The position numbers and the translations under genes were made by a program. DNA of 64,000 nucleotides from Rhizobium lentis (GTDB lineage: Bacteria > Pseudomonadota > Alphaproteobacteria > Rhizobiales > Rhizobiaceae). Position 1 is the first letter of the stretch; each line of letters begins with the position of its first letter. Under the pieces are notes generated by a model. That model was not told where the DNA came from. It saw only the letters and a program-made list of their open reading frames with translations, and made no database searches. Location: assembly GCF_017352135.1 (NCBI RefSeq), contig NZ_CP071455.1, forward strand, positions 682,001 to 746,000, written 5' to 3'. This document shows positions 1 to 64,000 of this stretch, piece by piece.

Positions 1-810
1 ACCAAAGAGGATCACATCCCCGCCGAGGCCGATCGCTTCCTGTTCAAACTGGCGCCGATCCTGGCGCTCGCCCCGCCCTTTGTGGTGTTCGTCGCGATCC
101 CCTTCGGCGAAAGCATCTCGGTCCTCGGCGCCGAGATCACCCTCTACGCCTCCAACATGAACGTGGCGTTGCTCTTCGTCTTTGCGGTGATCGGGATCGA
201 GGTCTATGGTGTCATCTTCGGTGGCTGGGCCGCTAACAGCAAATACGCGGTCCTTGGCAGCCTCAGAACCTGTGCGCAGATGATCAGCTACGAGATTCCG
301 ATGGGATTCGCGGTGATCGGAGTGGTCATGTTGGCGCAATCCATGAGCCTGCTCGACATCGTGCGGGCCCAATCCGATGTCTGGAACATCGTCTACCAAC
401 CGGTCGGCTTCTTCGTGTTCTTCGTCGCCGGATTGGCCGAAGCGCAGCGCATTCCCTTCGACCTTGCGGAAGCGGAAGGCGATCTGGGCGCCGGCTTCCA
501 TACCGAATACAGCGGTATCCGTTTTGCGTTTTTCATGGTCAGCGAATATGCCATCGTGTTGCTGGTGTCGGTCCTGGTGGTGATCCTGTTTTTCGGCGGC
601 TGGAACGGTGTCCTAATCCCCTTGCCACCACTCCTCTGGTTTGTGCTCAAGGTCGCATTCTTCGTCTATGTGTTTATCTGGTTCCGCTTCACTTTCCCCC
701 GCTACCGCTACGACCAACTGATGGCGATCGGATGGAAGGTCTTGCTTCCTCTGTCGATGGCGAACATAATTATAACCGGTGTACTTTTAGGGGCCGTAGC
801 GGCTCCGTAG
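1..810 (+). CDS. nuoH: NADH-quinone oxidoreductase subunit H, 5' truncated by window edge
   Basis: Membrane subunit at the junction between the peripheral and membrane arms of complex I; it forms much of the quinone chamber. The frame is open from base 1 (reading T-K-E-D-H-I-P-A-E-A-D-R-F), so the true start lies left of the window. The visible 269 residues hold several hydrophobic segments and the conserved stretch around AEAQRIPFDLAEAEGDLGAG, typical of the NuoH/ND1 quinone-site loop. The gene ends 10 bases before nuoI on the same strand. It is unusual that nuoH and nuoI lie opposite the other nuo genes and converge on them. Confidence 0.95.
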   Translation, partial: TKEDHIPAEADRFLFKLAPILALAPPFVVFVAIPFGESISVLGAEITLYASNMNVALLFVFAVIGIEVYGVIFGGWAANSKYAVLGSLRTCAQMISYEIPMGFAVIGVVMLAQSMSLLDIVRAQSDVWNIVYQPVGFFVFFVAGLAEAQRIPFDLAEAEGDLGAGFHTEYSGIRFAFFMVSEYAIVLLVSVLVVILFFGGWNGVLIPLPPLLWFVLKVAFFVYVFIWFRFTFPRYRYDQLMAIGWKVLLPLSMANIIITGVLLGAVAAP

Positions 811-820
811 CGAGGCGGCG

Positions 821-1387
821 ATGTCGCGCGCGCAGGACAGAGTTGGAACATGGATTGGCTGGGCGTTCTTCGCCGATCTGGCGAGTGCCTTGGCTCTGAC
901 CTTCGGCTACGGGATCTCCAGAACCGTAACCATGCAGTATCCGGACAAGGAAAAATGGCTACCCTACTCACGCTATCGCGGGCATCACTTCCTCAAGCGT
1001 GATGAAGAGGGCGAGATCAAGTGCGTAGCTTGCGAACTCTGCGCGCGGATCTGTCCCTGCGACTGCATCGAAGTCGTCCCTTACGAGGACGAGAAGGGTA
1101 ACCGGCACCCGGCCAAATTCGAGATCGACACGGCTCGCTGCCTGTTCTGCGGACTGTGCGAGGATGCCTGCCCAGCGGATGCAATCGCGCTTGGCCAGCA
1201 GTACGAATTTTCGAGTTTTTCCTCGCGTGACCTGGTGATCGGGCGCGACGACCTGCTCGCCAAGCCGGGCAAGGCGGCAACCGGCGGCGGCGTGGTTGCC
1301 GCGAGCCTGAATACAGCGAAGGACGTGCTCGTCGAGACAAAAGAGACGAAGGGCTACAATTGGTGGCGGAATATCCGGCGAACGTGA
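821..1387 (+). CDS. nuoI: NADH-quinone oxidoreductase subunit I
   Basis: Peripheral-arm ferredoxin-like subunit carrying clusters N6a and N6b, which pass electrons toward NuoB. The 188-aa protein shows two classical 4Fe-4S motifs of the form CxxCxxCxxxCP: CVACELCARICP near residue 69 and CLFCGLCEDACP near residue 108. The first motif is followed by C-D-C rather than the common A-Q/E-A, giving one extra cysteine. The length is within the family's usual range. It directly follows nuoH and is followed 45 bases later by a CBS-domain gene on the same strand. Confidence 0.95.
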   Translation: MSRAQDRVGTWIGWAFFADLASALALTFGYGISRTVTMQYPDKEKWLPYSRYRGHHFLKRDEEGEIKCVACELCARICPCDCIEVVPYEDEKGNRHPAKFEIDTARCLFCGLCEDACPADAIALGQQYEFSSFSSRDLVIGRDDLLAKPGKAATGGGVVAASLNTAKDVLVETKETKGYNWWRNIRRT

Positions 1388-1432
1388 ACGCGCGCCATCC
1401 GTGAAGCCGGAGCGCGCAGACAGGAGGCTCAG

Positions 1433-1873
1433 ATGCTTGTCGGCGAAATTATGAAGAACAAGGGTGTCGGTGTCATAGCGGTCGCTCCCGATCAGACGGT
1501 AGTGGAAGTCTTGAGGCTGTTTCGCGAGAACAATATTGGCTTCGTCGTCGTCAGCCAATCGAATGACGAATACGTGGGTTCGCTATCGGAACGGGATTGC
1601 TGCAATGCGGTGGCGGAATACGGGGCCGAGGCGGCGACGATGCGGGTCGCGGATGTCATGAACCGCAATGTGGCCACCTGTTCGACGCGGGATTTGCTAC
1701 CCGTCGCGATGGGGATCATGACTCAGCGGCGTACGCGTCATGTGCTGGTCATGGATGACGGCGACGTTGTCGGCGTGGTCAGTATCGGCGACGTGGTTAA
1801 ACACAGGCTCGAGGAAGCGCAGCGCACGGAACAAGATCTGCAGGATTACATCTGCGGGAACAGATATCACTGA
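1433..1873 (+). CDS. CBS-domain protein
   Basis: 146-aa soluble protein made of a pair of CBS domains (about residues 5-65 and 70-130) and little else. CBS pairs bind adenosine nucleotides and often act as energy sensors. An AGGAGG ribosome-binding site sits 5-6 bases before the ATG. It follows nuoI by 45 bases, so co-transcription with nuoHI is likely, and it ends 49 bases before the convergent nuoG stop. A link to complex I activity or assembly is inferred from position only. Similar stand-alone CBS proteins are common in rhizobia and have no assigned job. Confidence 0.85.
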   Translation: MLVGEIMKNKGVGVIAVAPDQTVVEVLRLFRENNIGFVVVSQSNDEYVGSLSERDCCNAVAEYGAEAATMRVADVMNRNVATCSTRDLLPVAMGIMTQRRTRHVLVMDDGDVVGVVSIGDVVKHRLEEAQRTEQDLQDYICGNRYH

Positions 1874-1922
1874 CGTCGCCGGCTTGGGCAGCTTACCGGG
1901 GCGGCGGCCGACCCCAAAAGCT

Positions 1923-4502
1923 TCAGACCCCACGCCAGATCCGGCTCGTGCGGTCGACCTCCAGAGTGGCATGCACCTTCTGGACCTCCACCGGGCATGG
2001 GTATTCGCCCCGCCGCATCAGGCCGTTGAGACGCAGGGCTCGATAGTTTTCCGGAACGAAGACGAGGCCTTTGGGAAACCGCCTGTCGACCTTGAGTTGC
2101 GCCGTCAGTTCTCCTCGGGCGGAACGCACAATGACCAGATCGCCATCCGAAAGGCCAAGCTGTGCGGTATCCTGCGCGCTCATCGCGACATAGGGATCAT
2201 TGGCGACCGTATTCAGGATGTCCGACCGTTCGGAAAGATATCCGTTGTGGAACAGGCAGTTGCCGGTGATCAGCATGAGCCGGTCTCCTGCTGCCGGGAC
2301 GGGCGGCGGCGCAAAGAACCTGGCCACAGGTGGCGTCGGCACCGCCTTGGTGAATGCGCCGTCGGCGCCAAGCGCGTGCTGAGTCAATCCTTGGTAGGCC
2401 GGAACCAGCCGTGCAATCTCGTCGAAAATTTCGCCTTGTGTCGACGGTCGCAGTGCCTGGTTGCGAAGCGCCGCGACGAAGTCGAAGATCGCCAGATTGC
2501 TTCGTGCCTCGAAGGCGGGTTCTCGGAATTTGCAGACCGTCTGGGTCCGGCCCTCATTGTTGGTGAACGTGCCGGTTTCCTCGCCGTAACCTGCCGCGGG
2601 CAGGACGACCTCTGCAAGGCCCGCCGTATCGGTGAGGAAGGCGTCCTGCACGATCAGGAGATCGGCGGCGCCAAGCGCCCGCGTCACGATATCCCTGTCG
2701 GGATAGGCAATCACGGGGTCGGTTCCGACGACGTAGAGAGCGCCCATCCGCCCGCCGACGCAGAGTTCCAGCATGGCGTCGAGATTCGCGCCGGGTTCAG
2801 ACGGGATTTCGGCGCCCCAGTTCCGCGCAAGCGTTGTGCGTGCCACATCGTCGGTGACTGCCCGCAGGCCCGGCAGAGCCGCCGGCAGAACTCCCATGTC
2901 CCAGGCGCCCAGCTGGTTGGCTCGGTCGAAGAGGAACTGCATCGCCGGGTCTTTGCCGAGCAGGCGCAGAACCTGCAGCAGGTTGTTGATCTGCTGCAGC
3001 GTCGCGCGCGCTTCGGGTAATCTCAGGAGGTCGACGCTGACAAGCACGGTGACGCTGCGGCCTTCCTTGAGTGCTGCGGCCAGACGATCCGGTCCGTCAA
3101 TGCCCGTTTCCGCCGCCGGCTTGCCGATTGTCGCATCGATGCCCGCAAGAACGTCGCCCGGCAAGGCCTGACCAACTGCCGCCACCAGACCTGCCACCAC
3201 CGCCGCAAGGCCTGCCGCTTCTTCGCCCGGCAGCACACGAACCACCACCCTGGCATCGGCATCCAGACGGGATGGCCGCGCCGACAGCATGAGCAATCCG
3301 GTCTGCCGCCGCCGCACGCCATCCCGCAGCAGGTATTCGGTGACCGGGTTCTCCTCGGTGACGTTGCCGCCGACGACGAGCACGCAGTCGTTGCCGATCA
3401 CGTCGTCCAGTGGTGCGCGGCTGTGGAAGGCTGCCAGTAGCGGGCCGAGCGTATCGAAGGGCGTGGACCAGCGTGACGAGCAATCAATGCTGTTGGTGCG
3501 GAATGCCGTTCGCATCAGCTTCTGAAACTGATAGAGCACCTCGTTGGGGAGGCGAGGCGAGGCCAGCCCGCCGGCAGCCTTGTCCTCGACGGCCAATAGC
3601 CGCCGGCGTAGATAGTCACCAGCCTCATCCCAGGAAACCGGAACCAGGGCGCCATCACGACGGATCATCGGCCGCTTGATCCGGTCCCGGCTCGCGACGA
3701 AATCGAGGCCGAAGCGTCCCCGAACGCAGAGCGTTTCGCGGTTGACCCCCTCGTCCCACTTCGAGCGCACCCGCATGAACTCGCCCTTACGTGTACCCAC
3801 TGTCAGCTGGCAACCGGTGCCGCAATGCGGGCAGACCGTGTCGGTCTCGGCGAGATCCCAGGGCCGCGCCTTGTAGCGATAGGGGAAGCTCATCAGTGCG
3901 CCGACCGGGCAGACCTCGACGCAATTGCCGCATTGGTCACATCCGGCGAGACTGCCCTCGAAGCCGGTGACGGCGGTATCCATGCCTTTTTCGATGGTGC
4001 CCAGCGCCACCGCGCCGACGACCTCCTCACACATCCGGACACAGCGCTGGCACTGGATGCAGCGGTTGACGTTCATGATGATGACCGGGCTCAGACGAAT
4101 GTCCTCGGAGTGGAACACACGCTTGTCATCGCGGAATCGGCTCTCGCGGGGTCCGTAGGCCATCACCATGTTCTGAAGCTCGCATTCGCCGCCCTTGTCG
4201 CAGATCGGACAGTCGAGGGGGTGGTTGGCGAGCAGCATATCGAGCATGGAAGAGCGGGTTTCCTCGATCAGAGGTGTGTTCGCCCGCACCACCATACCCT
4301 CGGTGACGGCGGTGGCGCAGGACGGCTGCAGCCGCCGCTGCCCCTCGATCTCCACCAGGCACATCCGGCAGGAGGCCAGCGGCGGCAGACGCTTCAGATA
4401 GCAGAAGGTCGGGATATCGATGCCCAAACGCCGAGCGGCCTGCAGCACTGTCGAGCCAGCCTCAACTTCCAGCGTTTGTCCATCGATCGTAATGCTAACC
4501 AT
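1923..4502 (-). CDS. nuoG: NADH-quinone oxidoreductase subunit G
   Basis: Large peripheral-arm iron-sulfur subunit, 859 aa from the ATG at 4502 (MVSITIDGQTLEVEAG). The longer reading to 4700 runs into nuoF and lacks family sequence. In order it shows an N-terminal 2Fe-2S domain (CYLKRLPPLASCRMC), the CDKGGECELQ region, two 4Fe-4S motifs (CIQCQRCVRMC and CDQCGNCVEVCP), then a molybdopterin-oxidoreductase-like domain that keeps CPHCGTGC and a later cysteine (ETLCVRGRFG), so the additional N7-type cluster is probable. The start overlaps the nuoF stop by 8 bases. It is the last gene of the - strand nuo operon. Confidence 0.95.
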   Translation of the reverse strand: MVSITIDGQTLEVEAGSTVLQAARRLGIDIPTFCYLKRLPPLASCRMCLVEIEGQRRLQPSCATAVTEGMVVRANTPLIEETRSSMLDMLLANHPLDCPICDKGGECELQNMVMAYGPRESRFRDDKRVFHSEDIRLSPVIIMNVNRCIQCQRCVRMCEEVVGAVALGTIEKGMDTAVTGFEGSLAGCDQCGNCVEVCPVGALMSFPYRYKARPWDLAETDTVCPHCGTGCQLTVGTRKGEFMRVRSKWDEGVNRETLCVRGRFGLDFVASRDRIKRPMIRRDGALVPVSWDEAGDYLRRRLLAVEDKAAGGLASPRLPNEVLYQFQKLMRTAFRTNSIDCSSRWSTPFDTLGPLLAAFHSRAPLDDVIGNDCVLVVGGNVTEENPVTEYLLRDGVRRRQTGLLMLSARPSRLDADARVVVRVLPGEEAAGLAAVVAGLVAAVGQALPGDVLAGIDATIGKPAAETGIDGPDRLAAALKEGRSVTVLVSVDLLRLPEARATLQQINNLLQVLRLLGKDPAMQFLFDRANQLGAWDMGVLPAALPGLRAVTDDVARTTLARNWGAEIPSEPGANLDAMLELCVGGRMGALYVVGTDPVIAYPDRDIVTRALGAADLLIVQDAFLTDTAGLAEVVLPAAGYGEETGTFTNNEGRTQTVCKFREPAFEARSNLAIFDFVAALRNQALRPSTQGEIFDEIARLVPAYQGLTQHALGADGAFTKAVPTPPVARFFAPPPVPAAGDRLMLITGNCLFHNGYLSERSDILNTVANDPYVAMSAQDTAQLGLSDGDLVIVRSARGELTAQLKVDRRFPKGLVFVPENYRALRLNGLMRRGEYPCPVEVQKVHATLEVDRTSRIWRGV

Positions 4503-5799
4503 ACTTCCTCGCAGTCTTGTCGCGGCGCGGTTCTTCAGTGAAAGGGCAACTGCGCTCCTCGATATGCGCAACGAACTCAGTCCGAAAATGCGCGAGTGCC
4601 GCCCGCAACCCCATCGCCGCTCCGTCACCCAAGGCACAAAACGTATTGCCGAAAATGCCTTTGCAGAGCATATCCAGCTGCTCCAGATCGCCGGCAGCAC
4701 CTTCGCCGGCCTCGATCCGGCGCAGGACCTTCACGACCCAGTTCAATCCTTCCCGGCATGGCGTGCATTTGCCGCAGGACTCGTGGTGGAAGAACTCGAT
4801 GATCCGGGTGGCGACCTTGACCATGCAGGTCGAGTCATCGATCACGATAACGCCAGCCGAACCGAGCATCGAGCCGGCGGCAGCCAGCGAGTCGAAATCC
4901 ATCCGCACCTCCAGCCCGTGCTCCGGTATGACAGGCGCCGAGACCCCGCCCGGGATCACCGCCTTGATTTTACGTCCCGGCAGCGCGCCGCCGGCGTGGT
5001 TCTCGACCAGTTCGCGCAGTGGTATGCCCATCGGCAACTCATAGAGACCGGGTTTGCGCACCTGACCACTGAGGCAGTAGAGCTTCGGGCCCGGGCTCTT
5101 TTCCGGGCCGATGCCGCGAAACCAGTCCCACCCCCGCATAATGATATGCGGCACGCAAGCGAGCGTCTCGACATTGTTGATCACGGTAGGGCTGGCGTAG
5201 AGCCCGGCCACGGCCGGAAATGGTGGCTTCAATCGCGGCTGCGCCCGCTTGCCCTCGAGCGACTCGAGCATTGCAGTCTCCTCGCCGCAGATATAAGCAC
5301 CGGCGCCGCAGTGGATGTGTATGGCGAAATTGAAATCCGAGCCCAGAACGCGCTTTCCGAGATAGCCTTTTGCCTGGGCCTCGGCGATCGCTTGCTGCAG
5401 ACGACGGATCGCCGTCACATATTCTCCGCGAATATAGACATAGGCGGTTTCGGCCCCGATCGCGTAGGCACTGACCGCCAGCCCCTCGATTAGTTGATGC
5501 GGGTCGCGCTCCATGATGATCCGGTCCTTGAACGTGCCCGGCTCGCCCTCATCGGCGTTGCAGCACAGATATGTCGGCTTACCCGTGCGCTTCGGCACGA
5601 AACCCCATTTCATGCCCGTTGGGAATCCGGCACCGCCGCGACCGCGCAGGTTGGACCGTTTGACGAGGTCGATGACCTCGTCAGGCGTGTACTCGCGCAG
5701 CGCCTTGGCCAGCGCCTGGTAGCCGCCGCCAGCCTCGTAGGTCGACACCAGATGACCGTCCGCAACATCGACATTTTTGAGAAGAACCGGCTCGAACAT
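4495..5799 (-). CDS. nuoF: NADH-quinone oxidoreductase subunit F
   Basis: NADH-oxidising flavoprotein of complex I; it binds NADH, FMN and cluster N3. The 434-aa protein has the glycine-rich NADH/FMN site GRGGAGFPTGMKWGF near residue 53 and the cluster ligands in ESCGKCTPCREG, with a further cysteine about 40 residues later (NTFCALGDGA). The start lies 4 bases downstream of the nuoE stop, and the stop overlaps the nuoG start. Length and motifs are entirely typical. Confidence 0.96.
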   Translation of the reverse strand: MFEPVLLKNVDVADGHLVSTYEAGGGYQALAKALREYTPDEVIDLVKRSNLRGRGGAGFPTGMKWGFVPKRTGKPTYLCCNADEGEPGTFKDRIIMERDPHQLIEGLAVSAYAIGAETAYVYIRGEYVTAIRRLQQAIAEAQAKGYLGKRVLGSDFNFAIHIHCGAGAYICGEETAMLESLEGKRAQPRLKPPFPAVAGLYASPTVINNVETLACVPHIIMRGWDWFRGIGPEKSPGPKLYCLSGQVRKPGLYELPMGIPLRELVENHAGGALPGRKIKAVIPGGVSAPVIPEHGLEVRMDFDSLAAAGSMLGSAGVIVIDDSTCMVKVATRIIEFFHHESCGKCTPCREGLNWVVKVLRRIEAGEGAAGDLEQLDMLCKGIFGNTFCALGDGAAMGLRAALAHFRTEFVAHIEERSCPFTEEPRRDKTARKYG

Positions 5800-5803
5800 G
5801 GCG

Positions 5804-6322
5804 CTACTCCCCCGGCAGCCGCGCAGGGGCGTGTTCGACGCTCGCGGCTCCCGCTGTCGCCCGCAGGCTGTCCAGCAATGCGTTTATCCGCGCCACATCA
5901 AGGTGGGCGTGATAATCGTCGCCGACTTGCATCACCGGAGCCATCTCGCAGGCGCCGAGGCATTCGACGGTCGAAAGGGTGAACAGCCCGTCCGGGGTGG
6001 TGTCGCCTTTCCTGATCCCCAGCACGGTTTCCAGATGGTTCAGCAGCTCCTCCGATCCGCACAGCATGCAGGAAACATTGTCACAGAGTTGCAGGTGGAA
6101 CATCCCCACTGGCTCGGTGTGGAAGAGGGTGTAGAAGGTCGCCAGCTCGTACACCCATATCCGCTCGACTCCGAGAATGTCGGCGACCTCTTCCAACACT
6201 GGCCCGGGCAGATGGCCATGTTCTTCCTGCGCGATCAGGAGTGCCGGCATGATCGCAGAACGCTGGTCGGGATACCGCGCCGCCGCCTCTTCGATCTTTT
6301 CGCGCATGGTCATCGCATTCAA
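5804..6322 (-). CDS. nuoE: NADH-quinone oxidoreductase subunit E
   Basis: 172-aa thioredoxin-fold 2Fe-2S subunit (cluster N1a) that pairs with NuoF in the NADH-dehydrogenase module. The four-cysteine pattern is visible as CDNVSCMLCG around residue 80 and VECLGACEMAPVM around residue 120; family members use C-x4-C in the first part and C-x3-C in the second. It lies 7 bases after nuoD and 4 bases before nuoF, within the same operon. Confidence 0.95.
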   Translation of the reverse strand: MNAMTMREKIEEAAARYPDQRSAIMPALLIAQEEHGHLPGPVLEEVADILGVERIWVYELATFYTLFHTEPVGMFHLQLCDNVSCMLCGSEELLNHLETVLGIRKGDTTPDGLFTLSTVECLGACEMAPVMQVGDDYHAHLDVARINALLDSLRATAGAASVEHAPARLPGE

Positions 6323-6329
6323 ATCCTTG

Positions 6330-7544
6330 CTACTTGTCCACCTCCGCCATCACAGGGTCGAGGCTGCCGAGCACGGCGATCATGTCCGCCAGATAGCGGG
6401 CGTTGGTGACCCCGAAGAGGGCCTGAAGATTGACGAACGAGGGTGCCCGCACCTTCATGCGGAACGGTTTTGGCGACCCGTCGCTGATGATGTAGAAGCC
6501 AAGCTCGCCCTTTGGCGCCTCGATCGCCGAATAGACCTCGCCCTTCGGCACCTTGAAGCCGTAGGCCGACAGATCGAAATGCTGGATCAGCGCCTCCATC
6601 GAGCAGTGCACCCGATCCTTGTCCAGCGGGAAGGCGATCGTCGGCATGTCGATCTGGAACGGCCCCTCAGGCATCTGGTCGATGCATTGTTCGATGATCC
6701 CTATGCTTTCGCGCATCTCGTCGACGCGGCATCGCCAGCGTGCATAGCAATCGCCCTCGTCACGGGTGATGACGTTGAAATCGAGTCGGTTGTAGATCTC
6801 GTAGGGCTCATCGCGCCGGATGTCCCAGTCGACACCGGAAGCACGCAGGTTCGGGCCGCTGAGGCCGAGATCGACAGCATCCTCGGCGGAGATCACGCCG
6901 ATCCCCTTCGTGCGATTGAGAAACACCCGGTTATCTTCGAGCAGTCGCTCATAGTCGCGGATCCGGTTCGGGAATATGTCGCAAAACTCCCGGATTTTGG
7001 GGAAGAACCCGTCAGGCAGGTCCTCGCGCACCCCGCCGACCCGGCAGAAGGACGTGTGCATGCGCGCCCCGGTGATCATTTCCAGGAGGTCCATGATCAT
7101 TTCGCGCTCGCGCATGACGTAAAGCAGCGCGGTCATGGCGCCGAGATCCATCGGCAGCGCGCCGGTGATCAGGAGGTGACCGGAGATCCGTGCCAGCTCG
7201 GCCATCATCACGCGGATATATTGCGCCCGGATCGGCGCTTCTATGCCGAGGAGTTTCTCCACCGCCAGCGCGAAGGCGAGGTTGTTCGAAGGCGGACAGA
7301 GATAGTCGAGCCGGTCCGTCAACGGGAAGATCTGGGTATAGGTGAAGCTCTCCGCCAGTTTTTCGGTGCCGCGATGGAGATAGCCGATATGCGGATCGAC
7401 GCGCTCCACGAACTCGCCGTCCAGTTCGAGGACGAGCCGAAGAACCCCATGGGTGCTGGGGTGCTGCGGACCGAGGTTGAGAAGCACTTCCCTGGTATTG
7501 AGCGCTTCACCCTCGGGCCTGCTGAGCTCGGTGACTTCAGTCAT
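6330..7544 (-). CDS. nuoD: NADH-quinone oxidoreductase subunit D
   Basis: 49-kDa-type subunit, 404 aa, which with NuoB forms the quinone-reducing site. Family hallmarks include GPQHPSTHGVLRLVLELDG near the N-terminus, the RGTEKLAE segment and the C-terminal KVPKGEVYSAIEAPKGELG. Here nuoC and nuoD are separate genes, as in alpha-proteobacteria, not fused as in enterobacteria. The gap to nuoC is 29 bases. Confidence 0.96.
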   Translation of the reverse strand: MTEVTELSRPEGEALNTREVLLNLGPQHPSTHGVLRLVLELDGEFVERVDPHIGYLHRGTEKLAESFTYTQIFPLTDRLDYLCPPSNNLAFALAVEKLLGIEAPIRAQYIRVMMAELARISGHLLITGALPMDLGAMTALLYVMREREMIMDLLEMITGARMHTSFCRVGGVREDLPDGFFPKIREFCDIFPNRIRDYERLLEDNRVFLNRTKGIGVISAEDAVDLGLSGPNLRASGVDWDIRRDEPYEIYNRLDFNVITRDEGDCYARWRCRVDEMRESIGIIEQCIDQMPEGPFQIDMPTIAFPLDKDRVHCSMEALIQHFDLSAYGFKVPKGEVYSAIEAPKGELGFYIISDGSPKPFRMKVRAPSFVNLQALFGVTNARYLADMIAVLGSLDPVMAEVDK

Positions 7545-7573
7545 CTCAACGTTCCGGCGTAGAACGGCCTCCC

Positions 7574-8110
7574 TTACGGAATGTCCCTGGTGGCAAGGTC
7601 GGGCTGCGTTGGCGGCGGACCTTCGGCACCGAAGGGGTTCAACTTGTCCTTATAGCCCCTGAGAGGGAAATCCTTGCGCTGGGGAAAGCCCTCGAAGCCT
7701 TCCCACATGTAGATCCGGCGCAGATCGGGATGTCCCTCGAACCGGATGCCATACATGTCCCAGGCCTCACGCTCATGCCAGTTGGCGGTGCGCCAGACTC
7801 CCGTGACCGAAGGCACTTCAGGAGGATCGCCAAGCCGGCACTTGATGCGGACCCGCCACCTATTGGGCAGCGAATAAAGGTGGTAGACCGCCTCGAACCG
7901 CGGCGTTTCGGGATAATGATCGACCCCGCAAATGTCGGAGAGGAAATTGAATTGCAGTGCCGGATGCTCTTTCAGGAATCGGCAGAACTCGACGATCCTT
8001 GCGGGCGGAACGGCAAAGGCGTCGATACCGTGCGCAGTGCCGAGGTCCTCGATTGTTTCTCCGAAGCGCTCCATGATCGGAGCGCGATTGAGGGACGGCT
8101 CCGCACTCAT
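7574..8110 (-). CDS. nuoC: NADH-quinone oxidoreductase subunit C
   Basis: 30-kDa-type peripheral-arm subunit, 178 aa. It shows the family signature [20 protein letters not shown] near residue 115, followed by the [18 protein letters not shown] tail. The ATG overlaps the nuoB stop by 4 bases, which indicates translational coupling. No cofactor is bound; the protein docks NuoD and NuoB in the connecting module. Confidence 0.95.
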
Positions 8111-8610
8111 GACGCTATAACCCGATCCAGAGGTGTGCCGGCAAGTGCCCGGGACCTCTTGATCTTTTCCTGAAGCAGGAGGAAGCCGTGCATCAGCGCC
8201 TCCGGCCGGGGCGGACAGCCAGGCACATGCACATCGACGGGCACGAAGGTTTCCGATCCCTGCACGACGGCATAGGTATTGTAGACCCCGCCCGAAATAG
8301 CGCAGGTACCCATGGCGATCACCCAGCGCGGTTCCGGCATCTGGTCATAGAGCCGACGCACGACGGGCGCGAATTTCCGGGTCACGGTGCCGGCGATGAT
8401 CATGACGTCGGATTGTCTCGGCGAAGGGCGGAACACCACGCCGAACCGGTCGAGATCGTAGCGGGCGCAGCCGGCCGAAATCATCTCGATGGCGCAGCAG
8501 GCAATGCCGAAGGTCTCCGGCCATAGCGCCGACCGCCGGCTCCAATTGATGATGCTGTCGGCCGTGGTGAACAGCACGCTGTCGCGGATCGCGTTGTTTA
8601 CGCCTCCCAT
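8107..8610 (-). CDS. nuoB: NADH-quinone oxidoreductase subunit B
   Basis: PSST-type subunit carrying cluster N2, the last electron donor to quinone. From the ATG at 8610 it is 167 aa. A longer in-frame reading to 8832 overlaps nuoA and has no family similarity. The N2 ligands are visible as tandem cysteines in [10 protein letters not shown], then GTCAISGG and [12 protein letters not shown]. The start overlaps the nuoA stop by 13 bases. Confidence 0.95.
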
Positions 8611-8963
8611 TCCAGCGCTCCTTTCAGCCAGGCGTAGGCGAAGCCCACGAGAAGCAGCACTATGAAGATGAACATCTCGATATAGCCGACCAGCCCGATC
8701 TCTTTCAGGACGACTGCCCAGGGAAAGAGGAACATCGCTTCGACATCGAAAACGACCAGCAGGATCGCGAGGATAAAGAACGGCACCCTGAAGCGGCCCG
8801 CCGCCGCCTCGCCCGCTGCGTCCATGCCGCATTCATAGGGCATGTTCTTGGCAGGATAGGGATTGGACGGGCGCAGCAGCGAGGAAACGAACAATGTCAC
8901 CCCCGCCACCAGAACGACCCCGGCGACCATGAAAAGAACCGGCAAGAATTCCATTGCAGTCAT
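8598..8963 (-). CDS. nuoA: NADH-quinone oxidoreductase subunit A
   Basis: Small three-helix membrane subunit (about 121 aa) beside NuoH. It carries the conserved loop [20 protein letters not shown] with its cysteine, and the acidic [11 protein letters not shown] segment in helix 2. ATG codons at 8963 and 8954 (MEFLPV) are both possible starts; neither has a clear ribosome-binding site. A 127-base gap separates it from nuoN, the longest gap inside the - strand operon, so a secondary promoter there is possible. I found no convincing box in that gap. Confidence 0.92.
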
Positions 8964-9090
8964 CACTGCACCGGTTGCCCACTGACCTCATCCCGAACGG
9001 GTAAATTGGTCACGCCGCAGCGCGACTTGGGCAATCCTTCCTCTATCCCTAAGTCTATTCCGTCGGTGTGATCATTGCAAATCCAATCGT

Positions 9091-10530
9091 TCACCCGCCA
9101 AGGACCGAATCTTGGGCAAGCTTCAGGAACCATGATGGAAATAGGCCGATGCCGATGGTGCCGGCAGCGGTGACGGCGAGTGTCGCGCCCACCAGAGGCG
9201 TCAGCGCCGGCGTGAACGCCCTCTGCGGCTCGCGCATGTAGATCACCATGACGATGCGAATGTAGAAATAAGCGGCGATGGCGCTGAGCAGCACGGCGAT
9301 GATTGCCAGCATGACGAAACCATGCTCGACGAGGGCGACCAGCACGTAAAACTTGGCGAAGAACCCGGCCGTCGGCGGAATGCCGGCCAGCGAGAAGAGA
9401 TAGAGCAGCATCAGAAGCGCCAGCCCCGGATGTGCCTTGGCGAAACCCGCATAGTCTTCGATGACCTCGCCCGAGAAATCGCCGTTCCGCATCATGATGA
9501 CGGCGCCGAAAATGCCGAGATTCATGAAAGCGTAGATCAGCAGATAGAGCATCACGCTGGCGATCCCATCGGCGCCGCCAGCGGCCACGCCGAAAATGGC
9601 GAAGCCGGCATGGGCGATGCTGGAATAGGCCAGGAGACGCTTGAAATTATCCTGCACCAGAGCCACGAAGCTGCCGAGCGCCATCGTCACCACCGCGATG
9701 GCGGCAACGATGATCCACACATCCGAGGCTGCGACCAGGGGGTTTAGGAATACCCGCAGGATCACCGCGAATCCCGCCGCCTTGGGACCTACCGACATGA
9801 AGGCGGTGATCGTCGTCGGCGCGCCTTCATAGACGTCCGGCAGCCACATATGGAAGGGAACCGCGCCGACCTTGAAGACCAGCCCCGCGACGATGAAGAC
9901 CACCGCCAGCAGCAATCCGGGATCGAGCGGATCGGCGGTCACGGCCGCAGCCATCCCGTCCAATTGCGTTGTGCCGGTGAGCCCGTAGACCAGCGAAACA
10001 CCGTAAAGGAAAATCCCGGTCGAAACCGCGCCAAGGATTACGTATTTCAGTGCTGCTTCGTTCGACCGCCGCTCACGCCGCAGGAAGCCGGTCAGCACAT
10101 AGGTGCAAATCACCATCAGTTCGAGGCCCACATAGATCGACAGGAGATCGGTCGCCGAGGCCATGATCATCGTGCCCGAAAGCGCTAGGAGCAGCAGGAC
10201 GTAGTATTCGCTGGTCCCGATCCCTTCGATATCGGCATATTTTCGCGAAAGGAGGAATGTCAGAACGGTGGCTAGGTAGAAAACGAACTTGAAGAAGACC
10301 GCGAAGCGGTCGGCGATGAACATGCCCGCGTAGGCCGGCCGCACTTCGTTCGCCAGCATGACTGTCGCCAAGGCGGCAATCAACACGATCGCGATCGACG
10401 CCCAGACAAGGATATGTTCCTGTCCCTTTCTCACGAACTGTCCGAGGATCAGCAGGATGCAGGCGCCGGTGATCACCACGATCTCGGGCAGGCTCGCCAG
10501 GGCCGACTGGAAAAGCGTCGCGGCGGTCAT
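9091..10530 (-). CDS. nuoN: NADH-quinone oxidoreductase subunit N
   Basis: Antiporter-like proton-pumping subunit, 479 aa, about 14 membrane segments. Family features are the conserved glutamate of the YVGLELMVICTYVLTGF helix and lysines in the discontinuous helices (FKVGAVPFHMWLPDVYEGAPT and DNFKRLLAYSSIAHAGF). The ATG overlaps the nuoM stop by 4 bases. nuoN precedes nuoA here, whereas in most operons N is the last gene. Confidence 0.93.
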   Translation of the reverse strand: MTAATLFQSALASLPEIVVITGACILLILGQFVRKGQEHILVWASIAIVLIAALATVMLANEVRPAYAGMFIADRFAVFFKFVFYLATVLTFLLSRKYADIEGIGTSEYYVLLLLALSGTMIMASATDLLSIYVGLELMVICTYVLTGFLRRERRSNEAALKYVILGAVSTGIFLYGVSLVYGLTGTTQLDGMAAAVTADPLDPGLLLAVVFIVAGLVFKVGAVPFHMWLPDVYEGAPTTITAFMSVGPKAAGFAVILRVFLNPLVAASDVWIIVAAIAVVTMALGSFVALVQDNFKRLLAYSSIAHAGFAIFGVAAGGADGIASVMLYLLIYAFMNLGIFGAVIMMRNGDFSGEVIEDYAGFAKAHPGLALLMLLYLFSLAGIPPTAGFFAKFYVLVALVEHGFVMLAIIAVLLSAIAAYFYIRIVMVIYMREPQRAFTPALTPLVGATLAVTAAGTIGIGLFPSWFLKLAQDSVLGG

Positions 10531-12002
10531 GGGCCGTTCCCCCTACTGTGCACATGCGTCAGCAGATGCTTCACCGAGGCATCGATGATGTCGAGAAAGG
10601 GTTTCGGATAGAGCCCAACCCAGAGTACAAAGACGGCCAGCGGCAGGATCGCAGTCATCTCACGGGCGTTCACGTCGCGTATCTTCAACCGGGCGCCGGC
10701 GCTCGCCGGACCGAGCGCGACTTTCCCATACATGCCAAGCAGATAGGCGGCCCCCAGCAATGCGCCCAAAACGGCGGCCGAGCCGGCGACCAAGTTGGCC
10801 GCAAATCCGCCGGACAGCACCAGCAACTCTCCGACGAACGAATTCGTTCCCGGCAGCGCCATCGACGACAGGGTAAACAGTGCCAGAAACGTGGTGTAAA
10901 CAGGCGCCACCTTCATCAAGCCGCCATAGTCGGCAATGCTGCGGGTATGGGTCCGCTCGTAAATCACCCCGACGAACAGGAATAGGGCGCCTGTCGTCAC
11001 GCCATGATTGAACATCTGCAGAATACCGCCCTCGAGCCCGCGGAGGTTCAGCGCAAAGATCCCCAGCGTCACGAAGCCCATGTGGCTGATGCTGGAGTAA
11101 GCCACCAGCTTCTTCAGATCGTCCTGAGCCAGCGCGAGCAACCCGCCATAGACGATCGCAAGCCCCGAAAGCGCCAGCATCAGCGTCGAATAATATATCG
11201 ATGCCTCCGGAAGCATCGGCAGCGAGAATCGCAGGAATCCGTAGGCGCCCATCTTCAGGAGCACTCCGGCAAGAATAATGCTGCCCGCCGTCGGCGCCTG
11301 CACATGGGCGTCCGGCAGCCAGGTATGGACCGGCACCATCGGCACCTTGACCGCGAAAGCGATCAGGAAGGCGAAGAACAGCCAGGACTGGATCCGGAAC
11401 GGCAAATCCTGCTCCGTCAAGGCGAGGATATCGAAGGTCCTGCCACCGTAGAAATAGAGCACAATGACACCGATCAGGAACAGGAGGCTGCCCGCCAGCG
11501 TGTAGAGGAAAAACTTGATCGCTGCATAGACCCGACCCTCGCCGCCCCAGACGCCGATGATGAGGTACATCGGGATCAGCATCGCCTCCCAAAAGACGTA
11601 GAAAAGGAACAGATCGAGCGCGCAGAAGACCCCGAGCATCAGCGCCTGCATGGAGAGCAGACTGATCATGAATTCCTTCACCTTGCGGTCGATCGCGACC
11701 CAGGAGGCGAGCACGCAGATCGACCCCAACAGTGCGGTCAGGAACACGAAGAGCGCGCTGATTCCATCGATGCCGAGCGCATAGTTGATCCCGAGCGCGG
11801 GCACCCACGGGCGCGTCTCGGTGAACTGCATCGCATGGGTCGTGGTGTCGAAGCCGACCAGCATGGCGATGCAGAGAGCAAGGTCGAGGACGGTGAAAGA
11901 GAGCGCAGTCCACCGCGCCGCATCCTCACCGCGCAGGAACATCAGAACCGCGGCCCCGGCGACGGGTGTGAATATGATGAGGCTGAGCAGCGGGAAGCCC
12001 AT
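10527..12002 (-). CDS. nuoM: NADH-quinone oxidoreductase subunit M
   Basis: Antiporter-like subunit, about 491 aa from the ATG at 12002 (MGFPLLSLIIFTPVAG). An upstream GTG at 12020 would overlap the preceding gene. It shows the catalytic glutamate region FYVFWEAMLIPMYLIIGVWGG and the lysine-bearing segments KVPMVPVHTWLPDAHVQAPT and DDLKKLVAYSSISHMGFV, diagnostic for NuoM. About 14 membrane segments. It follows the 591-aa antiporter-like gene by 8 bases. Confidence 0.93.
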   Translation of the reverse strand: MGFPLLSLIIFTPVAGAAVLMFLRGEDAARWTALSFTVLDLALCIAMLVGFDTTTHAMQFTETRPWVPALGINYALGIDGISALFVFLTALLGSICVLASWVAIDRKVKEFMISLLSMQALMLGVFCALDLFLFYVFWEAMLIPMYLIIGVWGGEGRVYAAIKFFLYTLAGSLLFLIGVIVLYFYGGRTFDILALTEQDLPFRIQSWLFFAFLIAFAVKVPMVPVHTWLPDAHVQAPTAGSIILAGVLLKMGAYGFLRFSLPMLPEASIYYSTLMLALSGLAIVYGGLLALAQDDLKKLVAYSSISHMGFVTLGIFALNLRGLEGGILQMFNHGVTTGALFLFVGVIYERTHTRSIADYGGLMKVAPVYTTFLALFTLSSMALPGTNSFVGELLVLSGGFAANLVAGSAAVLGALLGAAYLLGMYGKVALGPASAGARLKIRDVNAREMTAILPLAVFVLWVGLYPKPFLDIIDASVKHLLTHVHSRGNGP

Positions 12003-12010
12003 GGCACGCC

Positions 12011-13786
12011 CTACCGCCACGCCACGACGAAGACGACGGTGGCCGCGATCAGACCGACGAGCATCGCCAGCACGTAATGGGTCACGACACCCGTCTGGAG
12101 CCGCCTGAGTCGCCCGCCCCCGTTCAGGATCGAGTGAGCAATGCCATTCACGACGGCATCGATGCCGGCAAGATCGAGCCGCAGTCCTGCCCGCGCCGCG
12201 CCGTGCAGCAAGGGCAGCGCCGCGGTCTCGGAGACGTTGCTTACCGCCTGCTCATAGCGCGCCAGCGGCCTTTCGGCTAGCCACATGAAGGCCCGCGCAC
12301 CCTTGCGATAAAACCAGTCGGTATCGAGGCTGATAGTATTCTCGGGATCGAGCGCCCAGAGGAACAGCACGAACCCCAGGGCGGTGAACATCAGCAGCCC
12401 AAGGCTCTCCATGACATGCGAGCCCGTATAGGGTTCGAAATCCACCGGATAGGGCAGAAGCGCATAAAGCGGCTGAGGGAACACCCCGATCGCAATGCAG
12501 AGCACGGCCGCCATGCCCATGGCAACCAGCATGTTGCGCGGCGGTTCCCGCGCCTCCAGTTTCCGGTCCGTCCCGAAGAACATGAAATAGGGAAGCTTTA
12601 GGCCGGTGTGCAGGAACGTCCCGGACGATGCCATCGTCAGCGCCAGCACCACCAGTGCGCGGTGATCGGCTCCCGCGGCCGCTATCACCATCGATTTGGT
12701 GACGAAACCCGAGAAGAACGGGAATGCCGAGATCGCGAAGGCGCCGACCATGTAAAGCGCCACGGTCAGCGGCATGGTCTTGTAAAGCCCGCCGAGCTCG
12801 GTGAGCTTGCGTCGGCCGGTGACATAGATGACGGCCCCGGCACCCATGAATAGCAGCGCCTTGTAGAGGATATGCGCGAAAGCGTGGCTGGCGGATCCGT
12901 TTACCGCCATCTCCGTCCCGATGCCGATACCCGCGATCATATAACCTACCTGGCTGACGATGTGATAGGCGAGAAGCCGCCGGCAATCGTTCTCCAGTAC
13001 CGCGTAGATGACGCCGTAGAGCGCCATGATGGTGCCGAGCCAGACAAGGAGCTCGGTCCCCGGAAACGCCCGCGCCAGCACATAGACGGCGGTCTTGGTG
13101 GTAAACGCACTCATGAATACCGCCCCGGTGACGGTCGCCTCCGGATAGGCATCGGTCAGCCAGGCATTGAGCGGCGGCACGGCCGCGTTGAGAATGAAGC
13201 CGATGAGGATCAGGTAGTCGCCGACCCCCATTCCCCCGTTGGTGAGGCCCTCCGCGATCGGGCCGAAAAGCAGTGAACCGGTGGCGAGCCCGTGGGAAAT
13301 GATGCCGCCGAGCAGGACGACGCCGCCGGTGATATGGACCATGAGATAGCGGAAGCCTGCCCGGATCGCCGGCCCACCACGCTGCACGAAGACCAGATAG
13401 GCGGAGGCGAATGCCATGCCCTCCCAGAACAGGTAGAGGGTCAGGTAGTCACCGGCAAACACGACGCCAAGCGCGCTGCCGACATAAACGAATGCCGCCA
13501 CGTGCTGGCCAGGATCCGTCAGATGCAGCGCGTAGACCATGCCGATCAGTGCCATGATGGTGAAAACGATCGCGAAGACGATGCTGAGCTTGTCCACCTT
13601 CGCGATCAGGATCTCCTGCCCGATGAACCGCGCTTCACCATAGCTGCCCGGCTCCATCGCAAGCACGGCAAGGAGCGCCAGCGCAGGGATCAGAAGCAGA
13701 TAGGCCTTGCGGATCGACCCGCTGAGGAACGGGATCGGCAGGGCGCCAAGAATAAAGAGCAGAGCCGGATGGATGAAGTCAGTCAT
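12011..13786 (-). CDS. Proton antiporter-like subunit (NuoL/MrpD family) of complex I
   Basis: 591-aa membrane protein of the proton-antiporter (NuoL/M/N, MrpA/D) family. The core has YLFWEGMAFASAYLVF (pump glutamate), the helix LNAAVPPLNAWLTDAYPEA and DCRRLLAYHIVSQVGYM. The C-terminal quarter (about residues 480-591) resembles the NuoL end: a soluble segment, then RLRRLQTGVVTHYVLAMLVG before the last helix. It sits where nuoL is expected but reads more like Mrp subunit D in the core, and is often annotated as Na+/H+ antiporter subunit D. It overlaps the 84-aa gene by 8 bases. Confidence 0.85.
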   Translation of the reverse strand: MTDFIHPALLFILGALPIPFLSGSIRKAYLLLIPALALLAVLAMEPGSYGEARFIGQEILIAKVDKLSIVFAIVFTIMALIGMVYALHLTDPGQHVAAFVYVGSALGVVFAGDYLTLYLFWEGMAFASAYLVFVQRGGPAIRAGFRYLMVHITGGVVLLGGIISHGLATGSLLFGPIAEGLTNGGMGVGDYLILIGFILNAAVPPLNAWLTDAYPEATVTGAVFMSAFTTKTAVYVLARAFPGTELLVWLGTIMALYGVIYAVLENDCRRLLAYHIVSQVGYMIAGIGIGTEMAVNGSASHAFAHILYKALLFMGAGAVIYVTGRRKLTELGGLYKTMPLTVALYMVGAFAISAFPFFSGFVTKSMVIAAAGADHRALVVLALTMASSGTFLHTGLKLPYFMFFGTDRKLEAREPPRNMLVAMGMAAVLCIAIGVFPQPLYALLPYPVDFEPYTGSHVMESLGLLMFTALGFVLFLWALDPENTISLDTDWFYRKGARAFMWLAERPLARYEQAVSNVSETAALPLLHGAARAGLRLDLAGIDAVVNGIAHSILNGGGRLRRLQTGVVTHYVLAMLVGLIAATVVFVVAWR

Positions 13787-14033
13787 AATAATCCTCGCGC
13801 CGCATCAGCCCGACCCGGTGGCCGAGAAATTTGGAAACGAAGATAAGCAGAACGCAGGAGGCGAAGCCGTAAACGGCCGACCAGCCCGGCAGGCTGTCCC
13901 ACAGATATTCGGCGTGTTCGCGGAAGACCAGAAAGTCGGCGACGACGATCAGGACGAGCACGAGATAGAACAGCCGGCGGCGCGGCCTCGCATATTGCTC
14001 GTCACCAAAGAAGTCGACGACACGCTTGATCAT
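13779..14033 (-). CDS. Small two-helix membrane protein of the nuo operon
   Basis: 84-aa protein with two predicted membrane helices (residues about 20-38 and 53-70) and a charged C-terminal tail ending R-R-E-D-Y-Y-D. I recognise no family. Its ATG overlaps the stop of the upstream antiporter gene by 4 bases and its stop overlaps the next antiporter gene by 8 bases, so it is translationally coupled between the two extra antiporter-like subunits. An accessory or spacer role in the enlarged membrane arm is inferred from this position only. Confidence 0.8.
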   Translation of the reverse strand: MIKRVVDFFGDEQYARPRRRLFYLVLVLIVVADFLVFREHAEYLWDSLPGWSAVYGFASCVLLIFVSKFLGHRVGLMRREDYYD

Positions 14034-15493
14034 CGGATCACTCCGTCTGCCAGGGTAAGAAAATAGCCCGGGAAAATGCCCATCAGCACCGACAGGATCG
14101 CCGTTGCGACCAGCGGAATCGTGACCAACGGAATTTCACGGACCGTCGTCTGGCTCTCCTGCCTCTCGGCCTGGAAGAAGGCGGCATAGCTGACCGGCAG
14201 GAAATAGGCGGCGTTCAGGACCGAGCTCACCAGGAGCACGATCAGGAACGCGGTCTCTCCCGCCGCCACGGCGCCCTCCGCCAGATACCACTTGCTGACG
14301 AAGCCCGCGGTTGGCGGCACTCCAATCATGCTGAGCGAGGCGATGAAGAATGCCCCCATCGTCCAGGGCAGCCTGCGGCCTATGCCGGCCATGTCGCTGA
14401 TGTTACGCTTGCCCGACGCGCAATAGATCGACCCGGCGCAGAAAAAGAGCGTGATTTTGGAGAAAGCGTGAGCCGCGATGTGAATGATCCCGCCGACCAT
14501 CGCGACCGGCGACAACAGAACCGCGCCGAGCACGATGTAGGAGAGCTGGCTGACCGTCGAATAGGCAAGCCTGGCCTTCAGGTCGTCCCGCGTCAGGGCG
14601 TATACCGACGCCATCAGGATCGTGAACGAAACCAGATAGGCCGTGGCGATGCCGAGGCCCAGCCCGCCCAACAGCCCCGTGCCGAAGACATGGAACACCA
14701 CCCGCAGCACGCAGAACACGCCCATCTTGACCACTGCCACTGCATGCAAGAGCGCACTGACCGGTGTCGGCGCGACCATCGCGGCGGGCAGCCAGGCGTG
14801 CATCGGCATCACGGCAGCCTTGGCGAAGCCGAAAAGATAGCAGAAATAGACGACCGTCAGCAGCGTCGCCGAGGCATCACTGCCCGCCAGCAGCCCCCCC
14901 GCGACAAAGTCGAGTGACCCCGCAATATGGTAGGTCAGCGCCAATGCGGCGAGCAGCGCGCTTTTCGAGGCGCCCATCAGATAGACGAGATACTTGCGGC
15001 TGCCTCTCCATCCCTCTTCGTCCTCGTGGTGGTAGACGAGCGGGTAGGTAACGAGGCTGAGCACTTCATAGAAGATCACCAGAGTAAACAGATTGGCGGC
15101 GAAGGCACCCCCGACGGCAGCCGCAAGACTGCTGGCGAAGCAGGCGAAGAACCGGGTCTGCGCATGCTCGTTCAAATGCCGCATGTAGCCGATGGAATAG
15201 ATCGCCGCCACGATCCACAGCAGCGACGAGACGGTAGCAAACACCATGCCGAGCGCATCGACCCGGAACGCAAAGTCAATTCCCGGCAGAATCTCGAAGA
15301 GGCGCAATTCGACCGTCCCGCCCGCCAGCACCGTGGGGGCCATCGACACGACAATCGCGAACATGGCGACCGCAGCCAACGGCGAGACCAGATCGCGAAG
15401 TCTTTCGCGGTTATTCAAAAGGAGAACTGTAAGGGCCGCCAGACCGGCGACGGTGATGGCAAGCAACGGCCGGATCGATACAACCGGGTCCAA
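14030..15493 (-). CDS. Proton antiporter-like subunit (MrpD/HyfB-type) of complex I
   Basis: 487-aa, about 14-helix protein of the proton-antiporter family, closest in appearance to MrpD and hydrogenase-4-type subunits. Key segments are VIFYEVLSLVTYPLVYH (pump glutamate), KAAVMPMHAWLPAAMVAPTP and DDLKARLAYSTVSQLSY. It lies 5 bases after nuoK and overlaps the 84-aa gene by 4 bases. Together with NuoN, NuoM and the 591-aa protein it makes four antiporter-like subunits in one operon, one more than standard complex I. Confidence 0.87.
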   Translation of the reverse strand: MDPVVSIRPLLAITVAGLAALTVLLLNNRERLRDLVSPLAAVAMFAIVVSMAPTVLAGGTVELRLFEILPGIDFAFRVDALGMVFATVSSLLWIVAAIYSIGYMRHLNEHAQTRFFACFASSLAAAVGGAFAANLFTLVIFYEVLSLVTYPLVYHHEDEEGWRGSRKYLVYLMGASKSALLAALALTYHIAGSLDFVAGGLLAGSDASATLLTVVYFCYLFGFAKAAVMPMHAWLPAAMVAPTPVSALLHAVAVVKMGVFCVLRVVFHVFGTGLLGGLGLGIATAYLVSFTILMASVYALTRDDLKARLAYSTVSQLSYIVLGAVLLSPVAMVGGIIHIAAHAFSKITLFFCAGSIYCASGKRNISDMAGIGRRLPWTMGAFFIASLSMIGVPPTAGFVSKWYLAEGAVAAGETAFLIVLLVSSVLNAAYFLPVSYAAFFQAERQESQTTVREIPLVTIPLVATAILSVLMGIFPGYFLTLADGVIR

Positions 15494-15498
15494 AGCCG

Positions 15499-15801
15499 CT
15501 ATCCTTTCATCACCGTCATGTCGTCGACCTTGATGGTGGATTTATTCCTCACGAGGGCGACCAGGATACCGAGGGCGACGGCAACTTCCGCCGCAGTGAT
15601 TGCGATGACGAAGATCGCGAAGATCTGCCCACGGAAATCGGCGTGGTAACGCCCGAAAGCGATGAAATTGATGTTGACCGAGTTGAGCAGCAGCTCCAGC
15701 GACATCAGGACGACCAGAATATTGCGCCTGAGCAGCACGCCCGCCGCTCCGATCACGAACAGGACCACTCCGAGCACAATATACCACCAGAGCGGAACCA
15801 T
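15499..15801 (-). CDS. nuoK: NADH-quinone oxidoreductase subunit K
   Basis: 100-aa three-helix membrane subunit from the ATG at 15801, one base overlapping the nuoJ stop (TGATG). It keeps the family segments [21 protein letters not shown], with the glutamate of helix 2, and [18 protein letters not shown], with the glutamate of helix 3; both acidic residues lie on the proton path in known structures. It is 5 bases upstream of the MrpD-like gene. Confidence 0.95.
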
Positions 15802-16301
15802 CACCCTTGCTCCTTCCGCGCCAGCATGATGGCGCCGACCAAGGCCGCCAGCAGGATTACGGAGGCGGTTTCAAACGGCAGGAGGTAGTCGGCGAAAAGG
15901 GCAGTGCTGAGCTCCCTGACGTCATCGCCGCCGCCCATGGCGACGGGCTCCGTGACCGAAAAGCGGTCGCTCCAGAGCACCAGCACCAGCATCTCGACCC
16001 CGAGCAGGGCGAGCAGAACGAGAGCTGGGAGGTTGCCGCCCGGCAAGAACCGCTGCAACACCGCTTCGCGCACATCGATCATCATGATCACGAACAGGAA
16101 CAGGACCATGATCGCGCCGACATAAACGAAGATCTGGATGACCGCGAGCAACGGTGCCTCGAGCAAGACGAAGATTGCCGAGACCTGCAGGAAACACGCC
16201 ATCAACGCCAATGCGCTGTGAACCGGATTGCGCACCAGAACCATCGTCAGGGCCGTGATCACGGATACCGTAGCGAACAGAAGAAAGAACCCCTGATCCA
16301 T
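15801..16301 (-). CDS. nuoJ: NADH-quinone oxidoreductase subunit J
   Basis: First gene of the - strand nuo operon, 166 aa from the ATG at 16301 ([18 protein letters not shown]), which is preceded by a GGAGG site about 10 bases upstream. It is a five-helix membrane subunit with the conserved [13 protein letters not shown] and [20 protein letters not shown] segments, the latter including the pi-bulge helix with its tyrosine. A candidate promoter lies near 16387-16415. Confidence 0.93.
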
Positions 16302-16386
16302 CGACGCCGACCCTCCGGCGCGAACTGTCACTCGGCGCGAGATGGCCGGATTTGAGTTTGCGCCGCAACTTCAGATGCCTTCGCAA

Positions 16387-16415
16387 ATTGTGCCCTACTA
16401 TCGGATTTTTCACAA
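16387..16415 (-). promoter_or_regulatory. Candidate sigma-70-type promoter for the nuoJ operon
   Basis: Read on the - strand, TTGTGA (16410-16415) and CACAAT (16387-16392) are 17 bases apart and lie about 85 bases before the nuoJ ATG. The match to the consensus is modest. It is proposed because this 240-base divergent region must hold the start of the long nuo operon and nothing better was seen. Confidence 0.3.
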
Positions 16416-16541
16416 GATTTTTGTCATCGGCGGAGCAAAACCAGGCCAGTCCGGATGTGGCGACATGCGCGTTGAGATCGCCGTGGCTGGTGAAGAAACT
16501 TCTGCCTTATCTTTTGGTAAATCCGGCGTATATTAGAGTCT

Positions 16542-17960
16542 ATGAATATTGATCGGGTGACCGTGCGGCCCCGGAGGTTTTGCCGAGAGGCAATCCGTAT
16601 TTTCGCTTTGGCATTGATCTGGGGTTCAGCATTCCTGTTTTCCGCCGCCCCGACAGCGGGCTCGGAACGCGTCGCTTTACTGCTGCGATTGAATGGCGCC
16701 GTCAGCCCGGCGTCCGCCGACTATGTGATACGCGGCATCCAGCTTGCCAATGATCGTAAAGTGGCGTTGATCGTCCTGCAGATGGATACGCCCGGCGGTC
16801 TCGATACGTCGATGCGGGACATCGTTCGCGCAATCCTTGCCTCATCTGTGCCGGTCGCGAGCTACGTGGCTCCGAGCGGCGCCCGCGCGGCCAGTGCCGG
16901 CACTTACATCCTCTATGCCAGTCATATCGCCGCCATGGCGCCCGGTACTAATCTGGGCGCCGCAACACCCATTGCTCTCGGTGGGAGCGGACAAGACAAC
17001 GGCCAGAACGGCGACAGCAAGGAGCGACAGTCGCGCAACGCTGCAGAGGCAAAGGCAGTGAACGACGCTGCTGCCTATCTTCGGGGGCTGGCCGAGTTGC
17101 GCAATCGCAACGCCGACTGGGCGGAAAAGGCGGTACGCGACGCAGCCAGCTTCTCATCAACTGCGGCTGAACGCGAAAGGGTCATCGATTTCGTCGCGTC
17201 CACCGTCGATGAGCTGATGGCGAAAGCCAACGGTCGCACGGTACGGGCAGGAGGAGCGGACATCCGGCTTGATACGACTGCTCTCGCTGTCCAGAGCATC
17301 GAGCCTGACTGGAGAACCCGCCTGCTTTCAGTCATCGCCGACCCGAATGTCGCGCTCATTCTGATGATTGTCGGCATTTACGGCCTGATATTCGAGTTTC
17401 TTACGCCCGGAGCGGTTATCCCTGGAACAGTCGGCGGCATATGCCTGCTGCTCGGTCTCTACGCCCTGGCAATGCTACCTGTCAGCTATGCCGGCGTGGG
17501 CCTCATCGTGCTTGCGGTTGCTCTCTTGGTTGCGGAGGCGCATGCACCGACATTCGGCGTCCTCGGCCTCGGCGGTGCGGTCGCCCTCGTCCTGGGCGCA
17601 ACCATTCTCTTCGATACGGATGTGCCCGATCTGAAAGTGAGCCGACAGGTCCTGGTTGGCATCGGCGTTTCGGCCCTTGCCTTCAGCCTCATCGTCGTTC
17701 GCCTTGCTTTCGGCGCACGCCGGCGTGCCGTGGTGACAGGTGCGGAGCAGATGATCGGCATCTCAGGGAAAGTCTCCAGTTGGACGGGCACGACCGGCTA
17801 CATTGTCGCGCATGGAGAGCGCTGGAGCGCCGCCTCCGCCGAACCGCTCACGGACGGAGACGACGTGACGGTCATTGCCCGAGATGGGCTAACCCTCGAG
17901 GTCATCCGTGATCCCCGCAAGAGCCGAGGGCCTCAAGAGAGCAAGGAGAAGCGCAGATGA
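16542..17960 (+). CDS. NfeD-family membrane-bound serine protease (ClpP class)
   Basis: 472-aa long-form NfeD protein: signal peptide (residues about 13-38), ClpP-like protease domain (about 45-230), four membrane helices (about 265-400) and a C-terminal OB-fold NfeD domain. The catalytic serine is likely S118 in [10 protein letters not shown], and the lysine of the Ser-Lys dyad likely K171 in [12 protein letters not shown], by analogy with the Pyrococcus horikoshii enzyme, which cleaves its partner stomatin. The stop overlaps the start of the stomatin gene by 4 bases, the usual pairing. There is no strong ribosome-binding site before the ATG. Confidence 0.9.
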
Positions 17961-18730
17961 CGATTATTGGAGGTTTCATCTTCTATATCGTCGCAGTCGT
18001 CCTGTTGATGATCATCCTGGCGAGCGCGATCAAGATCCTGCGCGAGTATCAGCGGGCCGTCGTCTTTACACTCGGCCGATTTACCGGCGCGAAAGGCCCC
18101 GGATTGATCCTGCTTGTTCCCTACGTGCAGCAAATGGTGCGGGTCGACCTGCGCACGCGCGTGCTCGACGTCCCCAGCCAGGACGTCATCTCCCATGACA
18201 ACGTTTCGGTTAGAGTGAGCGCAGTGATTTACTTCAGGGTCATCGATCCGGAGAAGTCAGTGATTCAAGTCGAGGATTTCATGGCAGCCACGAGCCAGCT
18301 TGCCCAAACGACGTTGCGCTCGGTGCTCGGTAAGCACGATCTCGACGAGATGCTCGCGGAACGCGACAGGCTGAACGAAGATATCCAGAGAATGCTCGAC
18401 GCCCAAACAGATGCCTGGGGCATCAAAGTGGCCAATGTTGAGATCAAGCATGTCGACATCAACGAATCGATGATCCGTGCAATTGCCAGGCAAGCTGAGG
18501 CAGAACGCGAGCGGCGCGCAAAAATCATAAATGCCGAGGGCGAGCAGCAGGCCGCGGCAAAGCTGGTGGAGGCGGCTGAAATGCTGGCCAGACAACCATT
18601 GTCAATGCAGCTGCGCTACTTGAGCACGCTGAACGTTATTGCCGGGGAAAACAGTTCGACGATCGTATTTCCGTTCCCCATCGAACTTATTCATCTCCTG
18701 AACGGCAAGGCCGACAAGCCAACTGAATGA
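17957..18730 (+). CDS. SPFH/stomatin-like protein (slipin)
   Basis: 257-aa protein with one N-terminal membrane helix (residues 4-28) and an SPFH/band-7 domain (about 30-190), followed by a helical region rich in R/E ([20 protein letters not shown]) as in prokaryotic stomatins. It is translationally coupled to the NfeD protease (ATGA overlap). Stomatins form membrane-microdomain oligomers and are substrates of the NfeD protease in archaea. The 201 bases after it, to the end of the convergent cupin gene, hold nothing I recognise. Confidence 0.92.
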
Positions 18731-18931
18731 GCAACGGCATGTCCCGCGCATGTCACATCTCTACAGCGCCGTTTCACCCATATGGTATCGGCCAATCTGC
18801 TCAAGCGCCGCGTTCAAGGATGACGATCTGCCGATCATGATGGGGCGCGATGTCGAGCCCGCCGGTCTGAAATCCGAGCCGACAAAATCACATAGCGAGC
18901 TATATCGACGGACGATATCCTGGGCTTCATG

Positions 18932-19279
18932 CTATTTCTCGTCCAGTATTTTCACTGGCCGGTCCCACTGGATGAGCACGACACAGCCGGTGTCGCTCCA
19001 GACCGAATGTTCGGTGCCGGGCGCGTTGACGACGTAGCTGCCGCGGCCGTAATCGCCCGCTTCATCGGATTGCACGCCGTCGAGCACGAGGATGGTTTCC
19101 AGCCCCTCGTGCCGATGGCGGGGAACACCGGCGCCGGCTTCGTATTTCAGGAGCGCCACGCCTGGCTGGTCGCCCTCGAAAGGTCGGATCCAATGGATTG
19201 TCACCTCGTCGCGGAACGGGCCGAATTCGAGATCCTTCCAGCCGCCTGACGTCAGCAGTTCGCGAGTGGTTTCAGGCAT
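18932..19279 (-). CDS. Cupin-domain protein
   Basis: 115-aa single-domain cupin from the ATG at 19279 (MPETTREL). The metal-binding motif reads PRHRHEGLETILVLDG, with the second half around NAPGTEHSVWS. It is the last gene of the importer/hydrolase operon; its start overlaps the upstream hydrolase stop by 8 bases. The family resembles ChrR-like or anti-sigma-factor cupins. No catalytic role can be assigned. It could be an enzyme for a minor urea oligomer or a metal-dependent sensor. Confidence 0.85.
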   Translation of the reverse strand: MPETTRELLTSGGWKDLEFGPFRDEVTIHWIRPFEGDQPGVALLKYEAGAGVPRHRHEGLETILVLDGVQSDEAGDYGRGSYVVNAPGTEHSVWSDTGCVVLIQWDRPVKILDEK

Positions 19280-19940
19280 GGGCAATGCTTTCCAATATGT
19301 CGTCGACATGCGCCGTCCAGCCGACGATTGCGCCCTGAGCGCGGATCATGGCGATGGCTGCGGCTTTGAACTCCGGAAAATAGCTTTCCGTCGCCTCCTC
19401 GGCGAGCAGGCACTCATAGCCGCGGTCGTTCGCCTCGCGCATGGTTGTCTGCACGCAGACTTCGGTCGTGACACCTGCGAAAACCAGCTGTTTGATGCCC
19501 TTCTGCTGCAGCACTTCGCCGAGTTCGGTCGCATAGAAGGCGCCCTTGCCGGGTTTTTCGATAACCACTTCGCCTTTGATCGGAGCAAGTTCCGGCAGAA
19601 TAGCCGTGCCGGGCTCGCCGGCGATGAGGATGCGGCCCATCGGGCCTTTGTCGCCGATCCTGAGTGAGGGGTTGCCGCGGTCGCGTTTGGCCGGCGGCAG
19701 ATCCGAAAGATCGGGCTTGTGGCATTCCATCGTGTGGATGACCGGCAGCCCGGCGTAACGGAAACCCTGGATGAGGCGTTTGACAGCGGGCACGATCCTC
19801 GTGATGCGGCTGACATCGTTGCCGAGGCTGGCGCCAAAACCGCCGGGCTCGGCGAAATCGCGCTGCATGTCGATGACGATGAGGGCGAGCTGGTCGTGCT
19901 TCACCGGGAAGGCGAAAGGTTCTGCTTTGATCTTAGCCAT
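19272..19940 (-). CDS. Isochorismatase-fold cysteine hydrolase, triuret hydrolase candidate
   Basis: 222 aa from the ATG at 19940 (MAKIKAEPF). The cysteine-hydrolase triad is D24 (VIDMQRDF), K129 (IEKPGKGAF) and C162 (TTEVCVQTTM). It is clearly paralogous to the biuret hydrolase two genes upstream, sharing DLPPAKR/DLPANKR, GEPG and EKPGKG/DKPGKG, but has a shorter N-terminus. Triuret hydrolase (TrtA) genes are known to cluster with biuret hydrolase in related bacteria. Acting on triuret to give carboxybiuret, and so biuret, is therefore the best guess but is not provable here. Overlaps neighbours on both sides (1 and 8 bases). Confidence 0.75.
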   Translation of the reverse strand: MAKIKAEPFAFPVKHDQLALIVIDMQRDFAEPGGFGASLGNDVSRITRIVPAVKRLIQGFRYAGLPVIHTMECHKPDLSDLPPAKRDRGNPSLRIGDKGPMGRILIAGEPGTAILPELAPIKGEVVIEKPGKGAFYATELGEVLQQKGIKQLVFAGVTTEVCVQTTMREANDRGYECLLAEEATESYFPEFKAAAIAMIRAQGAIVGWTAHVDDILESIAHA

Positions 19941-21490
19941 CAGTGATGCCCCGCCATATGGGCGCCGATCACGCCGATATCGGCCGAGCGCGCCGGCGTC
20001 TCGTAGACCAGCCTGCCTTCGGAAATGACCATGATGCGATCGGACATCTCGAGCAGCTCGTCGAGGTCCTCGGAGAGGAGCAACACCGCAGCGCCAGCAT
20101 TGCGCGCTTTCATGATGCGGGCGCGGATTTCGGCGACGGCCGAGAAATCGAGGCCGAAACACGGGTTCGAGACGATCAGCAGTTCCACCTTGCCTGTGAG
20201 TTCGCGGGCAAGCACGGCGCGCTGCACGTTGCCGCCGGAAAGCGCTGCGATCGGCGAGGAAGACGAGGCCGTCTTCACCTTGAAGTCGGAAATCAGCGCC
20301 GAGGCGCGCTTCCTCATCTTGCCTTTGTTCAGCCAGATCGCGTCCTTGCCGTCCGTCTTCAGATCGAAGGTCCGAAAGGCGAGATTCTCGCTGACCGTCA
20401 TGCGCGGGGCACAGGCGTTCTGCAGCGGCTCCTCGGGGATAAAGCGGACATTGTTCTTGCGCGTCTCGCGGCGTGTCGCGCCGTAGGCTTCGCCTTTGAC
20501 GCTGACGCGGCCGGCATCGGTCGGCCGCTGGCCGGCAAGGATTTCCGTCAGTTCCTTCTGGCCATTGCCGGAGATGCCGGCAATGCCGACGATCTCGCCG
20601 GAGCGGACCGTGAGATTAGCGATCTCGATGGTTTTGAGCCCGGAGCGATCCGGCGCCTTCACCTGCTCGACCTCAAGCACTGGCACGGCGCTCTCGGAGA
20701 CGGGAACGCGGGTGTCGAGCTCGGCGAGCTTGACGTCCCCGATCATCATCGCCGCCATTTCGGCGGTGGAGAGCTCGCCAACCTTGCCTGTGCCGACCAG
20801 CTTGCCGCGCCGCAGGATCGAGACGGCATCGGCGAATTTCGTCACCTCGTGGAATTTGTGGGAGATCATCAGCACCGTCAGCTCGCCGCGTTCGGTCATC
20901 CCACGCACGAGGCCGAGCATCTCGTCGGCTTCCGCCGGCGTCAGCACCGAGGTCGGCTCGTCGAGGACGAGGAAGGAGCGGCCGAGATAGAGCTGCTTGA
21001 CGATTTCGAGCTTCTGCTTCTCGCCGGCGGCAAGCTCGCTCACCGGTCTGTCGAGCGGGATCTTGAAGGGCATGCGCTCCATGAAGGCGGAAAGATCCGT
21101 CCGCTCCTTGGCCCAGTTGATGATGGCGGGAACTTCCGTACGGCTGATGACGAGGTTTTCGGCGCCGGTCAGCGAAGGGACCAGCGTGAAGTGCTGATAG
21201 ACCATGCCGAGACCGTAGCTCGCCGCATCCTTGGGCGAGGCAATCGCCACTTCGCGGCCGTCGACGGAGAGGGAACCTGCTGTGGCGTGATAAAAGCCCA
21301 TGATGCATTTGACGAGCGTAGACTTGCCGGCGCCGTTCTCGCCGAGCAGGGCGTGGAAACTGCCTGAGGGCACCTTGATCGAGACATGATCGAGGGCGGT
21401 GAAACTGCCGAAGCGCATCGTCATGTCGATCGTATCGATGCCGACGGCCTTGCCGGGGTGAGGGAGCGGAGTGTCGCGGATCGTGCTCAT
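19940..21490 (-). CDS. ABC transporter ATP-binding protein, two-domain, BMP/nucleoside type
   Basis: 516 aa from the ATG at 21490 ([14 protein letters not shown]); the frame upstream to 21622 lies in biuH. It has two nucleotide-binding domains. The first has GENGAGKST (Walker A) and a full signature and Walker B ([16 protein letters not shown]). The second has the relaxed GISGNGQKE loop and [10 protein letters not shown], as in RbsA/YufO-type ATPases. It energises the two permeases 22292-23218 and 23218-24345. Gene order (hydrolase, ATPase, hydrolase) puts it between the two cysteine hydrolases, with a 4-base overlap with biuH. Confidence 0.92.
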
Positions 21491-22188
21491 GGCAGCTCGC
21501 TCACGAGCGTTGCGGAATTGGACACGGAGCCGAAGACGCCGCCCTGCATCTTCACCATTTTGATGGCGGCGAGATGGTTGCCGTAGTCGGTCGCGCCGCA
21601 GCAGTCTTCCAGAAGCAGGCATTCGAAGCCGCGGTCGTTGGCTTCGCGCATGGTTGTGGAAACGCAGACATCGGTCGTGATGCCGGTCAGGATGATGTTT
21701 TCGATGCGCTTCTGATTGAGGATCAGCTCCAGATCCGTGGCGCAGAAGGAGCCCTTGCCCGGTTTGTCGATGATGATCTCGCCCTCGATCGGATAAAGCT
21801 CCGGAATGATGTCCCAGCCGGGTTCGCCGCGTGTGAGGATGCGCCCGCAGGGGCCCGGATCGCCGATGCCCGCGCCGATGCGCTGTGAACGCCAGCGCTT
21901 GTTGGCCGGCAGGTCGGCAAGATCGGGCCGATGACCTTCGCGGGTGTGGATGATGTGATAGCCCTTGGCGCGCATGGCGGCCAGAACTCGTCTGATGGGC
22001 TGGATGGGTGCCTGGACCAGCGACAGGTCATAACCCATGTGGTCGACATAGCCGCCCTTGCCGCAGAAATCCGTCTGCATGTCGATGATGATGAGGGCCG
22101 TATTGTCCGGCCGCAGGGCTCCGTTATAAGGCCAGGGGTAGGGGTCAGCGTCGATATAATGTCCTTTGGTCTCGGCCATGGCGTCCAT
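21487..22188 (-). CDS. biuH: Biuret hydrolase (biuret amidohydrolase)
   Basis: 233-aa isochorismatase-fold cysteine hydrolase that converts biuret to allophanate and ammonia. The catalytic residues fall at D36 (IIDMQTDF), K142 (DKPGKGSF) and C175 ([10 protein letters not shown]), the same numbers reported for the enzyme characterised from R. leguminosarum bv. viciae 3841. The N-terminal segment [18 protein letters not shown] is also characteristic. A GGAGAAGAG site precedes the ATG. It lies within a BMP-type importer operon; the 103-base gap upstream of it is the largest in that operon. Its product feeds the allophanate hydrolase at 26812-28623. Confidence 0.9.
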
Positions 22189-22291
22189 CGTCTCTTCTCC
22201 TATTCACCCGCAGGTTTAATTGCTTCTGCCGTCACGGTTCGACCGCTTCGACCGGCTCGGTACCCAGAGACTGGATATGGTTGCCGCCCCC

Positions 22292-23218
22292 TCATTTCGT
22301 CAGCGACAGCGCGCCCGGCGCACCGGCAAGCGAACGGGTGGGCGAGGAGGTCGCGATCATGATAATGAGGGTGAGCACGTAAGGAGCCGCATAGAAGAGG
22401 TAGTAGCCCTGGGTCATGCCGATCGATTGCAACGCCGGCCCGAGCGCACCCGCGCCGCCGAACAGCAGGGCGGCGAGGAAGCAGCCGATCGGGTTCCAGC
22501 GGGCGAAGATGACAAGTGCGACGGCCATCAGGCCCTGGCCGGAGGAAATGCCCTCGTTCCAAGATCCCGGATAGTAGAGCGAGAGATAGGCTCCGCCGAT
22601 CGCCGCCAACGAACCACCGAGGGCGGTGGCGAGCAGACGTACGCGATCCGGGTTGATGCCCATGGCGCGGGCCGCATCCGTGCTGTCGCCGACGACGCGC
22701 AGGATGAGACCCACCCGCGTATTCCCGAAGGCCCACCAGAGACCGAAGGCAAGTAGGGCACCGAGGATGAAGAGCACATTGATGTTCAGCGCCGCCTGGA
22801 TCTGCGGCAGGCTCGACCAGAAGCCGAAGGGGATCGACGGCAGATGCGGCGCTGCCGGCTGAATGAAGGACTTACCGAGGAAGAAGGCGAGGCCCAGGCC
22901 GAACTGCATCATGGCAATGCCGATTGCGATGTCGTTCACCTTCGGCCATTTGCAGATCCAGCCGTGAACGAGACCGAAGATGGCGCCGGTCGCCATGGCG
23001 GCGAGCACGCCGAGCCAGGGCGAGTTGGTCATGACGGCGACGGCGTACGCCGTCATCGCCCCGAAGACGAGTGTGCCTTCCAGGCCGAGATTGATGCGAC
23101 CGGAGCGCTCGGTGATCGTCTCACCAAGGCTGACGAAGATGAACGGGGTGGAGACGCGGATGGCGCCCGCCAGGATCGCCAGCGGCACGCCCCAGATGCC
23201 GATGCCCGTCTCTTCCAT
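22292..23218 (-). CDS. ABC transporter permease, BMP/nucleoside type (second permease)
   Basis: 308 aa from the ATG at 23218 (MEETGIGIWG), which overlaps the upstream permease stop by one base (TGATG). It is a hydrophobic protein of the branched-chain/nucleoside permease family with TPFIFVSLGETITERSGRINLGLEG near the N-terminus and about eight to ten helices. It pairs with the 23218-24345 permease and the double ATPase. The substrate is inferred from the enclosed hydrolases to be biuret, triuret or a related ureide. Confidence 0.9.
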   Translation of the reverse strand: MEETGIGIWGVPLAILAGAIRVSTPFIFVSLGETITERSGRINLGLEGTLVFGAMTAYAVAVMTNSPWLGVLAAMATGAIFGLVHGWICKWPKVNDIAIGIAMMQFGLGLAFFLGKSFIQPAAPHLPSIPFGFWSSLPQIQAALNINVLFILGALLAFGLWWAFGNTRVGLILRVVGDSTDAARAMGINPDRVRLLATALGGSLAAIGGAYLSLYYPGSWNEGISSGQGLMAVALVIFARWNPIGCFLAALLFGGAGALGPALQSIGMTQGYYLFYAAPYVLTLIIMIATSSPTRSLAGAPGALSLTK

Positions 23219-24345
23219 CAGTAACTCCTTTTCCAAAGGTCGGGATTGAAGATCTTGAAGCGCCCGTAGAAGGTCTCGCAGAAGAGGATGACGATGAAGA
23301 GCGTGCCCTGCAGCACTAGGACGGTGGCATCGGGCAGGCCCATGCGGCGCTGGATGAGGCCGCCCGAGGCATCGATGCCGCCGAGCAGGATCGCGACAGG
23401 GATGATCGCCAGCGGATTGTGGCGGGCGAGGAAGGCGACGAGGATGCCGGTATAGCCATAGCCTGCGGCCAGCGAGGCATTGGCGCTGCCCTGGACGGCG
23501 ACGACTTCGATCATGCCGGCAAGCCCCGCGAAGCTGCCGGCGATGGCGGTGAAGCCGGCGATCAGCCTGCCGACCGGCAAGCCCTGGATCTGGGCGGCGC
23601 GCACGTTACCGCCAGCGACGCGGGCGGCGAAACCATAGCTCGTCACTTCGATCAGCACCCAGGAGAGGATGCAGGCGAGGATGCCGATCGCGAGGCCCCA
23701 ATGCACATCCATACCGGGAATATTGCCGAGCATGTGGTCCGCCGGCAGCGGCTTGGTCGAGGGTTTGTTGAGGCTGGCCGGATCGCGCAGCGGCCCCTCG
23801 ACGAACTGGTTCATCAAGGCAATCGCGATATAGGAAAGCAGCAGCGAGGAGATCGTTTCGTTGACGCCGCGGTAGTGGCGCAGGAAACCGGCAAGGCCGA
23901 TCCAGCCGCCGCCGACCACCATGGCGGCGATCGCCATGAGAACAAGGGAGGGCAGGGCAGGGACCGTCCCGACGAGCGGCATGGCCATTGCGGCTGCGGC
24001 AACGCCGCCCAGCACGACCGCCCCTTCCCCGCCGATAATGACGAGGCCGAGGCGGGCGGGCAGGGCGACGCAGAGTGCCGTCAGGAGAAGGGGTGCGGCA
24101 CGGCTTAAGCTGTTCTGCACCGAAAACCAGCTGCCGAAGCCGCCGGTATACATTAGCTGGAAGAGCATGGCCGGCGATTTGCCGATCATCAGGATGAAGA
24201 GGGAGAAGAGCCCAAGCCCGATCAGGATGGCCGACAGGCCGATGACAACAGGTTCGGTTCGCCGGGCGATCCATTCGAGCATGGGGCGCAGCGAAGCCGG
24301 TTTTTCCGCGACTGTCATTGGGGGATCGTTGGCCTGAACGGTCAT
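23218..24345 (-). CDS. ABC transporter permease, BMP/nucleoside type (first permease)
   Basis: 375-aa membrane protein with a hydrophilic N-terminal tail of about 35 residues, then about ten helices. The sequence GLVIIGGEGAVVLGGVAA and YGYTGILVAFLARHNPLAIIPVA are typical of the YufP/BMP-importer permease family. It begins 20 bases after the binding-protein gene and overlaps the second permease by one base. Confidence 0.9.
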   Translation of the reverse strand: MTVQANDPPMTVAEKPASLRPMLEWIARRTEPVVIGLSAILIGLGLFSLFILMIGKSPAMLFQLMYTGGFGSWFSVQNSLSRAAPLLLTALCVALPARLGLVIIGGEGAVVLGGVAAAAMAMPLVGTVPALPSLVLMAIAAMVVGGGWIGLAGFLRHYRGVNETISSLLLSYIAIALMNQFVEGPLRDPASLNKPSTKPLPADHMLGNIPGMDVHWGLAIGILACILSWVLIEVTSYGFAARVAGGNVRAAQIQGLPVGRLIAGFTAIAGSFAGLAGMIEVVAVQGSANASLAAGYGYTGILVAFLARHNPLAIIPVAILLGGIDASGGLIQRRMGLPDATVLVLQGTLFIVILFCETFYGRFKIFNPDLWKRSY

Positions 24346-24365
24346 GCGCTTCTCCCTGTTGCGGT

Positions 24366-25493
24366 TTACGCCGTGGACCCGACGACACCCTCAACCAGGT
24401 AGTTCATGCTTTCGAGCTCGATCGCATCTTCCGCGTAGCTCTTTTCGGCCGTGACGACGGTGCTGCCCTTGTTATCCTTCAGCGGTCCCTTGAAGACCGA
24501 GAAGCCGCCCTTCATCATTTCGGCATGTGTCGCTTCGAACGCCTTGCGTCCCACCTCGGGGACACCGGGGCCGAGGGCGCTCATCTTGACGAAACCGTCC
24601 TTCAGGCCGCCGCGCACGAAGTTGCCGAGCTTTTCGCCGGCCTGGGCCTTCTTGACGAAGTCGCTATAGACATTGCCCCAGGCCCATTCGGCGCCGGTAA
24701 GGTATTTCTCGGGCGCAAGCGGGCTCTGATTGGCGTGGTAGCCGCAGACGAAGGCACCTCGGCCGGCAGCGGTTTCGACCACCACCTTCGGGCTGTCGAC
24801 ATGGCAGGTGATGACATCGGCGCCCTGGTCGACCAGCGCGTTGGTGGCTTCCGCCTCCTTGACCGCCAGCGACCATTCGCCGGTGAAAATCACCTGGCAG
24901 GTGATTGTCGGATCGACGCTGCGCGCACCTAGCAGGAAGGCATTGATGTTCTGCAGCACCTGCGGAATCGGCTTGGCGGCGACGAAACCGATCTTCTTGC
25001 TCTTTGTCGCATGGCCAGCGGTGATGCCGTTCAGATATTGGCCTTGGAAGATATAACCGAAATAGGAGCCGGTATTGGCCGGATTCTTGCCCTCCTGCCA
25101 GAGTCCACCGCAATGGCGGAACTGGACATCGGGATATTTGGCGGCCATGGCCAGCATGTGCGGATCGAAATAACCGAAGGAAGTCGGGAAGAGCAGGGTG
25201 GCGCCATCGAGATTGATCATCGATTCCATCGTCTTCTGAACATCCACCGTCTCGGGAACGTTTTCTTCTTCGACGACCGTGATGCCAGGCAACGCTTTGA
25301 CGGCGGCAGCCCCCTCGGCGTGCGCCTGGTTGTAGCCATAGTCATCTTTGGGACCGACATAGATGAAGCCGACAGCAAGAGCGGTCTGCGCAAATGCGCG
25401 CGAGGAGAGGAGACCAGGCCCCGCGCCGACGAGAGCGGCAGCGGCGGAAGCCTGGAGGAACTGGCGTCGTTTCATGGAAAGGAGTCTGGTCAT
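24366..25493 (-). CDS. BMP-family ABC transporter substrate-binding protein with Tat-type signal
   Basis: 375-aa periplasmic binding protein, first gene of the importer/hydrolase operon. Its signal sequence contains a twin-arginine motif (KRRQFLQ) and an Ala-rich stretch ending SRAFAQ. The mature part (GFIYVGPKDDYGYNQAH) matches the BMP/Med lipoprotein fold that usually binds nucleosides. The AAGGAG site 8 bases before the ATG supports this start. A sigma-54-type promoter lies 54 bases upstream. The hydrolases in its operon suggest an N-rich ureide ligand instead of a nucleoside. Confidence 0.92.
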   Translation of the reverse strand: MTRLLSMKRRQFLQASAAAALVGAGPGLLSSRAFAQTALAVGFIYVGPKDDYGYNQAHAEGAAAVKALPGITVVEEENVPETVDVQKTMESMINLDGATLLFPTSFGYFDPHMLAMAAKYPDVQFRHCGGLWQEGKNPANTGSYFGYIFQGQYLNGITAGHATKSKKIGFVAAKPIPQVLQNINAFLLGARSVDPTITCQVIFTGEWSLAVKEAEATNALVDQGADVITCHVDSPKVVVETAAGRGAFVCGYHANQSPLAPEKYLTGAEWAWGNVYSDFVKKAQAGEKLGNFVRGGLKDGFVKMSALGPGVPEVGRKAFEATHAEMMKGGFSVFKGPLKDNKGSTVVTAEKSYAEDAIELESMNYLVEGVVGSTA

Positions 25494-25546
25494 CGCAATG
25501 CTCCTTACGGCGGCTTGCCGTTTTCAATTGGTTACGAAAAAGTGTA

Positions 25547-25562
25547 TGCAATGGTTATGCCA
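25547..25562 (-). promoter_or_regulatory. Sigma-54 (RpoN) -24/-12 promoter for the importer/biuret hydrolase operon
   Basis: On the - strand it reads TGGCAT-AACCA-TTGCA, matching the RpoN consensus TGGCAC-N5-TTGCW with one substitution, with correct -24 GG and -12 GC spacing. It lies 54 bases before the ATG of the BMP-family binding protein. Its edge overlaps a TGTATGCA repeat (25543-25550) that may be a GntR operator. It suggests activation under nitrogen limitation. Confidence 0.75.
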
Positions 25563-25644
25563 GATTTTATAATATTGATTTCATGAATAAAATTTCGAAC
25601 TCCTGATGCAGATGCTCAGAAGTGCATGCAATTTAATCCTGAAA

Positions 25645-25671
25645 GTAGGCTAAAAATTATGCATAGCCTAC
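25645..25671. promoter_or_regulatory. Dyad GTAGGCTA-N11-TAGCCTAC in the gntR/importer intergenic region
   Basis: Perfect 8-base inverted repeat (25645-25652 and 25664-25671) between the divergent importer operon and the GntR gene. It is centred about 120 bases upstream of the expected sigma-54 start site, a normal distance for an enhancer-binding protein, and about 155 bases before the gntR ATG. Its spacer contains the palindrome TATGCATA (25658-25665). It may be a regulator site; the cognate protein is unknown. Confidence 0.55.
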
Positions 25672-25813
25672 AAAACAATCTGGAATCGGGCATTTGTCAT
25701 CTCAGGGCGCTGCATGTTTCAATGACAAAGAACATTTTTAGCTGCTATATCAATTGGATGTACTGATGTTTGACTTTGTTCGTGCGAGCAGGCATGTGTA
25801 TGCAACCACAACG

Positions 25814-26521
25814 ATGCAGAATCATTCCTTGAAGCAAGTCAGGCGCAAAGAGATCATCAGGGCAGGCACCACCGTCGAACAGATGGTGCGGGCGATTGCC
25901 GATATGATCGTTACTGGGCAGATGCTGCCCGGCGAGAAGCTTGACGAAGTCTCGCTGGCGGCTCGTTTTGAAGTGTCGCGCACTCCGGTGCGTGAAGCCC
26001 TTCGTGAACTCGGGGCGATGGGGCTCATCGATCGCGAGCCGAACCGCAGCGCCGTGGTCACCAACGTCTCCGAAACCTATCTGCACTCGATGTTCGAGGC
26101 GATGGCGGAACTCGAAGCGATCTGCGCCAGGCTCTCGGCCGAGCGCATGACAGTCGATGAGCGCCGCATGCTGGAACTGGAGCACAAGGCTTCGATGAGG
26201 CTCGTGCATGCCGGTGCGGAAGAGGAATATGCGGCGTACAACACCGAATTCCATACCCGCCTCTATCGCGGCTCGCATAATGATCATATTTTCGAGATGG
26301 TGATCCAGACGCGGGCGCGCCTGGCGCCGTTTCGGCGGGCTCAGTTCCGTCTGCCCGGGCGCCTGGCAAAATCCTATGAGGAGCACGGCCGAATCGTAAC
26401 CGCGATCATGCGAGCCGACGGCGCCGCCGCTGCGCAGGCGGCTTTTTCCCACGTGGAAATTGTCAGCGATGCCAGCGCGGTGTTTGCAACCGCCGGGGAA
26501 CTGAGCGCGCGTGACGCCTGA
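25814..26521 (+). CDS. GntR-family (FadR/FCD subclass) transcriptional regulator
   Basis: About 235 aa from the ATG at 25814 (MQNHSLKQVRRKE); upstream in-frame TTG/ATG codons at 25754 and 25766 would place a repeat operator inside the gene. The N-terminal winged helix (about residues 15-80) has VSLAARFEVSRTPVREALRELGAMGLI, followed by an all-helical FCD ligand domain with likely metal-binding histidines (EFHTRLYRGSHNDH). It is divergent from the importer/biuret hydrolase operon and probably controls it in response to a pathway ligand. No strong ribosome-binding site was seen. Confidence 0.9.
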   Translation: MQNHSLKQVRRKEIIRAGTTVEQMVRAIADMIVTGQMLPGEKLDEVSLAARFEVSRTPVREALRELGAMGLIDREPNRSAVVTNVSETYLHSMFEAMAELEAICARLSAERMTVDERRMLELEHKASMRLVHAGAEEEYAAYNTEFHTRLYRGSHNDHIFEMVIQTRARLAPFRRAQFRLPGRLAKSYEEHGRIVTAIMRADGAAAAQAAFSHVEIVSDASAVFATAGELSARDA

Positions 26522-26583
26522 AATCGGGCGTCCGCTAGACGAAAGGACACGTCATATGCGGATCTCCTTTGTGGCTTCATGAG

Positions 26584-26796
26584 ATGGTGCCGTTCGTGGA
26601 GGAGCTTTGGCGCGGCCTCCAGGGACGTGGGCACCGCGGGCTAACGGCAGCCGAGATCGAGCGGGGCGAGGACCGCCATTGGGAACGGGACCCAGCGGCA
26701 GGGTTGCCGATGACGATCGCCTTCTTGCAGGAGCGAACCGTCGCGAGTCGCTTCGCGCTTGGAGCCCTGCGATTATCGCCGCGAGGATTTTCTTGA
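26584..26796 (+). CDS. Possible short hypothetical ORF between gntR and allophanate hydrolase
   Basis: A 70-codon reading frame from the ATG at 26584 (MVPFVEELWRGLQGRGHRGL) in the roughly 290-base gap between gntR and the convergent end of atzF. Composition looks protein-like for about 55 residues, then becomes Arg/Leu-rich. No family is recognised and no good ribosome-binding site precedes it. It may be a gene remnant or chance. Confidence 0.2.
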   Translation: MVPFVEELWRGLQGRGHRGLTAAEIERGEDRHWERDPAAGLPMTIAFLQERTVASRFALGALRLSPRGFS

Positions 26797-26811
26797 GATG
26801 ACGCTTCATCC

Positions 26812-28623
26812 TCATTTCGGAATACTTGCATCCGCTAGGTAGGCGCGCCAGCCTCCTAATTCGGTGATTTCGTGCGCGCCTTCGATTGCGTGAGCCTCGC
26901 AGAGAAAACCTGAGACTTGCGAACCGTCATCGAGCGTTACCTTGCCAATGCCGAGTGGGGCCGGAATGTTCTGCACAAAGCGCCCAAAGGCTTCCGCAGT
27001 GACCTTCCAAACCTCAACTTCGAGGCCATTGCCGTCGAAACCTGGTTCGCGGACGAGGCCTGGCTTCGGCGGGACGGTATCAGGCAAAACGAAGAGACGG
27101 TAATCCGCTGCGGTGCGGCAAGTTTTGATCCGCTTGCCGCCCGGCCCAGTCAGTTCGTGGTTGAGAGGCATACCAGTCAGATGTGCCCCGACAACGACGA
27201 TTGCCACCGAGCCGTCATCGGCCGGCGGGACGCGGCTTGCCTCGGATATTGCCGCCAGGCGGTCCTTCCCCATACCTGCGTTCGACGTCCGATGCATGGC
27301 GTCGGCGAAAGGGGCAAGGGCGTCATCGGTGAAGGCGGGGCCGATCAGAGTCACGCCGCTGGGGAGATGATCATTGGCGTCGAAGCCGGCTGGAACGGCG
27401 ATCGCGGCGCAACCGAGAAGATTGGCGAAGTTGGTGTACCGGCCGAAATGGCCGTTTTTCACTATCGGATCCGCCATCATTTCTTCGACCGTGTAGGTGG
27501 TCGGCGAGGTCGGCAGCATCAGGATATCAACCTTTTCCCATTCCTTCAGGGTCTCTTGGCGCAGTGCTTCAAGCTTGTATCTGCCTTCAAAAGCGGCGAC
27601 TGCGTCGTAGGCTTTGGCGCTCTCGATGATGGTGCGAACCGTCGGCTCGAAGTCTGCACCATTCGTCGCAAGAAAATCCTTCACAGCCGCCAGCCGTTCG
27701 GCAACCCAGGGACCGTTGTAGAGCAGCTCAGCTGCCTGCCGGAACGGCGCGTAGTCGAAGGGAACGATGGTGGCTCCGAGCGAGCGCGCCCTTTCGATTG
27801 CAGCGTCGTAGAGAGCCTCGACGTGCCTGTTGCCGAAGAATTCCCGCTCGGCTCCGTCGAGCACACCGATCCGCAGACCGGAGGCAGGCAGGCTGGAGGC
27901 AACTGCTTTGCGCGAAAACGGATCGGCGGCATCGTAGCCTTCCATCACCTTGCGGATCGCGACGCCGTCGCCGACTGTCGGCGCAAAGACGGTGACGACA
28001 TCGACGCTGCGGCAGGCAGGCACAACCCCGACATTCGGCACCAGTCCCGGTGTCGGTTTGATGCCGACAAGATTGTTGAAAGCCGCCGGCACGCGACCGG
28101 AGCCGGCCGTGTCCGTGCCGAGCGCGAAGCTCGCCAAGCCCGAGGCGACGGCAACTGCCGAGCCGGAACTCGAGCCGCCCGACACATAGTTCTTGTCGAA
28201 GACCGAGCGCGGCGCTCCATAGGGCGAACGCGTGCCGTTGAGGCCGGTCGCAAACTGATCGAGATTGGTCTTGCCGATGACGATCGCGCCCGCGGCCCTA
28301 AGCCTCGCAACGACGGTTGAGTCCTTTTCCGGCTGGTAGGAGAAAGCAGGGCAGGCAGCCGTCGTCGGCAGTCCCGCCACGTCGATATTGTCCTTTACCG
28401 CGAAGGGAATGCCCCAGAGCGGCAGGCTGTTCGGCGCGGGTGCGCGCTGCATCAGTGCCAGTGCTTCGGCCCGCAACATGTCGTCGGGCGTGGGCGTGAT
28501 GAAGATTGCCGGATCGGTCGAGGCGGTCCGGCGGGCAATGACGACCTCCACGATATCGAGCGGGCTTTTGCCTGCCTCATAGGCTGCGCGAAGGCTGGTC
28601 AGATCAAGAATGGTCGGCAGCAT
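26812..28623 (-). CDS. atzF: Allophanate hydrolase
   Basis: 603-aa amidase-signature enzyme that hydrolyses allophanate to two ammonia and two CO2. The amidase domain (about residues 1-440) has the Ser-cisSer-Lys machinery: FAVKDNIDVAGLPTTAACP and YVSGGSSSGSAVAVASG. The C-terminal domain (about 450-603, ending with GGWRAYLADASIPK) is the allophanate-specific extension seen in AtzF-type enzymes of about 600 aa. It follows the biotin carboxylase gene by 3 bases and is the last gene of the riboswitch-controlled operon. It should serve both biuret hydrolase and the guanidine route. Confidence 0.92.
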   Translation of the reverse strand: MLPTILDLTSLRAAYEAGKSPLDIVEVVIARRTASTDPAIFITPTPDDMLRAEALALMQRAPAPNSLPLWGIPFAVKDNIDVAGLPTTAACPAFSYQPEKDSTVVARLRAAGAIVIGKTNLDQFATGLNGTRSPYGAPRSVFDKNYVSGGSSSGSAVAVASGLASFALGTDTAGSGRVPAAFNNLVGIKPTPGLVPNVGVVPACRSVDVVTVFAPTVGDGVAIRKVMEGYDAADPFSRKAVASSLPASGLRIGVLDGAEREFFGNRHVEALYDAAIERARSLGATIVPFDYAPFRQAAELLYNGPWVAERLAAVKDFLATNGADFEPTVRTIIESAKAYDAVAAFEGRYKLEALRQETLKEWEKVDILMLPTSPTTYTVEEMMADPIVKNGHFGRYTNFANLLGCAAIAVPAGFDANDHLPSGVTLIGPAFTDDALAPFADAMHRTSNAGMGKDRLAAISEASRVPPADDGSVAIVVVGAHLTGMPLNHELTGPGGKRIKTCRTAADYRLFVLPDTVPPKPGLVREPGFDGNGLEVEVWKVTAEAFGRFVQNIPAPLGIGKVTLDDGSQVSGFLCEAHAIEGAHEITELGGWRAYLADASIPK

Positions 28624-28626
28624 GGA

Positions 28627-31600
28627 TCAGCATTCCTCCAGAACAACAATGACATCGCCCGCCTTGACGTTTCGTCCGGGGCCGGCGCGCAGGTCGCGGA
28701 CACGGCCTGGTGCATGGGCAGTAACGTTGATTTCCATTTTCATGGATTCGATGATGGCAAGCGTGTCGCCGGCCGCAACCGCTGCGCCCGGCTCGACCAG
28801 CAGTTTCCAGATATTGCCGGGTACGGCGCTGGCAACCCCGAAGCAGCCTTCAGGAATGTCCCCATCCGGGCGTTCGCCGGAGCCTTCGTCGGTGACAAAG
28901 CTGTCGAGGCCCGCCTCCTTCCAGCGCTGGCGCTCGGCATCGAAGGCGGCCTGCTGGCGAGCCTTGAAGTTTCCGATCGAGGCGGCATTGGCCTGCAATT
29001 CCCGCTCATAGGCGGCGTAGGAGAATTCCGCCTCCTCGATCCGGACCGGATAGCCCCCGTGCGGGAAAGCGCCGCGGGCTTCTGCCAGTTCCCGATGGCT
29101 GATCGGGAAGAAGCGGATCTGATCGAAGAAATCCAGCAGCCACGGCTTTTCCCTGGCAAAGACCGGCGTCTGCCGCCAAGTATTCCAGACCTGGATGGTC
29201 CGCCCGAAGAGCTGGTAACCTCCGGGACCTTCCATGCCATAGATGCACATATAGGCACCGCCAATGCCGACGGCATTCTCAGGCGTCCAGGTGCGGGCGG
29301 GATTGTACTTCGTCGTTACCAGCCTGTGACGCGGATCAACCGGTGTCGCCACCGGCGCACCGAGATAGACGTCGCCGAGGCCGAGCACCAGATAGCTCGC
29401 GTCAAAGACGATGTCGCGGACCGCCTGTTCGTCCGCCAGCCCATTGATGCGGCGGATGAACTCGATGTTGTCGGGGCACCAGGGCGCATTTGGCCGCACG
29501 AGTTCCTGATACTTGCGCATCGCAAGTTCCGCATCCGGATCGTTCCAGGAAAGCGGCAGATGCATAATGCGGCTCGGCACGGTGACATCCTGTGCCGCCG
29601 GCAGGCTGACCTCGATCTCGGCCAGCAGACCGAGCAGGCGTTTTCGGGTGAGCATCGTGCCGTCGTAGTGAATCTGTAGCGAGCGGATGCCGGGGGTGAG
29701 ATCAATGATGCCGGGCAATCCCGCTTGCGAGACGGCCTTCATCAAGAGATGCACCCTCAGCCGCAGGGCGATATCAAGCGTCATCGGCCCGTATTCGACC
29801 AGCAGATTGTCATCGCCCTGGCGGCGGTAGACGACCGAGACCGGTCCATCCTCGCGCTTGCCGATGACAGGCGAACCTGCTTCCTCCTTCGCGCGATGCA
29901 CGACCGGACCGGCGATGGGGTCTTCGGGCCGCGCGACGGGATGGAAGCGGATACGATCACCCGGCTTGAACTGGCCCATCTTCCATTGTTCCTCGCGGGC
30001 GATCACCGCCGGGCAGACGAAGCCGCCGAGGCTCGGCCCGTCCGGCCCGAGGATGATCGGCATGTCACCGGTAAAATCGATCGCGCCGATCGCATAGGCA
30101 TTGTCATGCAGATTGGAGGGATGGAGCCCAGCCTCGCCGCCATCGCTGCGCGCCCATTTCGGCGCAGGGCCGATCAGGCGAACGCCGGTGCGTGCGCTGT
30201 TGAAATGCACCTCGTAACTGGTCGAGAACAACGTCTCGATATCGCCGTCCTGAAAGAAATCAGGCGCGCCATGCGGACCATAGACAAGGCCGACATCCCA
30301 TTCGCCCGTCAGCTCGGCCGGCTCGGTCGCGCGCTTAGGCGCTTCGGTGGCGACCTGGCGAGCGAGATGAAGGACATGGCCGGTCTTCAGCGTGCCGGTG
30401 GCATTGCCGCCGAACTGGCCTAGGCCGAAAGTGGCACGCGAGCCGAGCACGACGGGAGCGGCAAAACCGCCCGCCACGGCCAGATAAGCTCGCTGTCCCG
30501 GGCCATCGATGCTGCCGATCGAGAGGGTCTGCCCGGCGCGGATGGTGACGGCCTCGCCATGCGGCAATTTCTCGCCATCGATGCTCATCGCCATCCTTGC
30601 GCCGGCAAGAGCAACAACCGTATCGGTATCGAATTTCAGCACAGGCCCGGACACCGTCAGCTCGAGTGCTGCGACCGTGTCGCCATTGCCGACAAGGCGG
30701 TTGGCATGGCGGAAGGAACGCTCGTCCATTGGGCCGCTCGGCGGTACGCCGACATACCAGAGGCCAAGCCGGCCGGGCAGTTCCTGGATACTGGATTGGG
30801 CGCCCGGCGCGATGACTTCGATAACGTCAGGGACGACGGTAAAGCCGCGCAACGCAGTCGTCGCGACCTTGCCGCTGGCCAGAAGCTCGGAGCCGGCGAT
30901 GGCCTTGAGATAATCGAGATTGGTCTCGATACCGGATATCGACGTGCCGGCAAGAACTGTCTTCAGCTTTTCGATCGCCGCGGGACGATCTTCGGCGAAA
31001 ACGATCACCTTGGCGAGCATCGGATCGTAGAAGGGTGTCACTTCAGTGCCGGTCTCGATCCAGCCGTCGATGCGTGCGTCTTCGGGAAAGACGACCTCGG
31101 TCAGCAGACCGGCGCTTGGTCGAAAATCGGCATGCGGCATCTCGGCATAGACCCGCACTTCGATTGCGGCTCCTTTCGGCTGAAGAACTTCGGCGCCCGA
31201 GAGCACATCCTCGCCCGCCGCCTGACGGATCATCCATTCGACAAGGTCGATACCGAAGACGGCTTCGGTAACGGGATGCTCGACCTGCAGGCGGGTGTTC
31301 ACCTCGAGGAAATAGAATTCCTCGCGCTGGGGATCATAGATGAACTCGACGGTGCCGGCGGATTCATAGGAAACCGCGGCACCAAGATCGACGGCCGCCT
31401 TGTGCAGGCGGGCGCGGGTTGCAGCGGAAAGGCCGGGGGCGGGGTCTCCTCGACCACCTTCTGGTTTCGCCGCTGCAGCGAGCAGTCGCGCTCGCCGAGC
31501 GCGATCACCTTGCCCTTGCCATTGCCGAAGATCTGCACCTCGACATGCCGGGCCTCGGCTACAAAACGCTCGATATAAACGCGCGCATCGCCGAAGCTTG

Positions 31601-32165
31601 CCCGTGCGGTGCGCTGCACGCTTTCGAAGGACGCTTTCAGGCTTTCGGCATCACCGCAAAGCTGCATCCCGATGCCGCCGCCGCCGGCCGTGCTTTTCAG
31701 CATGACGGGATAGCCGATCGTCTCGGCCGCCGCGAGTGCTTCATCGGCGCTCGAAAGCAGACCGGTGCCGGGCAAAAGCGGCACGCCGCTCGACCTGGCG
31801 AGTTCACGCGCCGTATGTTTCAGGCCGAAGGCAGAGAGGTGCTCAGGCCGCGGGCCGATGAAGGCAATGCCTTCGGCGGCAAGGCGCTCGGCGAAACCGA
31901 TATTTTCCGAGAGGAAGCCATAGCCTGGATGTGCGGCCTCAGCGCCTGTCGCCTTGCAGGCGGCGATGACCGCATCGACGTTGAGATAGCTTTCGCTGGC
32001 CGGCGCCGGCCCGAGACGCACCGCTTCATCAGCCATCATCGCCGGCTTGGCGAAACGGTCGGCATCGGAATAGACGGCGACCGAGGCGATGCCCATCCGC
32101 CTCAGGGTCTTGATGACCCGGATGGCGATTTCGCCCCGGTTGGCGATCAGGACTTTCTTGAACAT
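28627..32165 (-). pseudogene. Guanidine/urea carboxylase (biotin-dependent), interrupted by a -1 frameshift
   Basis: Start ATG at 32165 ([17 protein letters not shown]). The biotin-carboxylase domain reads well to KVVEETP (about 31445), then shifts frame inside a C-rich run on the - strand near 31431-31445. The second frame continues [31 protein letters not shown], the AHS1/AHS2 carboxyltransferase halves and a C-terminal biotin carrier domain (biotin lysine in IIESMKMEI). One restored base gives 1179 aa, the usual length. Its place behind a guanidine-I riboswitch and beside the two DUF1989 genes argues for guanidine as substrate (product carboxyguanidine). As written only about 260 N-terminal residues are in frame; a sequencing error is possible. 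Confidence 0.85.
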
Positions 32166-32167
32166 GC

Positions 32168-32821
32168 TCAGTCCTCGCCATCCCAGATCAGCACCCGGAT
32201 CGGCGTCGGATCGAAGCCGTTGCAGGGATTGTTGATCTGCGGGCAGTTGGAAATGACGCAGAGCACGTCCATCTCGGCGATGAGCTCGACATAGTCGCCG
32301 GGCGCGGAAATGCCGTCGACGATCGTCATTTCGCCGTTGGGCTTGATCGGCACGTTCATGAAGAAATTGATGTTGGGCACGATGTCGCGCTTGCCCATGC
32401 CGTGTTTCGAAACTTCGAGCACGAAATTGTCGCGGCAGGCATGCAGATATTTCGTGCCGTGGCCGAAGCGGACCGTATTGCTCTCGCAAGAGCAGGCGCC
32501 GGCGGATGTGTCATGGCGGCCGCAGCTGTCGGCGGTCATTGTCAGCATGACATTGCCTTCGTTCGACATGATCTTCGTGCCGATGCCGATATAGGCGGCA
32601 CCTTGCATGCGCATCGTATCCTGATTGGAATAGCGCTCGGAGAAATCATCGGCACGGTAAAAGAGCGTGTCGATCGCCTGCTGACCATAGCTGTCCTCGA
32701 TGCGGATCGTCTGGCCCTTGCGCACGAGGCCGGACCACGGGGCTTCGGCCGCGATGAAATGATCCTGCGCGGCATTCTGCAGGCTGCGGGCAGGCGAGGT
32801 CTGGATGAAATCGGACATCAT
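32168..32821 (-). CDS. Urea carboxylase-associated protein 2, probable carboxyguanidine deiminase subunit
   Basis: 217-aa DUF1989-family protein. It carries conserved cysteines and histidines ([19 protein letters not shown]) that could bind a metal, and [15 protein letters not shown]. Proteins of this pair, long called urea carboxylase- or urea amidolyase-associated, have been shown in other bacteria to act together as carboxyguanidine deiminase, producing allophanate. It sits 7 bases after its partner gene and 2 bases before the carboxylase gene. Confidence 0.87.
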
Positions 32822-32828
32822 TCTCTCC

Positions 32829-33650
32829 TCAGGCCTGCATCAGGGCGTTGTTTTCGAAACCGCGAACGGCTTCGGCCGTCGCCGTGCGGCAGAGGTCATC
32901 GGCCGCCGGGATTGCCGCCTTGTAGCGGGTGATGACAACTCGCTTCGGCTGGTATGTCGGATCGGGATCGAGCGGATGCGGACAATTAGAAAAGGCGACC
33001 AGCATGTCCATCTCGGCGCGCAGTTCGACATAGTCACCACTGTTGGTGCGCTTGCCCTGCCAGGCGAAACCGCCCGCTTCCGCAAGGCGGACGGGGGCGA
33101 AGAGATTGAGGATGCCGGGAATATCACGCTTGTCGAGGCCGAGCTTAACGGCGGCAAGGATCAGGTTGTCGCGGGTGTTGCGCGTTTTCTCGCCGGGATA
33201 TTTGGCGGCGTTCGACGCAGCAGTCGAGCCGCCCATCAGGCAGTCATGGGCGCCCGAACTATCCTCGATCATCGAGAACATCACGCGGCCCATATCAGAG
33301 AAGATCACCCGCCCCTTGCCGAGCGCCGTCGTCCATTGAACCTTGGCGGTGTCAACCAGATTGATCCGCTCGCTCGTATCCTCGGCATTCCAGGCGACGA
33401 GCGCCACGGTGGAATTTCCCTCGCCCTGGTCGATGCGGATTGCCTCGCCGCGCAGAAGCTTCGACGACCAATACCAGCCGCCCGGAACGATCTCCTGGTG
33501 GATGATCGCGGCGGCTTCGATGACCGGCGCCGGCAGCGGGCTTGGGCCGGGCAGGGCCTTGGGCGCGAATTCCAGACCCTTCTTCTGATGCTCCTCGTAG
33601 CGCGCGCGATTGGCGGCGATCTCTTCGGGGGAACGTCTCACATGCATCAT
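32829..33650 (-). CDS. Urea carboxylase-associated protein 1, probable carboxyguanidine deiminase subunit
   Basis: 273-aa DUF1989-family protein, partner of the 217-aa gene downstream. It has the family features GGWYWSSKLLRGEAIRI, GRVIFSDMGRVMFSMIEDSSGAHDCLMGG and LNLFAPVRLAEAGGFAW. With its partner it is expected to convert carboxyguanidine to allophanate and ammonia. The ATG overlaps the stop of the ATPase gene by 4 bases, so transporter and enzyme genes are translationally coupled. Confidence 0.87.
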   Translation of the reverse strand: MMHVRRSPEEIAANRARYEEHQKKGLEFAPKALPGPSPLPAPVIEAAAIIHQEIVPGGWYWSSKLLRGEAIRIDQGEGNSTVALVAWNAEDTSERINLVDTAKVQWTTALGKGRVIFSDMGRVMFSMIEDSSGAHDCLMGGSTAASNAAKYPGEKTRNTRDNLILAAVKLGLDKRDIPGILNLFAPVRLAEAGGFAWQGKRTNSGDYVELRAEMDMLVAFSNCPHPLDPDPTYQPKRVVITRYKAAIPAADDLCRTATAEAVRGFENNALMQA

Positions 33651-34471
33651 AGCGTCTCTCCTGATGGTGCCAGGTCGTCCCGGCTGTGCCCCAGGGAAGC
33701 GACCGGGCCGTCCCGGTCGGGGCTGAAGATCGAGGACTGGCCGGCAAGGCGCGGCGGCCAGATGGAAATATCCTTGGTGATGGTGGCGCCGTAACGCTCC
33801 TTCTCCTCCGGCCGGTCGCGGCGGCGCTCGAAGGCGACCACACGGCTTGCCAGCGTGAAGGCCTCGCGCATGTCATGGGTGACCATGACGACGGTCATCT
33901 GGGTTTCGTGCCAGAGCCGCTTCATCAGCGTGTGGACTTCGGCGCGAATACCGGGATCGAGCGCGCCGAATGGCTCGTCGAGTAACAGCACCTTCGGCTT
34001 CATGATCAGCGCCTGGGCAAGCGCCAGACGCTGCTGCATGCCGCCGGAAAGCTGCGCCGGATATTTGCGCTCCGAACCGGCGAGCCCAACCTCGGCGATC
34101 AGCTCGCGTGCTTCCTCAATGGCGTTGCGGCGCGCAGCGCCGAAAAGCCTGGCCTTGTAGCGCGCAGCGGAAAACTCCTTGCCGAGCAGCACATTGCCGA
34201 GCACCGTCAGGTGCGGAAAGACGGAATAACGCTGGAAGACAACGCCGCGGTCCGGCCCCGGCTCCGACGGCAGAGGCTCGCCGTCGAGCAGGATCTTGCC
34301 TTTCGTCGGCTGTTCTTGGCCGAGCAGCATGCGCAGGAAAGTGGTCTTGCCGCAGCCCGACGGGCCGACCAAGGCGACGAAGGCACGCGAGGCGACGGTC
34401 AAGGACACGTTTTCGAGCACGATCTGGTCGCCATATTCCTTCCAGACCCTTTCGATCTTCAGTTCGCTCAT
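33647..34471 (-). CDS. ABC transporter ATP-binding protein, nitrate/taurine type (guanidine operon)
   Basis: 274-aa ATPase with GPSGCGKTTFLR (Walker A), LSGGMQQRLALAQAL (signature), LLLDEPFGAL (Walker B) and the switch histidine in VMVTHDMREA. It belongs to the SsuB/TauB class and has a C-terminal extension of about 50 residues after the core. It overlaps the permease gene by 4 bases. It powers the uptake system placed behind the guanidine riboswitch. Confidence 0.9.
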   Translation of the reverse strand: MSELKIERVWKEYGDQIVLENVSLTVASRAFVALVGPSGCGKTTFLRMLLGQEQPTKGKILLDGEPLPSEPGPDRGVVFQRYSVFPHLTVLGNVLLGKEFSAARYKARLFGAARRNAIEEARELIAEVGLAGSERKYPAQLSGGMQQRLALAQALIMKPKVLLLDEPFGALDPGIRAEVHTLMKRLWHETQMTVVMVTHDMREAFTLASRVVAFERRRDRPEEKERYGATITKDISIWPPRLAGQSSIFSPDRDGPVASLGHSRDDLAPSGETL

Positions 34472-35286
34472 GCCTGCTTCTCCAGCTCCGACCAGGGGAA
34501 GACGGCGACACGCAGGCGATCGAGCAGGGCGTTCATGACCACCGCGAGGAGCGTGATCCAGACGACATAGGGAAAGATGATATCCATCGAGAGATAGCGG
34601 CGGACGAGGAAGATGCGGTAGCCAAGGCCGGAATCCGAGGAGATCGCCTCGGCCGCGATCAGGAATAGCCAGGCCGGGCCGAGCTGCAGCCTGAGGCAGG
34701 TGATCAGCCGCGGCAGGATTTGCGGCAGCACGACACGCAGACCGATCTGCCAGGAGGAGCCGCCAAGCGTCTCCGCCTTGACGATCTGCTCACGCGGCAG
34801 TTCCAGCGCCTTCAGCGCCAGATCGCGGATCATCGTCGGCGCAACGCCGATGACGATGAGGGCGATCTTCGATGTTTCGCCAAGCCCCATGACAATGAAG
34901 AGGATCGGCAGCAGCGCCAGCGGCGGCACCATGGAAATGACGGCGATGAACGGGGCGAGCAGCGCCCTGAGATAGGGCAGCATCCCGATCAGCATGCCGA
35001 TAACGAGCGCGATCGCAGTCGAGATGCCGAGTCCGGAAAGCAGGCGGACCAGGCTCGCGCCGGTATCCGACCAGAGCAGAAATTCGCCGGTGCGCTGGTC
35101 GGCGACAAAGGCCAAGCGATTGATCGCATCGGCAAAGCCGGCAAGGCTCGGCAGAAGCTTGTCATTGGCGTTTTCCGCCAGCCGCGCGGCCGAGCCGAAG
35201 GCATAGGCAAGGGCGAGCAGCACGAAGGGCAGCAGCATCAAGGCGAACTGCGCGCCCCGGCTCGGCCTCGTGTTGATCCAACGCAT
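34468..35286 (-). CDS. ABC transporter permease, nitrate/taurine type (guanidine operon)
   Basis: 272-aa permease with about six helices; the EAA-type coupling loop is visible in the second half (LPREQIVKAETLGGSSWQIGLRVVLPQILPRL). It is a member of the BPD_transp_1 family, SsuC/TauC class. It lies 58 bases after the binding-protein gene and overlaps the ATPase gene by 4 bases. The substrate is inferred from the riboswitch and the enzymes to be guanidine or a guanidine-like compound. Confidence 0.9.
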   Translation of the reverse strand: MRWINTRPSRGAQFALMLLPFVLLALAYAFGSAARLAENANDKLLPSLAGFADAINRLAFVADQRTGEFLLWSDTGASLVRLLSGLGISTAIALVIGMLIGMLPYLRALLAPFIAVISMVPPLALLPILFIVMGLGETSKIALIVIGVAPTMIRDLALKALELPREQIVKAETLGGSSWQIGLRVVLPQILPRLITCLRLQLGPAWLFLIAAEAISSDSGLGYRIFLVRRYLSMDIIFPYVVWITLLAVVMNALLDRLRVAVFPWSELEKQA

Positions 35287-35344
35287 GGGAAATGCTCCGC
35301 TGATGAAGGGAAGGGAGCGCGGGTGAACCGCGCCTCCATTGCGA

Positions 35345-36418
35345 TCAGAGCGAACTGTCGGCGGCGGCCTTCATGTATGTCTCGGTGAAGCGCAGCTTCA
35401 CATTGCCGGCATCGCCCAGGACCTTGCCGTCCGGCATTTCGATGCCGATGACGTCAGCGGATGGCGCGCCGTTGCCGAGCAGTCCCTTCTCGAAAAGGAA
35501 GTTGCGCACCAGATCCATGGTTTTCGGCAGATTGGGGGAGGTTGTGAAGGCAACCGCGTCAGCCGGCTTGTCGAAGAGCTTGGTGGCGGCAAGCTGGGTC
35601 TCGAACCCGGCGAGATTTGTGCCCGAAGCCGAACCCATGGCCTCGCGGGCTGCCTTGCCCTCGGCGGTATCGGCCTGCAGCAGTGCGGCCGTCTCATACC
35701 AAATGCCGGCGAGCGCCTTGCCGAAGTTCGGATTGTCCTTCAGCACGCCACTATTGGCGACCATCAGATCGATGATTTCGCCCGGCACCTGCGAGCTGTC
35801 GAAAACCTTCTTGGCGGAGGGATCTTCGAGGATGGTGGAGACCAGGGGATTCCAGGTGACGACGGCGGTGACGTCTGGCGTCTTGTAGGCTGCGACCATG
35901 TCCGCATCCGACGTGTTGACCACCTTCACGTCGCGCTCCGTCAACTTGATGCTCTCGAGCGCGCGGGCAAGCAGGTAATGCGAGACCGAGAACTCGACGA
36001 GATTGACGTTCTGGCCCTTGATATCGGCAAGGCTCGCCTTGTCTTTCAGGATCACGGCGTCATTGCCGTTCGAGAAATCGCCGACGATCACAGCGGTCGT
36101 GTCGACCCCACCGGCGGCGGGAATCGACAATCCGTCCATATTTGTGAGCGTCACGGCATCGAAGGCACCGGCCGTGTATTGGTTCATGGACTCGACATAG
36201 TCGTTGAACTGCGTGACCTCGATCTTGATGCCGTATTTGTCAGCCCATTTCTTGACGATGCCGTGGTCGGCCGCATAGCCCCAGGGCATCCAGCCGACAT
36301 AGATGGACCAGGCGACCTTGAAATCGGTTTTCGGTTCGGCCTTAGCGACTGGGCTAATGCCGAGCGCCAGCGAAGCGGAAAGGGCGGCGATGGAAAGGAT
36401 CTTCGAAAAAGTCTGCAT
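35345..36418 (-). CDS. ABC transporter substrate-binding protein, nitrate/taurine type (guanidine operon)
   Basis: 357 aa from the ATG at 36418 (MQTFSKILSIAALSASLALG), which gives a clean signal peptide ending about AKA-EP. An in-frame TTG at 36445 would add nine basic residues and sits in a hairpin. It is a SsuA/TauA-like periplasmic binding protein (WSIYVGWMPWGYAADHGIVKKWADKYG). It is the first gene after the guanidine-I riboswitch; its Shine-Dalgarno AGGGGA lies in the 3' arm of a hairpin, so translation may be riboswitch-controlled. Confidence 0.9.
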   Translation of the reverse strand: MQTFSKILSIAALSASLALGISPVAKAEPKTDFKVAWSIYVGWMPWGYAADHGIVKKWADKYGIKIEVTQFNDYVESMNQYTAGAFDAVTLTNMDGLSIPAAGGVDTTAVIVGDFSNGNDAVILKDKASLADIKGQNVNLVEFSVSHYLLARALESIKLTERDVKVVNTSDADMVAAYKTPDVTAVVTWNPLVSTILEDPSAKKVFDSSQVPGEIIDLMVANSGVLKDNPNFGKALAGIWYETAALLQADTAEGKAAREAMGSASGTNLAGFETQLAATKLFDKPADAVAFTTSPNLPKTMDLVRNFLFEKGLLGNGAPSADVIGIEMPDGKVLGDAGNVKLRFTETYMKAAADSSL

Positions 36419-36425
36419 TGAAATT

Positions 36426-36450
36426 CCCCTTTTGCTTTTCTTCAAAAGGG
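36426..36450 (-). promoter_or_regulatory. Hairpin sequestering the Shine-Dalgarno of the guanidine operon
   Basis: On the - strand CCCTTTTG and CAAAAGGGG are complementary across an eight-base loop. The 3' arm contains the AGGGG Shine-Dalgarno 8 bases before the ATG at 36418. This is a plausible expression platform for the riboswitch just upstream, acting on translation; no U-run follows, so transcription termination is less likely. Confidence 0.55.
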
Positions 36451-36491
36451 ATCGGCAATGACCATCGTGCCGCCAATCCCTTGGCTAACGA

Positions 36492-36600
36492 GGTCTCCCG
36501 GGCTTTTGTCCCGCCGTGCACCCGGCAGGATGTCTCCCCCGCCGGTGGTGGCTCTCGGACCAGTCGCGCTTCAGAAAAGCACCGGAACCCTAGCCACCAA
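36492..36600 (-). promoter_or_regulatory. Guanidine-I (ykkC class 1) riboswitch
   Basis: The - strand shows the conserved elements of the guanidine-I aptamer in order: P1 5' strand GGTGGCTAGGGTTCCGG, then ACTGGTCCGAGAGCCACC closing P1, then the 3' conserved block GGCGGGACAAAAGCCCGGGAGA (only part need be read: GGACAAAAGCCCGGGAGA). P1 pairs GTGGCT with AGCCAC. The aptamer lies 74 bases before the ATG of the transporter gene and immediately after a sigma-54 promoter. Ligand guanidinium would switch on the importer, deiminase, carboxylase and allophanate hydrolase genes. Confidence 0.9.
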
Positions 36601-36614
36601 CTCAGCCGTTAACC

Positions 36615-36630
36615 TGCAAGCGGTGTGCCA
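36615..36630 (-). promoter_or_regulatory. Sigma-54 (RpoN) -24/-12 promoter for the guanidine operon
   Basis: On the - strand TGGCAC-ACCGC-TTGCA is a full match to the RpoN consensus TGGCAC-N5-TTGCW. Transcription should start near 36604, that is, almost exactly at the 5' end of the riboswitch. This implies control by nitrogen status (an NtrC-type activator) added to guanidine sensing. Bases 36631-36919, up to the end of soxR, hold no gene that I can see. Confidence 0.85.
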
Positions 36631-36919
36631 CGTTATAAGTCATTGATTTATTTAGCCGTGGCTCCTCGACAAATTGACACTGTGTACACTTTGGAGCAAT
36701 TGCTTAATTTTCCACCATCTCTGGGGTGAAGGATGTCGGCGCTAGGACTGCAAGTCCTGGTGCAACCAATAGTCCTATAACGAAGCACAGAGTGAAGCTC
36801 GCATTTGGCTGAGCCACTATCGTGCGCGCGTCGCTAAGTCGCCGCTCGGCACTCGCCTATGTCGCCCAAATATTGTCGCGAAGATCGTAAGATCGTCCGC
36901 CGTACCGTTGGAGGCTCAT

Positions 36920-37360
36920 TCACCCCAGCCAATACCTCGCCCCCGGCCCTTTGCGCCCTGCCACGTCGGCAGGGTTCGCCAAGCTGCATCGGTCGATCGA
37001 CAGACAGCCGCAACCGATGCATTCGCCAAGCCCGGACCGCAGGCGCTGTAACTCGGCTATGCGCTGGTCGATACGCTTTGCCCACGCGCTCGACAGCCGC
37101 GACCAATCCCGACGTGACGGTACGCGATCGGCCGGAAGCTTAGCGAGCTCGACGCCGATCTCCTCAAGCGTCAGCCCGATCCGCTGTGCAAAGACGATGA
37201 AGGCGATCCGCCGCAATGCGGACCGGTGGTAGCGTCGGTGTCCCGAGCCGGCGCGCTCAGATGCGATCAGCCCACGCTCCTCATAGAAGCGCAAGGCTGA
37301 TGATGCAACGCCGCTGCGCCGCGACACGTCGGTGATGGTCAGCATCGGATCCATGCACAA
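36920..37360 (-). CDS. soxR: Redox-sensitive transcriptional activator SoxR (MerR family)
   Basis: About 146 aa. N-terminal MerR winged helix (TITDVSRRSGVASSALRFYEERGLI), dimerisation helix, and the SoxR 2Fe-2S motif CIGCGCLSIDRC near residue 116, which matches C-x2-C-x-C-x5-C exactly. It senses redox-cycling compounds through cluster oxidation. ATG codons a few residues in (MDP or MLT) are alternative starts. It is divergent from the SDR gene, with a sox box between them. Confidence 0.95.
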   Translation of the reverse strand: MCMDPMLTITDVSRRSGVASSALRFYEERGLIASERAGSGHRRYHRSALRRIAFIVFAQRIGLTLEEIGVELAKLPADRVPSRRDWSRLSSAWAKRIDQRIAELQRLRSGLGECIGCGCLSIDRCSLANPADVAGRKGPGARYWLG

Positions 37361-37379
37361 ATAAAAGCACGAAGCTCTC

Positions 37380-37410
37380 TTGACTTCAAGTTAACTTGAA
37401 CTTGTAGCAG
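37380..37410 (+). promoter_or_regulatory. SoxR-controlled promoter with sox box
   Basis: The perfect 16-base palindrome TTCAAGTTAACTTGAA (37385-37400) is nearly identical to the E. coli sox-box core. It sits between a -35 TTGACT (37380-37385) and a -10-like TAGCAG (37405-37410) with a 19-base spacer, the overlong spacing that SoxR corrects by DNA distortion. It points toward the SDR gene at 37441. Confidence 0.88.
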
Positions 37411-37440
37411 TTACGCGTGGCTATTGAAGGAGCACCTGCA

Positions 37441-38163
37441 ATGCAGCCGAAAATCGATCTTCAAGGACTTCGCGTAGGGATCACCGGCGGCACTTCCGGC
37501 CTTGGACTGGCGCTTGTGCGGCAGCTTGCCGGGAAGGGTGCGAGCATCGCTTTCGTCGCCCGTACCGCCGGGAATGTCGAACGCGTCGCAGCCGAGACGG
37601 GCGCGTTTGGCATTGTCGCCGACATCGGCAAGAAGGAAGATATCTACCCGATCGCGATGCAGGTCACTGCCAACCTCGGCGGGGTCGACGTCCTGATCAA
37701 CAATGCATCGAGCCTCGGTCCTGCGCCTCTGGCGCTTCTTGCTGATACGGAGTGCGAGGAGCTGGAAGCGGCGCTCGCGGTCAACGTTCTCGGCGTCTTC
37801 CGGCTGACGAAAGCCCTGTTCGGTGCGCTTGCCGCGTCCGCGCACGAGGGCCGCGGCGCCCTGGTGATTAACATCTCCAGCGACGCGGCGGTCAACGCCT
37901 ATCCCGGTTGGGGCGCATACGGCGCGAGCAAGGCAGCACTTGCCCATCTGACCGCGATTTGGGACGAGGAGTCGAAATCCGATGGAATAAGGTTCCTTGC
38001 GCTCGACCCTGGGGACATGGACACCCCGCTCCACGCGCTGGCGCTTCCGGACGCCGACCCTTCGACCTTGAAAGACCCGGAGGTGGCGGCTGCCGAGATC
38101 ATCGCAAAGATGCTTGACGCGTTGCCGGGTCACGCTGCGCTTACCGCCGGAGCCCACGCGTGA
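37441..38163 (+). CDS. Short-chain dehydrogenase/reductase, probable SoxR target
   Basis: 240 aa from the ATG at 37441 (MQPKIDLQGLRVGITGG), preceded by GAAGGAG about 8 bases upstream; an in-frame GTG at 37417 lacks such a site and lies at the expected transcription start. Rossmann motif TGGTSGLG near the N-terminus, NNASS, and the catalytic YGASK near residue 160. It is the first gene of a two-gene unit behind a sox box, so it probably acts on redox-active or electrophilic compounds; the substrate is unknown. Confidence 0.9.
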   Translation: MQPKIDLQGLRVGITGGTSGLGLALVRQLAGKGASIAFVARTAGNVERVAAETGAFGIVADIGKKEDIYPIAMQVTANLGGVDVLINNASSLGPAPLALLADTECEELEAALAVNVLGVFRLTKALFGALAASAHEGRGALVINISSDAAVNAYPGWGAYGASKAALAHLTAIWDEESKSDGIRFLALDPGDMDTPLHALALPDADPSTLKDPEVAAAEIIAKMLDALPGHAALTAGAHA

Positions 38164-39200
38164 TTGCCGCGGATCGCCTCGATAGGCAATCGGCCAGGCT
38201 GCTCGTCGTTGAGGCGGACGGCACGATGCGCGACCTGCCGCGGGCTCACCTCGGGGCGGCATTCGATCCTGGCGATCTGGTTGTCGCCAACGATGCCGCA
38301 ACCTTGCCTGCCAGCCTGCACGGCACGCATCTCCAATGCGGAAAGACGATCGAGATCCGCTTGGCCGGCTGGCTGTCACCTTCCGCTCCAGTCCGCTTCC
38401 TTGCGATTGTCTTCGGCTCGGGCGATCATCGCACCCGCACGGAAGATCGCCTGCCGCCGCCTGCGCTGTCATCAGGCGATCGCCTCCAGCTCGGCTCACT
38501 TGAAGCCGAGGTCGCGCGCGTTCTCGACCATCCTCGCCTTGTCGAGCTGGTCTTCCAAGGCACCCGAGCAGCCATATTTGCAGGACTGGCGCAGCACGGC
38601 AGGCCGATCCAATACGCGCATGTTCCCGAGCCGTTGGCACTATGGGATGTTTGGACGAGAATTGCTGCCCGGCCGGTCGCGTTCGAGGCGCCATCGGCTT
38701 CCTTCGCGCTCGACTGGCGCACGCTGCAAGCTTGGCGTCGTCGCGAGATCGGTTTTGCAACACTCACGCATGCCGCGGGCGTTTCATCCACCGGCGATCC
38801 CGCGCTCGACTTGCGCCTTCCCTTCGACGAGCCGTACCGCATCCCTGAATGTACCGTGGCGCAGGTAGCGCAGGCGCAGCTCAGGGGCAACCGCATCATC
38901 GCGATCGGCACCAGCGTCGTGCGCGCACTTGAAGCAGCCGCCAATCCCGATGGCAGCGTGCGTGCCGGAGATGGTATTGCGACAGGGCGCATCGAACAGG
39001 GCACTCCGCTCCGCGTCGTCGATGCGCTGCTCACTGGCGTCCACCAGCCCGGCGAAAGCCATTTCGAGCTGCTGCGCGCCTTTGCCGACGACGGCCTACT
39101 CGCCAGCGCCTCCGCCGCTCTCACTGCGTGCCGCTACCGTGCGCATGAATTCGGCGATTCCATGCTGCTCAATCGGCAACCACTGTTTTATCGGCGCTAA
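38160..39200 (+). CDS. QueA-like protein (S-adenosylmethionine:tRNA ribosyltransferase-isomerase family)
   Basis: 346-aa member of the QueA family, GTG start overlapping the SDR stop by 4 bases. Family features kept include RLLVVEADG, GDLVVANDAATLPA, QYAHVPEPL, RIIAIGTSVVRALEAA and the C-terminal ESHFELLRAF. Features changed: the N-terminal YDLP-type start is missing, the PTAGLHF motif reads APSASFAL, and the HVGxGTFxPV motif reads HAAGVSSTGDP. It is thus a divergent paralogue that may not make epoxyqueuosine. Its coupling to a SoxR-controlled SDR suggests a different task. Confidence 0.85.
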   Translation: MIAADRLDRQSARLLVVEADGTMRDLPRAHLGAAFDPGDLVVANDAATLPASLHGTHLQCGKTIEIRLAGWLSPSAPVRFLAIVFGSGDHRTRTEDRLPPPALSSGDRLQLGSLEAEVARVLDHPRLVELVFQGTRAAIFAGLAQHGRPIQYAHVPEPLALWDVWTRIAARPVAFEAPSASFALDWRTLQAWRRREIGFATLTHAAGVSSTGDPALDLRLPFDEPYRIPECTVAQVAQAQLRGNRIIAIGTSVVRALEAAANPDGSVRAGDGIATGRIEQGTPLRVVDALLTGVHQPGESHFELLRAFADDGLLASASAALTACRYRAHEFGDSMLLNRQPLFYRR

Positions 39201-39229
39201 CCTTCTCCCTCGGGCCACATGATCGTCGA

Positions 39230-39520
39230 TCATAGGCTGCAGATGCCTCGGGGTTTATTCAGACTACAGCGGAAGCGAAGTGCGCTGGACGCCAGCAGCA
39301 CGACGGGCTTCTTCGTTATGAGACTATCTAACACCTTACGAAGATCCTCGACCTCCTTTCGACTGAACCCCGTGCCGAAGGATCCGACGTGTACCCAGTC
39401 ATTATCCTTTCGTCCGGTGAACAGCAGCCTGCCGAGCCGCCCGTGCATCGTGGCCGACTGCTCATAGCCGATGCCGCGGTCGACTCTAAGCGCCGCACCG
39501 GTCGTACACGAACTGCAGTA
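39230..39520 (-). pseudogene. Remnant of an ATP-dependent DNA ligase (LigD-type C-terminal domain)
   Basis: The - strand encodes GYEQSATMHGRLGRLLF, VHVGSFGTGFSRKEVEDLRK and LDSLITKKPVV, which matches the OB-fold end of LigD/LigC-type ligases (usual pattern VGxVGTGF followed by a Leu-rich helix and a KxPxV segment). The frame is embedded in unrelated sequence with no adenylation motif, so only a fragment of about 80-95 residues survives. No intact gene occupies 39201-39714. Confidence 0.55.
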
Positions 39521-39714
39521 GCGCTGGCCCGATTCGAGGCGGCCGCGGAGCGCAGCCAGCCTGCACGGCGAGCGCGGCGCGAAGCCATCAAGGGGACGGA
39601 GGAAGACGAAGTGTCCAATACGAGAACCACGGAGCGACGGCGCAAGCGCTATCCGGTGCCCGCCGATGAGGCCCCGCCCGGCGCTCCCCGCCGAAACCCC
39701 ACGACGCTCAAGGC

Positions 39715-39830
39715 ACGAAACAACTGGACCCGTCAGTGGCATGCGCCTAGTTTGCGAAGTGTATCGGACAGTTCATGCACCAGTTGTCAACACGAATCGA
39801 AGCTCTTACCGATGACATTGGCCTCGCGAT
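39715..39830 (+). repeat. Direct repeat copy A (degraded copy of the Nudix gene 5' region)
   Basis: Starts ACGAAACAACTGGACCCG and also shares CCTAGTTTGCGA and GTATCGGA with copy B at 40694-40812. The last part corresponds to the first 15 or so codons of the Nudix gene (ATGCACCAG... against ATGCTGCAG...). Overall similarity by eye is about three quarters. It ends where the phosphohistidine phosphatase gene begins. Confidence 0.7.
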
Positions 39831-39832
39831 AA

Positions 39833-40372
39833 ATGACCTTGAACCATATGCTGCCGAAACACCGGCTCATTCTTCTGCGCCACGCCAAATCCGCCTGGCC
39901 CGACGGTGTGGCCGATCGTGAACGGCCATTGGCGGATCGCGGGCGAAAGGCTGCGCCCGTCATCGGGACCTATATGCTGCGCGAAAAGCTGATCCCCGAC
40001 CTCGCCCTCGTCTCGCCGGCCCGCCGAGCGCAGGAAACCTGGAAGCTTGTCCGCAGGGCCCTTTCGAAAAAGGTCTCGGAAGTGGAGACGGCAGATATCT
40101 ACGAGGTGTCGGCGGAGCGCATGCTCGATGTGATCCGGGCCGTCGAACCCGGCATCCGCACGCTGCTTGTCGTCGGCCACAATCCCGGCATGGAGAATGC
40201 TGCCTCGCTGATCGTGGCGGACGGCGATGTCGATGCCGTGCGACGCATGCGGCAGAAGTTCCCGACGGCGGGACTCGCCGTCATCGACCTCGATCTCGGC
40301 GGATGGCACGAGATTGCGACGGGCACCGGTTATCTCGAGCGGTTCGTAACCCCGCGATCCTTGGGATCATAG
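39833..40372 (+). CDS. Histidine phosphatase family protein (SixA-like)
   Basis: 179 aa, or 174 from the ATG at 39848 (MLPKHRLILLRHAKSAWPDG). The phosphatase motif is RHAKSAW, with a second catalytic histidine in VVGHNPGMENAA near residue 118. SixA-type enzymes remove phosphate from phosphohistidine; the substrate here is not evident. Neither start has a good ribosome-binding site. It begins 3 bases after a degraded copy of the Nudix upstream region, so its promoter may derive from that copy. Confidence 0.9.
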   Translation: MTLNHMLPKHRLILLRHAKSAWPDGVADRERPLADRGRKAAPVIGTYMLREKLIPDLALVSPARRAQETWKLVRRALSKKVSEVETADIYEVSAERMLDVIRAVEPGIRTLLVVGHNPGMENAASLIVADGDVDAVRRMRQKFPTAGLAVIDLDLGGWHEIATGTGYLERFVTPRSLGS

Positions 40373-40438
40373 GGCCACTTTCCGGTTTGAATTTAGTAGA
40401 AATGGTACATGGCGCTAACTCTAACGCGCGCCGATTGC

Positions 40439-40660
40439 GATCGGGTCGTTCACGGCAGAATGGTTCGACAACGCCGAATTGGCCGGAGAACCCGTTCTCG
40501 TCAACGAAGCGGAAATGGCCAATGCCTTCAAGTACCACCTGCGGTTCTCCAAGCAGATCGGAACTCAGCACAAGGTCCAGAGTTCACCTTCGTGGTCGAG
40601 CTTGATTTCGATTTCCGACAAGACGTGCTCCACGTTCGATTGACCATCGCCAACGCCTAA
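40439..40660 (+). pseudogene. Degraded coding remnant, family uncertain
   Basis: Two overlapping frames read as protein: one gives SFTAEWFDNAELAGEPVLVN and ANAFKYHLRFSKQIGTQHK (to about 40575), and a shifted frame then gives FTFVVELDFDFRQDVLHVRL before a stop near 40660. The first part faintly recalls the start of PA14-type domains in glycosidases. A frameshift and no start codon suggest a decaying gene. Confidence 0.3.
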
Positions 40661-40693
40661 ACCCACGGCATGTTCAATTTTCGCAAATGTAGG

Positions 40694-40812
40694 ACGAAAC
40701 AACTGGACCCGCCTGTGTCATCGCCCTAGTTTGCGAGCCGTATCGGAGGCCGTTCATGCTGCAGCAGCCAACAAGAAACGAAGTTCTGACCGATAACACC
40801 GGACTCGATGTC
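40694..40812 (+). repeat. Direct repeat copy B (Nudix promoter and 5' end)
   Basis: Partner of 39715-39830. It covers about 60 bases upstream and the first 19 codons of the Nudix gene at 40756. Blocks ACGAAACAACTGGACCCG and CCTAGTTTGCGA are identical in the two copies, suggesting that the retained parts are functional promoter or leader sequence. Confidence 0.7.
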
Positions 40813-41211
40813 GCACAGGCAGGCGCCATCTGCTATCGACGAAATGCCAACGGACGTCTCGAAGTGCTTTTGGTCGGCAGTCGACGCAACGGTCGATGGG
40901 GCGTTCCGAAAGGCCATATCGAGAGCCGCGAAACGAGCAGCGCGGCGGCCTTGAGGGAGGCGTTTGAGGAGGCCGGCATCATCGGTGACGTCGACAGCAC
41001 GCCCGTCGGCAGTTTCACCTATCAAAAGGACAGTAGCGTGAACCGTTATACGGTTGCCGTTCATCTTTTGAAAGTTTTGAGGATTGCCGTGGCGTTTCCC
41101 GAAGCAGGACTTCGCAAGACGCAGTGGTTCCGGTTGAAGGATGCGAGTCGTGAAGCCGCGCAGCCGGGCCTGCGGACGCTGTTGTCACGGCTCGAGACGA
41201 TGGGGGTATGA
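40756..41211 (+). CDS. Nudix hydrolase
   Basis: 151-aa protein with the complete Nudix box G-x5-E-x7-REAFEEAGI (starting GHIESRE near residue 53), preceded by WGVPKGH. It hydrolyses nucleoside-diphosphate-linked compounds; the precise substrate cannot be told, though the short DIPP-like form often acts on diphosphoinositol or dinucleoside polyphosphates. The stop overlaps the start of the esterase gene by 4 bases. Confidence 0.92.
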   Translation: MLQQPTRNEVLTDNTGLDVAQAGAICYRRNANGRLEVLLVGSRRNGRWGVPKGHIESRETSSAAALREAFEEAGIIGDVDSTPVGSFTYQKDSSVNRYTVAVHLLKVLRIAVAFPEAGLRKTQWFRLKDASREAAQPGLRTLLSRLETMGV

Positions 41212-42236
41212 AGTTCGGTTTCGGCAAGTCGTTAGCGCGTGCCCTCAAGTCTCAGAAGAAATTCAGCAGGCTGATCGAGAAGGCCTTCAAGGCGCCTCGG
41301 AACAAGACGAAACGCACGAGGCCGACACCGCGTGCTGCGAAACCTGTTCTTGTCGAGACGACTGCGTTTGGAAGCAATCCCGGCCGCCTGACCATGAAAA
41401 CCTTCGTGCCGGCAGCGCGGCTGCCGAAACGCCCGGCACTTGTCGTCGTGCTTCATGGCTGCCGGCAGACACCCGAAAGTCTGGATGGTGCCGCTGGCTT
41501 CTCTAGGCTCGCAAAGGAACGCGGCTTCGTTCTCCTTTACCCTGAGCAGAGAAGCGCCAATAATTCGCAACGATGCTTCAATTGGTTCCGTCCAAGTGCC
41601 GTCGCCAGAGACCGCGGAGAGCTGCTCTCCATCAGGCAGATGATCGAATATGCATGCGAAAAACATCGCATCGACCGCTCGAGGATCTTTGTCACAGGAC
41701 TGTCTGCAGGCGGGGCAATGACGGCCGCGCTGGTTGCCAACTATCCGAAGCTGTTCGCAGGCGCCGCGATCATCGCCGGCATGCCCCTCGGAGCGGCCCG
41801 AGATGCGATGTCGGCGTTACGAGCGATGAAGTCGGGCGCGACGCCCCCGCCTGGCGGCTGGGGGCGACCCGTCAGGGAAATCTCCTCAGAGATAAAGCAG
41901 TGGCCGCCGATAACCATCTGGCATGGCATGGATGATAGGACCGTGAACCCCACCAACGCCCTCGCATCCATCGCTCAGTGGCTGGAAGTCCAGGGCATCG
42001 CCGAGAGCAGCGGACGCGCGGAGGAAAAACCGTGGGGCAGATTGCAGTCGTGGCGGGCCGCAGACGGTCTGAAACTGGCCTTCTATTCGGTCAGGAAGCT
42101 TGGGCACGGGCTTCCAATCAAGATGCGGGAAGCCACAACGCCGATGCGCAGTGGAGACCCTTACGTCATCGCGGCGGAGATTTCGGCTCCAGCCGAATTG
42201 CTGCGGCTATGGGGCCTGAAGAGGCTCAGCTTTTAG
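41208..42236 (+). CDS. PHB depolymerase-family esterase
   Basis: 342-aa alpha/beta hydrolase of the esterase PHB depolymerase (LpqC-like) family. N-terminal basic linker (KNKTKRTRPTPR region, residues about 28-45), then VVVLHGCRQTPESLD (oxyanion-hole region), the nucleophile elbow GLSAGGAMT near residue 165, an Asp in WHGMDDRTVNP and a late histidine in KLGHGLPI. No signal peptide is evident. It is coupled to the Nudix gene by an ATGA overlap. The 240 bases after it hold nothing recognised. Confidence 0.88.
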   Translation: MKFGFGKSLARALKSQKKFSRLIEKAFKAPRNKTKRTRPTPRAAKPVLVETTAFGSNPGRLTMKTFVPAARLPKRPALVVVLHGCRQTPESLDGAAGFSRLAKERGFVLLYPEQRSANNSQRCFNWFRPSAVARDRGELLSIRQMIEYACEKHRIDRSRIFVTGLSAGGAMTAALVANYPKLFAGAAIIAGMPLGAARDAMSALRAMKSGATPPPGGWGRPVREISSEIKQWPPITIWHGMDDRTVNPTNALASIAQWLEVQGIAESSGRAEEKPWGRLQSWRAADGLKLAFYSVRKLGHGLPIKMREATTPMRSGDPYVIAAEISAPAELLRLWGLKRLSF

Positions 42237-42476
42237 TCCCGATAACGCTGCGCTTTTTTCCCCTTTCACCGTCCGACTGCCGCATCTCGTCAGGAGCCGC
42301 CCGATCCGGTGACGTTGTCGCTGTAAATGAGAGCTGCCAGATCGGTCAGACGAATTTCGACCTGAGGCGGAATCGCAGTCGCGATATACGTTCGGCGGAC
42401 CGCGGTGCGCGCTGGTCGCCACTCGGTCTTTAGCATCGACCTCTGCGGGGCGAGCCTAGTCTAACGGCCGCATCGC

Positions 42477-42821
42477 CTAGCGGTTCAGATCGTAGGCTTG
42501 ATGGGATGCGCGAAGCTCCGCCAAGGTCTTGCCGACGCAGGTGCCTCCACCTTCACCGCCGATAGCCTTGGCCTTGCCGTCGAGGGTGATCGTGCCGGCG
42601 ATCCGTTCGGATGCCTGATAGGTTGCAACGCCGTCCTGTGAGATGCGTGACAAGTAGAAGCTGTGGTAGGTTTCATTGTACTTGCAATGGATGACCAAAG
42701 GAAATTGCTCAAACGGATTGTCCTGCGCCCGTCCAGCGAGTGGAAAGGTCACCAGCAACAGCAGAGCCGCGATGCATGTTGTGGCCGCTGCATTCGATCT
42801 GTGGCAGAATAGGAATCTCAT
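42477..42821 (-). CDS. Hypothetical exported protein
   Basis: 114-aa protein with an N-terminal signal peptide (hydrophobic residues about 13-31, cleavage near GRAQ) and a small mature domain of about 80 residues with two cysteines (VIHCKYNE and GGTCVGK) that could form a disulfide. I know no function; similar periplasmic proteins occur in rhizobia. It is separated by about 100 bases from fixK. Confidence 0.75.
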   Translation of the reverse strand: MRFLFCHRSNAAATTCIAALLLLVTFPLAGRAQDNPFEQFPLVIHCKYNETYHSFYLSRISQDGVATYQASERIAGTITLDGKAKAIGGEGGGTCVGKTLAELRASHQAYDLNR

Positions 42822-42927
42822 TGTTCAACCCTCTTTGCACGGTCGATTTCAATCCATCGCCGCTATAGCTTCTGTGCTTTATGCATGACCTTATCCCCGA
42901 AGCGCCCCCACGTCCGGACGACATGCG

Positions 42928-43572
42928 TCAGGTGGTGAGCGCGATGAGCGCCTCGCGGTCCAGAAGGCGAACGACGCGCTGCAGCTTGCCCTTCAGGCAT
43001 AGGACGCCTTTTTCGCGGAGTTTCGTGAAGCAGCGGGCAACGGTTTCGACTGTCAGTCCGAGATAGTCGGCGACGTCGCTGCGGGACATCATCATGTCGA
43101 ACTCCAGATCTTCCGGATGACGGTCTGCCATTTCGCAAACGAAGGCCGCGACCCGCTTCAGCGCGCTTTGTTCGGTGATAACGAGCTGCTTGTGCTGTGC
43201 CTTGGCGAGGTTCGTCAGCGCGATGTGAAGAAGGTCGATAGGAACGACCGCGTTCTGGCTGGTTCGAAAAGGTCTGATGGAGGCCTCGCAGACGGCTTCC
43301 GCAAAGTCGGTTCGAACATTCCCGGTTTCAAGGCCGAACCATTCGCCCTCACCGCAGAATGACAGAATATATCGCTGTCCGCTGGCCATCAGGCGATAAA
43401 TGCGCACCGCACCCGTTTCGACCTGATAGATTGCAAATGCGTGTTCGCCTTCGCTGTAAATTGTCTCGTTGGCCTTGAGCTTGATCGACTGATCCCTGGC
43501 TGTTCCGACAGTTGTTCCATGACGACGGCCCGGAATTGCCATTTGCCTTACGGTCGCGTGGTGATGAAGCAT
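42928..43572 (-). CDS. fixK: Crp/Fnr-family regulator, FixK type
   Basis: 214-aa regulator: cyclic-nucleotide-binding-like beta-barrel (about residues 30-115), dimer helix, and a C-terminal Crp-type HTH (MSRSDVADYLGLTVETVARCFTKL). It has no N-terminal cysteine cluster, so unlike FNR/FnrN it should not sense oxygen directly, as is usual for FixK. The recognition helix reads E-T-V-A-R-C where FNR has E-T-V-S-R, one change among the base-contacting residues. An internal Met at residue 11 is an alternative start. It lies 122 bases downstream of fixJ. Confidence 0.87.
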   Translation of the reverse strand: MLHHHATVRQMAIPGRRHGTTVGTARDQSIKLKANETIYSEGEHAFAIYQVETGAVRIYRLMASGQRYILSFCGEGEWFGLETGNVRTDFAEAVCEASIRPFRTSQNAVVPIDLLHIALTNLAKAQHKQLVITEQSALKRVAAFVCEMADRHPEDLEFDMMMSRSDVADYLGLTVETVARCFTKLREKGVLCLKGKLQRVVRLLDREALIALTT

Positions 43573-43640
43573 ATGCGTCGCCCCCCAATCCGCCTAGCAA
43601 CATAACCAATCGCCGTCTGCCTCGATATTCGCGAAATCCC

Positions 43641-43660
43641 TTAAGTATCGCTACGGAAGC
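43641..43660. promoter_or_regulatory. 20-base motif shared with 61301-61320
   Basis: TTAAGTATCGCTACGGAAGC lies in the fixJ-fixK gap, about 70 bases upstream of fixK. It differs at three positions from TTACGTATTGCTACGGAAGT upstream of the membrane protein gene at 61374. Both have imperfect dyad symmetry (TTAmGTA-N4-TACGGAA). It could be a site for a LuxR-type regulator such as FixJ. Confidence 0.4.
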
Positions 43661-43694
43661 TCGATCCCCGACAGCTGTGTGACGCGGCCGCGAC

Positions 43695-44363
43695 CTATCG
43701 GGCAGGCGTCCAAGCACCGTCGCCGGGCAGGGCCTTGGTGGTTCCAATCGGCTGCGCTGCCGTATCCAGGGTGATGGCCATCCGCATGAGCTCAGCCAGA
43801 TTACGTGCGCCCATTTTCGCCATCACGTTGGCGCGGTGGACTTCGACCGTGCGTGCGCTGATACCAAGCTGATAGGCGATCATCTTGTTCTGCAGGCCGT
43901 CAAGAACGCCGGCCAGAACCTGGTGTTCGCGCTCCGTGAGCTGACGAAGCCGTACCGCAACGCTCTCAGAATCAGCGATGGCCCCGCCCGGACGCCTCTG
44001 TCCCACCGCCGCGTTGATCGCCGCTATCAGCGCCTCTTCTCTGACGGGCTTTTCAAGGAAATCGGATGCGCCCGCCTTCATCGCCCGGACGGCTGCGGCG
44101 ATATCGCCCTGACCGGTAATGACAATGACCGGAACGTTCAGTCTCAAACGGCGCAGGCGCTGGAGCAATTCGATACCATCGATTTCGGGCATGCGCAGGT
44201 CCGTCACGAGGCAGCTTCGTCCCGAAAGCGGCAACAGTTCCAGAAAGGCTTTGGCAGAGCTATGCGTCCGAACGGCGAAACCTGCCGACACCAACAGGAA
44301 CGTTAAAGACCGCCTAAGCGACTCCTCGTCATCAACGAGATGGATCGTGAGGTCGTTCGCCAT
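43695..44363 (-). CDS. fixJ: Two-component response regulator, FixJ family
   Basis: 222 aa. Receiver domain (residues 1-120) with acidic D11/D12, phospho-acceptor D55 (CLVTDLRMP) and lysine in FLEKPVREE; LuxR-type HTH (about 140-200) with LTEREHQVLAGVLDGLQNKMIAYQLGIS. The ATG at 44363 overlaps the FixL-like kinase gene by 32 bases, so the two are one unit. It is expected to activate fixK. The C-terminal 20 residues after the HTH are an extension of no known role. Confidence 0.92.
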   Translation of the reverse strand: MANDLTIHLVDDEESLRRSLTFLLVSAGFAVRTHSSAKAFLELLPLSGRSCLVTDLRMPEIDGIELLQRLRRLRLNVPVIVITGQGDIAAAVRAMKAGASDFLEKPVREEALIAAINAAVGQRRPGGAIADSESVAVRLRQLTEREHQVLAGVLDGLQNKMIAYQLGISARTVEVHRANVMAKMGARNLAELMRMAITLDTAAQPIGTTKALPGDGAWTPAR

Positions 44364-45576
44364 CGGTTGTTGTCTCCACCAGCGGAAGGGAAAACGAAAG
44401 GATTGAACCGCTTTCCATTCTGTTGCGCGCGCTTATGCGCCCCCCATGCGCCTCGATGATGCGCTTGGACAATGCCAGGCCCATACCGAGGCCGCGCGGT
44501 TTGCTGGTCACGAAGGGACGAAACAGCGCCTCCTCGATGTCGACCGCAATTCCGCAGCCATTGTCGGATACGTCGACAACGAGGCGGGAGAAATCGTCGG
44601 TTCTGGTTCGGATGGTGATATGCGGCTGCGCAATGCCGTCGGTAGCCTCCACGGCGTTGCGCACAAGGTTCGTCAGCACCTGCACGATTTGGACGCGGTT
44701 CGCAAGCACGACGTCCCGCTGCGCTTCGAGCTGAAAATCGGCACAAAAGCCTTTTCGCTGCGATCCGGCAAGCGCGAATGCCGTCGCCTCATGGATGAGC
44801 GCGTGCATCGCCTCAATCTTTCTCTCGTCGGCGCCGCGCTTGGCGAATTCTCTGATGTTCTGCACGATCTTTCCCGCCCACAGAGCGTGCTGCGTAATCT
44901 CGGACAAGGCTTCACAGAGTTCTTCGCCGTGGCCGTGTCGATGCTTCTTTACAAGCCGCCCGCAACCCTGCGCGTATGCGGCGATCGACGCCAGCGGCTG
45001 GGCAAGTTCATGAGCCAGCGTCGATGTCATTTCACCGAGCGCGACTATTCTGGCGAGGCGGGCAAGCTCGTGCTGAAGCTCCTGGACATGTTGCAAAGTC
45101 TCGCGTTCGGTGCGGAAATCCTCGAAGATCACCGCGAAGAAGTGTCCTTTGTCGTCCTGCTCTCTGATGATCGTCAGGGCAGTTGGAAATTGAACACCGC
45201 TCCTCGTGATCGCCACACCCGCCCGGACCACGCCCCGGTCTGCCCAGCGTCCCTTCAACGTGACATCCGGTGTCGGATACCAGACAAAGTCGATCCTCTG
45301 ACCAAGCAATTCGTCTTCCTCATAACCGAACAATGCCACAGCAGCCCTGTTGCAGGCCGAAATTCGGTGACGCTCGGTAATGAAGAACACCGCGTCCGGC
45401 AGGTGTTCATAGAATTGCCGGATCCAGTCCATCCGCGGTGCGCCATCGCCCTGCCGCAAAGCGCCTGGCCGGTCGCGGCCTGTCATCCGAGTTTCCATGA
45501 ACGAGGGTCGGCCCGAGACGTCCGGGTCAACACGATCGCATTCCTCAACATGCGGCGCTTCCATCTTGATGGACAC
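44332..45576 (-). CDS. fixL: FixL-like PAS sensor histidine kinase lacking the haem-binding histidine
   Basis: About 414 aa from the GTG at 45576, which has GGAGGA 7 bases upstream; the reading to 45648 has none. One PAS domain (about residues 45-165; FYEHLPDAVFFITERHRISACNRAAVALFGY), then H-box LGEMTSTLAHELAQPLASI, N-box LVRNAVEA, G1 DNGCGI and G2 GLGMGLALSKRI. It matches FixL in the kinase part. In the PAS helix where haem FixL has a histidine (HDGYI region), this protein reads YPTPDVTLKGRW with none, so oxygen sensing by haem is doubtful. No transmembrane segment. Confidence 0.82.
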   Translation of the reverse strand: MSIKMEAPHVEECDRVDPDVSGRPSFMETRMTGRDRPGALRQGDGAPRMDWIRQFYEHLPDAVFFITERHRISACNRAAVALFGYEEDELLGQRIDFVWYPTPDVTLKGRWADRGVVRAGVAITRSGVQFPTALTIIREQDDKGHFFAVIFEDFRTERETLQHVQELQHELARLARIVALGEMTSTLAHELAQPLASIAAYAQGCGRLVKKHRHGHGEELCEALSEITQHALWAGKIVQNIREFAKRGADERKIEAMHALIHEATAFALAGSQRKGFCADFQLEAQRDVVLANRVQIVQVLTNLVRNAVEATDGIAQPHITIRTRTDDFSRLVVDVSDNGCGIAVDIEEALFRPFVTSKPRGLGMGLALSKRIIEAHGGRISARNRMESGSILSFSLPLVETTTDGERPHDPSR

Positions 45577-45835
45577 GATGGTTTCCTCCGCCCTTGAGAC
45601 GGCCTGCCCCTTAATGGGCTTTGCCCTACAAGGACTTGAGGTTACCACCTTTGGGAAACGGGTCGGTGTAGTATCGCGTAGCCTCTATGGGTATCTCAGT
45701 GCCAATCGCCGGTGGAAAGGCCTGGCCTGCCTAGGTTTCCGCTCGGCTCCTTCCATTGATTCGGCTCAATGTCGCCGGCTCATTCTTCCGCTACTCTGGC
45801 AGGAATGGGCACACGGCCATTTGAGGAGCAGGAAG

Positions 45836-46186
45836 ATGATGAAGATTGCCCTTGCTATCGCCATTGCGAGCGCGGCGTTGGTTGCGGCGCCTGTCGACGC
45901 CCAGCAGACGCGCAAGGAATACCGGCGCATGAACTGGGCCGAAAACCTGCCGGAGCACATCAGAAACTATCACGACAAGCGTTTTTCAATCGTCAGCTTT
46001 CGAACCGCGGTCGAAGTCGGTGCGATGCCGAGGCCGGGCAGCGCCGAACATGTGAAGGAAATCCGGACAGCTATCCGTTCCAACACATGGCTCGTCCAGC
46101 AATTGAAGGCTAAGAAGCTGACCCCCAACCAAATAGAATGGGTGACGCGCGCCCGTAACGGCAACCTGACCTTCTATATTGAGTGA
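45836..46186 (+). CDS. Hypothetical exported protein
   Basis: 116 aa from the ATG at 45836 (MMKIALAIAIASAALVAAPVDAQ), with a clear signal peptide cleaved after about residue 22 and a GAGGAGCAGGAAG ribosome-binding region. The mature part is small, basic and lacks cysteines (KEYRRMNWAENLPEHIRNYH; LKAKKLTPNQIEWVTRAR). The longer in-frame reading from 45497 overlaps fixL and is rejected. No family is recognised. Confidence 0.75.
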   Translation: MMKIALAIAIASAALVAAPVDAQQTRKEYRRMNWAENLPEHIRNYHDKRFSIVSFRTAVEVGAMPRPGSAEHVKEIRTAIRSNTWLVQQLKAKKLTPNQIEWVTRARNGNLTFYIE

Positions 46187-46359
46187 GGCGTTGCTGGAGC
46201 CACAGGAACCTCATCTTCTATCGAAAGGGCGGGACAATGATGTCGTTGCGCCGCCGCCCGCAAAACGCCGGCTGGAGAACCAATGCCGGACGAGCGACCG
46301 GCCTGTGTAAGAACAGCCCCGTATCCAGTCGACGCTCGTGCATCAACGGGGAGGGTTCG

Positions 46360-46569
46360 ATGATGTGGCGGTTGGTCGTCGAAGCACCATTCGAAGAGGA
46401 TATCGAACTCGCCGTCATTGACGGTGATGGTATCCACGCCCTGGTTTTTCCGTGCCAGCGCCTGGCAAGCGGATGGGCCAATGCCTTGACGGGCGAGATG
46501 CTGGACGTTCATCCCACCCATTGGCGCGCATGGCAGATACGCCGAAACGATCGGTCCGATCTTCACTGA
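46360..46569 (+). CDS. Small hypothetical protein
   Basis: 69 aa from the ATG at 46360 (MMWRLVVEAPFEEDIELAVIDG), with GGGGAGGG just upstream. Protein-like sequence HALVFPCQRLASGW and VHPTHWRAW recalls a family of short rhizobial proteins with no known function. An in-frame start at 46183 would add a basic, low-quality 59-residue N-terminus, so I prefer the internal start. Confidence 0.6.
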   Translation: MMWRLVVEAPFEEDIELAVIDGDGIHALVFPCQRLASGWANALTGEMLDVHPTHWRAWQIRRNDRSDLH

Positions 46570-46618
46570 GCGACGGCATCACTGGGCGACGCCGGGGTCA
46601 CAAATGCTGCACCGCACC

Positions 46619-46632
46619 TTGTCTGCAATCAA
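46619..46632 (+). promoter_or_regulatory. FNR/FixK-type anaerobox upstream of arcA
   Basis: TTGTCTGCAATCAA matches the dyad TTGAY-N4-RTCAA with one mismatch. It is followed at the right distance by AATAAT/TAATCT (about 46654-46661) as a -10 element, giving a start near 46667 with the box centred at about -41.5, the class II FNR arrangement. It precedes the arcA ATG by 74 bases. Confidence 0.65.
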
Positions 46633-46705
46633 TGACATGAGTGGACCCGCCAAAATAATCTGACGCTGTTCAAAGAGCTATCCCGATGGCTGGAAGGAGG
46701 ACCAC

Positions 46706-47935
46706 ATGCGTGGTTTCGGTGTTCATTCTGAGGTTGGAAAACTGAGAACCGTCATGGTCTGTCGACCATCCCTGGCGCATCAACGCCTGACGCCTGCAAA
46801 CTGCCATGATCTGCTTTTTGACGATGTCCTCTGGGTTCATGAAGCCCAGAAGGACCACTATGACTTCGTCCTGAAGATGCAGGAAAGGGGTGTCGAGGTT
46901 CTCGAACTTCACGATCTGCTCGGTCAGGCCCTCGCCAACGAGCAGGCGCGCGATTTCATCCTGGACCGGCGCATCACCCCGAATGTGCTTGGCTCGCAGG
47001 TTGCCGAGGCGATGCGGCCATGGCTCGACGAAATGCCGGCCAAACAGCTTGCCGCATTCATGATCGGCGGCATCGCGATCTCCGACCTGCCCGACGTCAA
47101 GGCCAAGGCGTTGATGCTCAGCGCCTTGCCGGAAAGCGATTTCGTCATCCCGCCGATTCCCAACACGCTTTTCCAGCGCGATCCCTCCTGCTGGATCTAT
47201 AACGGCGTGACCTGCAACCCGATGTTCTGGCCGGCGCGACGCGCCGAGACACTGATTCAGCGTGCCATCTACAAGTTTCATCCGATCTTCCAGGGCGGCG
47301 ATTTCCAGATCTGGTGGGGTGACGCCGATCATCAATTTGCCAACGCCTCGATGGAAGGCGGCGACGTCATGCCGATCGGGAACGGTACGGTACTGATCGG
47401 CATGGGCGAGCGCACCACCTATCAGGCGGTCGGCCAGGTGGCTCAGGCCCTTTTCAGAAGCAAGGCGGCGAAGCGGGTGATCGGCTGCCTGATGCCGAAG
47501 AGCCGCGCGGCAATGCATCTCGATACGGTCTTCAGCTTCTGCGACCGCGACGTCGTCACACTGTTTGCCGAGGTCGTCGATCAGATCCGTTGCTACAGCA
47601 TGCATCCCAAGGACGACGACGGCACATTCGAGATCCATCCGGAAAATGCGCCGATGCTCGATGTCGTCGCCGAAGCGCTCGATCTGGCGAAGCTGCGCAC
47701 CGTCGAGACCGGCGGCAACTCCTACCAGGCCGAACGCGAACAATGGGACGACGGCAACAATGTCGTGGCGCTCGAGCCCGGCGTCGTCGTCGCCTACGAC
47801 CGCAATACCTACACCAATACGCTGCTGCGAAAGGCGGGCGTCGAGGTCATCACCATCCGCGGCTCCGAGCTCGGACGCGGTCGTGGTGGTGGACACTGCA
47901 TGACATGCCCGATCTGGCGCGACCCCGCTTACTGA
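46706..47935 (+). CDS. arcA: Arginine deiminase
   Basis: 409-aa enzyme converting arginine to citrulline and ammonia, first step of the arginine deiminase pathway. Signatures: [12 protein letters not shown] (substrate binding), [13 protein letters not shown], and the catalytic cysteine in [16 protein letters not shown] close to the C-terminus. A GGAAGGAGG site lies 6-8 bases before the ATG. It is the first gene of arcABC, 38 bases before arcB, and is likely induced in low oxygen through the box at 46619-46632. Confidence 0.96.
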
Positions 47936-47973
47936 CCGTTTCCATCCACGAACCAGACCGACGGAGCAAGACC

Positions 47974-48978
47974 ATGAGTTTCAATCTGCGCAATCGATCG
48001 CTTCTGACCGTGCAGGACTATACGCCGAGGGAATTCCGCTATCTCCTCGATCTCGCGCGCGACCTGAAACGGGCCAAATATGCCCGCACCGAACAGGAGC
48101 ATCTGAAGGGCAAGGAAATCTGCCTGATCTTCGAGAAAACCTCGACGAGAACGAGGTGTGCCTTCGAAGTGGCCTGCTCGGATCAGGGCGCCAATGTGAC
48201 CTATCTCGATCCATCGGGGTCGCAGATCGGGCACAAGGAATCCTTCAAGGACACGGCGCGAGTGCTGGGGCGCATGTATGACGCGATCGAATATCGCGGC
48301 TCCGCCCAGAGGGGCGTGGAGACGCTGGCAAAGTACGCCGGCGTGCCGGTCTATAACGGCCTGACCGATGAATATCATCCGACCCAGATGATTGCCGATG
48401 TCATGACCATGCGCGAGCACAGCGACAAGCCGATCGCTGAAATCAAATATGCCTATGTCGGCGACACCCGCTCGAACATGGGCCATTCGCTGCTGATCGT
48501 CGGCTGCCTTCTCGGCATGGATGTGCGTATCTGCGGGCCGAGATCACTGTGGCCCTCGGAAGAATACATGAAGATCGCCAGGGATTTGCAGCAGGCTTCG
48601 GGTGCCCGGCTGCTGGTCACCGAAGATCCGCGAGAGGCCGTCAAGGACGTGGATTTCATCCATACGGATGTCTGGGTTTCGATGGGCGAGCCGAAGGACG
48701 TCTGGCGCGAACGCATCAAGCTGCTCACACCTTACCAGGTCAATCAGGATCTGATGAAGGCGACCGGCAATCCGCAGACCAAGTTCATGCATTGCCTGCC
48801 GGCATTTCACGACACCGAGACGACGCTCGGCAAGCAGATCGCCGAAGATTACGGCATGGAGAACGGGCTCGAAGTGACCAACGACGTCTTCGAATCCGAA
48901 GCCAACGTCGCCTTCGAACAGGCTGAGAACCGCCTGCATACGATCAAGGCCCTGCTCGTTGCAACCCTGGGAGATTAG
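47974..48978 (+). CDS. arcB: Ornithine carbamoyltransferase, catabolic
   Basis: 334 aa from the ATG at 47974 ([16 protein letters not shown]), with ACGGAGC just upstream. It splits citrulline with phosphate to ornithine and carbamoyl phosphate. Signatures: [13 protein letters not shown] (carbamoyl-phosphate site), DVWVSMGEP (SMG loop) and HCLPAFHD. The operon context and the form typical of ArcB indicate the catabolic direction. Confidence 0.95.
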
Positions 48979-48979
48979 C

Positions 48980-49918
48980 ATGCGTGTGGTCATAGCGCTT
49001 GGCGGCAATGCGCTTCTCCGGCGCGGAGAAGCGATGACCGCCGATACCCAGAGGCGAAATGCGCGCACCGCCGCTGAGGCGATCGCGCCGCTGGCGGCCG
49101 AACATGAGATCGTAGTAACCCACGGCAACGGACCGCAGGTCGGGCTGCTCGCGCTGCAGGGAGCGGCCTACAAACCAGAGGAGGCCTATCCGCTCGATGT
49201 TCTCGGCGCCGAGACCGAGGGCATGATCGGCTATATGCTGGAACAAGAACTCGGCAATCTCCTGCCGTTCGAGCAACCTCTGGCAACGCTTCTCACCATG
49301 GTGGAAGTCGACGCCGAAGATCCGGGGTTCCGGAACCCTACCAAGTTCGTCGGGCCGGTCTACGACAAGGGCGAGGCGGATCGGATCCGCACGGAGAAGG
49401 GTTGGGTGCTCAAGCAGGACGGTGAAAAATGGCGGCGCGTCGTCGCCTCGCCGGCGCCGAAGCGCATCTTCGAGATCCGACCCGTGCGCTGGCTTCTGGA
49501 GCAGCGCACCATCGTTATCTGTGCCGGCGGCGGCGGAATTCCGACGATGTACGAAAAGGGCGCTGATCGGAAGCTGATCGGCGTCGAGGCCGTGATCGAC
49601 AAGGATCTGTGCTCGGAACTGCTGGCGCGAGAACTCCACGCCGATCTTTTGATCATGGCGACGGATGCCGAGGCTGTCTGCATCGATTGGGGCAAGCCGT
49701 CCCAGAAGGCGATCCACCGCGCTCGTCCTGACGATCTCGCGCAGTTCTCCTTCCCGGCCGGCTCGATGGGCCCGAAGGTCGATGCTGCCTGCCATTTTGC
49801 ACGGGCAAACGGCAAGACGGCCGCAATCGGCTCTCTTGCCGAAATCGCCGGTATGGTGCGCGGTGACCGCGGGACGATCATCAACGAGCGTTTTGATAAC
49901 CTGAGCTGGCATGCCTGA
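48980..49918 (+). CDS. arcC: Carbamate kinase
   Basis: 312 aa from the ATG at 48980, 1 base after the arcB stop, with GGGAG in front. It makes ATP from carbamoyl phosphate and ADP, the energy-yielding step of the pathway. Signatures: [23 protein letters not shown] and [14 protein letters not shown]. The in-frame reading from 48959 lies inside arcB and is not used. Confidence 0.95.
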
Positions 49919-49920
49919 GG

Positions 49921-49936
49921 GCCTGGTCGATCAGGC
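49921..49936. terminator. Stem-loop between convergent arcC and antiporter genes
   Basis: GCCTG-GTCGAT-CAGGC forms a 5-base stem with a 6-base loop spanning the 12-base gap and the permease stop. A longer alternative pairs GCCTGA (49913-49918) with TCAGGC (49931-49936). There is no clear U-run, so bidirectional termination here is only a suggestion. Confidence 0.35.
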
Positions 49937-51298
49937 AAACTTATCCTGAGACGGCAGCGGTTGCGTTGCGGCGTTCGCTGCCGTTTCCTTGTCTGTCGCG
50001 CCAGCCGCGTTGCGTCTTTGCCAGACATAGACGGGGATGCCGAGCATCAGCAGCACGAGGCCGTAGAGCACCGGTTCGGCGCCGGAGCCGTAAAGGGTGA
50101 AGATCGCAAAGATGAACGCGATGAGCTCGATCACGCTGACCCTCGGCATTCGCCCATCAGTCACGCTTGCGACAAGGCTTCCGGCAAGCGCGCAGAAGGC
50201 ATAGGGAACGACGGCGGCCATGGTGCTCAGTCCGACCATCAGCCGATAGACGGCGGCAAAACCTTCGGAGCCCAGCGCCTGGACGAGCACGAGGAGCGTT
50301 GCCAACGAGGCCGAGATGATCATGCCCCACCCCGGCACGCCTCGCGGGGAGAGCCGGGCAAATAGCGGCGGAAACAGCCCATCGCGGGCAGCAGCCATCG
50401 GAACCTGCCCCATCAGCAAGGTCCAGCCGTTGAGCGCGCCGATCGAGGAGACCAGCACCGCAAGCGAGATGGCCAACTCGCCGGGCCGTCCCCACATGAT
50501 CCCTGCCGCCTGGGAAAATGGCGCAACCGACTGAACAAGCTGTTCACGCGGCACGAGGCCCATCACCACGATCGTGCCGAGCACATAAAGGGCAGCGGCG
50601 ATGGAGATGCCGAGCACGGTCGATCGTGGGATCGTCCGCTCCGCATTTTCCACGTCGCCGGCTGGAACGGTCGCCGATTCCAGCCCGAGATAGGCAAACA
50701 TGGTGAGAGGCGCCAGGGTCGCAAAGGACTGCAGCAACGGCTGACCGCTCGGATTGAATTCGGCGAAATGCGACGTATCGATATAGAGAAGACCGATGAT
50801 TGCAACGGCGCCGAAAGGCAGCAGTTTGGCGTAGGTCGTGACCTGCGCGAAGACTCCGGCCGCGTGAACGCCGCGAAGATTGACAAGCACGATCGCCCAG
50901 ATCACGCCGAGCGTCAGCACCGTCGCGGCGAATCGGTTGGCGAGGGCAGGGAAGAGATCGACCATCACGCCGGCAAAGGCAATCGCTATGACGGGCAGCG
51001 ATGTCCATATCGAGATCCAGTAGCCCCAGGCGATCAGAAAGCCGGCGAAATCGCCATAGGCGAGCCGCGTATAGGCATAGGGGCCGCCGACGGCCGGCAC
51101 GAGGCTGGCGAGGCGCGCGAAGGTCAGGCCGAGGCAAATCGCGCCGGCGCCCATGACGATCCAGACGATGATCGCAAGGTTGCCATAGGGCGCTACCGCG
51201 GCTGGTGAAAGATAAAAGCCCGATCCCACCATATTGCCGACCACGATGGCGGTGCAGGCAGCAAGTCCGAGGCTCTTGCCATTTTGCGACGTTGTCAT
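49931..51298 (-). CDS. APC-family amino acid antiporter (arginine/ornithine or arginine/agmatine type)
   Basis: 455 aa from the ATG at 51298 (MTTSQNGKSLGLAACTAIVVGNMVGSG region). About 12 helices; the GNMVGSGFYLSPAA unwound helix 1 and WISIWTSLPVIA are typical of AdiC/ArcD-like antiporters. It converges on arcC with a 12-base gap. Placement between arcABC and the arginine-type decarboxylase suggests exchange of arginine for ornithine or agmatine. The in-frame sequence to 51373 has no membrane-protein character. Confidence 0.87.
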   Translation of the reverse strand: MTTSQNGKSLGLAACTAIVVGNMVGSGFYLSPAAVAPYGNLAIIVWIVMGAGAICLGLTFARLASLVPAVGGPYAYTRLAYGDFAGFLIAWGYWISIWTSLPVIAIAFAGVMVDLFPALANRFAATVLTLGVIWAIVLVNLRGVHAAGVFAQVTTYAKLLPFGAVAIIGLLYIDTSHFAEFNPSGQPLLQSFATLAPLTMFAYLGLESATVPAGDVENAERTIPRSTVLGISIAAALYVLGTIVVMGLVPREQLVQSVAPFSQAAGIMWGRPGELAISLAVLVSSIGALNGWTLLMGQVPMAAARDGLFPPLFARLSPRGVPGWGMIISASLATLLVLVQALGSEGFAAVYRLMVGLSTMAAVVPYAFCALAGSLVASVTDGRMPRVSVIELIAFIFAIFTLYGSGAEPVLYGLVLLMLGIPVYVWQRRNAAGATDKETAANAATQPLPSQDKFA

Positions 51299-51489
51299 GA
51301 GCTTCCCCCGCGAGCCGGCTGCCCGGAGCCGATGTCTCTGCGGACCGCCTTCAAACCGTAATTGTCGTTGCAAAAACCGGCTGCCGCAATCCGGATCAAT
51401 GCGTAGTCGGCGGGGCTGGTCTAGCCTTCGTCATCGGGCTAAAGCTGCTTAGATCGCATGACGGGCCGGAGCGGGAGGCGGGGTCGACG

Positions 51490-52416
51490 ATGCTGAGCGA
51501 GCAGGGGTTTCTCAGGGTGTCGATTGCCGCGACCGTCGTGGTCGCAACGCTCGGCGTCGTCTTCGGCATTCTTTCCGGCTCCTTCTCGATCGCCTTCGAC
51601 GGCGTTTACTCGCTGGCCGATGCCGCGATGACCGGTCTTGCGCTTGGAGTCTCCAACCTGATCATCCAATCGACCCAGAGCGATGCCCGATCCGGCAGAA
51701 TTCGCAACCGCTTCACCATGGGCTTCTGGCATCTGGAGCCTATCGTGCTGATGCTCAACGGCTGCCTGCTGATGACGGTCGGTGTCTATGCGCTGATCAG
51801 CGCGATCATCAGCATCCTGAACGGCGGCCACGAACTGCAATTCGGCATGGCGGTCGCTTATTCCGCAGCGACCTTGTTTGTCTGCACGGTCATGGCCTTC
51901 CTCGGCATCAGGCTGAACGCCCGCATCAGATCGGATTTCGTCTCGCTCGACGTCAAGGCATGGATCATGTCGGGCGGCATCGCGCTTGCGCTGCTCGTCG
52001 CATTCCTGATCGGTATGGCGGTGCAGGCAACGCCGGCTGCCTGGCTTGCCAACTATATGGACCCGGCGGTTCTGGCGCTTGTCTGCCTGGTCATGATTCC
52101 GCTTCCGGTCGGCACCGTCTGGAAGGCATTGAGCGAGATCCTGCTGATCGCCCCCGTCGATCTGCAGGAACATGTCGACCGTGTCGCCTTGGAAACGGTT
52201 CGCCGTCTCGGCTTCCTTTCCCACCGCGCCTATGTCGCCCAAGTCGGCCGCGCAATGCAGATCGAACTTTATTTCATCGTCCCCGAAGGGCTTCCTGCCA
52301 AGACCGTGGAAGAATGGGACGCGCTCCGCGACGAGATCGGCAACGCGATCGGTGACGAAAGCGCCAATCGCTGGCTGACGATCGCCTTCACCGCCGATGC
52401 GGAATGGGCCGAATAG
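51490..52416 (+). CDS. Cation diffusion facilitator family transporter
   Basis: 308-aa protein with about six helices and a C-terminal cytoplasmic domain of about 95 residues. TM2 has FDGVYSLADAAMTG, matching the D-x2-x-S-L-x-D pattern of CDF transporters; TM5 region SLDVKAWIMSGG carries an Asp but the second-site His is less clear. The metal is not predictable. It stands between the antiporter and the decarboxylase genes, with a 191-base divergent spacer from the antiporter start. Confidence 0.8.
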   Translation: MLSEQGFLRVSIAATVVVATLGVVFGILSGSFSIAFDGVYSLADAAMTGLALGVSNLIIQSTQSDARSGRIRNRFTMGFWHLEPIVLMLNGCLLMTVGVYALISAIISILNGGHELQFGMAVAYSAATLFVCTVMAFLGIRLNARIRSDFVSLDVKAWIMSGGIALALLVAFLIGMAVQATPAAWLANYMDPAVLALVCLVMIPLPVGTVWKALSEILLIAPVDLQEHVDRVALETVRRLGFLSHRAYVAQVGRAMQIELYFIVPEGLPAKTVEEWDALRDEIGNAIGDESANRWLTIAFTADAEWAE

Positions 52417-52576
52417 CTAGTCAAAGCGCAATTCCGCCGGCGATGTCGAAATGCTTCGCGTCACCTTGATTGCAATCAAGGACGCTCCACGACCCGTCAT
52501 GTACGATCCTTCGACCTGAGATGCAGCGGGCTGCATGACGGCCACAGCCTTTGACATCAGGGTTCTGGAGGAACGC

Positions 52577-54838
52577 ATGGAATTCCAGATGGCATTTCCG
52601 ATAGCGGTCATCGATGAGGATTTCGATGGCAAGAGTGCTGCCGGCCGCGGAATGCGCGATTTGGCCTCAGCCATCGAAACGGAAGGGTTCCGGATCGTCT
52701 CCGGTATTTCCTATGAGGATGCCCGCCGTCTCGTGCATGTCTTCAACACCGAATCCTGCTGGCTGGTTTCCGTCGACGGCACCGAGGACAGCGGCACGCG
52801 CTGGCAGGTGCTGGGGGAGGTTCTCGCCGCAAAACGGCGAAGAAACGACCGCCTGCCGATCTTCCTCTTCGGCGACGACACCACGGCGGAAGACGTTCCG
52901 GCCACGGTGCTGCGCCACGCCAATGCCTTCTTCCGGCTGTTCGAGGATTCGGCGGAATTCATGGCGCGCGCCATCGCGCAGGCAGCCCGCAATTATCTCG
53001 ACCGGCTGCCGCCGCCGATGTTCAAGGCGCTGATGGATTATACGCTGGAGGGGGCCTATTCCTGGCACACGCCTGGGCACGGCGGCGGCGTCGCGTTTCG
53101 TAAGAGCCCCGTCGGCCAGCTCTTCTACACGTTCTTCGGTGAAAACACGCTGCGGTCCGATATCTCAGTGTCAGTCGGCAGCGTAGGCTCGCTTCTCGAT
53201 CATGTCGGGCCGATCGCCGAGGGCGAGCGCAATGCCGCGCGCATCTTCGGCACAGATGAGACGCTGTTCGTCGTCGGCGGCACGTCGACTGCCAACAAGA
53301 TCGTATGGCACGGCATGGTCGGGCGCGGGGATCTCGTGCTGTGCGACCGCAATTGCCACAAGTCCATCCTGCATTCGCTGATCATGACGGGCGCGACGCC
53401 CATCTATCTGACGCCCTCGCGCAACGGGCTCGGTATCATCGGTCCGATCTCGAAGGACCAGTTCACGCCGGAGTCGATTGCCGGCAAGATTGCCGCAAGC
53501 CCCTTTGCCGGGCAGACCAGCGGCAAGGTCCGGCTGATGGTCATCACCAACTCGACCTATGACGGCCTCTGCTACAATGTCGATGCCATCAAGGCGTCGC
53601 TCGGCGACGCGGTCGAGGTGCTGCACTTCGACGAAGCCTGGTACGCCTACGCCAATTTCCACGAATTCTACGATGGCTTCCACGCGATCTCGTCGAATCA
53701 GCCTGCGCGGTCGCAAAACGCCATCACCTTCGCCACCCAATCGACGCACAAGCTGCTGGCCGCCCTTTCGCAGGCGTCGATGATCCATATCCAGCATGCC
53801 GAGACCAAACGTCTCGACATCACCCGCTTCAACGAAGCTTTCATGATGCACACCTCGACCTCGCCGCAATACGGCATCATTGCCTCCTGCGATGTCGCGG
53901 CCGCCATGATGGAGCAGCCGGCCGGACGCGCGCTCATCCAGGAGACGATCGACGAGGCGATCAGCTTCCGCCGGGCGATGAACGCGGTGAGGAAACAGAC
54001 GGAAGACACCTGGTGGTTCGACGTCTGGGAGCCGACGATTGCCGGGCAGACGCCGACCGACACCCGTGCCGACTGGGTCTTGAAGCCGGATGATGCCTGG
54101 CATGGTTTTGCCGGCCTTGCCGAAAACCATGTCATGGTCGACCCGATCAAGGTCACCATCCTGTCGCCGGGCCTCTCGGCCAGCGGCGTGATGGATGATC
54201 ACGGCATTCCGGCGGCGGTCGTCACCAAGTTCCTGTCCTCGCGGCGCATCGAGATCGAGAAGACCGGCCTCTATTCCTTCCTCGTGCTGTTCTCGATGGG
54301 TATCACCCGCGGCAAGTGGAGCACGCTCGTCACCGAACTGCTGAATTTCAAGGATCTCTATGACGCCAATGCGCCATTGACCCGCGCACTGCCGGCACTG
54401 GCCGCGGCACATCCGGAAGCCTATGCCGGAATGGGGCTCAAAGATCTCAGCGAGCAGATCCACGCGATCTATCGCAAGGACGACGTGCCGAAGGCGCAGC
54501 GCGAAATGTATACGGTCCTGCCCGACATGGCACTGCGTCCGGCCGATGCTTATGACCGGCTGGTCAAGGGCCGGATCGAGAGCGTCGAGATCGACGACCT
54601 CATGAATCGCATCCTTGCCGTGATGATCGTTCCCTATCCGCCCGGCATTCCGCTGATCATGCCGGGCGAACGGATCACCCAGTCGACGAAGTCCATTCAG
54701 GACTATCTGCTTTACGCCCGTGACTTCGACAGAAAATTCCCCGGTTTCGAAACCGATATCCACGGCCTTCGCTTCGCGCCCGGTGACGGCGGTCGCCGCT
54801 ACCTCGTCGATTGCATCGCAGGGGAGGGGCAAGAATGA
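52577..54838 (+). CDS. Arginine/lysine-type decarboxylase (PLP, AdiA/LdcI class)
   Basis: 753 aa from the ATG at 52577 (MEFQMAFPIAVIDEDFDG), which has GGAGG 6 bases upstream; 52535 is a weaker start. N-terminal wing domain (about 1-125), PLP fold (about 130-560) with WHTPGHGGGVAFRKSPVG, LHFDEAWYAYANFHEF and the PLP lysine in QSTHKLLAALSQASMIH, then the C-terminal domain. The HKLLAALSQAS segment and length are closest to AdiA arginine decarboxylase. It consumes a proton per decarboxylation. The stop overlaps the next decarboxylase by 4 bases. Confidence 0.88.
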   Translation: MEFQMAFPIAVIDEDFDGKSAAGRGMRDLASAIETEGFRIVSGISYEDARRLVHVFNTESCWLVSVDGTEDSGTRWQVLGEVLAAKRRRNDRLPIFLFGDDTTAEDVPATVLRHANAFFRLFEDSAEFMARAIAQAARNYLDRLPPPMFKALMDYTLEGAYSWHTPGHGGGVAFRKSPVGQLFYTFFGENTLRSDISVSVGSVGSLLDHVGPIAEGERNAARIFGTDETLFVVGGTSTANKIVWHGMVGRGDLVLCDRNCHKSILHSLIMTGATPIYLTPSRNGLGIIGPISKDQFTPESIAGKIAASPFAGQTSGKVRLMVITNSTYDGLCYNVDAIKASLGDAVEVLHFDEAWYAYANFHEFYDGFHAISSNQPARSQNAITFATQSTHKLLAALSQASMIHIQHAETKRLDITRFNEAFMMHTSTSPQYGIIASCDVAAAMMEQPAGRALIQETIDEAISFRRAMNAVRKQTEDTWWFDVWEPTIAGQTPTDTRADWVLKPDDAWHGFAGLAENHVMVDPIKVTILSPGLSASGVMDDHGIPAAVVTKFLSSRRIEIEKTGLYSFLVLFSMGITRGKWSTLVTELLNFKDLYDANAPLTRALPALAAAHPEAYAGMGLKDLSEQIHAIYRKDDVPKAQREMYTVLPDMALRPADAYDRLVKGRIESVEIDDLMNRILAVMIVPYPPGIPLIMPGERITQSTKSIQDYLLYARDFDRKFPGFETDIHGLRFAPGDGGRRYLVDCIAGEGQE

Positions 54839-57198
54839 TCCCGCGCGACGTGAAATCTCCGACGGTCGCAATACCGTTCCACAAGATGCTGAAGATCGTC
54901 GCGATCATCGATCGCGACAATGCCCAGGCGCAGGAACTGGTGTCACAGATCACCGCCCAGGGCTTCGAGGTGGAACAGCGCGACGATTATTCGGCCGACG
55001 TGTCAGAGGATGCTGACGTCGGCGCCTATATCGGCTCGGTCGAGGGCGGGCGGCTGGTTTCGGCACGCAGCTTCCTTCGTTCCGTCAGGGATATCGGTTT
55101 CCGCACGCCGATCTGGGCGATGGCCGATACGCTGACGATTGCGGATATGGATGTCGTCGAGATGGCCGGCGAGGTGGATGGTTTCGTCTATCTCGGCCAG
55201 CAGACGCCGACCTTCTATGCCAAGCAGATCGTGTCCAGCGCCGTGAATTACGGCAAATCGCTGCTGCCGCCATTCTTCGGCGGCTTGATGGCCTATGACG
55301 GCGAGGCCAATATCGCCTTTGATTGCCCGGGGCATCAGGGCGGCCAGTTCTATCGAAAATCGCCGGCCGGACAGATCTTCTTCAAATATTTCGGCGAGAG
55401 CATCTTTCGCAACGATCTCTGCAACGCAGATGTCGATCTTGGCGACCTCCTGATCCATGAAGGCCCCGCCGTCGAAGCCCAGAAGCAGGCGGCGCGCATC
55501 TTCGGCGCGGACCGCACCTATTTCATCCTGAACGGCACGAGCACCTCCAATAAGGTCGTCGCCAATGCGGTACTGCACAGCGGCGATCTGGTGCTCTTCG
55601 ACCGCAACAATCACAAATCCCTGCATCAGGGTGCTCTCGTGCAGGCCGGCGCCATCCCGATCTATCTGCCGACCGCCCGCAATTCCTTCGGCATGATCGG
55701 CGCGGTCGACTGGTCGGCTTGGGACGAAAGCTGGCTGCGGCAAAAGATAGAGGAGCACCCACTCGTCGCCGACAAGAGCCGTGCGGAGGCGGAAAGGCCG
55801 TTCCGTCTGGCCTGCATCCAGCTCGCGACCTATGACGGCACGATCTACAATGTCGCCCAGGTGATGGAGAAGCTCGGCCATCTCTGCGACTACGTGCTCT
55901 GGGACGAGGCTTGGATCGGCTACAACGCCTTCCACCCGCTCTTCGAGGGCCATAGCCCGATGCGGCTGAAGGGCCTCAGGGCTGATATGCCCGGGCTGTT
56001 CTCCACGCAATCGGTCCACAAGCAGGGCGCCGGCTTTTCCCAGGCATCGCAGATCCACAAGCGGGATGAACATATCAAGGGCCAGCGCAGGTTCGTCGAA
56101 CACAAGCGCTTCAATGAATCGCTGCTGATGCACGTCTCGACCTCTCCCTTCTATCCGCTTTTCGCCTCGCTCGACGTCAATGCCAAGGTGCATGAGGGCA
56201 AGGCCGGCGAGATGCTCTGGGACCGCTGCATCGAGCTCGGGATCGAGGTTCGCAAGAAGCTGCGCGGTTTCGTGGAGCATTACGAGACCAAGGCCGCGAC
56301 CCCGGAGGAGCAGTGGTTCTTCGATCCTTTCGTGCCGGACAGGGTGACGGTTTCGGGCTCCAAGCACACCGGCGATCTCGCCGCCGCCAAGTGGGAAGAT
56401 GTCGCGACGGAGGTACTGAAACGCGAGCAGCAATGCTGGCGGTTCGATCCGGAGGCGAGCTGGCATGGTTATTCGGGGTATGCGCCCGGCTATACCATGG
56501 TCGATCCCAACAAGCTTACGCTGCTGACCCCCGGCATCGACCGGAAGACCGGCGAGTATCGCGAGTTCGGCATTCCGGCGACCGTTGTCGCCAACTATCT
56601 GCGCGAGCAGCGGGTCGTGCCTGAAAAATGCGACCTGAACAGCCTGCTCTTCCTCCTGACACCTGCCGAAGACGAGAGCAAGCTGAACACGCTCGTCGCC
56701 AAGCTCGTCAAGTTCAAGAACCTGTGGGACCGCGATGCGCCGCTGCAGGAAGTGCTGCCGACCGTCTTCGCCGCCCATCGCGAGCGTTATGCCGGCTATA
56801 GCGTCCGCCAGGTCTGCCATGAGATGCATTCCTTCTACCGCGAGGCGGGGGTCAAGGAGTTGCAGCGCCTCTGCTTCCGCTCCGAGAGCTTCCCCGAACC
56901 GGCGATGGCACCCAAGCAGGCCTATGAGGCACTGGTCGCCAACAATGTCGACTATGTGCCGCTGACGGAAGCCGCCGGCCGCATCTCTGCGACGCTGGCG
57001 CTGATCTATCCGCCCGGTATCGGCGTGATCGTGCCGGGAGAGCGCTGGGACGACAGGGCGCGGCCGATGCGGGACTATTTCCTCGCCTTCGAAGAATCCT
57101 TCAACCGCTTCCCCGGCTTCAATTACGAGGTCCAGGGCGTGTTCCAGGAGCGGATCGATGGGCGGATCAAGTTCCACACATATGTCGTGCGCGAGTAG
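54835..57198 (+). CDS. Ornithine decarboxylase (PLP, SpeC/SpeF class)
   Basis: 787 aa from the ATG at 54835 (ATGA overlap with the previous gene; GGGGAGGGG just upstream). Wing domain (about 1-140), then FDCPGHQGGQFYRKSPAGQ, LWDEAWIGYNAFHPLF, the PLP lysine in STQSVHKQGAGFSQASQIHK, and HVSTSPFYPLFASLDVNAK. These segments match the SpeC/SpeF ornithine decarboxylases, not AdiA. It is about 55-75 residues longer than the E. coli forms. It yields putrescine and consumes a proton; a PotE-like antiporter follows. Confidence 0.88.
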   Translation: MIPRDVKSPTVAIPFHKMLKIVAIIDRDNAQAQELVSQITAQGFEVEQRDDYSADVSEDADVGAYIGSVEGGRLVSARSFLRSVRDIGFRTPIWAMADTLTIADMDVVEMAGEVDGFVYLGQQTPTFYAKQIVSSAVNYGKSLLPPFFGGLMAYDGEANIAFDCPGHQGGQFYRKSPAGQIFFKYFGESIFRNDLCNADVDLGDLLIHEGPAVEAQKQAARIFGADRTYFILNGTSTSNKVVANAVLHSGDLVLFDRNNHKSLHQGALVQAGAIPIYLPTARNSFGMIGAVDWSAWDESWLRQKIEEHPLVADKSRAEAERPFRLACIQLATYDGTIYNVAQVMEKLGHLCDYVLWDEAWIGYNAFHPLFEGHSPMRLKGLRADMPGLFSTQSVHKQGAGFSQASQIHKRDEHIKGQRRFVEHKRFNESLLMHVSTSPFYPLFASLDVNAKVHEGKAGEMLWDRCIELGIEVRKKLRGFVEHYETKAATPEEQWFFDPFVPDRVTVSGSKHTGDLAAAKWEDVATEVLKREQQCWRFDPEASWHGYSGYAPGYTMVDPNKLTLLTPGIDRKTGEYREFGIPATVVANYLREQRVVPEKCDLNSLLFLLTPAEDESKLNTLVAKLVKFKNLWDRDAPLQEVLPTVFAAHRERYAGYSVRQVCHEMHSFYREAGVKELQRLCFRSESFPEPAMAPKQAYEALVANNVDYVPLTEAAGRISATLALIYPPGIGVIVPGERWDDRARPMRDYFLAFEESFNRFPGFNYEVQGVFQERIDGRIKFHTYVVRE

Positions 57199-57199
57199 G

Positions 57200-57303
57200 C
57201 TGGAGCACGAAAAGTGCGAAGCGGTTTTGCGGCAACGACATGTATGAAAACAGAGAGTTAAAGCGTGAGCCAAGCGAAGCTGCAGGATCGCGACGCGCTT
57301 TAG
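57200..57303 (+). repeat. Rhizobial intergenic repeat (RIME-like) with TAAAGCG/CGCTTTA dyad
   Basis: The sequence GGAGCACGAAAAGTGCGAAG, GCGGTTTTG, AACGACATG and AAACAGAGAGTTAAAGCG resembles a repeat found between many genes in Rhizobium genomes. An inverted repeat TAAAGCG (57259-57265) / CGCTTTA (57296-57302) closes its right half. It fills the spacer between the ornithine decarboxylase and the antiporter and could form an mRNA structure. Confidence 0.65.
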
Positions 57304-57316
57304 GGAGGATTACGTC

Positions 57317-58675
57317 ATGACCGACAACACGATGCATCTTGCGGCCGAGGCCACGACCAAGAAAAAGATGAATCTGGTGCAGCTCACCTTTATCGTCGCC
57401 GTCAACATGATGGGGTCGGGGATCATCATGCTGCCTGCCAATATGGCGCAGGTCGGGGCAATATCGCTGCTCTCCTGGCTCGTGACCGCTATCGGCTCTA
57501 TGGCGATCGCCTATGGCTTCGCCCAGGCCGGGCTGTTCAACCAGCGCCCCGGAGGCATGTCCGCCTATGCGGAGGATGCCTATGGGAAGGACGGCTACTT
57601 CATGGTGTTCTTCCTGTATTTCCTGTCGCTTGCCGTCGGCAATGTGGCGATCGGCATTTCGGCCGTCGGATACCTGGCCGGTTTCTTCCCGGTGCTGACC
57701 TCGACCCCGATCATGACCTGCCTGGCGCTGATCGTGTTGTTATGGCTGACTACGGCCGCCAATTTCGGTGGACCGCGCATTACCGGCCGCATTGGCTCGG
57801 TCACGGTCTGGGGCGTCATCCTTCCCGTCGGATTGCTGTCGATCATCGGCTGGCTCTGGTTCAGCTCCAGCACTTTCGCCGCCGCCTGGAATCCGCAAGG
57901 CCTGACGCTTGGGCAAGGCATGGGATCGAGCATCTCGCTGACGCTCTGGGCCTTCCTCGGGATGGAATCCGCGGCGCAAAATTCCGATGCCGTCGAAAAT
58001 CCCAAGCGCGACGTACCGCTCGCCTGCATGTTCGGCACGCTGGGCGCGGCCGTCATCTATATCCTGTCCACGACGGTCATACAGGGCATCGTGCCGAATG
58101 CCGATCTCGCCGCTTCAACGGGACCGTTTGCACTCGCCTATGCGACCATGTTCAATTCCACGGTTGGTTCCATCGTCATGGCGCTTGCAGTGCTGGCCTG
58201 CCTCGGCTCGCTGCTCGGATGGCAGTTTACGATCGCACAGACGGCGAAAACCGCCGCCGACGAGCGGATGTTCCCATCCATATTCTCGCGGGTGAACGAT
58301 ATGGGGGCTCCCATGGCCGGCATGATCATTCTTGGCATCGTGCAGACATGCCTTGCCTTGATGACCATATCGCCGACTTTGAGCGAACAGTTCTCGGCGC
58401 TCGTCAATCTCGCCGTCGTCACCAACGTTCTGCCCTATATCATCGCGCTTTCGTCACTGTTCGTCATGATGAAGGCTGCACGCGTGCCACAGCCGAAATA
58501 CCGGCTGAATGCGACCATCGCCCTTATCGGCATGGCCTACAGCGTCTTCGCCATCTATGCCTCGGGTAAGGATGCGGTGCTCGGCGGCATGATCGTCACA
58601 GGCATCGGCTTCATCATCTACGGCCTGATCGCCCCGCGTTTCGCCAGCGCCACGAACCAGCTTCCGGCCGAGTAA
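57317..58675 (+). CDS. potE: Putrescine:ornithine antiporter, PotE type
   Basis: 452-aa APC transporter with about 12 helices. KKMNLVQLTFIVAVNMMGSGIIMLPANMAQVG at the N-terminus (core NMMGSGIIMLP) and LWAFLGMESAAQNSDAVENPKRDVP are close to PotE/CadB antiporters. A GGGAGG site lies about 8 bases before the ATG. Following ornithine decarboxylase, as in the speF-potE arrangement, it should exchange external ornithine for putrescine. Confidence 0.88.
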   Translation: MTDNTMHLAAEATTKKKMNLVQLTFIVAVNMMGSGIIMLPANMAQVGAISLLSWLVTAIGSMAIAYGFAQAGLFNQRPGGMSAYAEDAYGKDGYFMVFFLYFLSLAVGNVAIGISAVGYLAGFFPVLTSTPIMTCLALIVLLWLTTAANFGGPRITGRIGSVTVWGVILPVGLLSIIGWLWFSSSTFAAAWNPQGLTLGQGMGSSISLTLWAFLGMESAAQNSDAVENPKRDVPLACMFGTLGAAVIYILSTTVIQGIVPNADLAASTGPFALAYATMFNSTVGSIVMALAVLACLGSLLGWQFTIAQTAKTAADERMFPSIFSRVNDMGAPMAGMIILGIVQTCLALMTISPTLSEQFSALVNLAVVTNVLPYIIALSSLFVMMKAARVPQPKYRLNATIALIGMAYSVFAIYASGKDAVLGGMIVTGIGFIIYGLIAPRFASATNQLPAE

Positions 58676-58691
58676 CAGAGGAGGATCGGAC

Positions 58692-59618
58692 ATGTCAGGA
58701 ACAAATGATCGCTGGGCGGCTATCGCCGCCTCTGTCCTCACGGCGGCGGCCGTATTGGCCCTCAGCGCGTCCGCGCAAGCTCAGACGCTCGACCGCATCA
58801 GAACAAGCAGCGCGCTGAAGCTCGGCTACGATCCGGATGCAAGGCCGTTTTCCTTCAATGGCGAACAAGGGCGGCCGGACGGCTATGCCGTCACCCTCTG
58901 CAACAAGATTGCCGATAGTCTGAGGGCACAGCTGAACCTGCCGAAGCTCAATGTCGAATGGGTTTCGCTTGCAGGCGACGCCAAGACACGCGCGATGGAG
59001 AGCGGTACGGCTGACCTTGTTTGCGGTGCGGAGCCCGTAACGTTGACGCGCCGGCAGCAGGTCTCGTTTTCCATCCCGATCTTCCCAAGCGGCACCGGCG
59101 CGCTCTTGAGCGCCAGCTCGCCGCTGGCTTTGCGGGAAGTGCTCCAATATGGCGAACCTTCGACCCGCCCCGTCTGGCGCGGTTCACCGGCGCGGACGAT
59201 CCTCGAGCACAAGACCTTCTCCTCGATTGCCGGCACGACGAGCGAAGGCTGGCTGAGCGACAGGATCAAGACCTTTCAACTCGCTGCAACGGCTGCGCCG
59301 GTCGACAATTATCAGCAGGGGATCGAGCGCGTCGTGGACGGCAGTTCGGCGGTGCTCTTCGGTGACATGCCAATACTCATGGATGCCGCCGCCCGCAGTG
59401 ACAATTCCGGTAATCTGATCGTCCTGCAGCGCCATTTCACCTACGAACCGCTCGGTCTTGAGCTGGCCCGCGGCGACGAGGACTTCCGCCTCGCCGTCGA
59501 TCGTGCGCTCAGCCAGGTCTATGCCGGGCCGGATTTCCGGGCATTCTTCACAACCTGGTTCGGCCCGCCGGACGAAGCGACCGTGACCTTCTTCCGGCAA
59601 ACAGCTCTGCCGGAGTAG
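58692..59618 (+). CDS. Family-3 extracellular solute-binding protein
   Basis: 308 aa with a signal peptide (residues about 10-29, ending SAQAQT) and a type II periplasmic binding fold (LDRIRTSSALKLGYDPDARP, ESGTADLVCGAEPVTLTRRQ). Members bind polar amino acids for ABC import, but no permease or ATPase gene follows, so it may work with a distant transporter or as a sensor. It starts 16 bases after potE, with GGAGGA in front, and is probably the last gene of that unit. Confidence 0.85.
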   Translation: MSGTNDRWAAIAASVLTAAAVLALSASAQAQTLDRIRTSSALKLGYDPDARPFSFNGEQGRPDGYAVTLCNKIADSLRAQLNLPKLNVEWVSLAGDAKTRAMESGTADLVCGAEPVTLTRRQQVSFSIPIFPSGTGALLSASSPLALREVLQYGEPSTRPVWRGSPARTILEHKTFSSIAGTTSEGWLSDRIKTFQLAATAAPVDNYQQGIERVVDGSSAVLFGDMPILMDAAARSDNSGNLIVLQRHFTYEPLGLELARGDEDFRLAVDRALSQVYAGPDFRAFFTTWFGPPDEATVTFFRQTALPE

Positions 59619-59739
59619 CACTGCATTGCGGCGGTTAATCAATCGTCGAACAAGAGGCGCGCTGCGGAGCATAGTCACCTGTAACCCGCTGCGCGCCTGA
59701 GCAAAGGCTGCGATTCAGCGGCTGAACGGGAGTGACGAG

Positions 59740-60888
59740 GTGAGTCTCCTTTGGAAAGAAATCCGTGAAAACCCCATGCTATGGCTGCTCGCGGCAGTGC
59801 CGGTGGTCTTCGTCGCTGCGAGCGTTGCCCCTGAGGCTCACACGGTGCTCTTCATGCTGTCGGTGCTTGCCGTGATACCGCTGGCCGGGCTCCTCAGTCA
59901 CGCGACCGAGTCCGTTGCGGCGAAAACGGGCGACGCCGCTGGCGGACTGCTCAACGCCACGCTCGGGAACCTCACAGAGCTTGTCATCGCGTTGACCGCC
60001 CTGCGCGCCGGACAATATACGCTGGTAAAATCATCGGTTGCCGGTGCAATCGTCACCAACACTTTATTCATGCTGGGGGCATCGTTTTTGCTCGGCGGCC
60101 TCAAACATCACAGTCAGGAGTTCAACCGGGCCAATGCGCGTCTTCAGGCCGGCCTGCTTTTCCTCGCCACGATCGGCCTGCTGATGCCTTCGGCGGTTGC
60201 GTCAATGGATTCGACCTCGGCTACTGAAGTGATTAACAAGCTCAGCCTAGGCTTGGCGATCCTGCTAATCGTCGGCTACGCGCTGGGGCTCCTGTTCACT
60301 CTCAAGACGCATCGCGAGTTTTTTGCCGCCGCCGAGCACGCCGAGACCGATGAAACCCCGTGGCCGATTGGGCTGGCGCTAACCACACTCGCCGGTGTGA
60401 CGATACTGGTCGCGCTGGTCAGCGAAATCTTCGTCGAATCGGTGCAGGAGGCTGCCAAGGTTTTTGGGATGACGCCTGCCTTTGTCGGTTTCATCGTCGT
60501 CGCACTGGTGGGCGGCGCAGCCGAAATGGCTTCGGCATTTTCCGGCGCACGCAAGAATCGCCTCGACCTGAGCGTGGGCATAGCGCTCGGAAGCGCCTCG
60601 CAAATAGCCCTGTTCGTGGCGCCCGTGCTGGTGCTGTTGAGCTATGCGATCGGGCCGACGCCGATGGATATGCAGTTTTCTCCGGGCGTAATCGTCATGG
60701 TTTTGCTGGCGACCATGACGGCGATGTTCGTGACCAACAGCGGGCGATCGGCGTGGTTCGTAGGCATATTGGTGCTGATGGTTTACATGATCTTCGCCAC
60801 GACTCTGTATGTGTTGCCCGATCGGGGGCATGAAGCGGATCGGGGCGCGGCCCGCACCAGTGCCTTAGCAAGCATCGTGCGCCATTGA
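59740..60888 (+). CDS. Calcium/proton exchanger, CaCA/CAX family
   Basis: 382-aa membrane protein with about 11 helices and the two inverted alpha-repeats of the family: GLLNATLGNLTELVIALTAL near residue 80 and VALVGGAAEMASAFSGARKN near residue 265. An acidic loop (AAEHAETDETP) separates the halves. The start is GTG at 59740, 5-6 bases after GGGAG. It probably extrudes Ca2+ (or other cations) in exchange for protons. Confidence 0.9.
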   Translation: MSLLWKEIRENPMLWLLAAVPVVFVAASVAPEAHTVLFMLSVLAVIPLAGLLSHATESVAAKTGDAAGGLLNATLGNLTELVIALTALRAGQYTLVKSSVAGAIVTNTLFMLGASFLLGGLKHHSQEFNRANARLQAGLLFLATIGLLMPSAVASMDSTSATEVINKLSLGLAILLIVGYALGLLFTLKTHREFFAAAEHAETDETPWPIGLALTTLAGVTILVALVSEIFVESVQEAAKVFGMTPAFVGFIVVALVGGAAEMASAFSGARKNRLDLSVGIALGSASQIALFVAPVLVLLSYAIGPTPMDMQFSPGVIVMVLLATMTAMFVTNSGRSAWFVGILVLMVYMIFATTLYVLPDRGHEADRGAARTSALASIVRH

Positions 60889-60921
60889 CGTGAGGTGTGC
60901 AATTACCATGAGGCCGCGTAA

Positions 60922-61281
60922 GTGGAAGGTCGAAAGGTGCAGATAAAACCTGTCCGAAAATCGAGCCCCAGACAGATGCGCCGCCTGTTTTTTGTGGCGC
61001 TCGTAAGGCAGCTTCATGTGATCTGGCCAATCCTGTCCGGGATCGTCTCGGTGATGGTCGGGTCTGGGCTTGCGATCTGGCGTATAGAAAATTGGCGCAT
61101 CGATGAAGCCATGTATTTCACTCTCGTCACCGGCCTGACTATCGGCTACGGCGATTTTACCCCCAAACATGTCTCATCGCGCATATTGGCATTGGCGATT
61201 GGCTTTGCGGGCATCGTGCTAACCGGCATCGTCGCCGCTGTCACCGTGAAAGCTCTGGATGCGGACGACCGGGAGCCTTAA
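60922..61281 (+). CDS. Small two-helix potassium channel protein
   Basis: 119-aa ion-channel (Ion_trans_2 type) protein: basic N-terminus, outer helix (about 33-53), pore helix with selectivity filter TIGYGDF near residue 74, inner helix (about 85-109). It has no regulatory C-terminal domain. The start is GTG at 60922 or a later Met (RQMRRLFF). It follows the cation exchanger by 33 bases. Confidence 0.82.
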   Translation: MEGRKVQIKPVRKSSPRQMRRLFFVALVRQLHVIWPILSGIVSVMVGSGLAIWRIENWRIDEAMYFTLVTGLTIGYGDFTPKHVSSRILALAIGFAGIVLTGIVAAVTVKALDADDREP

Positions 61282-61300
61282 TTCCTGCTCTGCTGTCTCG

Positions 61301-61320
61301 TTACGTATTGCTACGGAAGT
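61301..61320. promoter_or_regulatory. 20-base motif shared with 43641-43660
   Basis: TTACGTATTGCTACGGAAGT lies 54 bases before the ATG of the membrane protein at 61374. The arms TTACGTA and TACGGAA form a near-inverted repeat around a 4-base spacer (6 of 7 positions). Seventeen of 20 bases match the copy in the fixJ-fixK gap. Confidence 0.4.
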
Positions 61321-61373
61321 CCCAAAGCATCAGCAGGTGTATAAGGCAATAGGTGGCGTCGCGGGAGGGCTCG

Positions 61374-62333
61374 ATGGTATCGGACGAGGGAAGAACCAGC
61401 CCCGCACCTCACGATCCCGCAGCCGTTCGCGAGCAGCTCGATCGCATCCTCGCCAGTCCCGAATTCCATGCTCCCGAGCGTGGGCGGCGTTTCCTGCAAT
61501 ATATCGTCGAGGAGATGCTGGAAGGACGCGGCGAACAGCTCAAGGCCTATACGATTGCGCAGGCGGTTTTCGGGCGCGACGCTTCCTTCGATGCGCAGAA
61601 TGATCCGGTCGTCCGCATCGAGGCGGGGCGTATTCGCCGCGCGCTGGAGCGATATTATCTCGTCAGCGGAAGCAGCGACCCGATCGGGATTACCATCCCC
61701 AAAGGAGGCTATTCGCCGCATTTTACGAGCAGCAATGGCAGCGCGAATCCGGGCGAAGGGATCGATTTGCGAAGCCGCGGAAACAAGCGGCGCGATCTTG
61801 AGCGACCGATCGCCTATCGCGATCTTCTGCTGCCGATCGGCGTGCCAGCGCTGTTCGGCGTGATCGCGGTTCTGGCTCTCATCCGCCCGCTGGAAGCCTA
61901 TTTTTCAAAGCCGAAAGCGCCGCCGGCGCCCGCCGCGTCGACGGTCGCGAGCAAGGCCAGCGTCGTCGTCGAGCCGTTCGCGGCTATCGGCGACAGCTCA
62001 GAGGGCGTGAATTTTGCGAAAGGCCTGGCCGACCAGCTGCTGTCGAAACTGATGAAAGCGGAAAATCTTGTCGTGTTCTCGCTCGACCGGCCCGGCGCTC
62101 AACCGATCGTTCCGCGGTTCAATCTGCAGGGAAGCGTGGTTATCGAGGGCTCCGTCCTTCATCTGCATGTCCGCCTGATCAATGGCGCCGACGGCACGGT
62201 AGTATGGGCCAATCAATATGATCGCGAGCTGCAGGGCCGGACCATTCTCGATATCGAGGACGAGATCGCCGGGCAAATCGCGATGGAGATTTCAAACAGC
62301 CGCAAGCAGAGCGCCGCATCGCCCGGTCGATAG
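61374..62333 (+). CDS. Membrane protein with TolB/adenylate-cyclase-associated-like domain
   Basis: 319 aa from the ATG at 61374 (MVSDEGRTSPAPHD). N-terminal cytoplasmic domain (about 15-110) with RGRRFLQYIVEEMLEGRGEQ, AVFGRDASFDAQNDPVVRIE and ITIPKGGYSPHF; one membrane helix (about 150-172); then a TolB-like fold (about 195-300; VVVEPFAAIGDSSEGVNFAKGL, LNGSVVIEG-type strand). Related rhizobial proteins are annotated as adenylate cyclases, but no cyclase catalytic domain is present. It is paralogous to the convergent gene at 62339, whose stop lies 5 bases away. Confidence 0.75.
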   Translation: MVSDEGRTSPAPHDPAAVREQLDRILASPEFHAPERGRRFLQYIVEEMLEGRGEQLKAYTIAQAVFGRDASFDAQNDPVVRIEAGRIRRALERYYLVSGSSDPIGITIPKGGYSPHFTSSNGSANPGEGIDLRSRGNKRRDLERPIAYRDLLLPIGVPALFGVIAVLALIRPLEAYFSKPKAPPAPAASTVASKASVVVEPFAAIGDSSEGVNFAKGLADQLLSKLMKAENLVVFSLDRPGAQPIVPRFNLQGSVVIEGSVLHLHVRLINGADGTVVWANQYDRELQGRTILDIEDEIAGQIAMEISNSRKQSAASPGR

Positions 62334-62338
62334 TGCCC

Positions 62339-64000
62339 TTATCTTGCCGTCGGCGCGCCGACATCAAGTCCCGAGGCACGCAATCCGTTCAGGAAGCGCT
62401 CCTGATCTTCAGTCCGTTGCAAGCGCAGCGAAACTTCCTCGCGGACATTGGCCATCAATGCCGGCGCATGGGCATAAAGCCAATGCTCTTCCGCTTCGGC
62501 TTCCTCGGTCTTCCCGGCCGCCCCGAGAATGGATAGCAGCACAAGACGATGGACCGGGTTCGAGCCGAGATCGGATTTTCGCGACCAGCGCTCCGCCTGT
62601 TCGAGATCGCCCTTCATGAATGCACACAGCGCCATGCCGGCTTCATAGTATCCGCTGGGACCGACGCTCTTGTTGAGGGCGACCGAGAGCAATTCGCAGC
62701 CTGATTGCCACTTCCCGGAAAGCGCCAGTCGATAGCCATATTCACCGGCGACTTCGACGTCGCCAGGATTGGCGGCATAGGCTGCCGTGCCCGCCTTCAG
62801 GGCCTTGTCGACATCTCCCTGGAAGAAGCCCACCAACATCAGCGCCTGCAGAACCCGGGGATCGCCCGGCGCGAGAGATGCCGCCTGCTCCACCGCAGCG
62901 GTTGCCATTTCGAGCGGTCGAACCGAAGAGGGAGTGCCGAGCTTGTAGCGAAACCGCAGTTCGTCAAGATAGACCATGGACAGCAATGTCCAGGAAACAG
63001 CGTTATCGGGGAATCGCTGTGTCGCCTGCCGCAGGCATTCCAGTGCGGCACCGTGGCTTTGCGCGGTCATGGCCTGACGGTAGCTGTAATAGGCGCGCGT
63101 GCAAGCATAGTCATCCTGGTCGCCATTTTGCGCTCCGACGGTCTTGTCCGTCTCCGTTTGAAGAACGGCGCCACGAGGATGCGCTATGGCGCTGGAAATC
63201 TCCCTGGAAATGTTGGCTTGGATGACAAGCTTGTTCTCGGTTTGAAGATCGGCATCGAAACTTCTGGCCCAGATGACCGCGCCGTCCAATTGACGCACCA
63301 GCCTGGCCGCGGCGCGCAATCTGCTTTTGTAGAGCTGGACATTGCCGTGGAGCGAGTAGTCGACACCGGCGGCATGAGCTCCGCGCAGCGGATCGGCGAC
63401 GACGACGATGTGGTCGATCCGGGCAAGCCGACCGATAACATCGTCCCTCAGCCCGCGAGCGATATCCGAACCGGCGCCGGCGGAGCCGCTTTCGGAAAAG
63501 AATTCGACGAGCACCTTCGGATGGGCGCTCGCCAGCGGCGGAGTGCCGGTCGGGCGCCCGTTCCAAACAGACAGTGCAAATGCAAGGGTCAAGGCGAAGA
63601 GCGCAAACCCTACTGATATGACGATCCCGAAGCCCCGAGCGGCCGAAAGTATCGGAGCACGCATCTCGCCAGGAGAGCTGTCTTGCGTATTAACTTCTGC
63701 GGCCTGACGCTCCTCCGGATTTGTCTCCGACGAAGGCAGCACTTCCTGAGCATATTCGAAATGCGGCACGTATCCGCCTTTGGGCACCGTGATGATGACC
63801 TCGTCCGTGCGCCCTGCGACGAGATAATAGCGCTCGAGCGCCTTTCTGATCCGACCGGCCTCGATCCGGACGACAGGATCATTCTGCGGGTCGAATGAAG
63901 CTTCCCGGCCGAAAACAACATTCGCTATCGTGAAGGCTTTCAGGAACCCCGATCGGCCGGCAAGGGTCTCATTGACCACGAACTCGAGGAAATCCCGCCC
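62339..64000 (-). CDS. Membrane protein with TolB-like domain and TPR repeats, 5' truncated by window edge
   Basis: 554 residues are visible and the frame is open through base 64000 (GRDFLEFVVNETLAGRSGF), so the start lies to the right. It shares the N-terminal domain of its convergent neighbour (VVFGREASFDPQNDPVVRIE, VPKGGYVPHFEY), has one membrane helix (about visible residues 125-145) and a TolB-like region, and adds about 250 residues of TPR-like helical repeats with VSWTLLSMVYLDEL and PGDVEVAGEYGYRLALSGKW. A signalling or envelope-assembly role is possible; none is established. Confidence 0.78.
   Translation of the reverse strand, partial: GRDFLEFVVNETLAGRSGFLKAFTIANVVFGREASFDPQNDPVVRIEAGRIRKALERYYLVAGRTDEVIITVPKGGYVPHFEYAQEVLPSSETNPEERQAAEVNTQDSSPGEMRAPILSAARGFGIVISVGFALFALTLAFALSVWNGRPTGTPPLASAHPKVLVEFFSESGSAGAGSDIARGLRDDVIGRLARIDHIVVVADPLRGAHAAGVDYSLHGNVQLYKSRLRAAARLVRQLDGAVIWARSFDADLQTENKLVIQANISREISSAIAHPRGAVLQTETDKTVGAQNGDQDDYACTRAYYSYRQAMTAQSHGAALECLRQATQRFPDNAVSWTLLSMVYLDELRFRYKLGTPSSVRPLEMATAAVEQAASLAPGDPRVLQALMLVGFFQGDVDKALKAGTAAYAANPGDVEVAGEYGYRLALSGKWQSGCELLSVALNKSVGPSGYYEAGMALCAFMKGDLEQAERWSRKSDLGSNPVHRLVLLSILGAAGKTEEAEAEEHWLYAHAPALMANVREEVSLRLQRTEDQERFLNGLRASGLDVGAPTAR

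Follow-up and report, generated by a model that had tools for sequence, protein, structure and literature searches.

Guanidine carboxylase operons have been described in enterobacteria, with the same enzymes and importer as those considered here, a Guanidine-I riboswitch first and a Guanidine-II riboswitch farther down (PMC12186494). The accessible part of that 2025 review, which describes the role of guanidine in bacterial physiology as elusive, makes no mention of RpoN, sigma factors or NtrC. In Burkholderia cenocepacia H111, the genes I35_7283-7286, whose annotations are urea-carboxylase-related ABC transporter and urea carboxylase, were down in an ntrC mutant by RNA-seq (log2 -6.0 for I35_7286); of the 150 top genes in that study, 95% were also sigma54-regulated (PMC5491218). 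That cluster, likened to the present operon by its genes alone, has a homologous importer and a 'urea carboxylase', but the study reads it as urea use, and guanidine and riboswitches are absent from its text as far as accessible. A predicted sigma54 regulon includes 102 COG3665 genes, of which 59% bear the name urea carboxylase, in a survey whose accessible text lacks guanidine and has the word riboswitch once, in a reference title (PMC12316311).

The combination of a nitrogen-regulated promoter with a riboswitch leader is shared with the cyanobacterial gifB gene, where the nitrogen regulator NtcA acts on the promoter and a glutamine riboswitch lies in the leader, though the regulator, ligand and gene are different and NtcA represses (PMC6316151). 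Tandem riboswitch logic gates also achieve two-input Boolean control, but with two RNA sensors, whereas the guanidine operon would join a promoter to an RNA (PMC5912903). In the literature searched, with most subscription journals outside it, no paper was found that connects a guanidine riboswitch with sigma54 or NtrC, and a link from guanidine to either is absent from the accessible portions of PMC3616915, PMC12421884, PMC5979394, PMC12508155, PMC8390497, PMC12930504 and PMC2864571. The parts are already known; for their coupling, no report was found in that literature.

The operon analysed here lies in a window of 64,000 nucleotides, the whole stretch of Rhizobium lentis DNA that was examined. 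It differs from the enterobacterial arrangement in the place of the second switch, with Guanidine-II before the deiminase genes and inside the ATPase gene rather than before the carboxylase (PMC12186494). The reading that this guanidine import and mineralisation operon is controlled serially, by an NtrC/sigma54 promoter and then by riboswitches, is given a probability of roughly 0.8.

The operon, its predicted promoter and its two predicted RNA sensors

The operon is encoded on the minus strand and consists of an ABC importer, UAAP1, UAAP2, a urea/guanidine-type biotin carboxylase and an allophanate hydrolase, preceded by the control elements listed here.

36699..36719, minus: NtrC-like enhancer box of the TGC-N11-GCA type (matrix score, 12.3)
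36615..36630, minus: sigma54 -24/-12 promoter TGGCACACCGCTTGCA, perfect, unique in the window, its position conserved in relatives
36604, minus: predicted transcription start by the -24/-12 convention, equal to aptamer model position 1
36493..36604, minus: Guanidine-I riboswitch aptamer (RF00442, 93.4 bits)
36460..36495, minus: hairpin A of the platform, overlapping the aptamer 3' end (99.7% of cells paired, 55 leaders)
36448..36480, minus: hairpin B, exclusive with A and C (100% of cells paired, 55 leaders)
36427..36450, minus: hairpin C, in which CCCUUUU pairs with the AAAAGGGG ribosome-binding region (96.9% of cells paired)
35345..36418, minus: ABC transporter substrate-binding protein (TIGR03427, 552 bits, above cut-off)
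34468..35286, minus: ABC permease (PF00528)
33647..34471, minus: ABC ATPase (PF00005), its 3' end holding the Guanidine-II element (overlap with RF01068)
33670..33719, minus: Guanidine-II aptamer (RF01068, 40.6 bits, cut-off 32)
32829..33650, minus: UAAP1 (DUF1989; carboxyguanidine deiminase subunit by literature; TIGR03425 above cut-off)
32168..32821, minus: UAAP2 (DUF1989; second deiminase subunit by literature; TIGR03424 above cut-off)
28627..32165, minus: guanidine carboxylase gene in two reading frames (TIGR02712 in two ORFs)
26812..28623, minus: allophanate hydrolase (TIGR02713, 781 bits)

The carboxylase has an Asp (D409 of the 3' ORF) aligned with Asn1330 of the Kluyveromyces lactis urea enzyme and an Asp aligned with K. 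lactis Asp1584 (counted by eye in the alignment); Asp at position 1330 together with Asp1584 is given as the guanidine carboxylase signature in the accessible text of PMC11410670. An intact carboxylase gene was not found in the window, where the frame is split at about 31300-32165, while a single ORF is present in 33 of 33 relatives. Either a sequencing error or recent loss could account for the split, and the guanidine pathway may be impaired in this isolate as a result.

The perfect TGGCAC-N5-TTGCA claimed in the preliminary description is present as TGGCACACCGCTTGCA at 36630-36615 of the minus strand, without mismatch and with GG and GC exact and 10 bp apart, and a pattern scan returned it as the single perfect match to TGGCAC-N5-TTGCW in the whole window. 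At up to two mismatches the window holds 25 matches, compared to 29.8 expected; the motif is thus weak evidence by itself, and its position and conservation carry the weight. By the usual -24/-12 convention the W of TTGCW is at -11, which would place +1 at 36604, model position 1 of a Guanidine-I match (36604-36493) that covers the full model (positions 1-107) with a score of 93.4 bits (cut-off, 63; E = 1.3e-15). This predicted start agrees with the one proposed earlier, at about 36604 on the 5' edge of the aptamer. The assignment of the aptamer to ykkC subtype 2d was considered and rejected, the gene downstream encoding an importer binding protein and not an EamA or TauE protein. The home genome encodes what such a promoter requires, with two rpoN genes and six strong matches to the sigma54-activator profile PF00158. 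One rpoN gene is on contig C1 and the other on contig C5, which also carries a NifA-like activator (by eye); with two rpoN genes, this resembles symbiotic rhizobia.

The predicted second sensor (33719-33670) has two hairpins bearing ACGR loops and falls within the coding sequence of the ATPase gene near its 3' end, about 20 nt ahead of UAAP1. Of 92 loci, 83 have the two-hairpin core at this junction, corresponding to 81 of 89 distinct junctions. The element overlaps coding sequence in Rhizobium and is intergenic at four loci where the ATPase ends earlier (L249, L253, L258, L259), and this persistence of the core in either setting suggests that it is retained as RNA.

Downstream of the first aptamer, three hairpins are conserved in 55 distinct leaders (two overly divergent ones, L136 and L245, having been set aside), with high conservation and thin covariation: hairpin A, part of the minimum-energy fold, has no two-sided changes, hairpin B has one, and hairpin C has two cells with a two-sided change and fits equally well after a slide of +1. 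Computed energies are -28.6 kcal/mol for A+C and -15.1 kcal/mol for B. In Rhizobium, the platform looks translational in these folding models, with C hiding the ribosome site when A and C are formed and B freeing it. This differs from the usual Guanidine-I switch, generally described as transcriptional ON (PMC12186494), and it is quite conceivable, if on balance doubtful, that hairpin B is instead a terminator, with the direction reversed and the switch acting by transcription only. Such a reading would account for the four to seven U found directly 3' of B in most leaders, but the run is short or broken in some (L133, L234, L242), a terminator scan found none, and with B as the OFF state the alternative A+C fold would itself mask the ribosome site. 

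An enhancer box and its probable activator

Alphaproteobacterial upstream regions (n = 185, reduced to 168 by shared 12-mers) were enriched in TGC-N11-GCA, which occurred in 74 of 168 compared to 21.8 in shuffled sequences (maximum, 29) and 22-32 for ten other TGC/GCA spacings. A matrix grown from this dyad (consensus, TGCCcAAtaaTTgGGCA) reached a score of at least 9 in 148 of the 168 regions and in 6-9 after shuffling. Boxes with scores of at least 11 were predominantly placed 47-94 bp upstream of -26 (105 of 127) in steps of about ten bases. Their phasing at 10.5 bp (R = 0.54; jittered positions, mean 0.08, at most 0.28) has no sharp period (R = 0.53-0.56 across 10 to 11.5 bp), and relatedness inflates R. 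Under cross-validation, a matrix trained on other families recovered 84 of 100 home-family and named loci at a score of at least 10 (3 shuffled, 2 reversed), the named loci including some genera outside the home family, and the converse recovered 49 of 68 (1 shuffled, 1 reversed).

In the window, the box has a degenerate left half and is centred 78 bp upstream of -26, at about -105 from the predicted start; in the corresponding position of a locus of the same genus (L002), the box reaches 20.4. Another candidate NtrC site, the near-dyad TGCAC-N6-TTGCA around 36760, has a spacing that is off by one, and the box at 36699-36719 is preferred.

Applied to the home genome, the matrix matched targets on which it had not been trained, including glnB-glnA (15.9) and glnK-amtB (17.2 and 13.7), where P-II identity was assigned by profile and the glnA and amtB partner genes by eye. 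It further matched two probable nitrate transporter genes, a NarK-like gene (12.2), whose TIGR00886 score of 217.7 bits falls short of the cut-off of 311.7, and an NMT1_2 binding-protein gene (17.4). Exact TGGCAY-N5-TTGCW occurs 12 times in this genome. Four matches have an enhancer box of at least 12. None of the remaining eight exceeds 8.6, and they may be coincidental, given that a reversed-pattern control also gave eight. A second sigma54 site within the window, TGGCATAACCATTGCA (25547-25562, minus strand), lies just past the guanidine operon and has an NtrC-like box at 25645-25665 (score, 13.8) centred 92 bp upstream of its -26. It precedes a gene for a Bmp-family binding protein and permease genes, perhaps another nitrogen-scavenging importer.

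The alphaproteobacterial matrix did not transfer outside the class, with 1 of 30 regions scoring at least 10. The enteric NtrC consensus is TGCAC-N7-GTGCA, and in the regions of the 30 non-alphaproteobacterial loci with a called sigma54 site this pattern was found at 8/10 or better in 19 (shuffle mean, 7.2; maximum, 13), with six other spacings at 4-11. In the alphaproteobacterial set, 15 of 168 regions held it at 9/10 or better compared to 1-3 in shuffles, and the trained matrix performed better.

Because the matrix matches glnB-glnA, glnK-amtB and the two probable nitrate transporter genes, the activator of the operon is most likely NtrC, as judged from shared binding sites; the window box itself scores only 12.3. 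Both NtrC and NtrX are encoded in the home genome. With NtrX among the six strong activator matches, a real sigma54 promoter could in principle answer to another enhancer-binding protein (NtrX, NifA or a DctD-like protein), an unlikely arrangement given a matrix that finds the targets named above. The 17-bp geometry of the box is that of the NtrC consensus, and all six activator genes are on contigs other than that of the operon. The ntrC mutant data from Burkholderia also favour NtrC (PMC5491218).

The promoter in relatives and at control loci

Guanidine-I searches returned matches in 53 of 297 genomes at the level of the family, 101 of 397 for the order and 43 of 398 for the phylum; these samples overlap and the genomes are related, making the counts non-independent. 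Above the cut-off, there were 139 alphaproteobacterial and 40 other aptamers. A called sigma54 site matches at least 10 of 12 positions, retains both GG and GC, and lies no more than 80 nt upstream of the aptamer. Such sites accompany 112 of the 139 alphaproteobacterial aptamers, 106 of them 8-16 nt upstream, compared to a mean of 0.84 (maximum, 5) over 200 dinucleotide shuffles. In the other Pseudomonadota, 30 of 40 aptamers have a site, at 33-62 nt (shuffles, 0.29; maximum, 3). Lowering the threshold to 9 gave 116 of 134 family and order aptamers with a site at 8-16 nt. The 111 called sites of the family and order comprise 98 different 16-mers, and the columns flanking called sites hold 0.01-0.34 bits (97 genomes), with conservation inside the site being partly a result of how the sites were selected.

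Among 80 named loci, which overlap the unnamed set and were not added to its counts, three had no aptamer by pattern and were excluded (L238, L264, L272); 74 of the remaining 77 have a sigma54 site. In Rhizobium johnstonii 3841, a homologous operon on plasmid pRL9 (L328) shows the promoter, the box and both switches. Examined matches below the cut-off comprised ten from the family search and L190-L192 from the order search, with a called site at L049, L050 and L190 and none at L055 or at nine EamA loci. In genome G470, two Guanidine-I aptamers with sigma54 sites (L113, L149) precede peptide-type ABC transporter-like ORFs (by eye), which possibly import guanidino compounds.

Loci for efflux served as controls. 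A Guanidine-II search of the phylum sample gave matches in 71 of 349 genomes, and of 30 loci examined, 21 are followed within 600 nt by an SMR gene and 9 precede operon genes. The SMR genes of the 21 loci, four of which are from the home family (L273, L282, L284, L289), are 57-100% identical to one called SugE by NCBIfam above its cut-off. At these 21 loci, no sigma54 site was found within 120 or 300 nt upstream, and no enhancer box reached 10 (best, 9.9). No SMR gene was found within 600 nt downstream of the Guanidine-I loci searched, confining the efflux control to Guanidine-II. The nine low-scoring ykkC-like RNAs that precede EamA-family genes (L051-L054, L056-L058, L191, L192) are fitting for orphan subtype 2d, which has EamA downstream and a ligand unknown in a 2020 review (PMC7266159); sigma54 sites and enhancer boxes were each found at 0 of 9. 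With 0 of 21 SugE-type and 0 of 9 EamA loci, the promoter accompanies assimilation operons and not the efflux or EamA loci examined, and the earlier proposal that guanidine would serve here as a nitrogen source rather than as a target of detoxification gains support from this distribution.

Of the 27 alphaproteobacterial aptamers without a called site, ten have near-consensus sites (L003, L005, L010, L014, L083, L133, L142, L143, L152, L160) and 17 are true exceptions. The latter have no sigma54 site within 80 nt and include five loci (L008, L024, L037, L081, L146), second aptamers before UAAP1 in one family (L071, L116, L124, L129), four loci where no operon gene was recognised (L070, L110, L120, L147) and four of the five class-level loci (L178, L182, L188, L189). 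At two of these, L110 and L120, the aptamer lies before arginase-family guanidinase-like ORFs (by eye). Outside the Alphaproteobacteria, the ten of 40 without a call are L086, L105, L106, L109, L173, L176, L180, L181, L185 and L186. Several site-less loci keep an NtrC-like box (L024, 16.5; L037, 17.3; L008, 14.7; L189, 12.5; L146, 12.3), which indicates that sigma54 is not indispensable, and a switch from sigma54 to sigma70 activation is possible for such leaders. Assimilation leaders with an upstream NtrC-like box and no sigma54 site were also observed at L236 (with L008) and L268. In Rhodobacter, NtrC works with sigma70, which would fit the exceptions in a Rhodobacter MAG (L268) and in Sinirhodobacter (L271).

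That some relatives lack the -24/-12 site leaves room for an operon transcribed mainly from a sigma70 promoter or from soxR, with the -24/-12 site minor. The 3' end of the co-directional soxR gene lies about 300 bp upstream, and as the terminator scan predicted none in between, read-through is possible. This nevertheless seems very improbable as the main source of transcript: a simple consensus scan found no sigma70-type match, the spacing of the sigma54 site is fixed amid little-conserved flanks, and of the 21 families in the order that have an above-cutoff aptamer, 19 include one or more called sites. That the site is a chance match beside an ordinary riboswitch is scarcely credible in view of 112 of 139 compared to 0.84 by shuffles and 0 of 21 at efflux controls, even with a two-mismatch match expected about 30 times in the window.

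Proposed serial control and guanidine as a probable nitrogen food

The AND gate suggested in the preliminary description draws support from the comparison, in which a sigma54 promoter at fixed spacing, an NtrC-type enhancer and an assimilation operon occur together. Neither this enhancer nor the Guanidine-II switch nor the split in the carboxylase gene is mentioned in the preliminary description. Under the serial reading, nitrogen limitation would lead phosphorylated NtrC, the presumed activator, to bind the enhancer about 105 bp upstream and to activate sigma54-RNA polymerase at the -24/-12 promoter. The RNA would begin at the first bases of the Guanidine-I aptamer, such that almost nothing precedes the sensor. 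Guanidine, if bound as expected, would hold the 3' end of the aptamer, favour hairpin B and free the ribosome site, switching the transporter genes ON. The Guanidine-II element in the end of the ATPase gene would then probably gate translation of the enzymes. The net logic would be nitrogen shortage AND guanidine, and as predicted from these elements the operon is probably made only when both apply.

For much of the Pseudomonadota, it appears somewhat probable that guanidine assimilation is hard-wired into the NtrC/sigma54 regulon. In the Alphaproteobacteria, the RNA would start at the aptamer, and a second sensor would re-check for guanidine before the enzymes are made, amounting to three gates in series, while detoxification operons would have no nitrogen gate, such that the promoter tells food from poison. 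A natural AND gate built of a promoter plus a riboswitch would thereby be provided, and some 'urea carboxylase' genes in published NtrC/sigma54 regulons are suggested to serve guanidine. A promoter of nitrogen-shortage type on most of the import-and-degrade operons examined and on none of the efflux loci tested constitutes genomic evidence for guanidine as nitrogen food.
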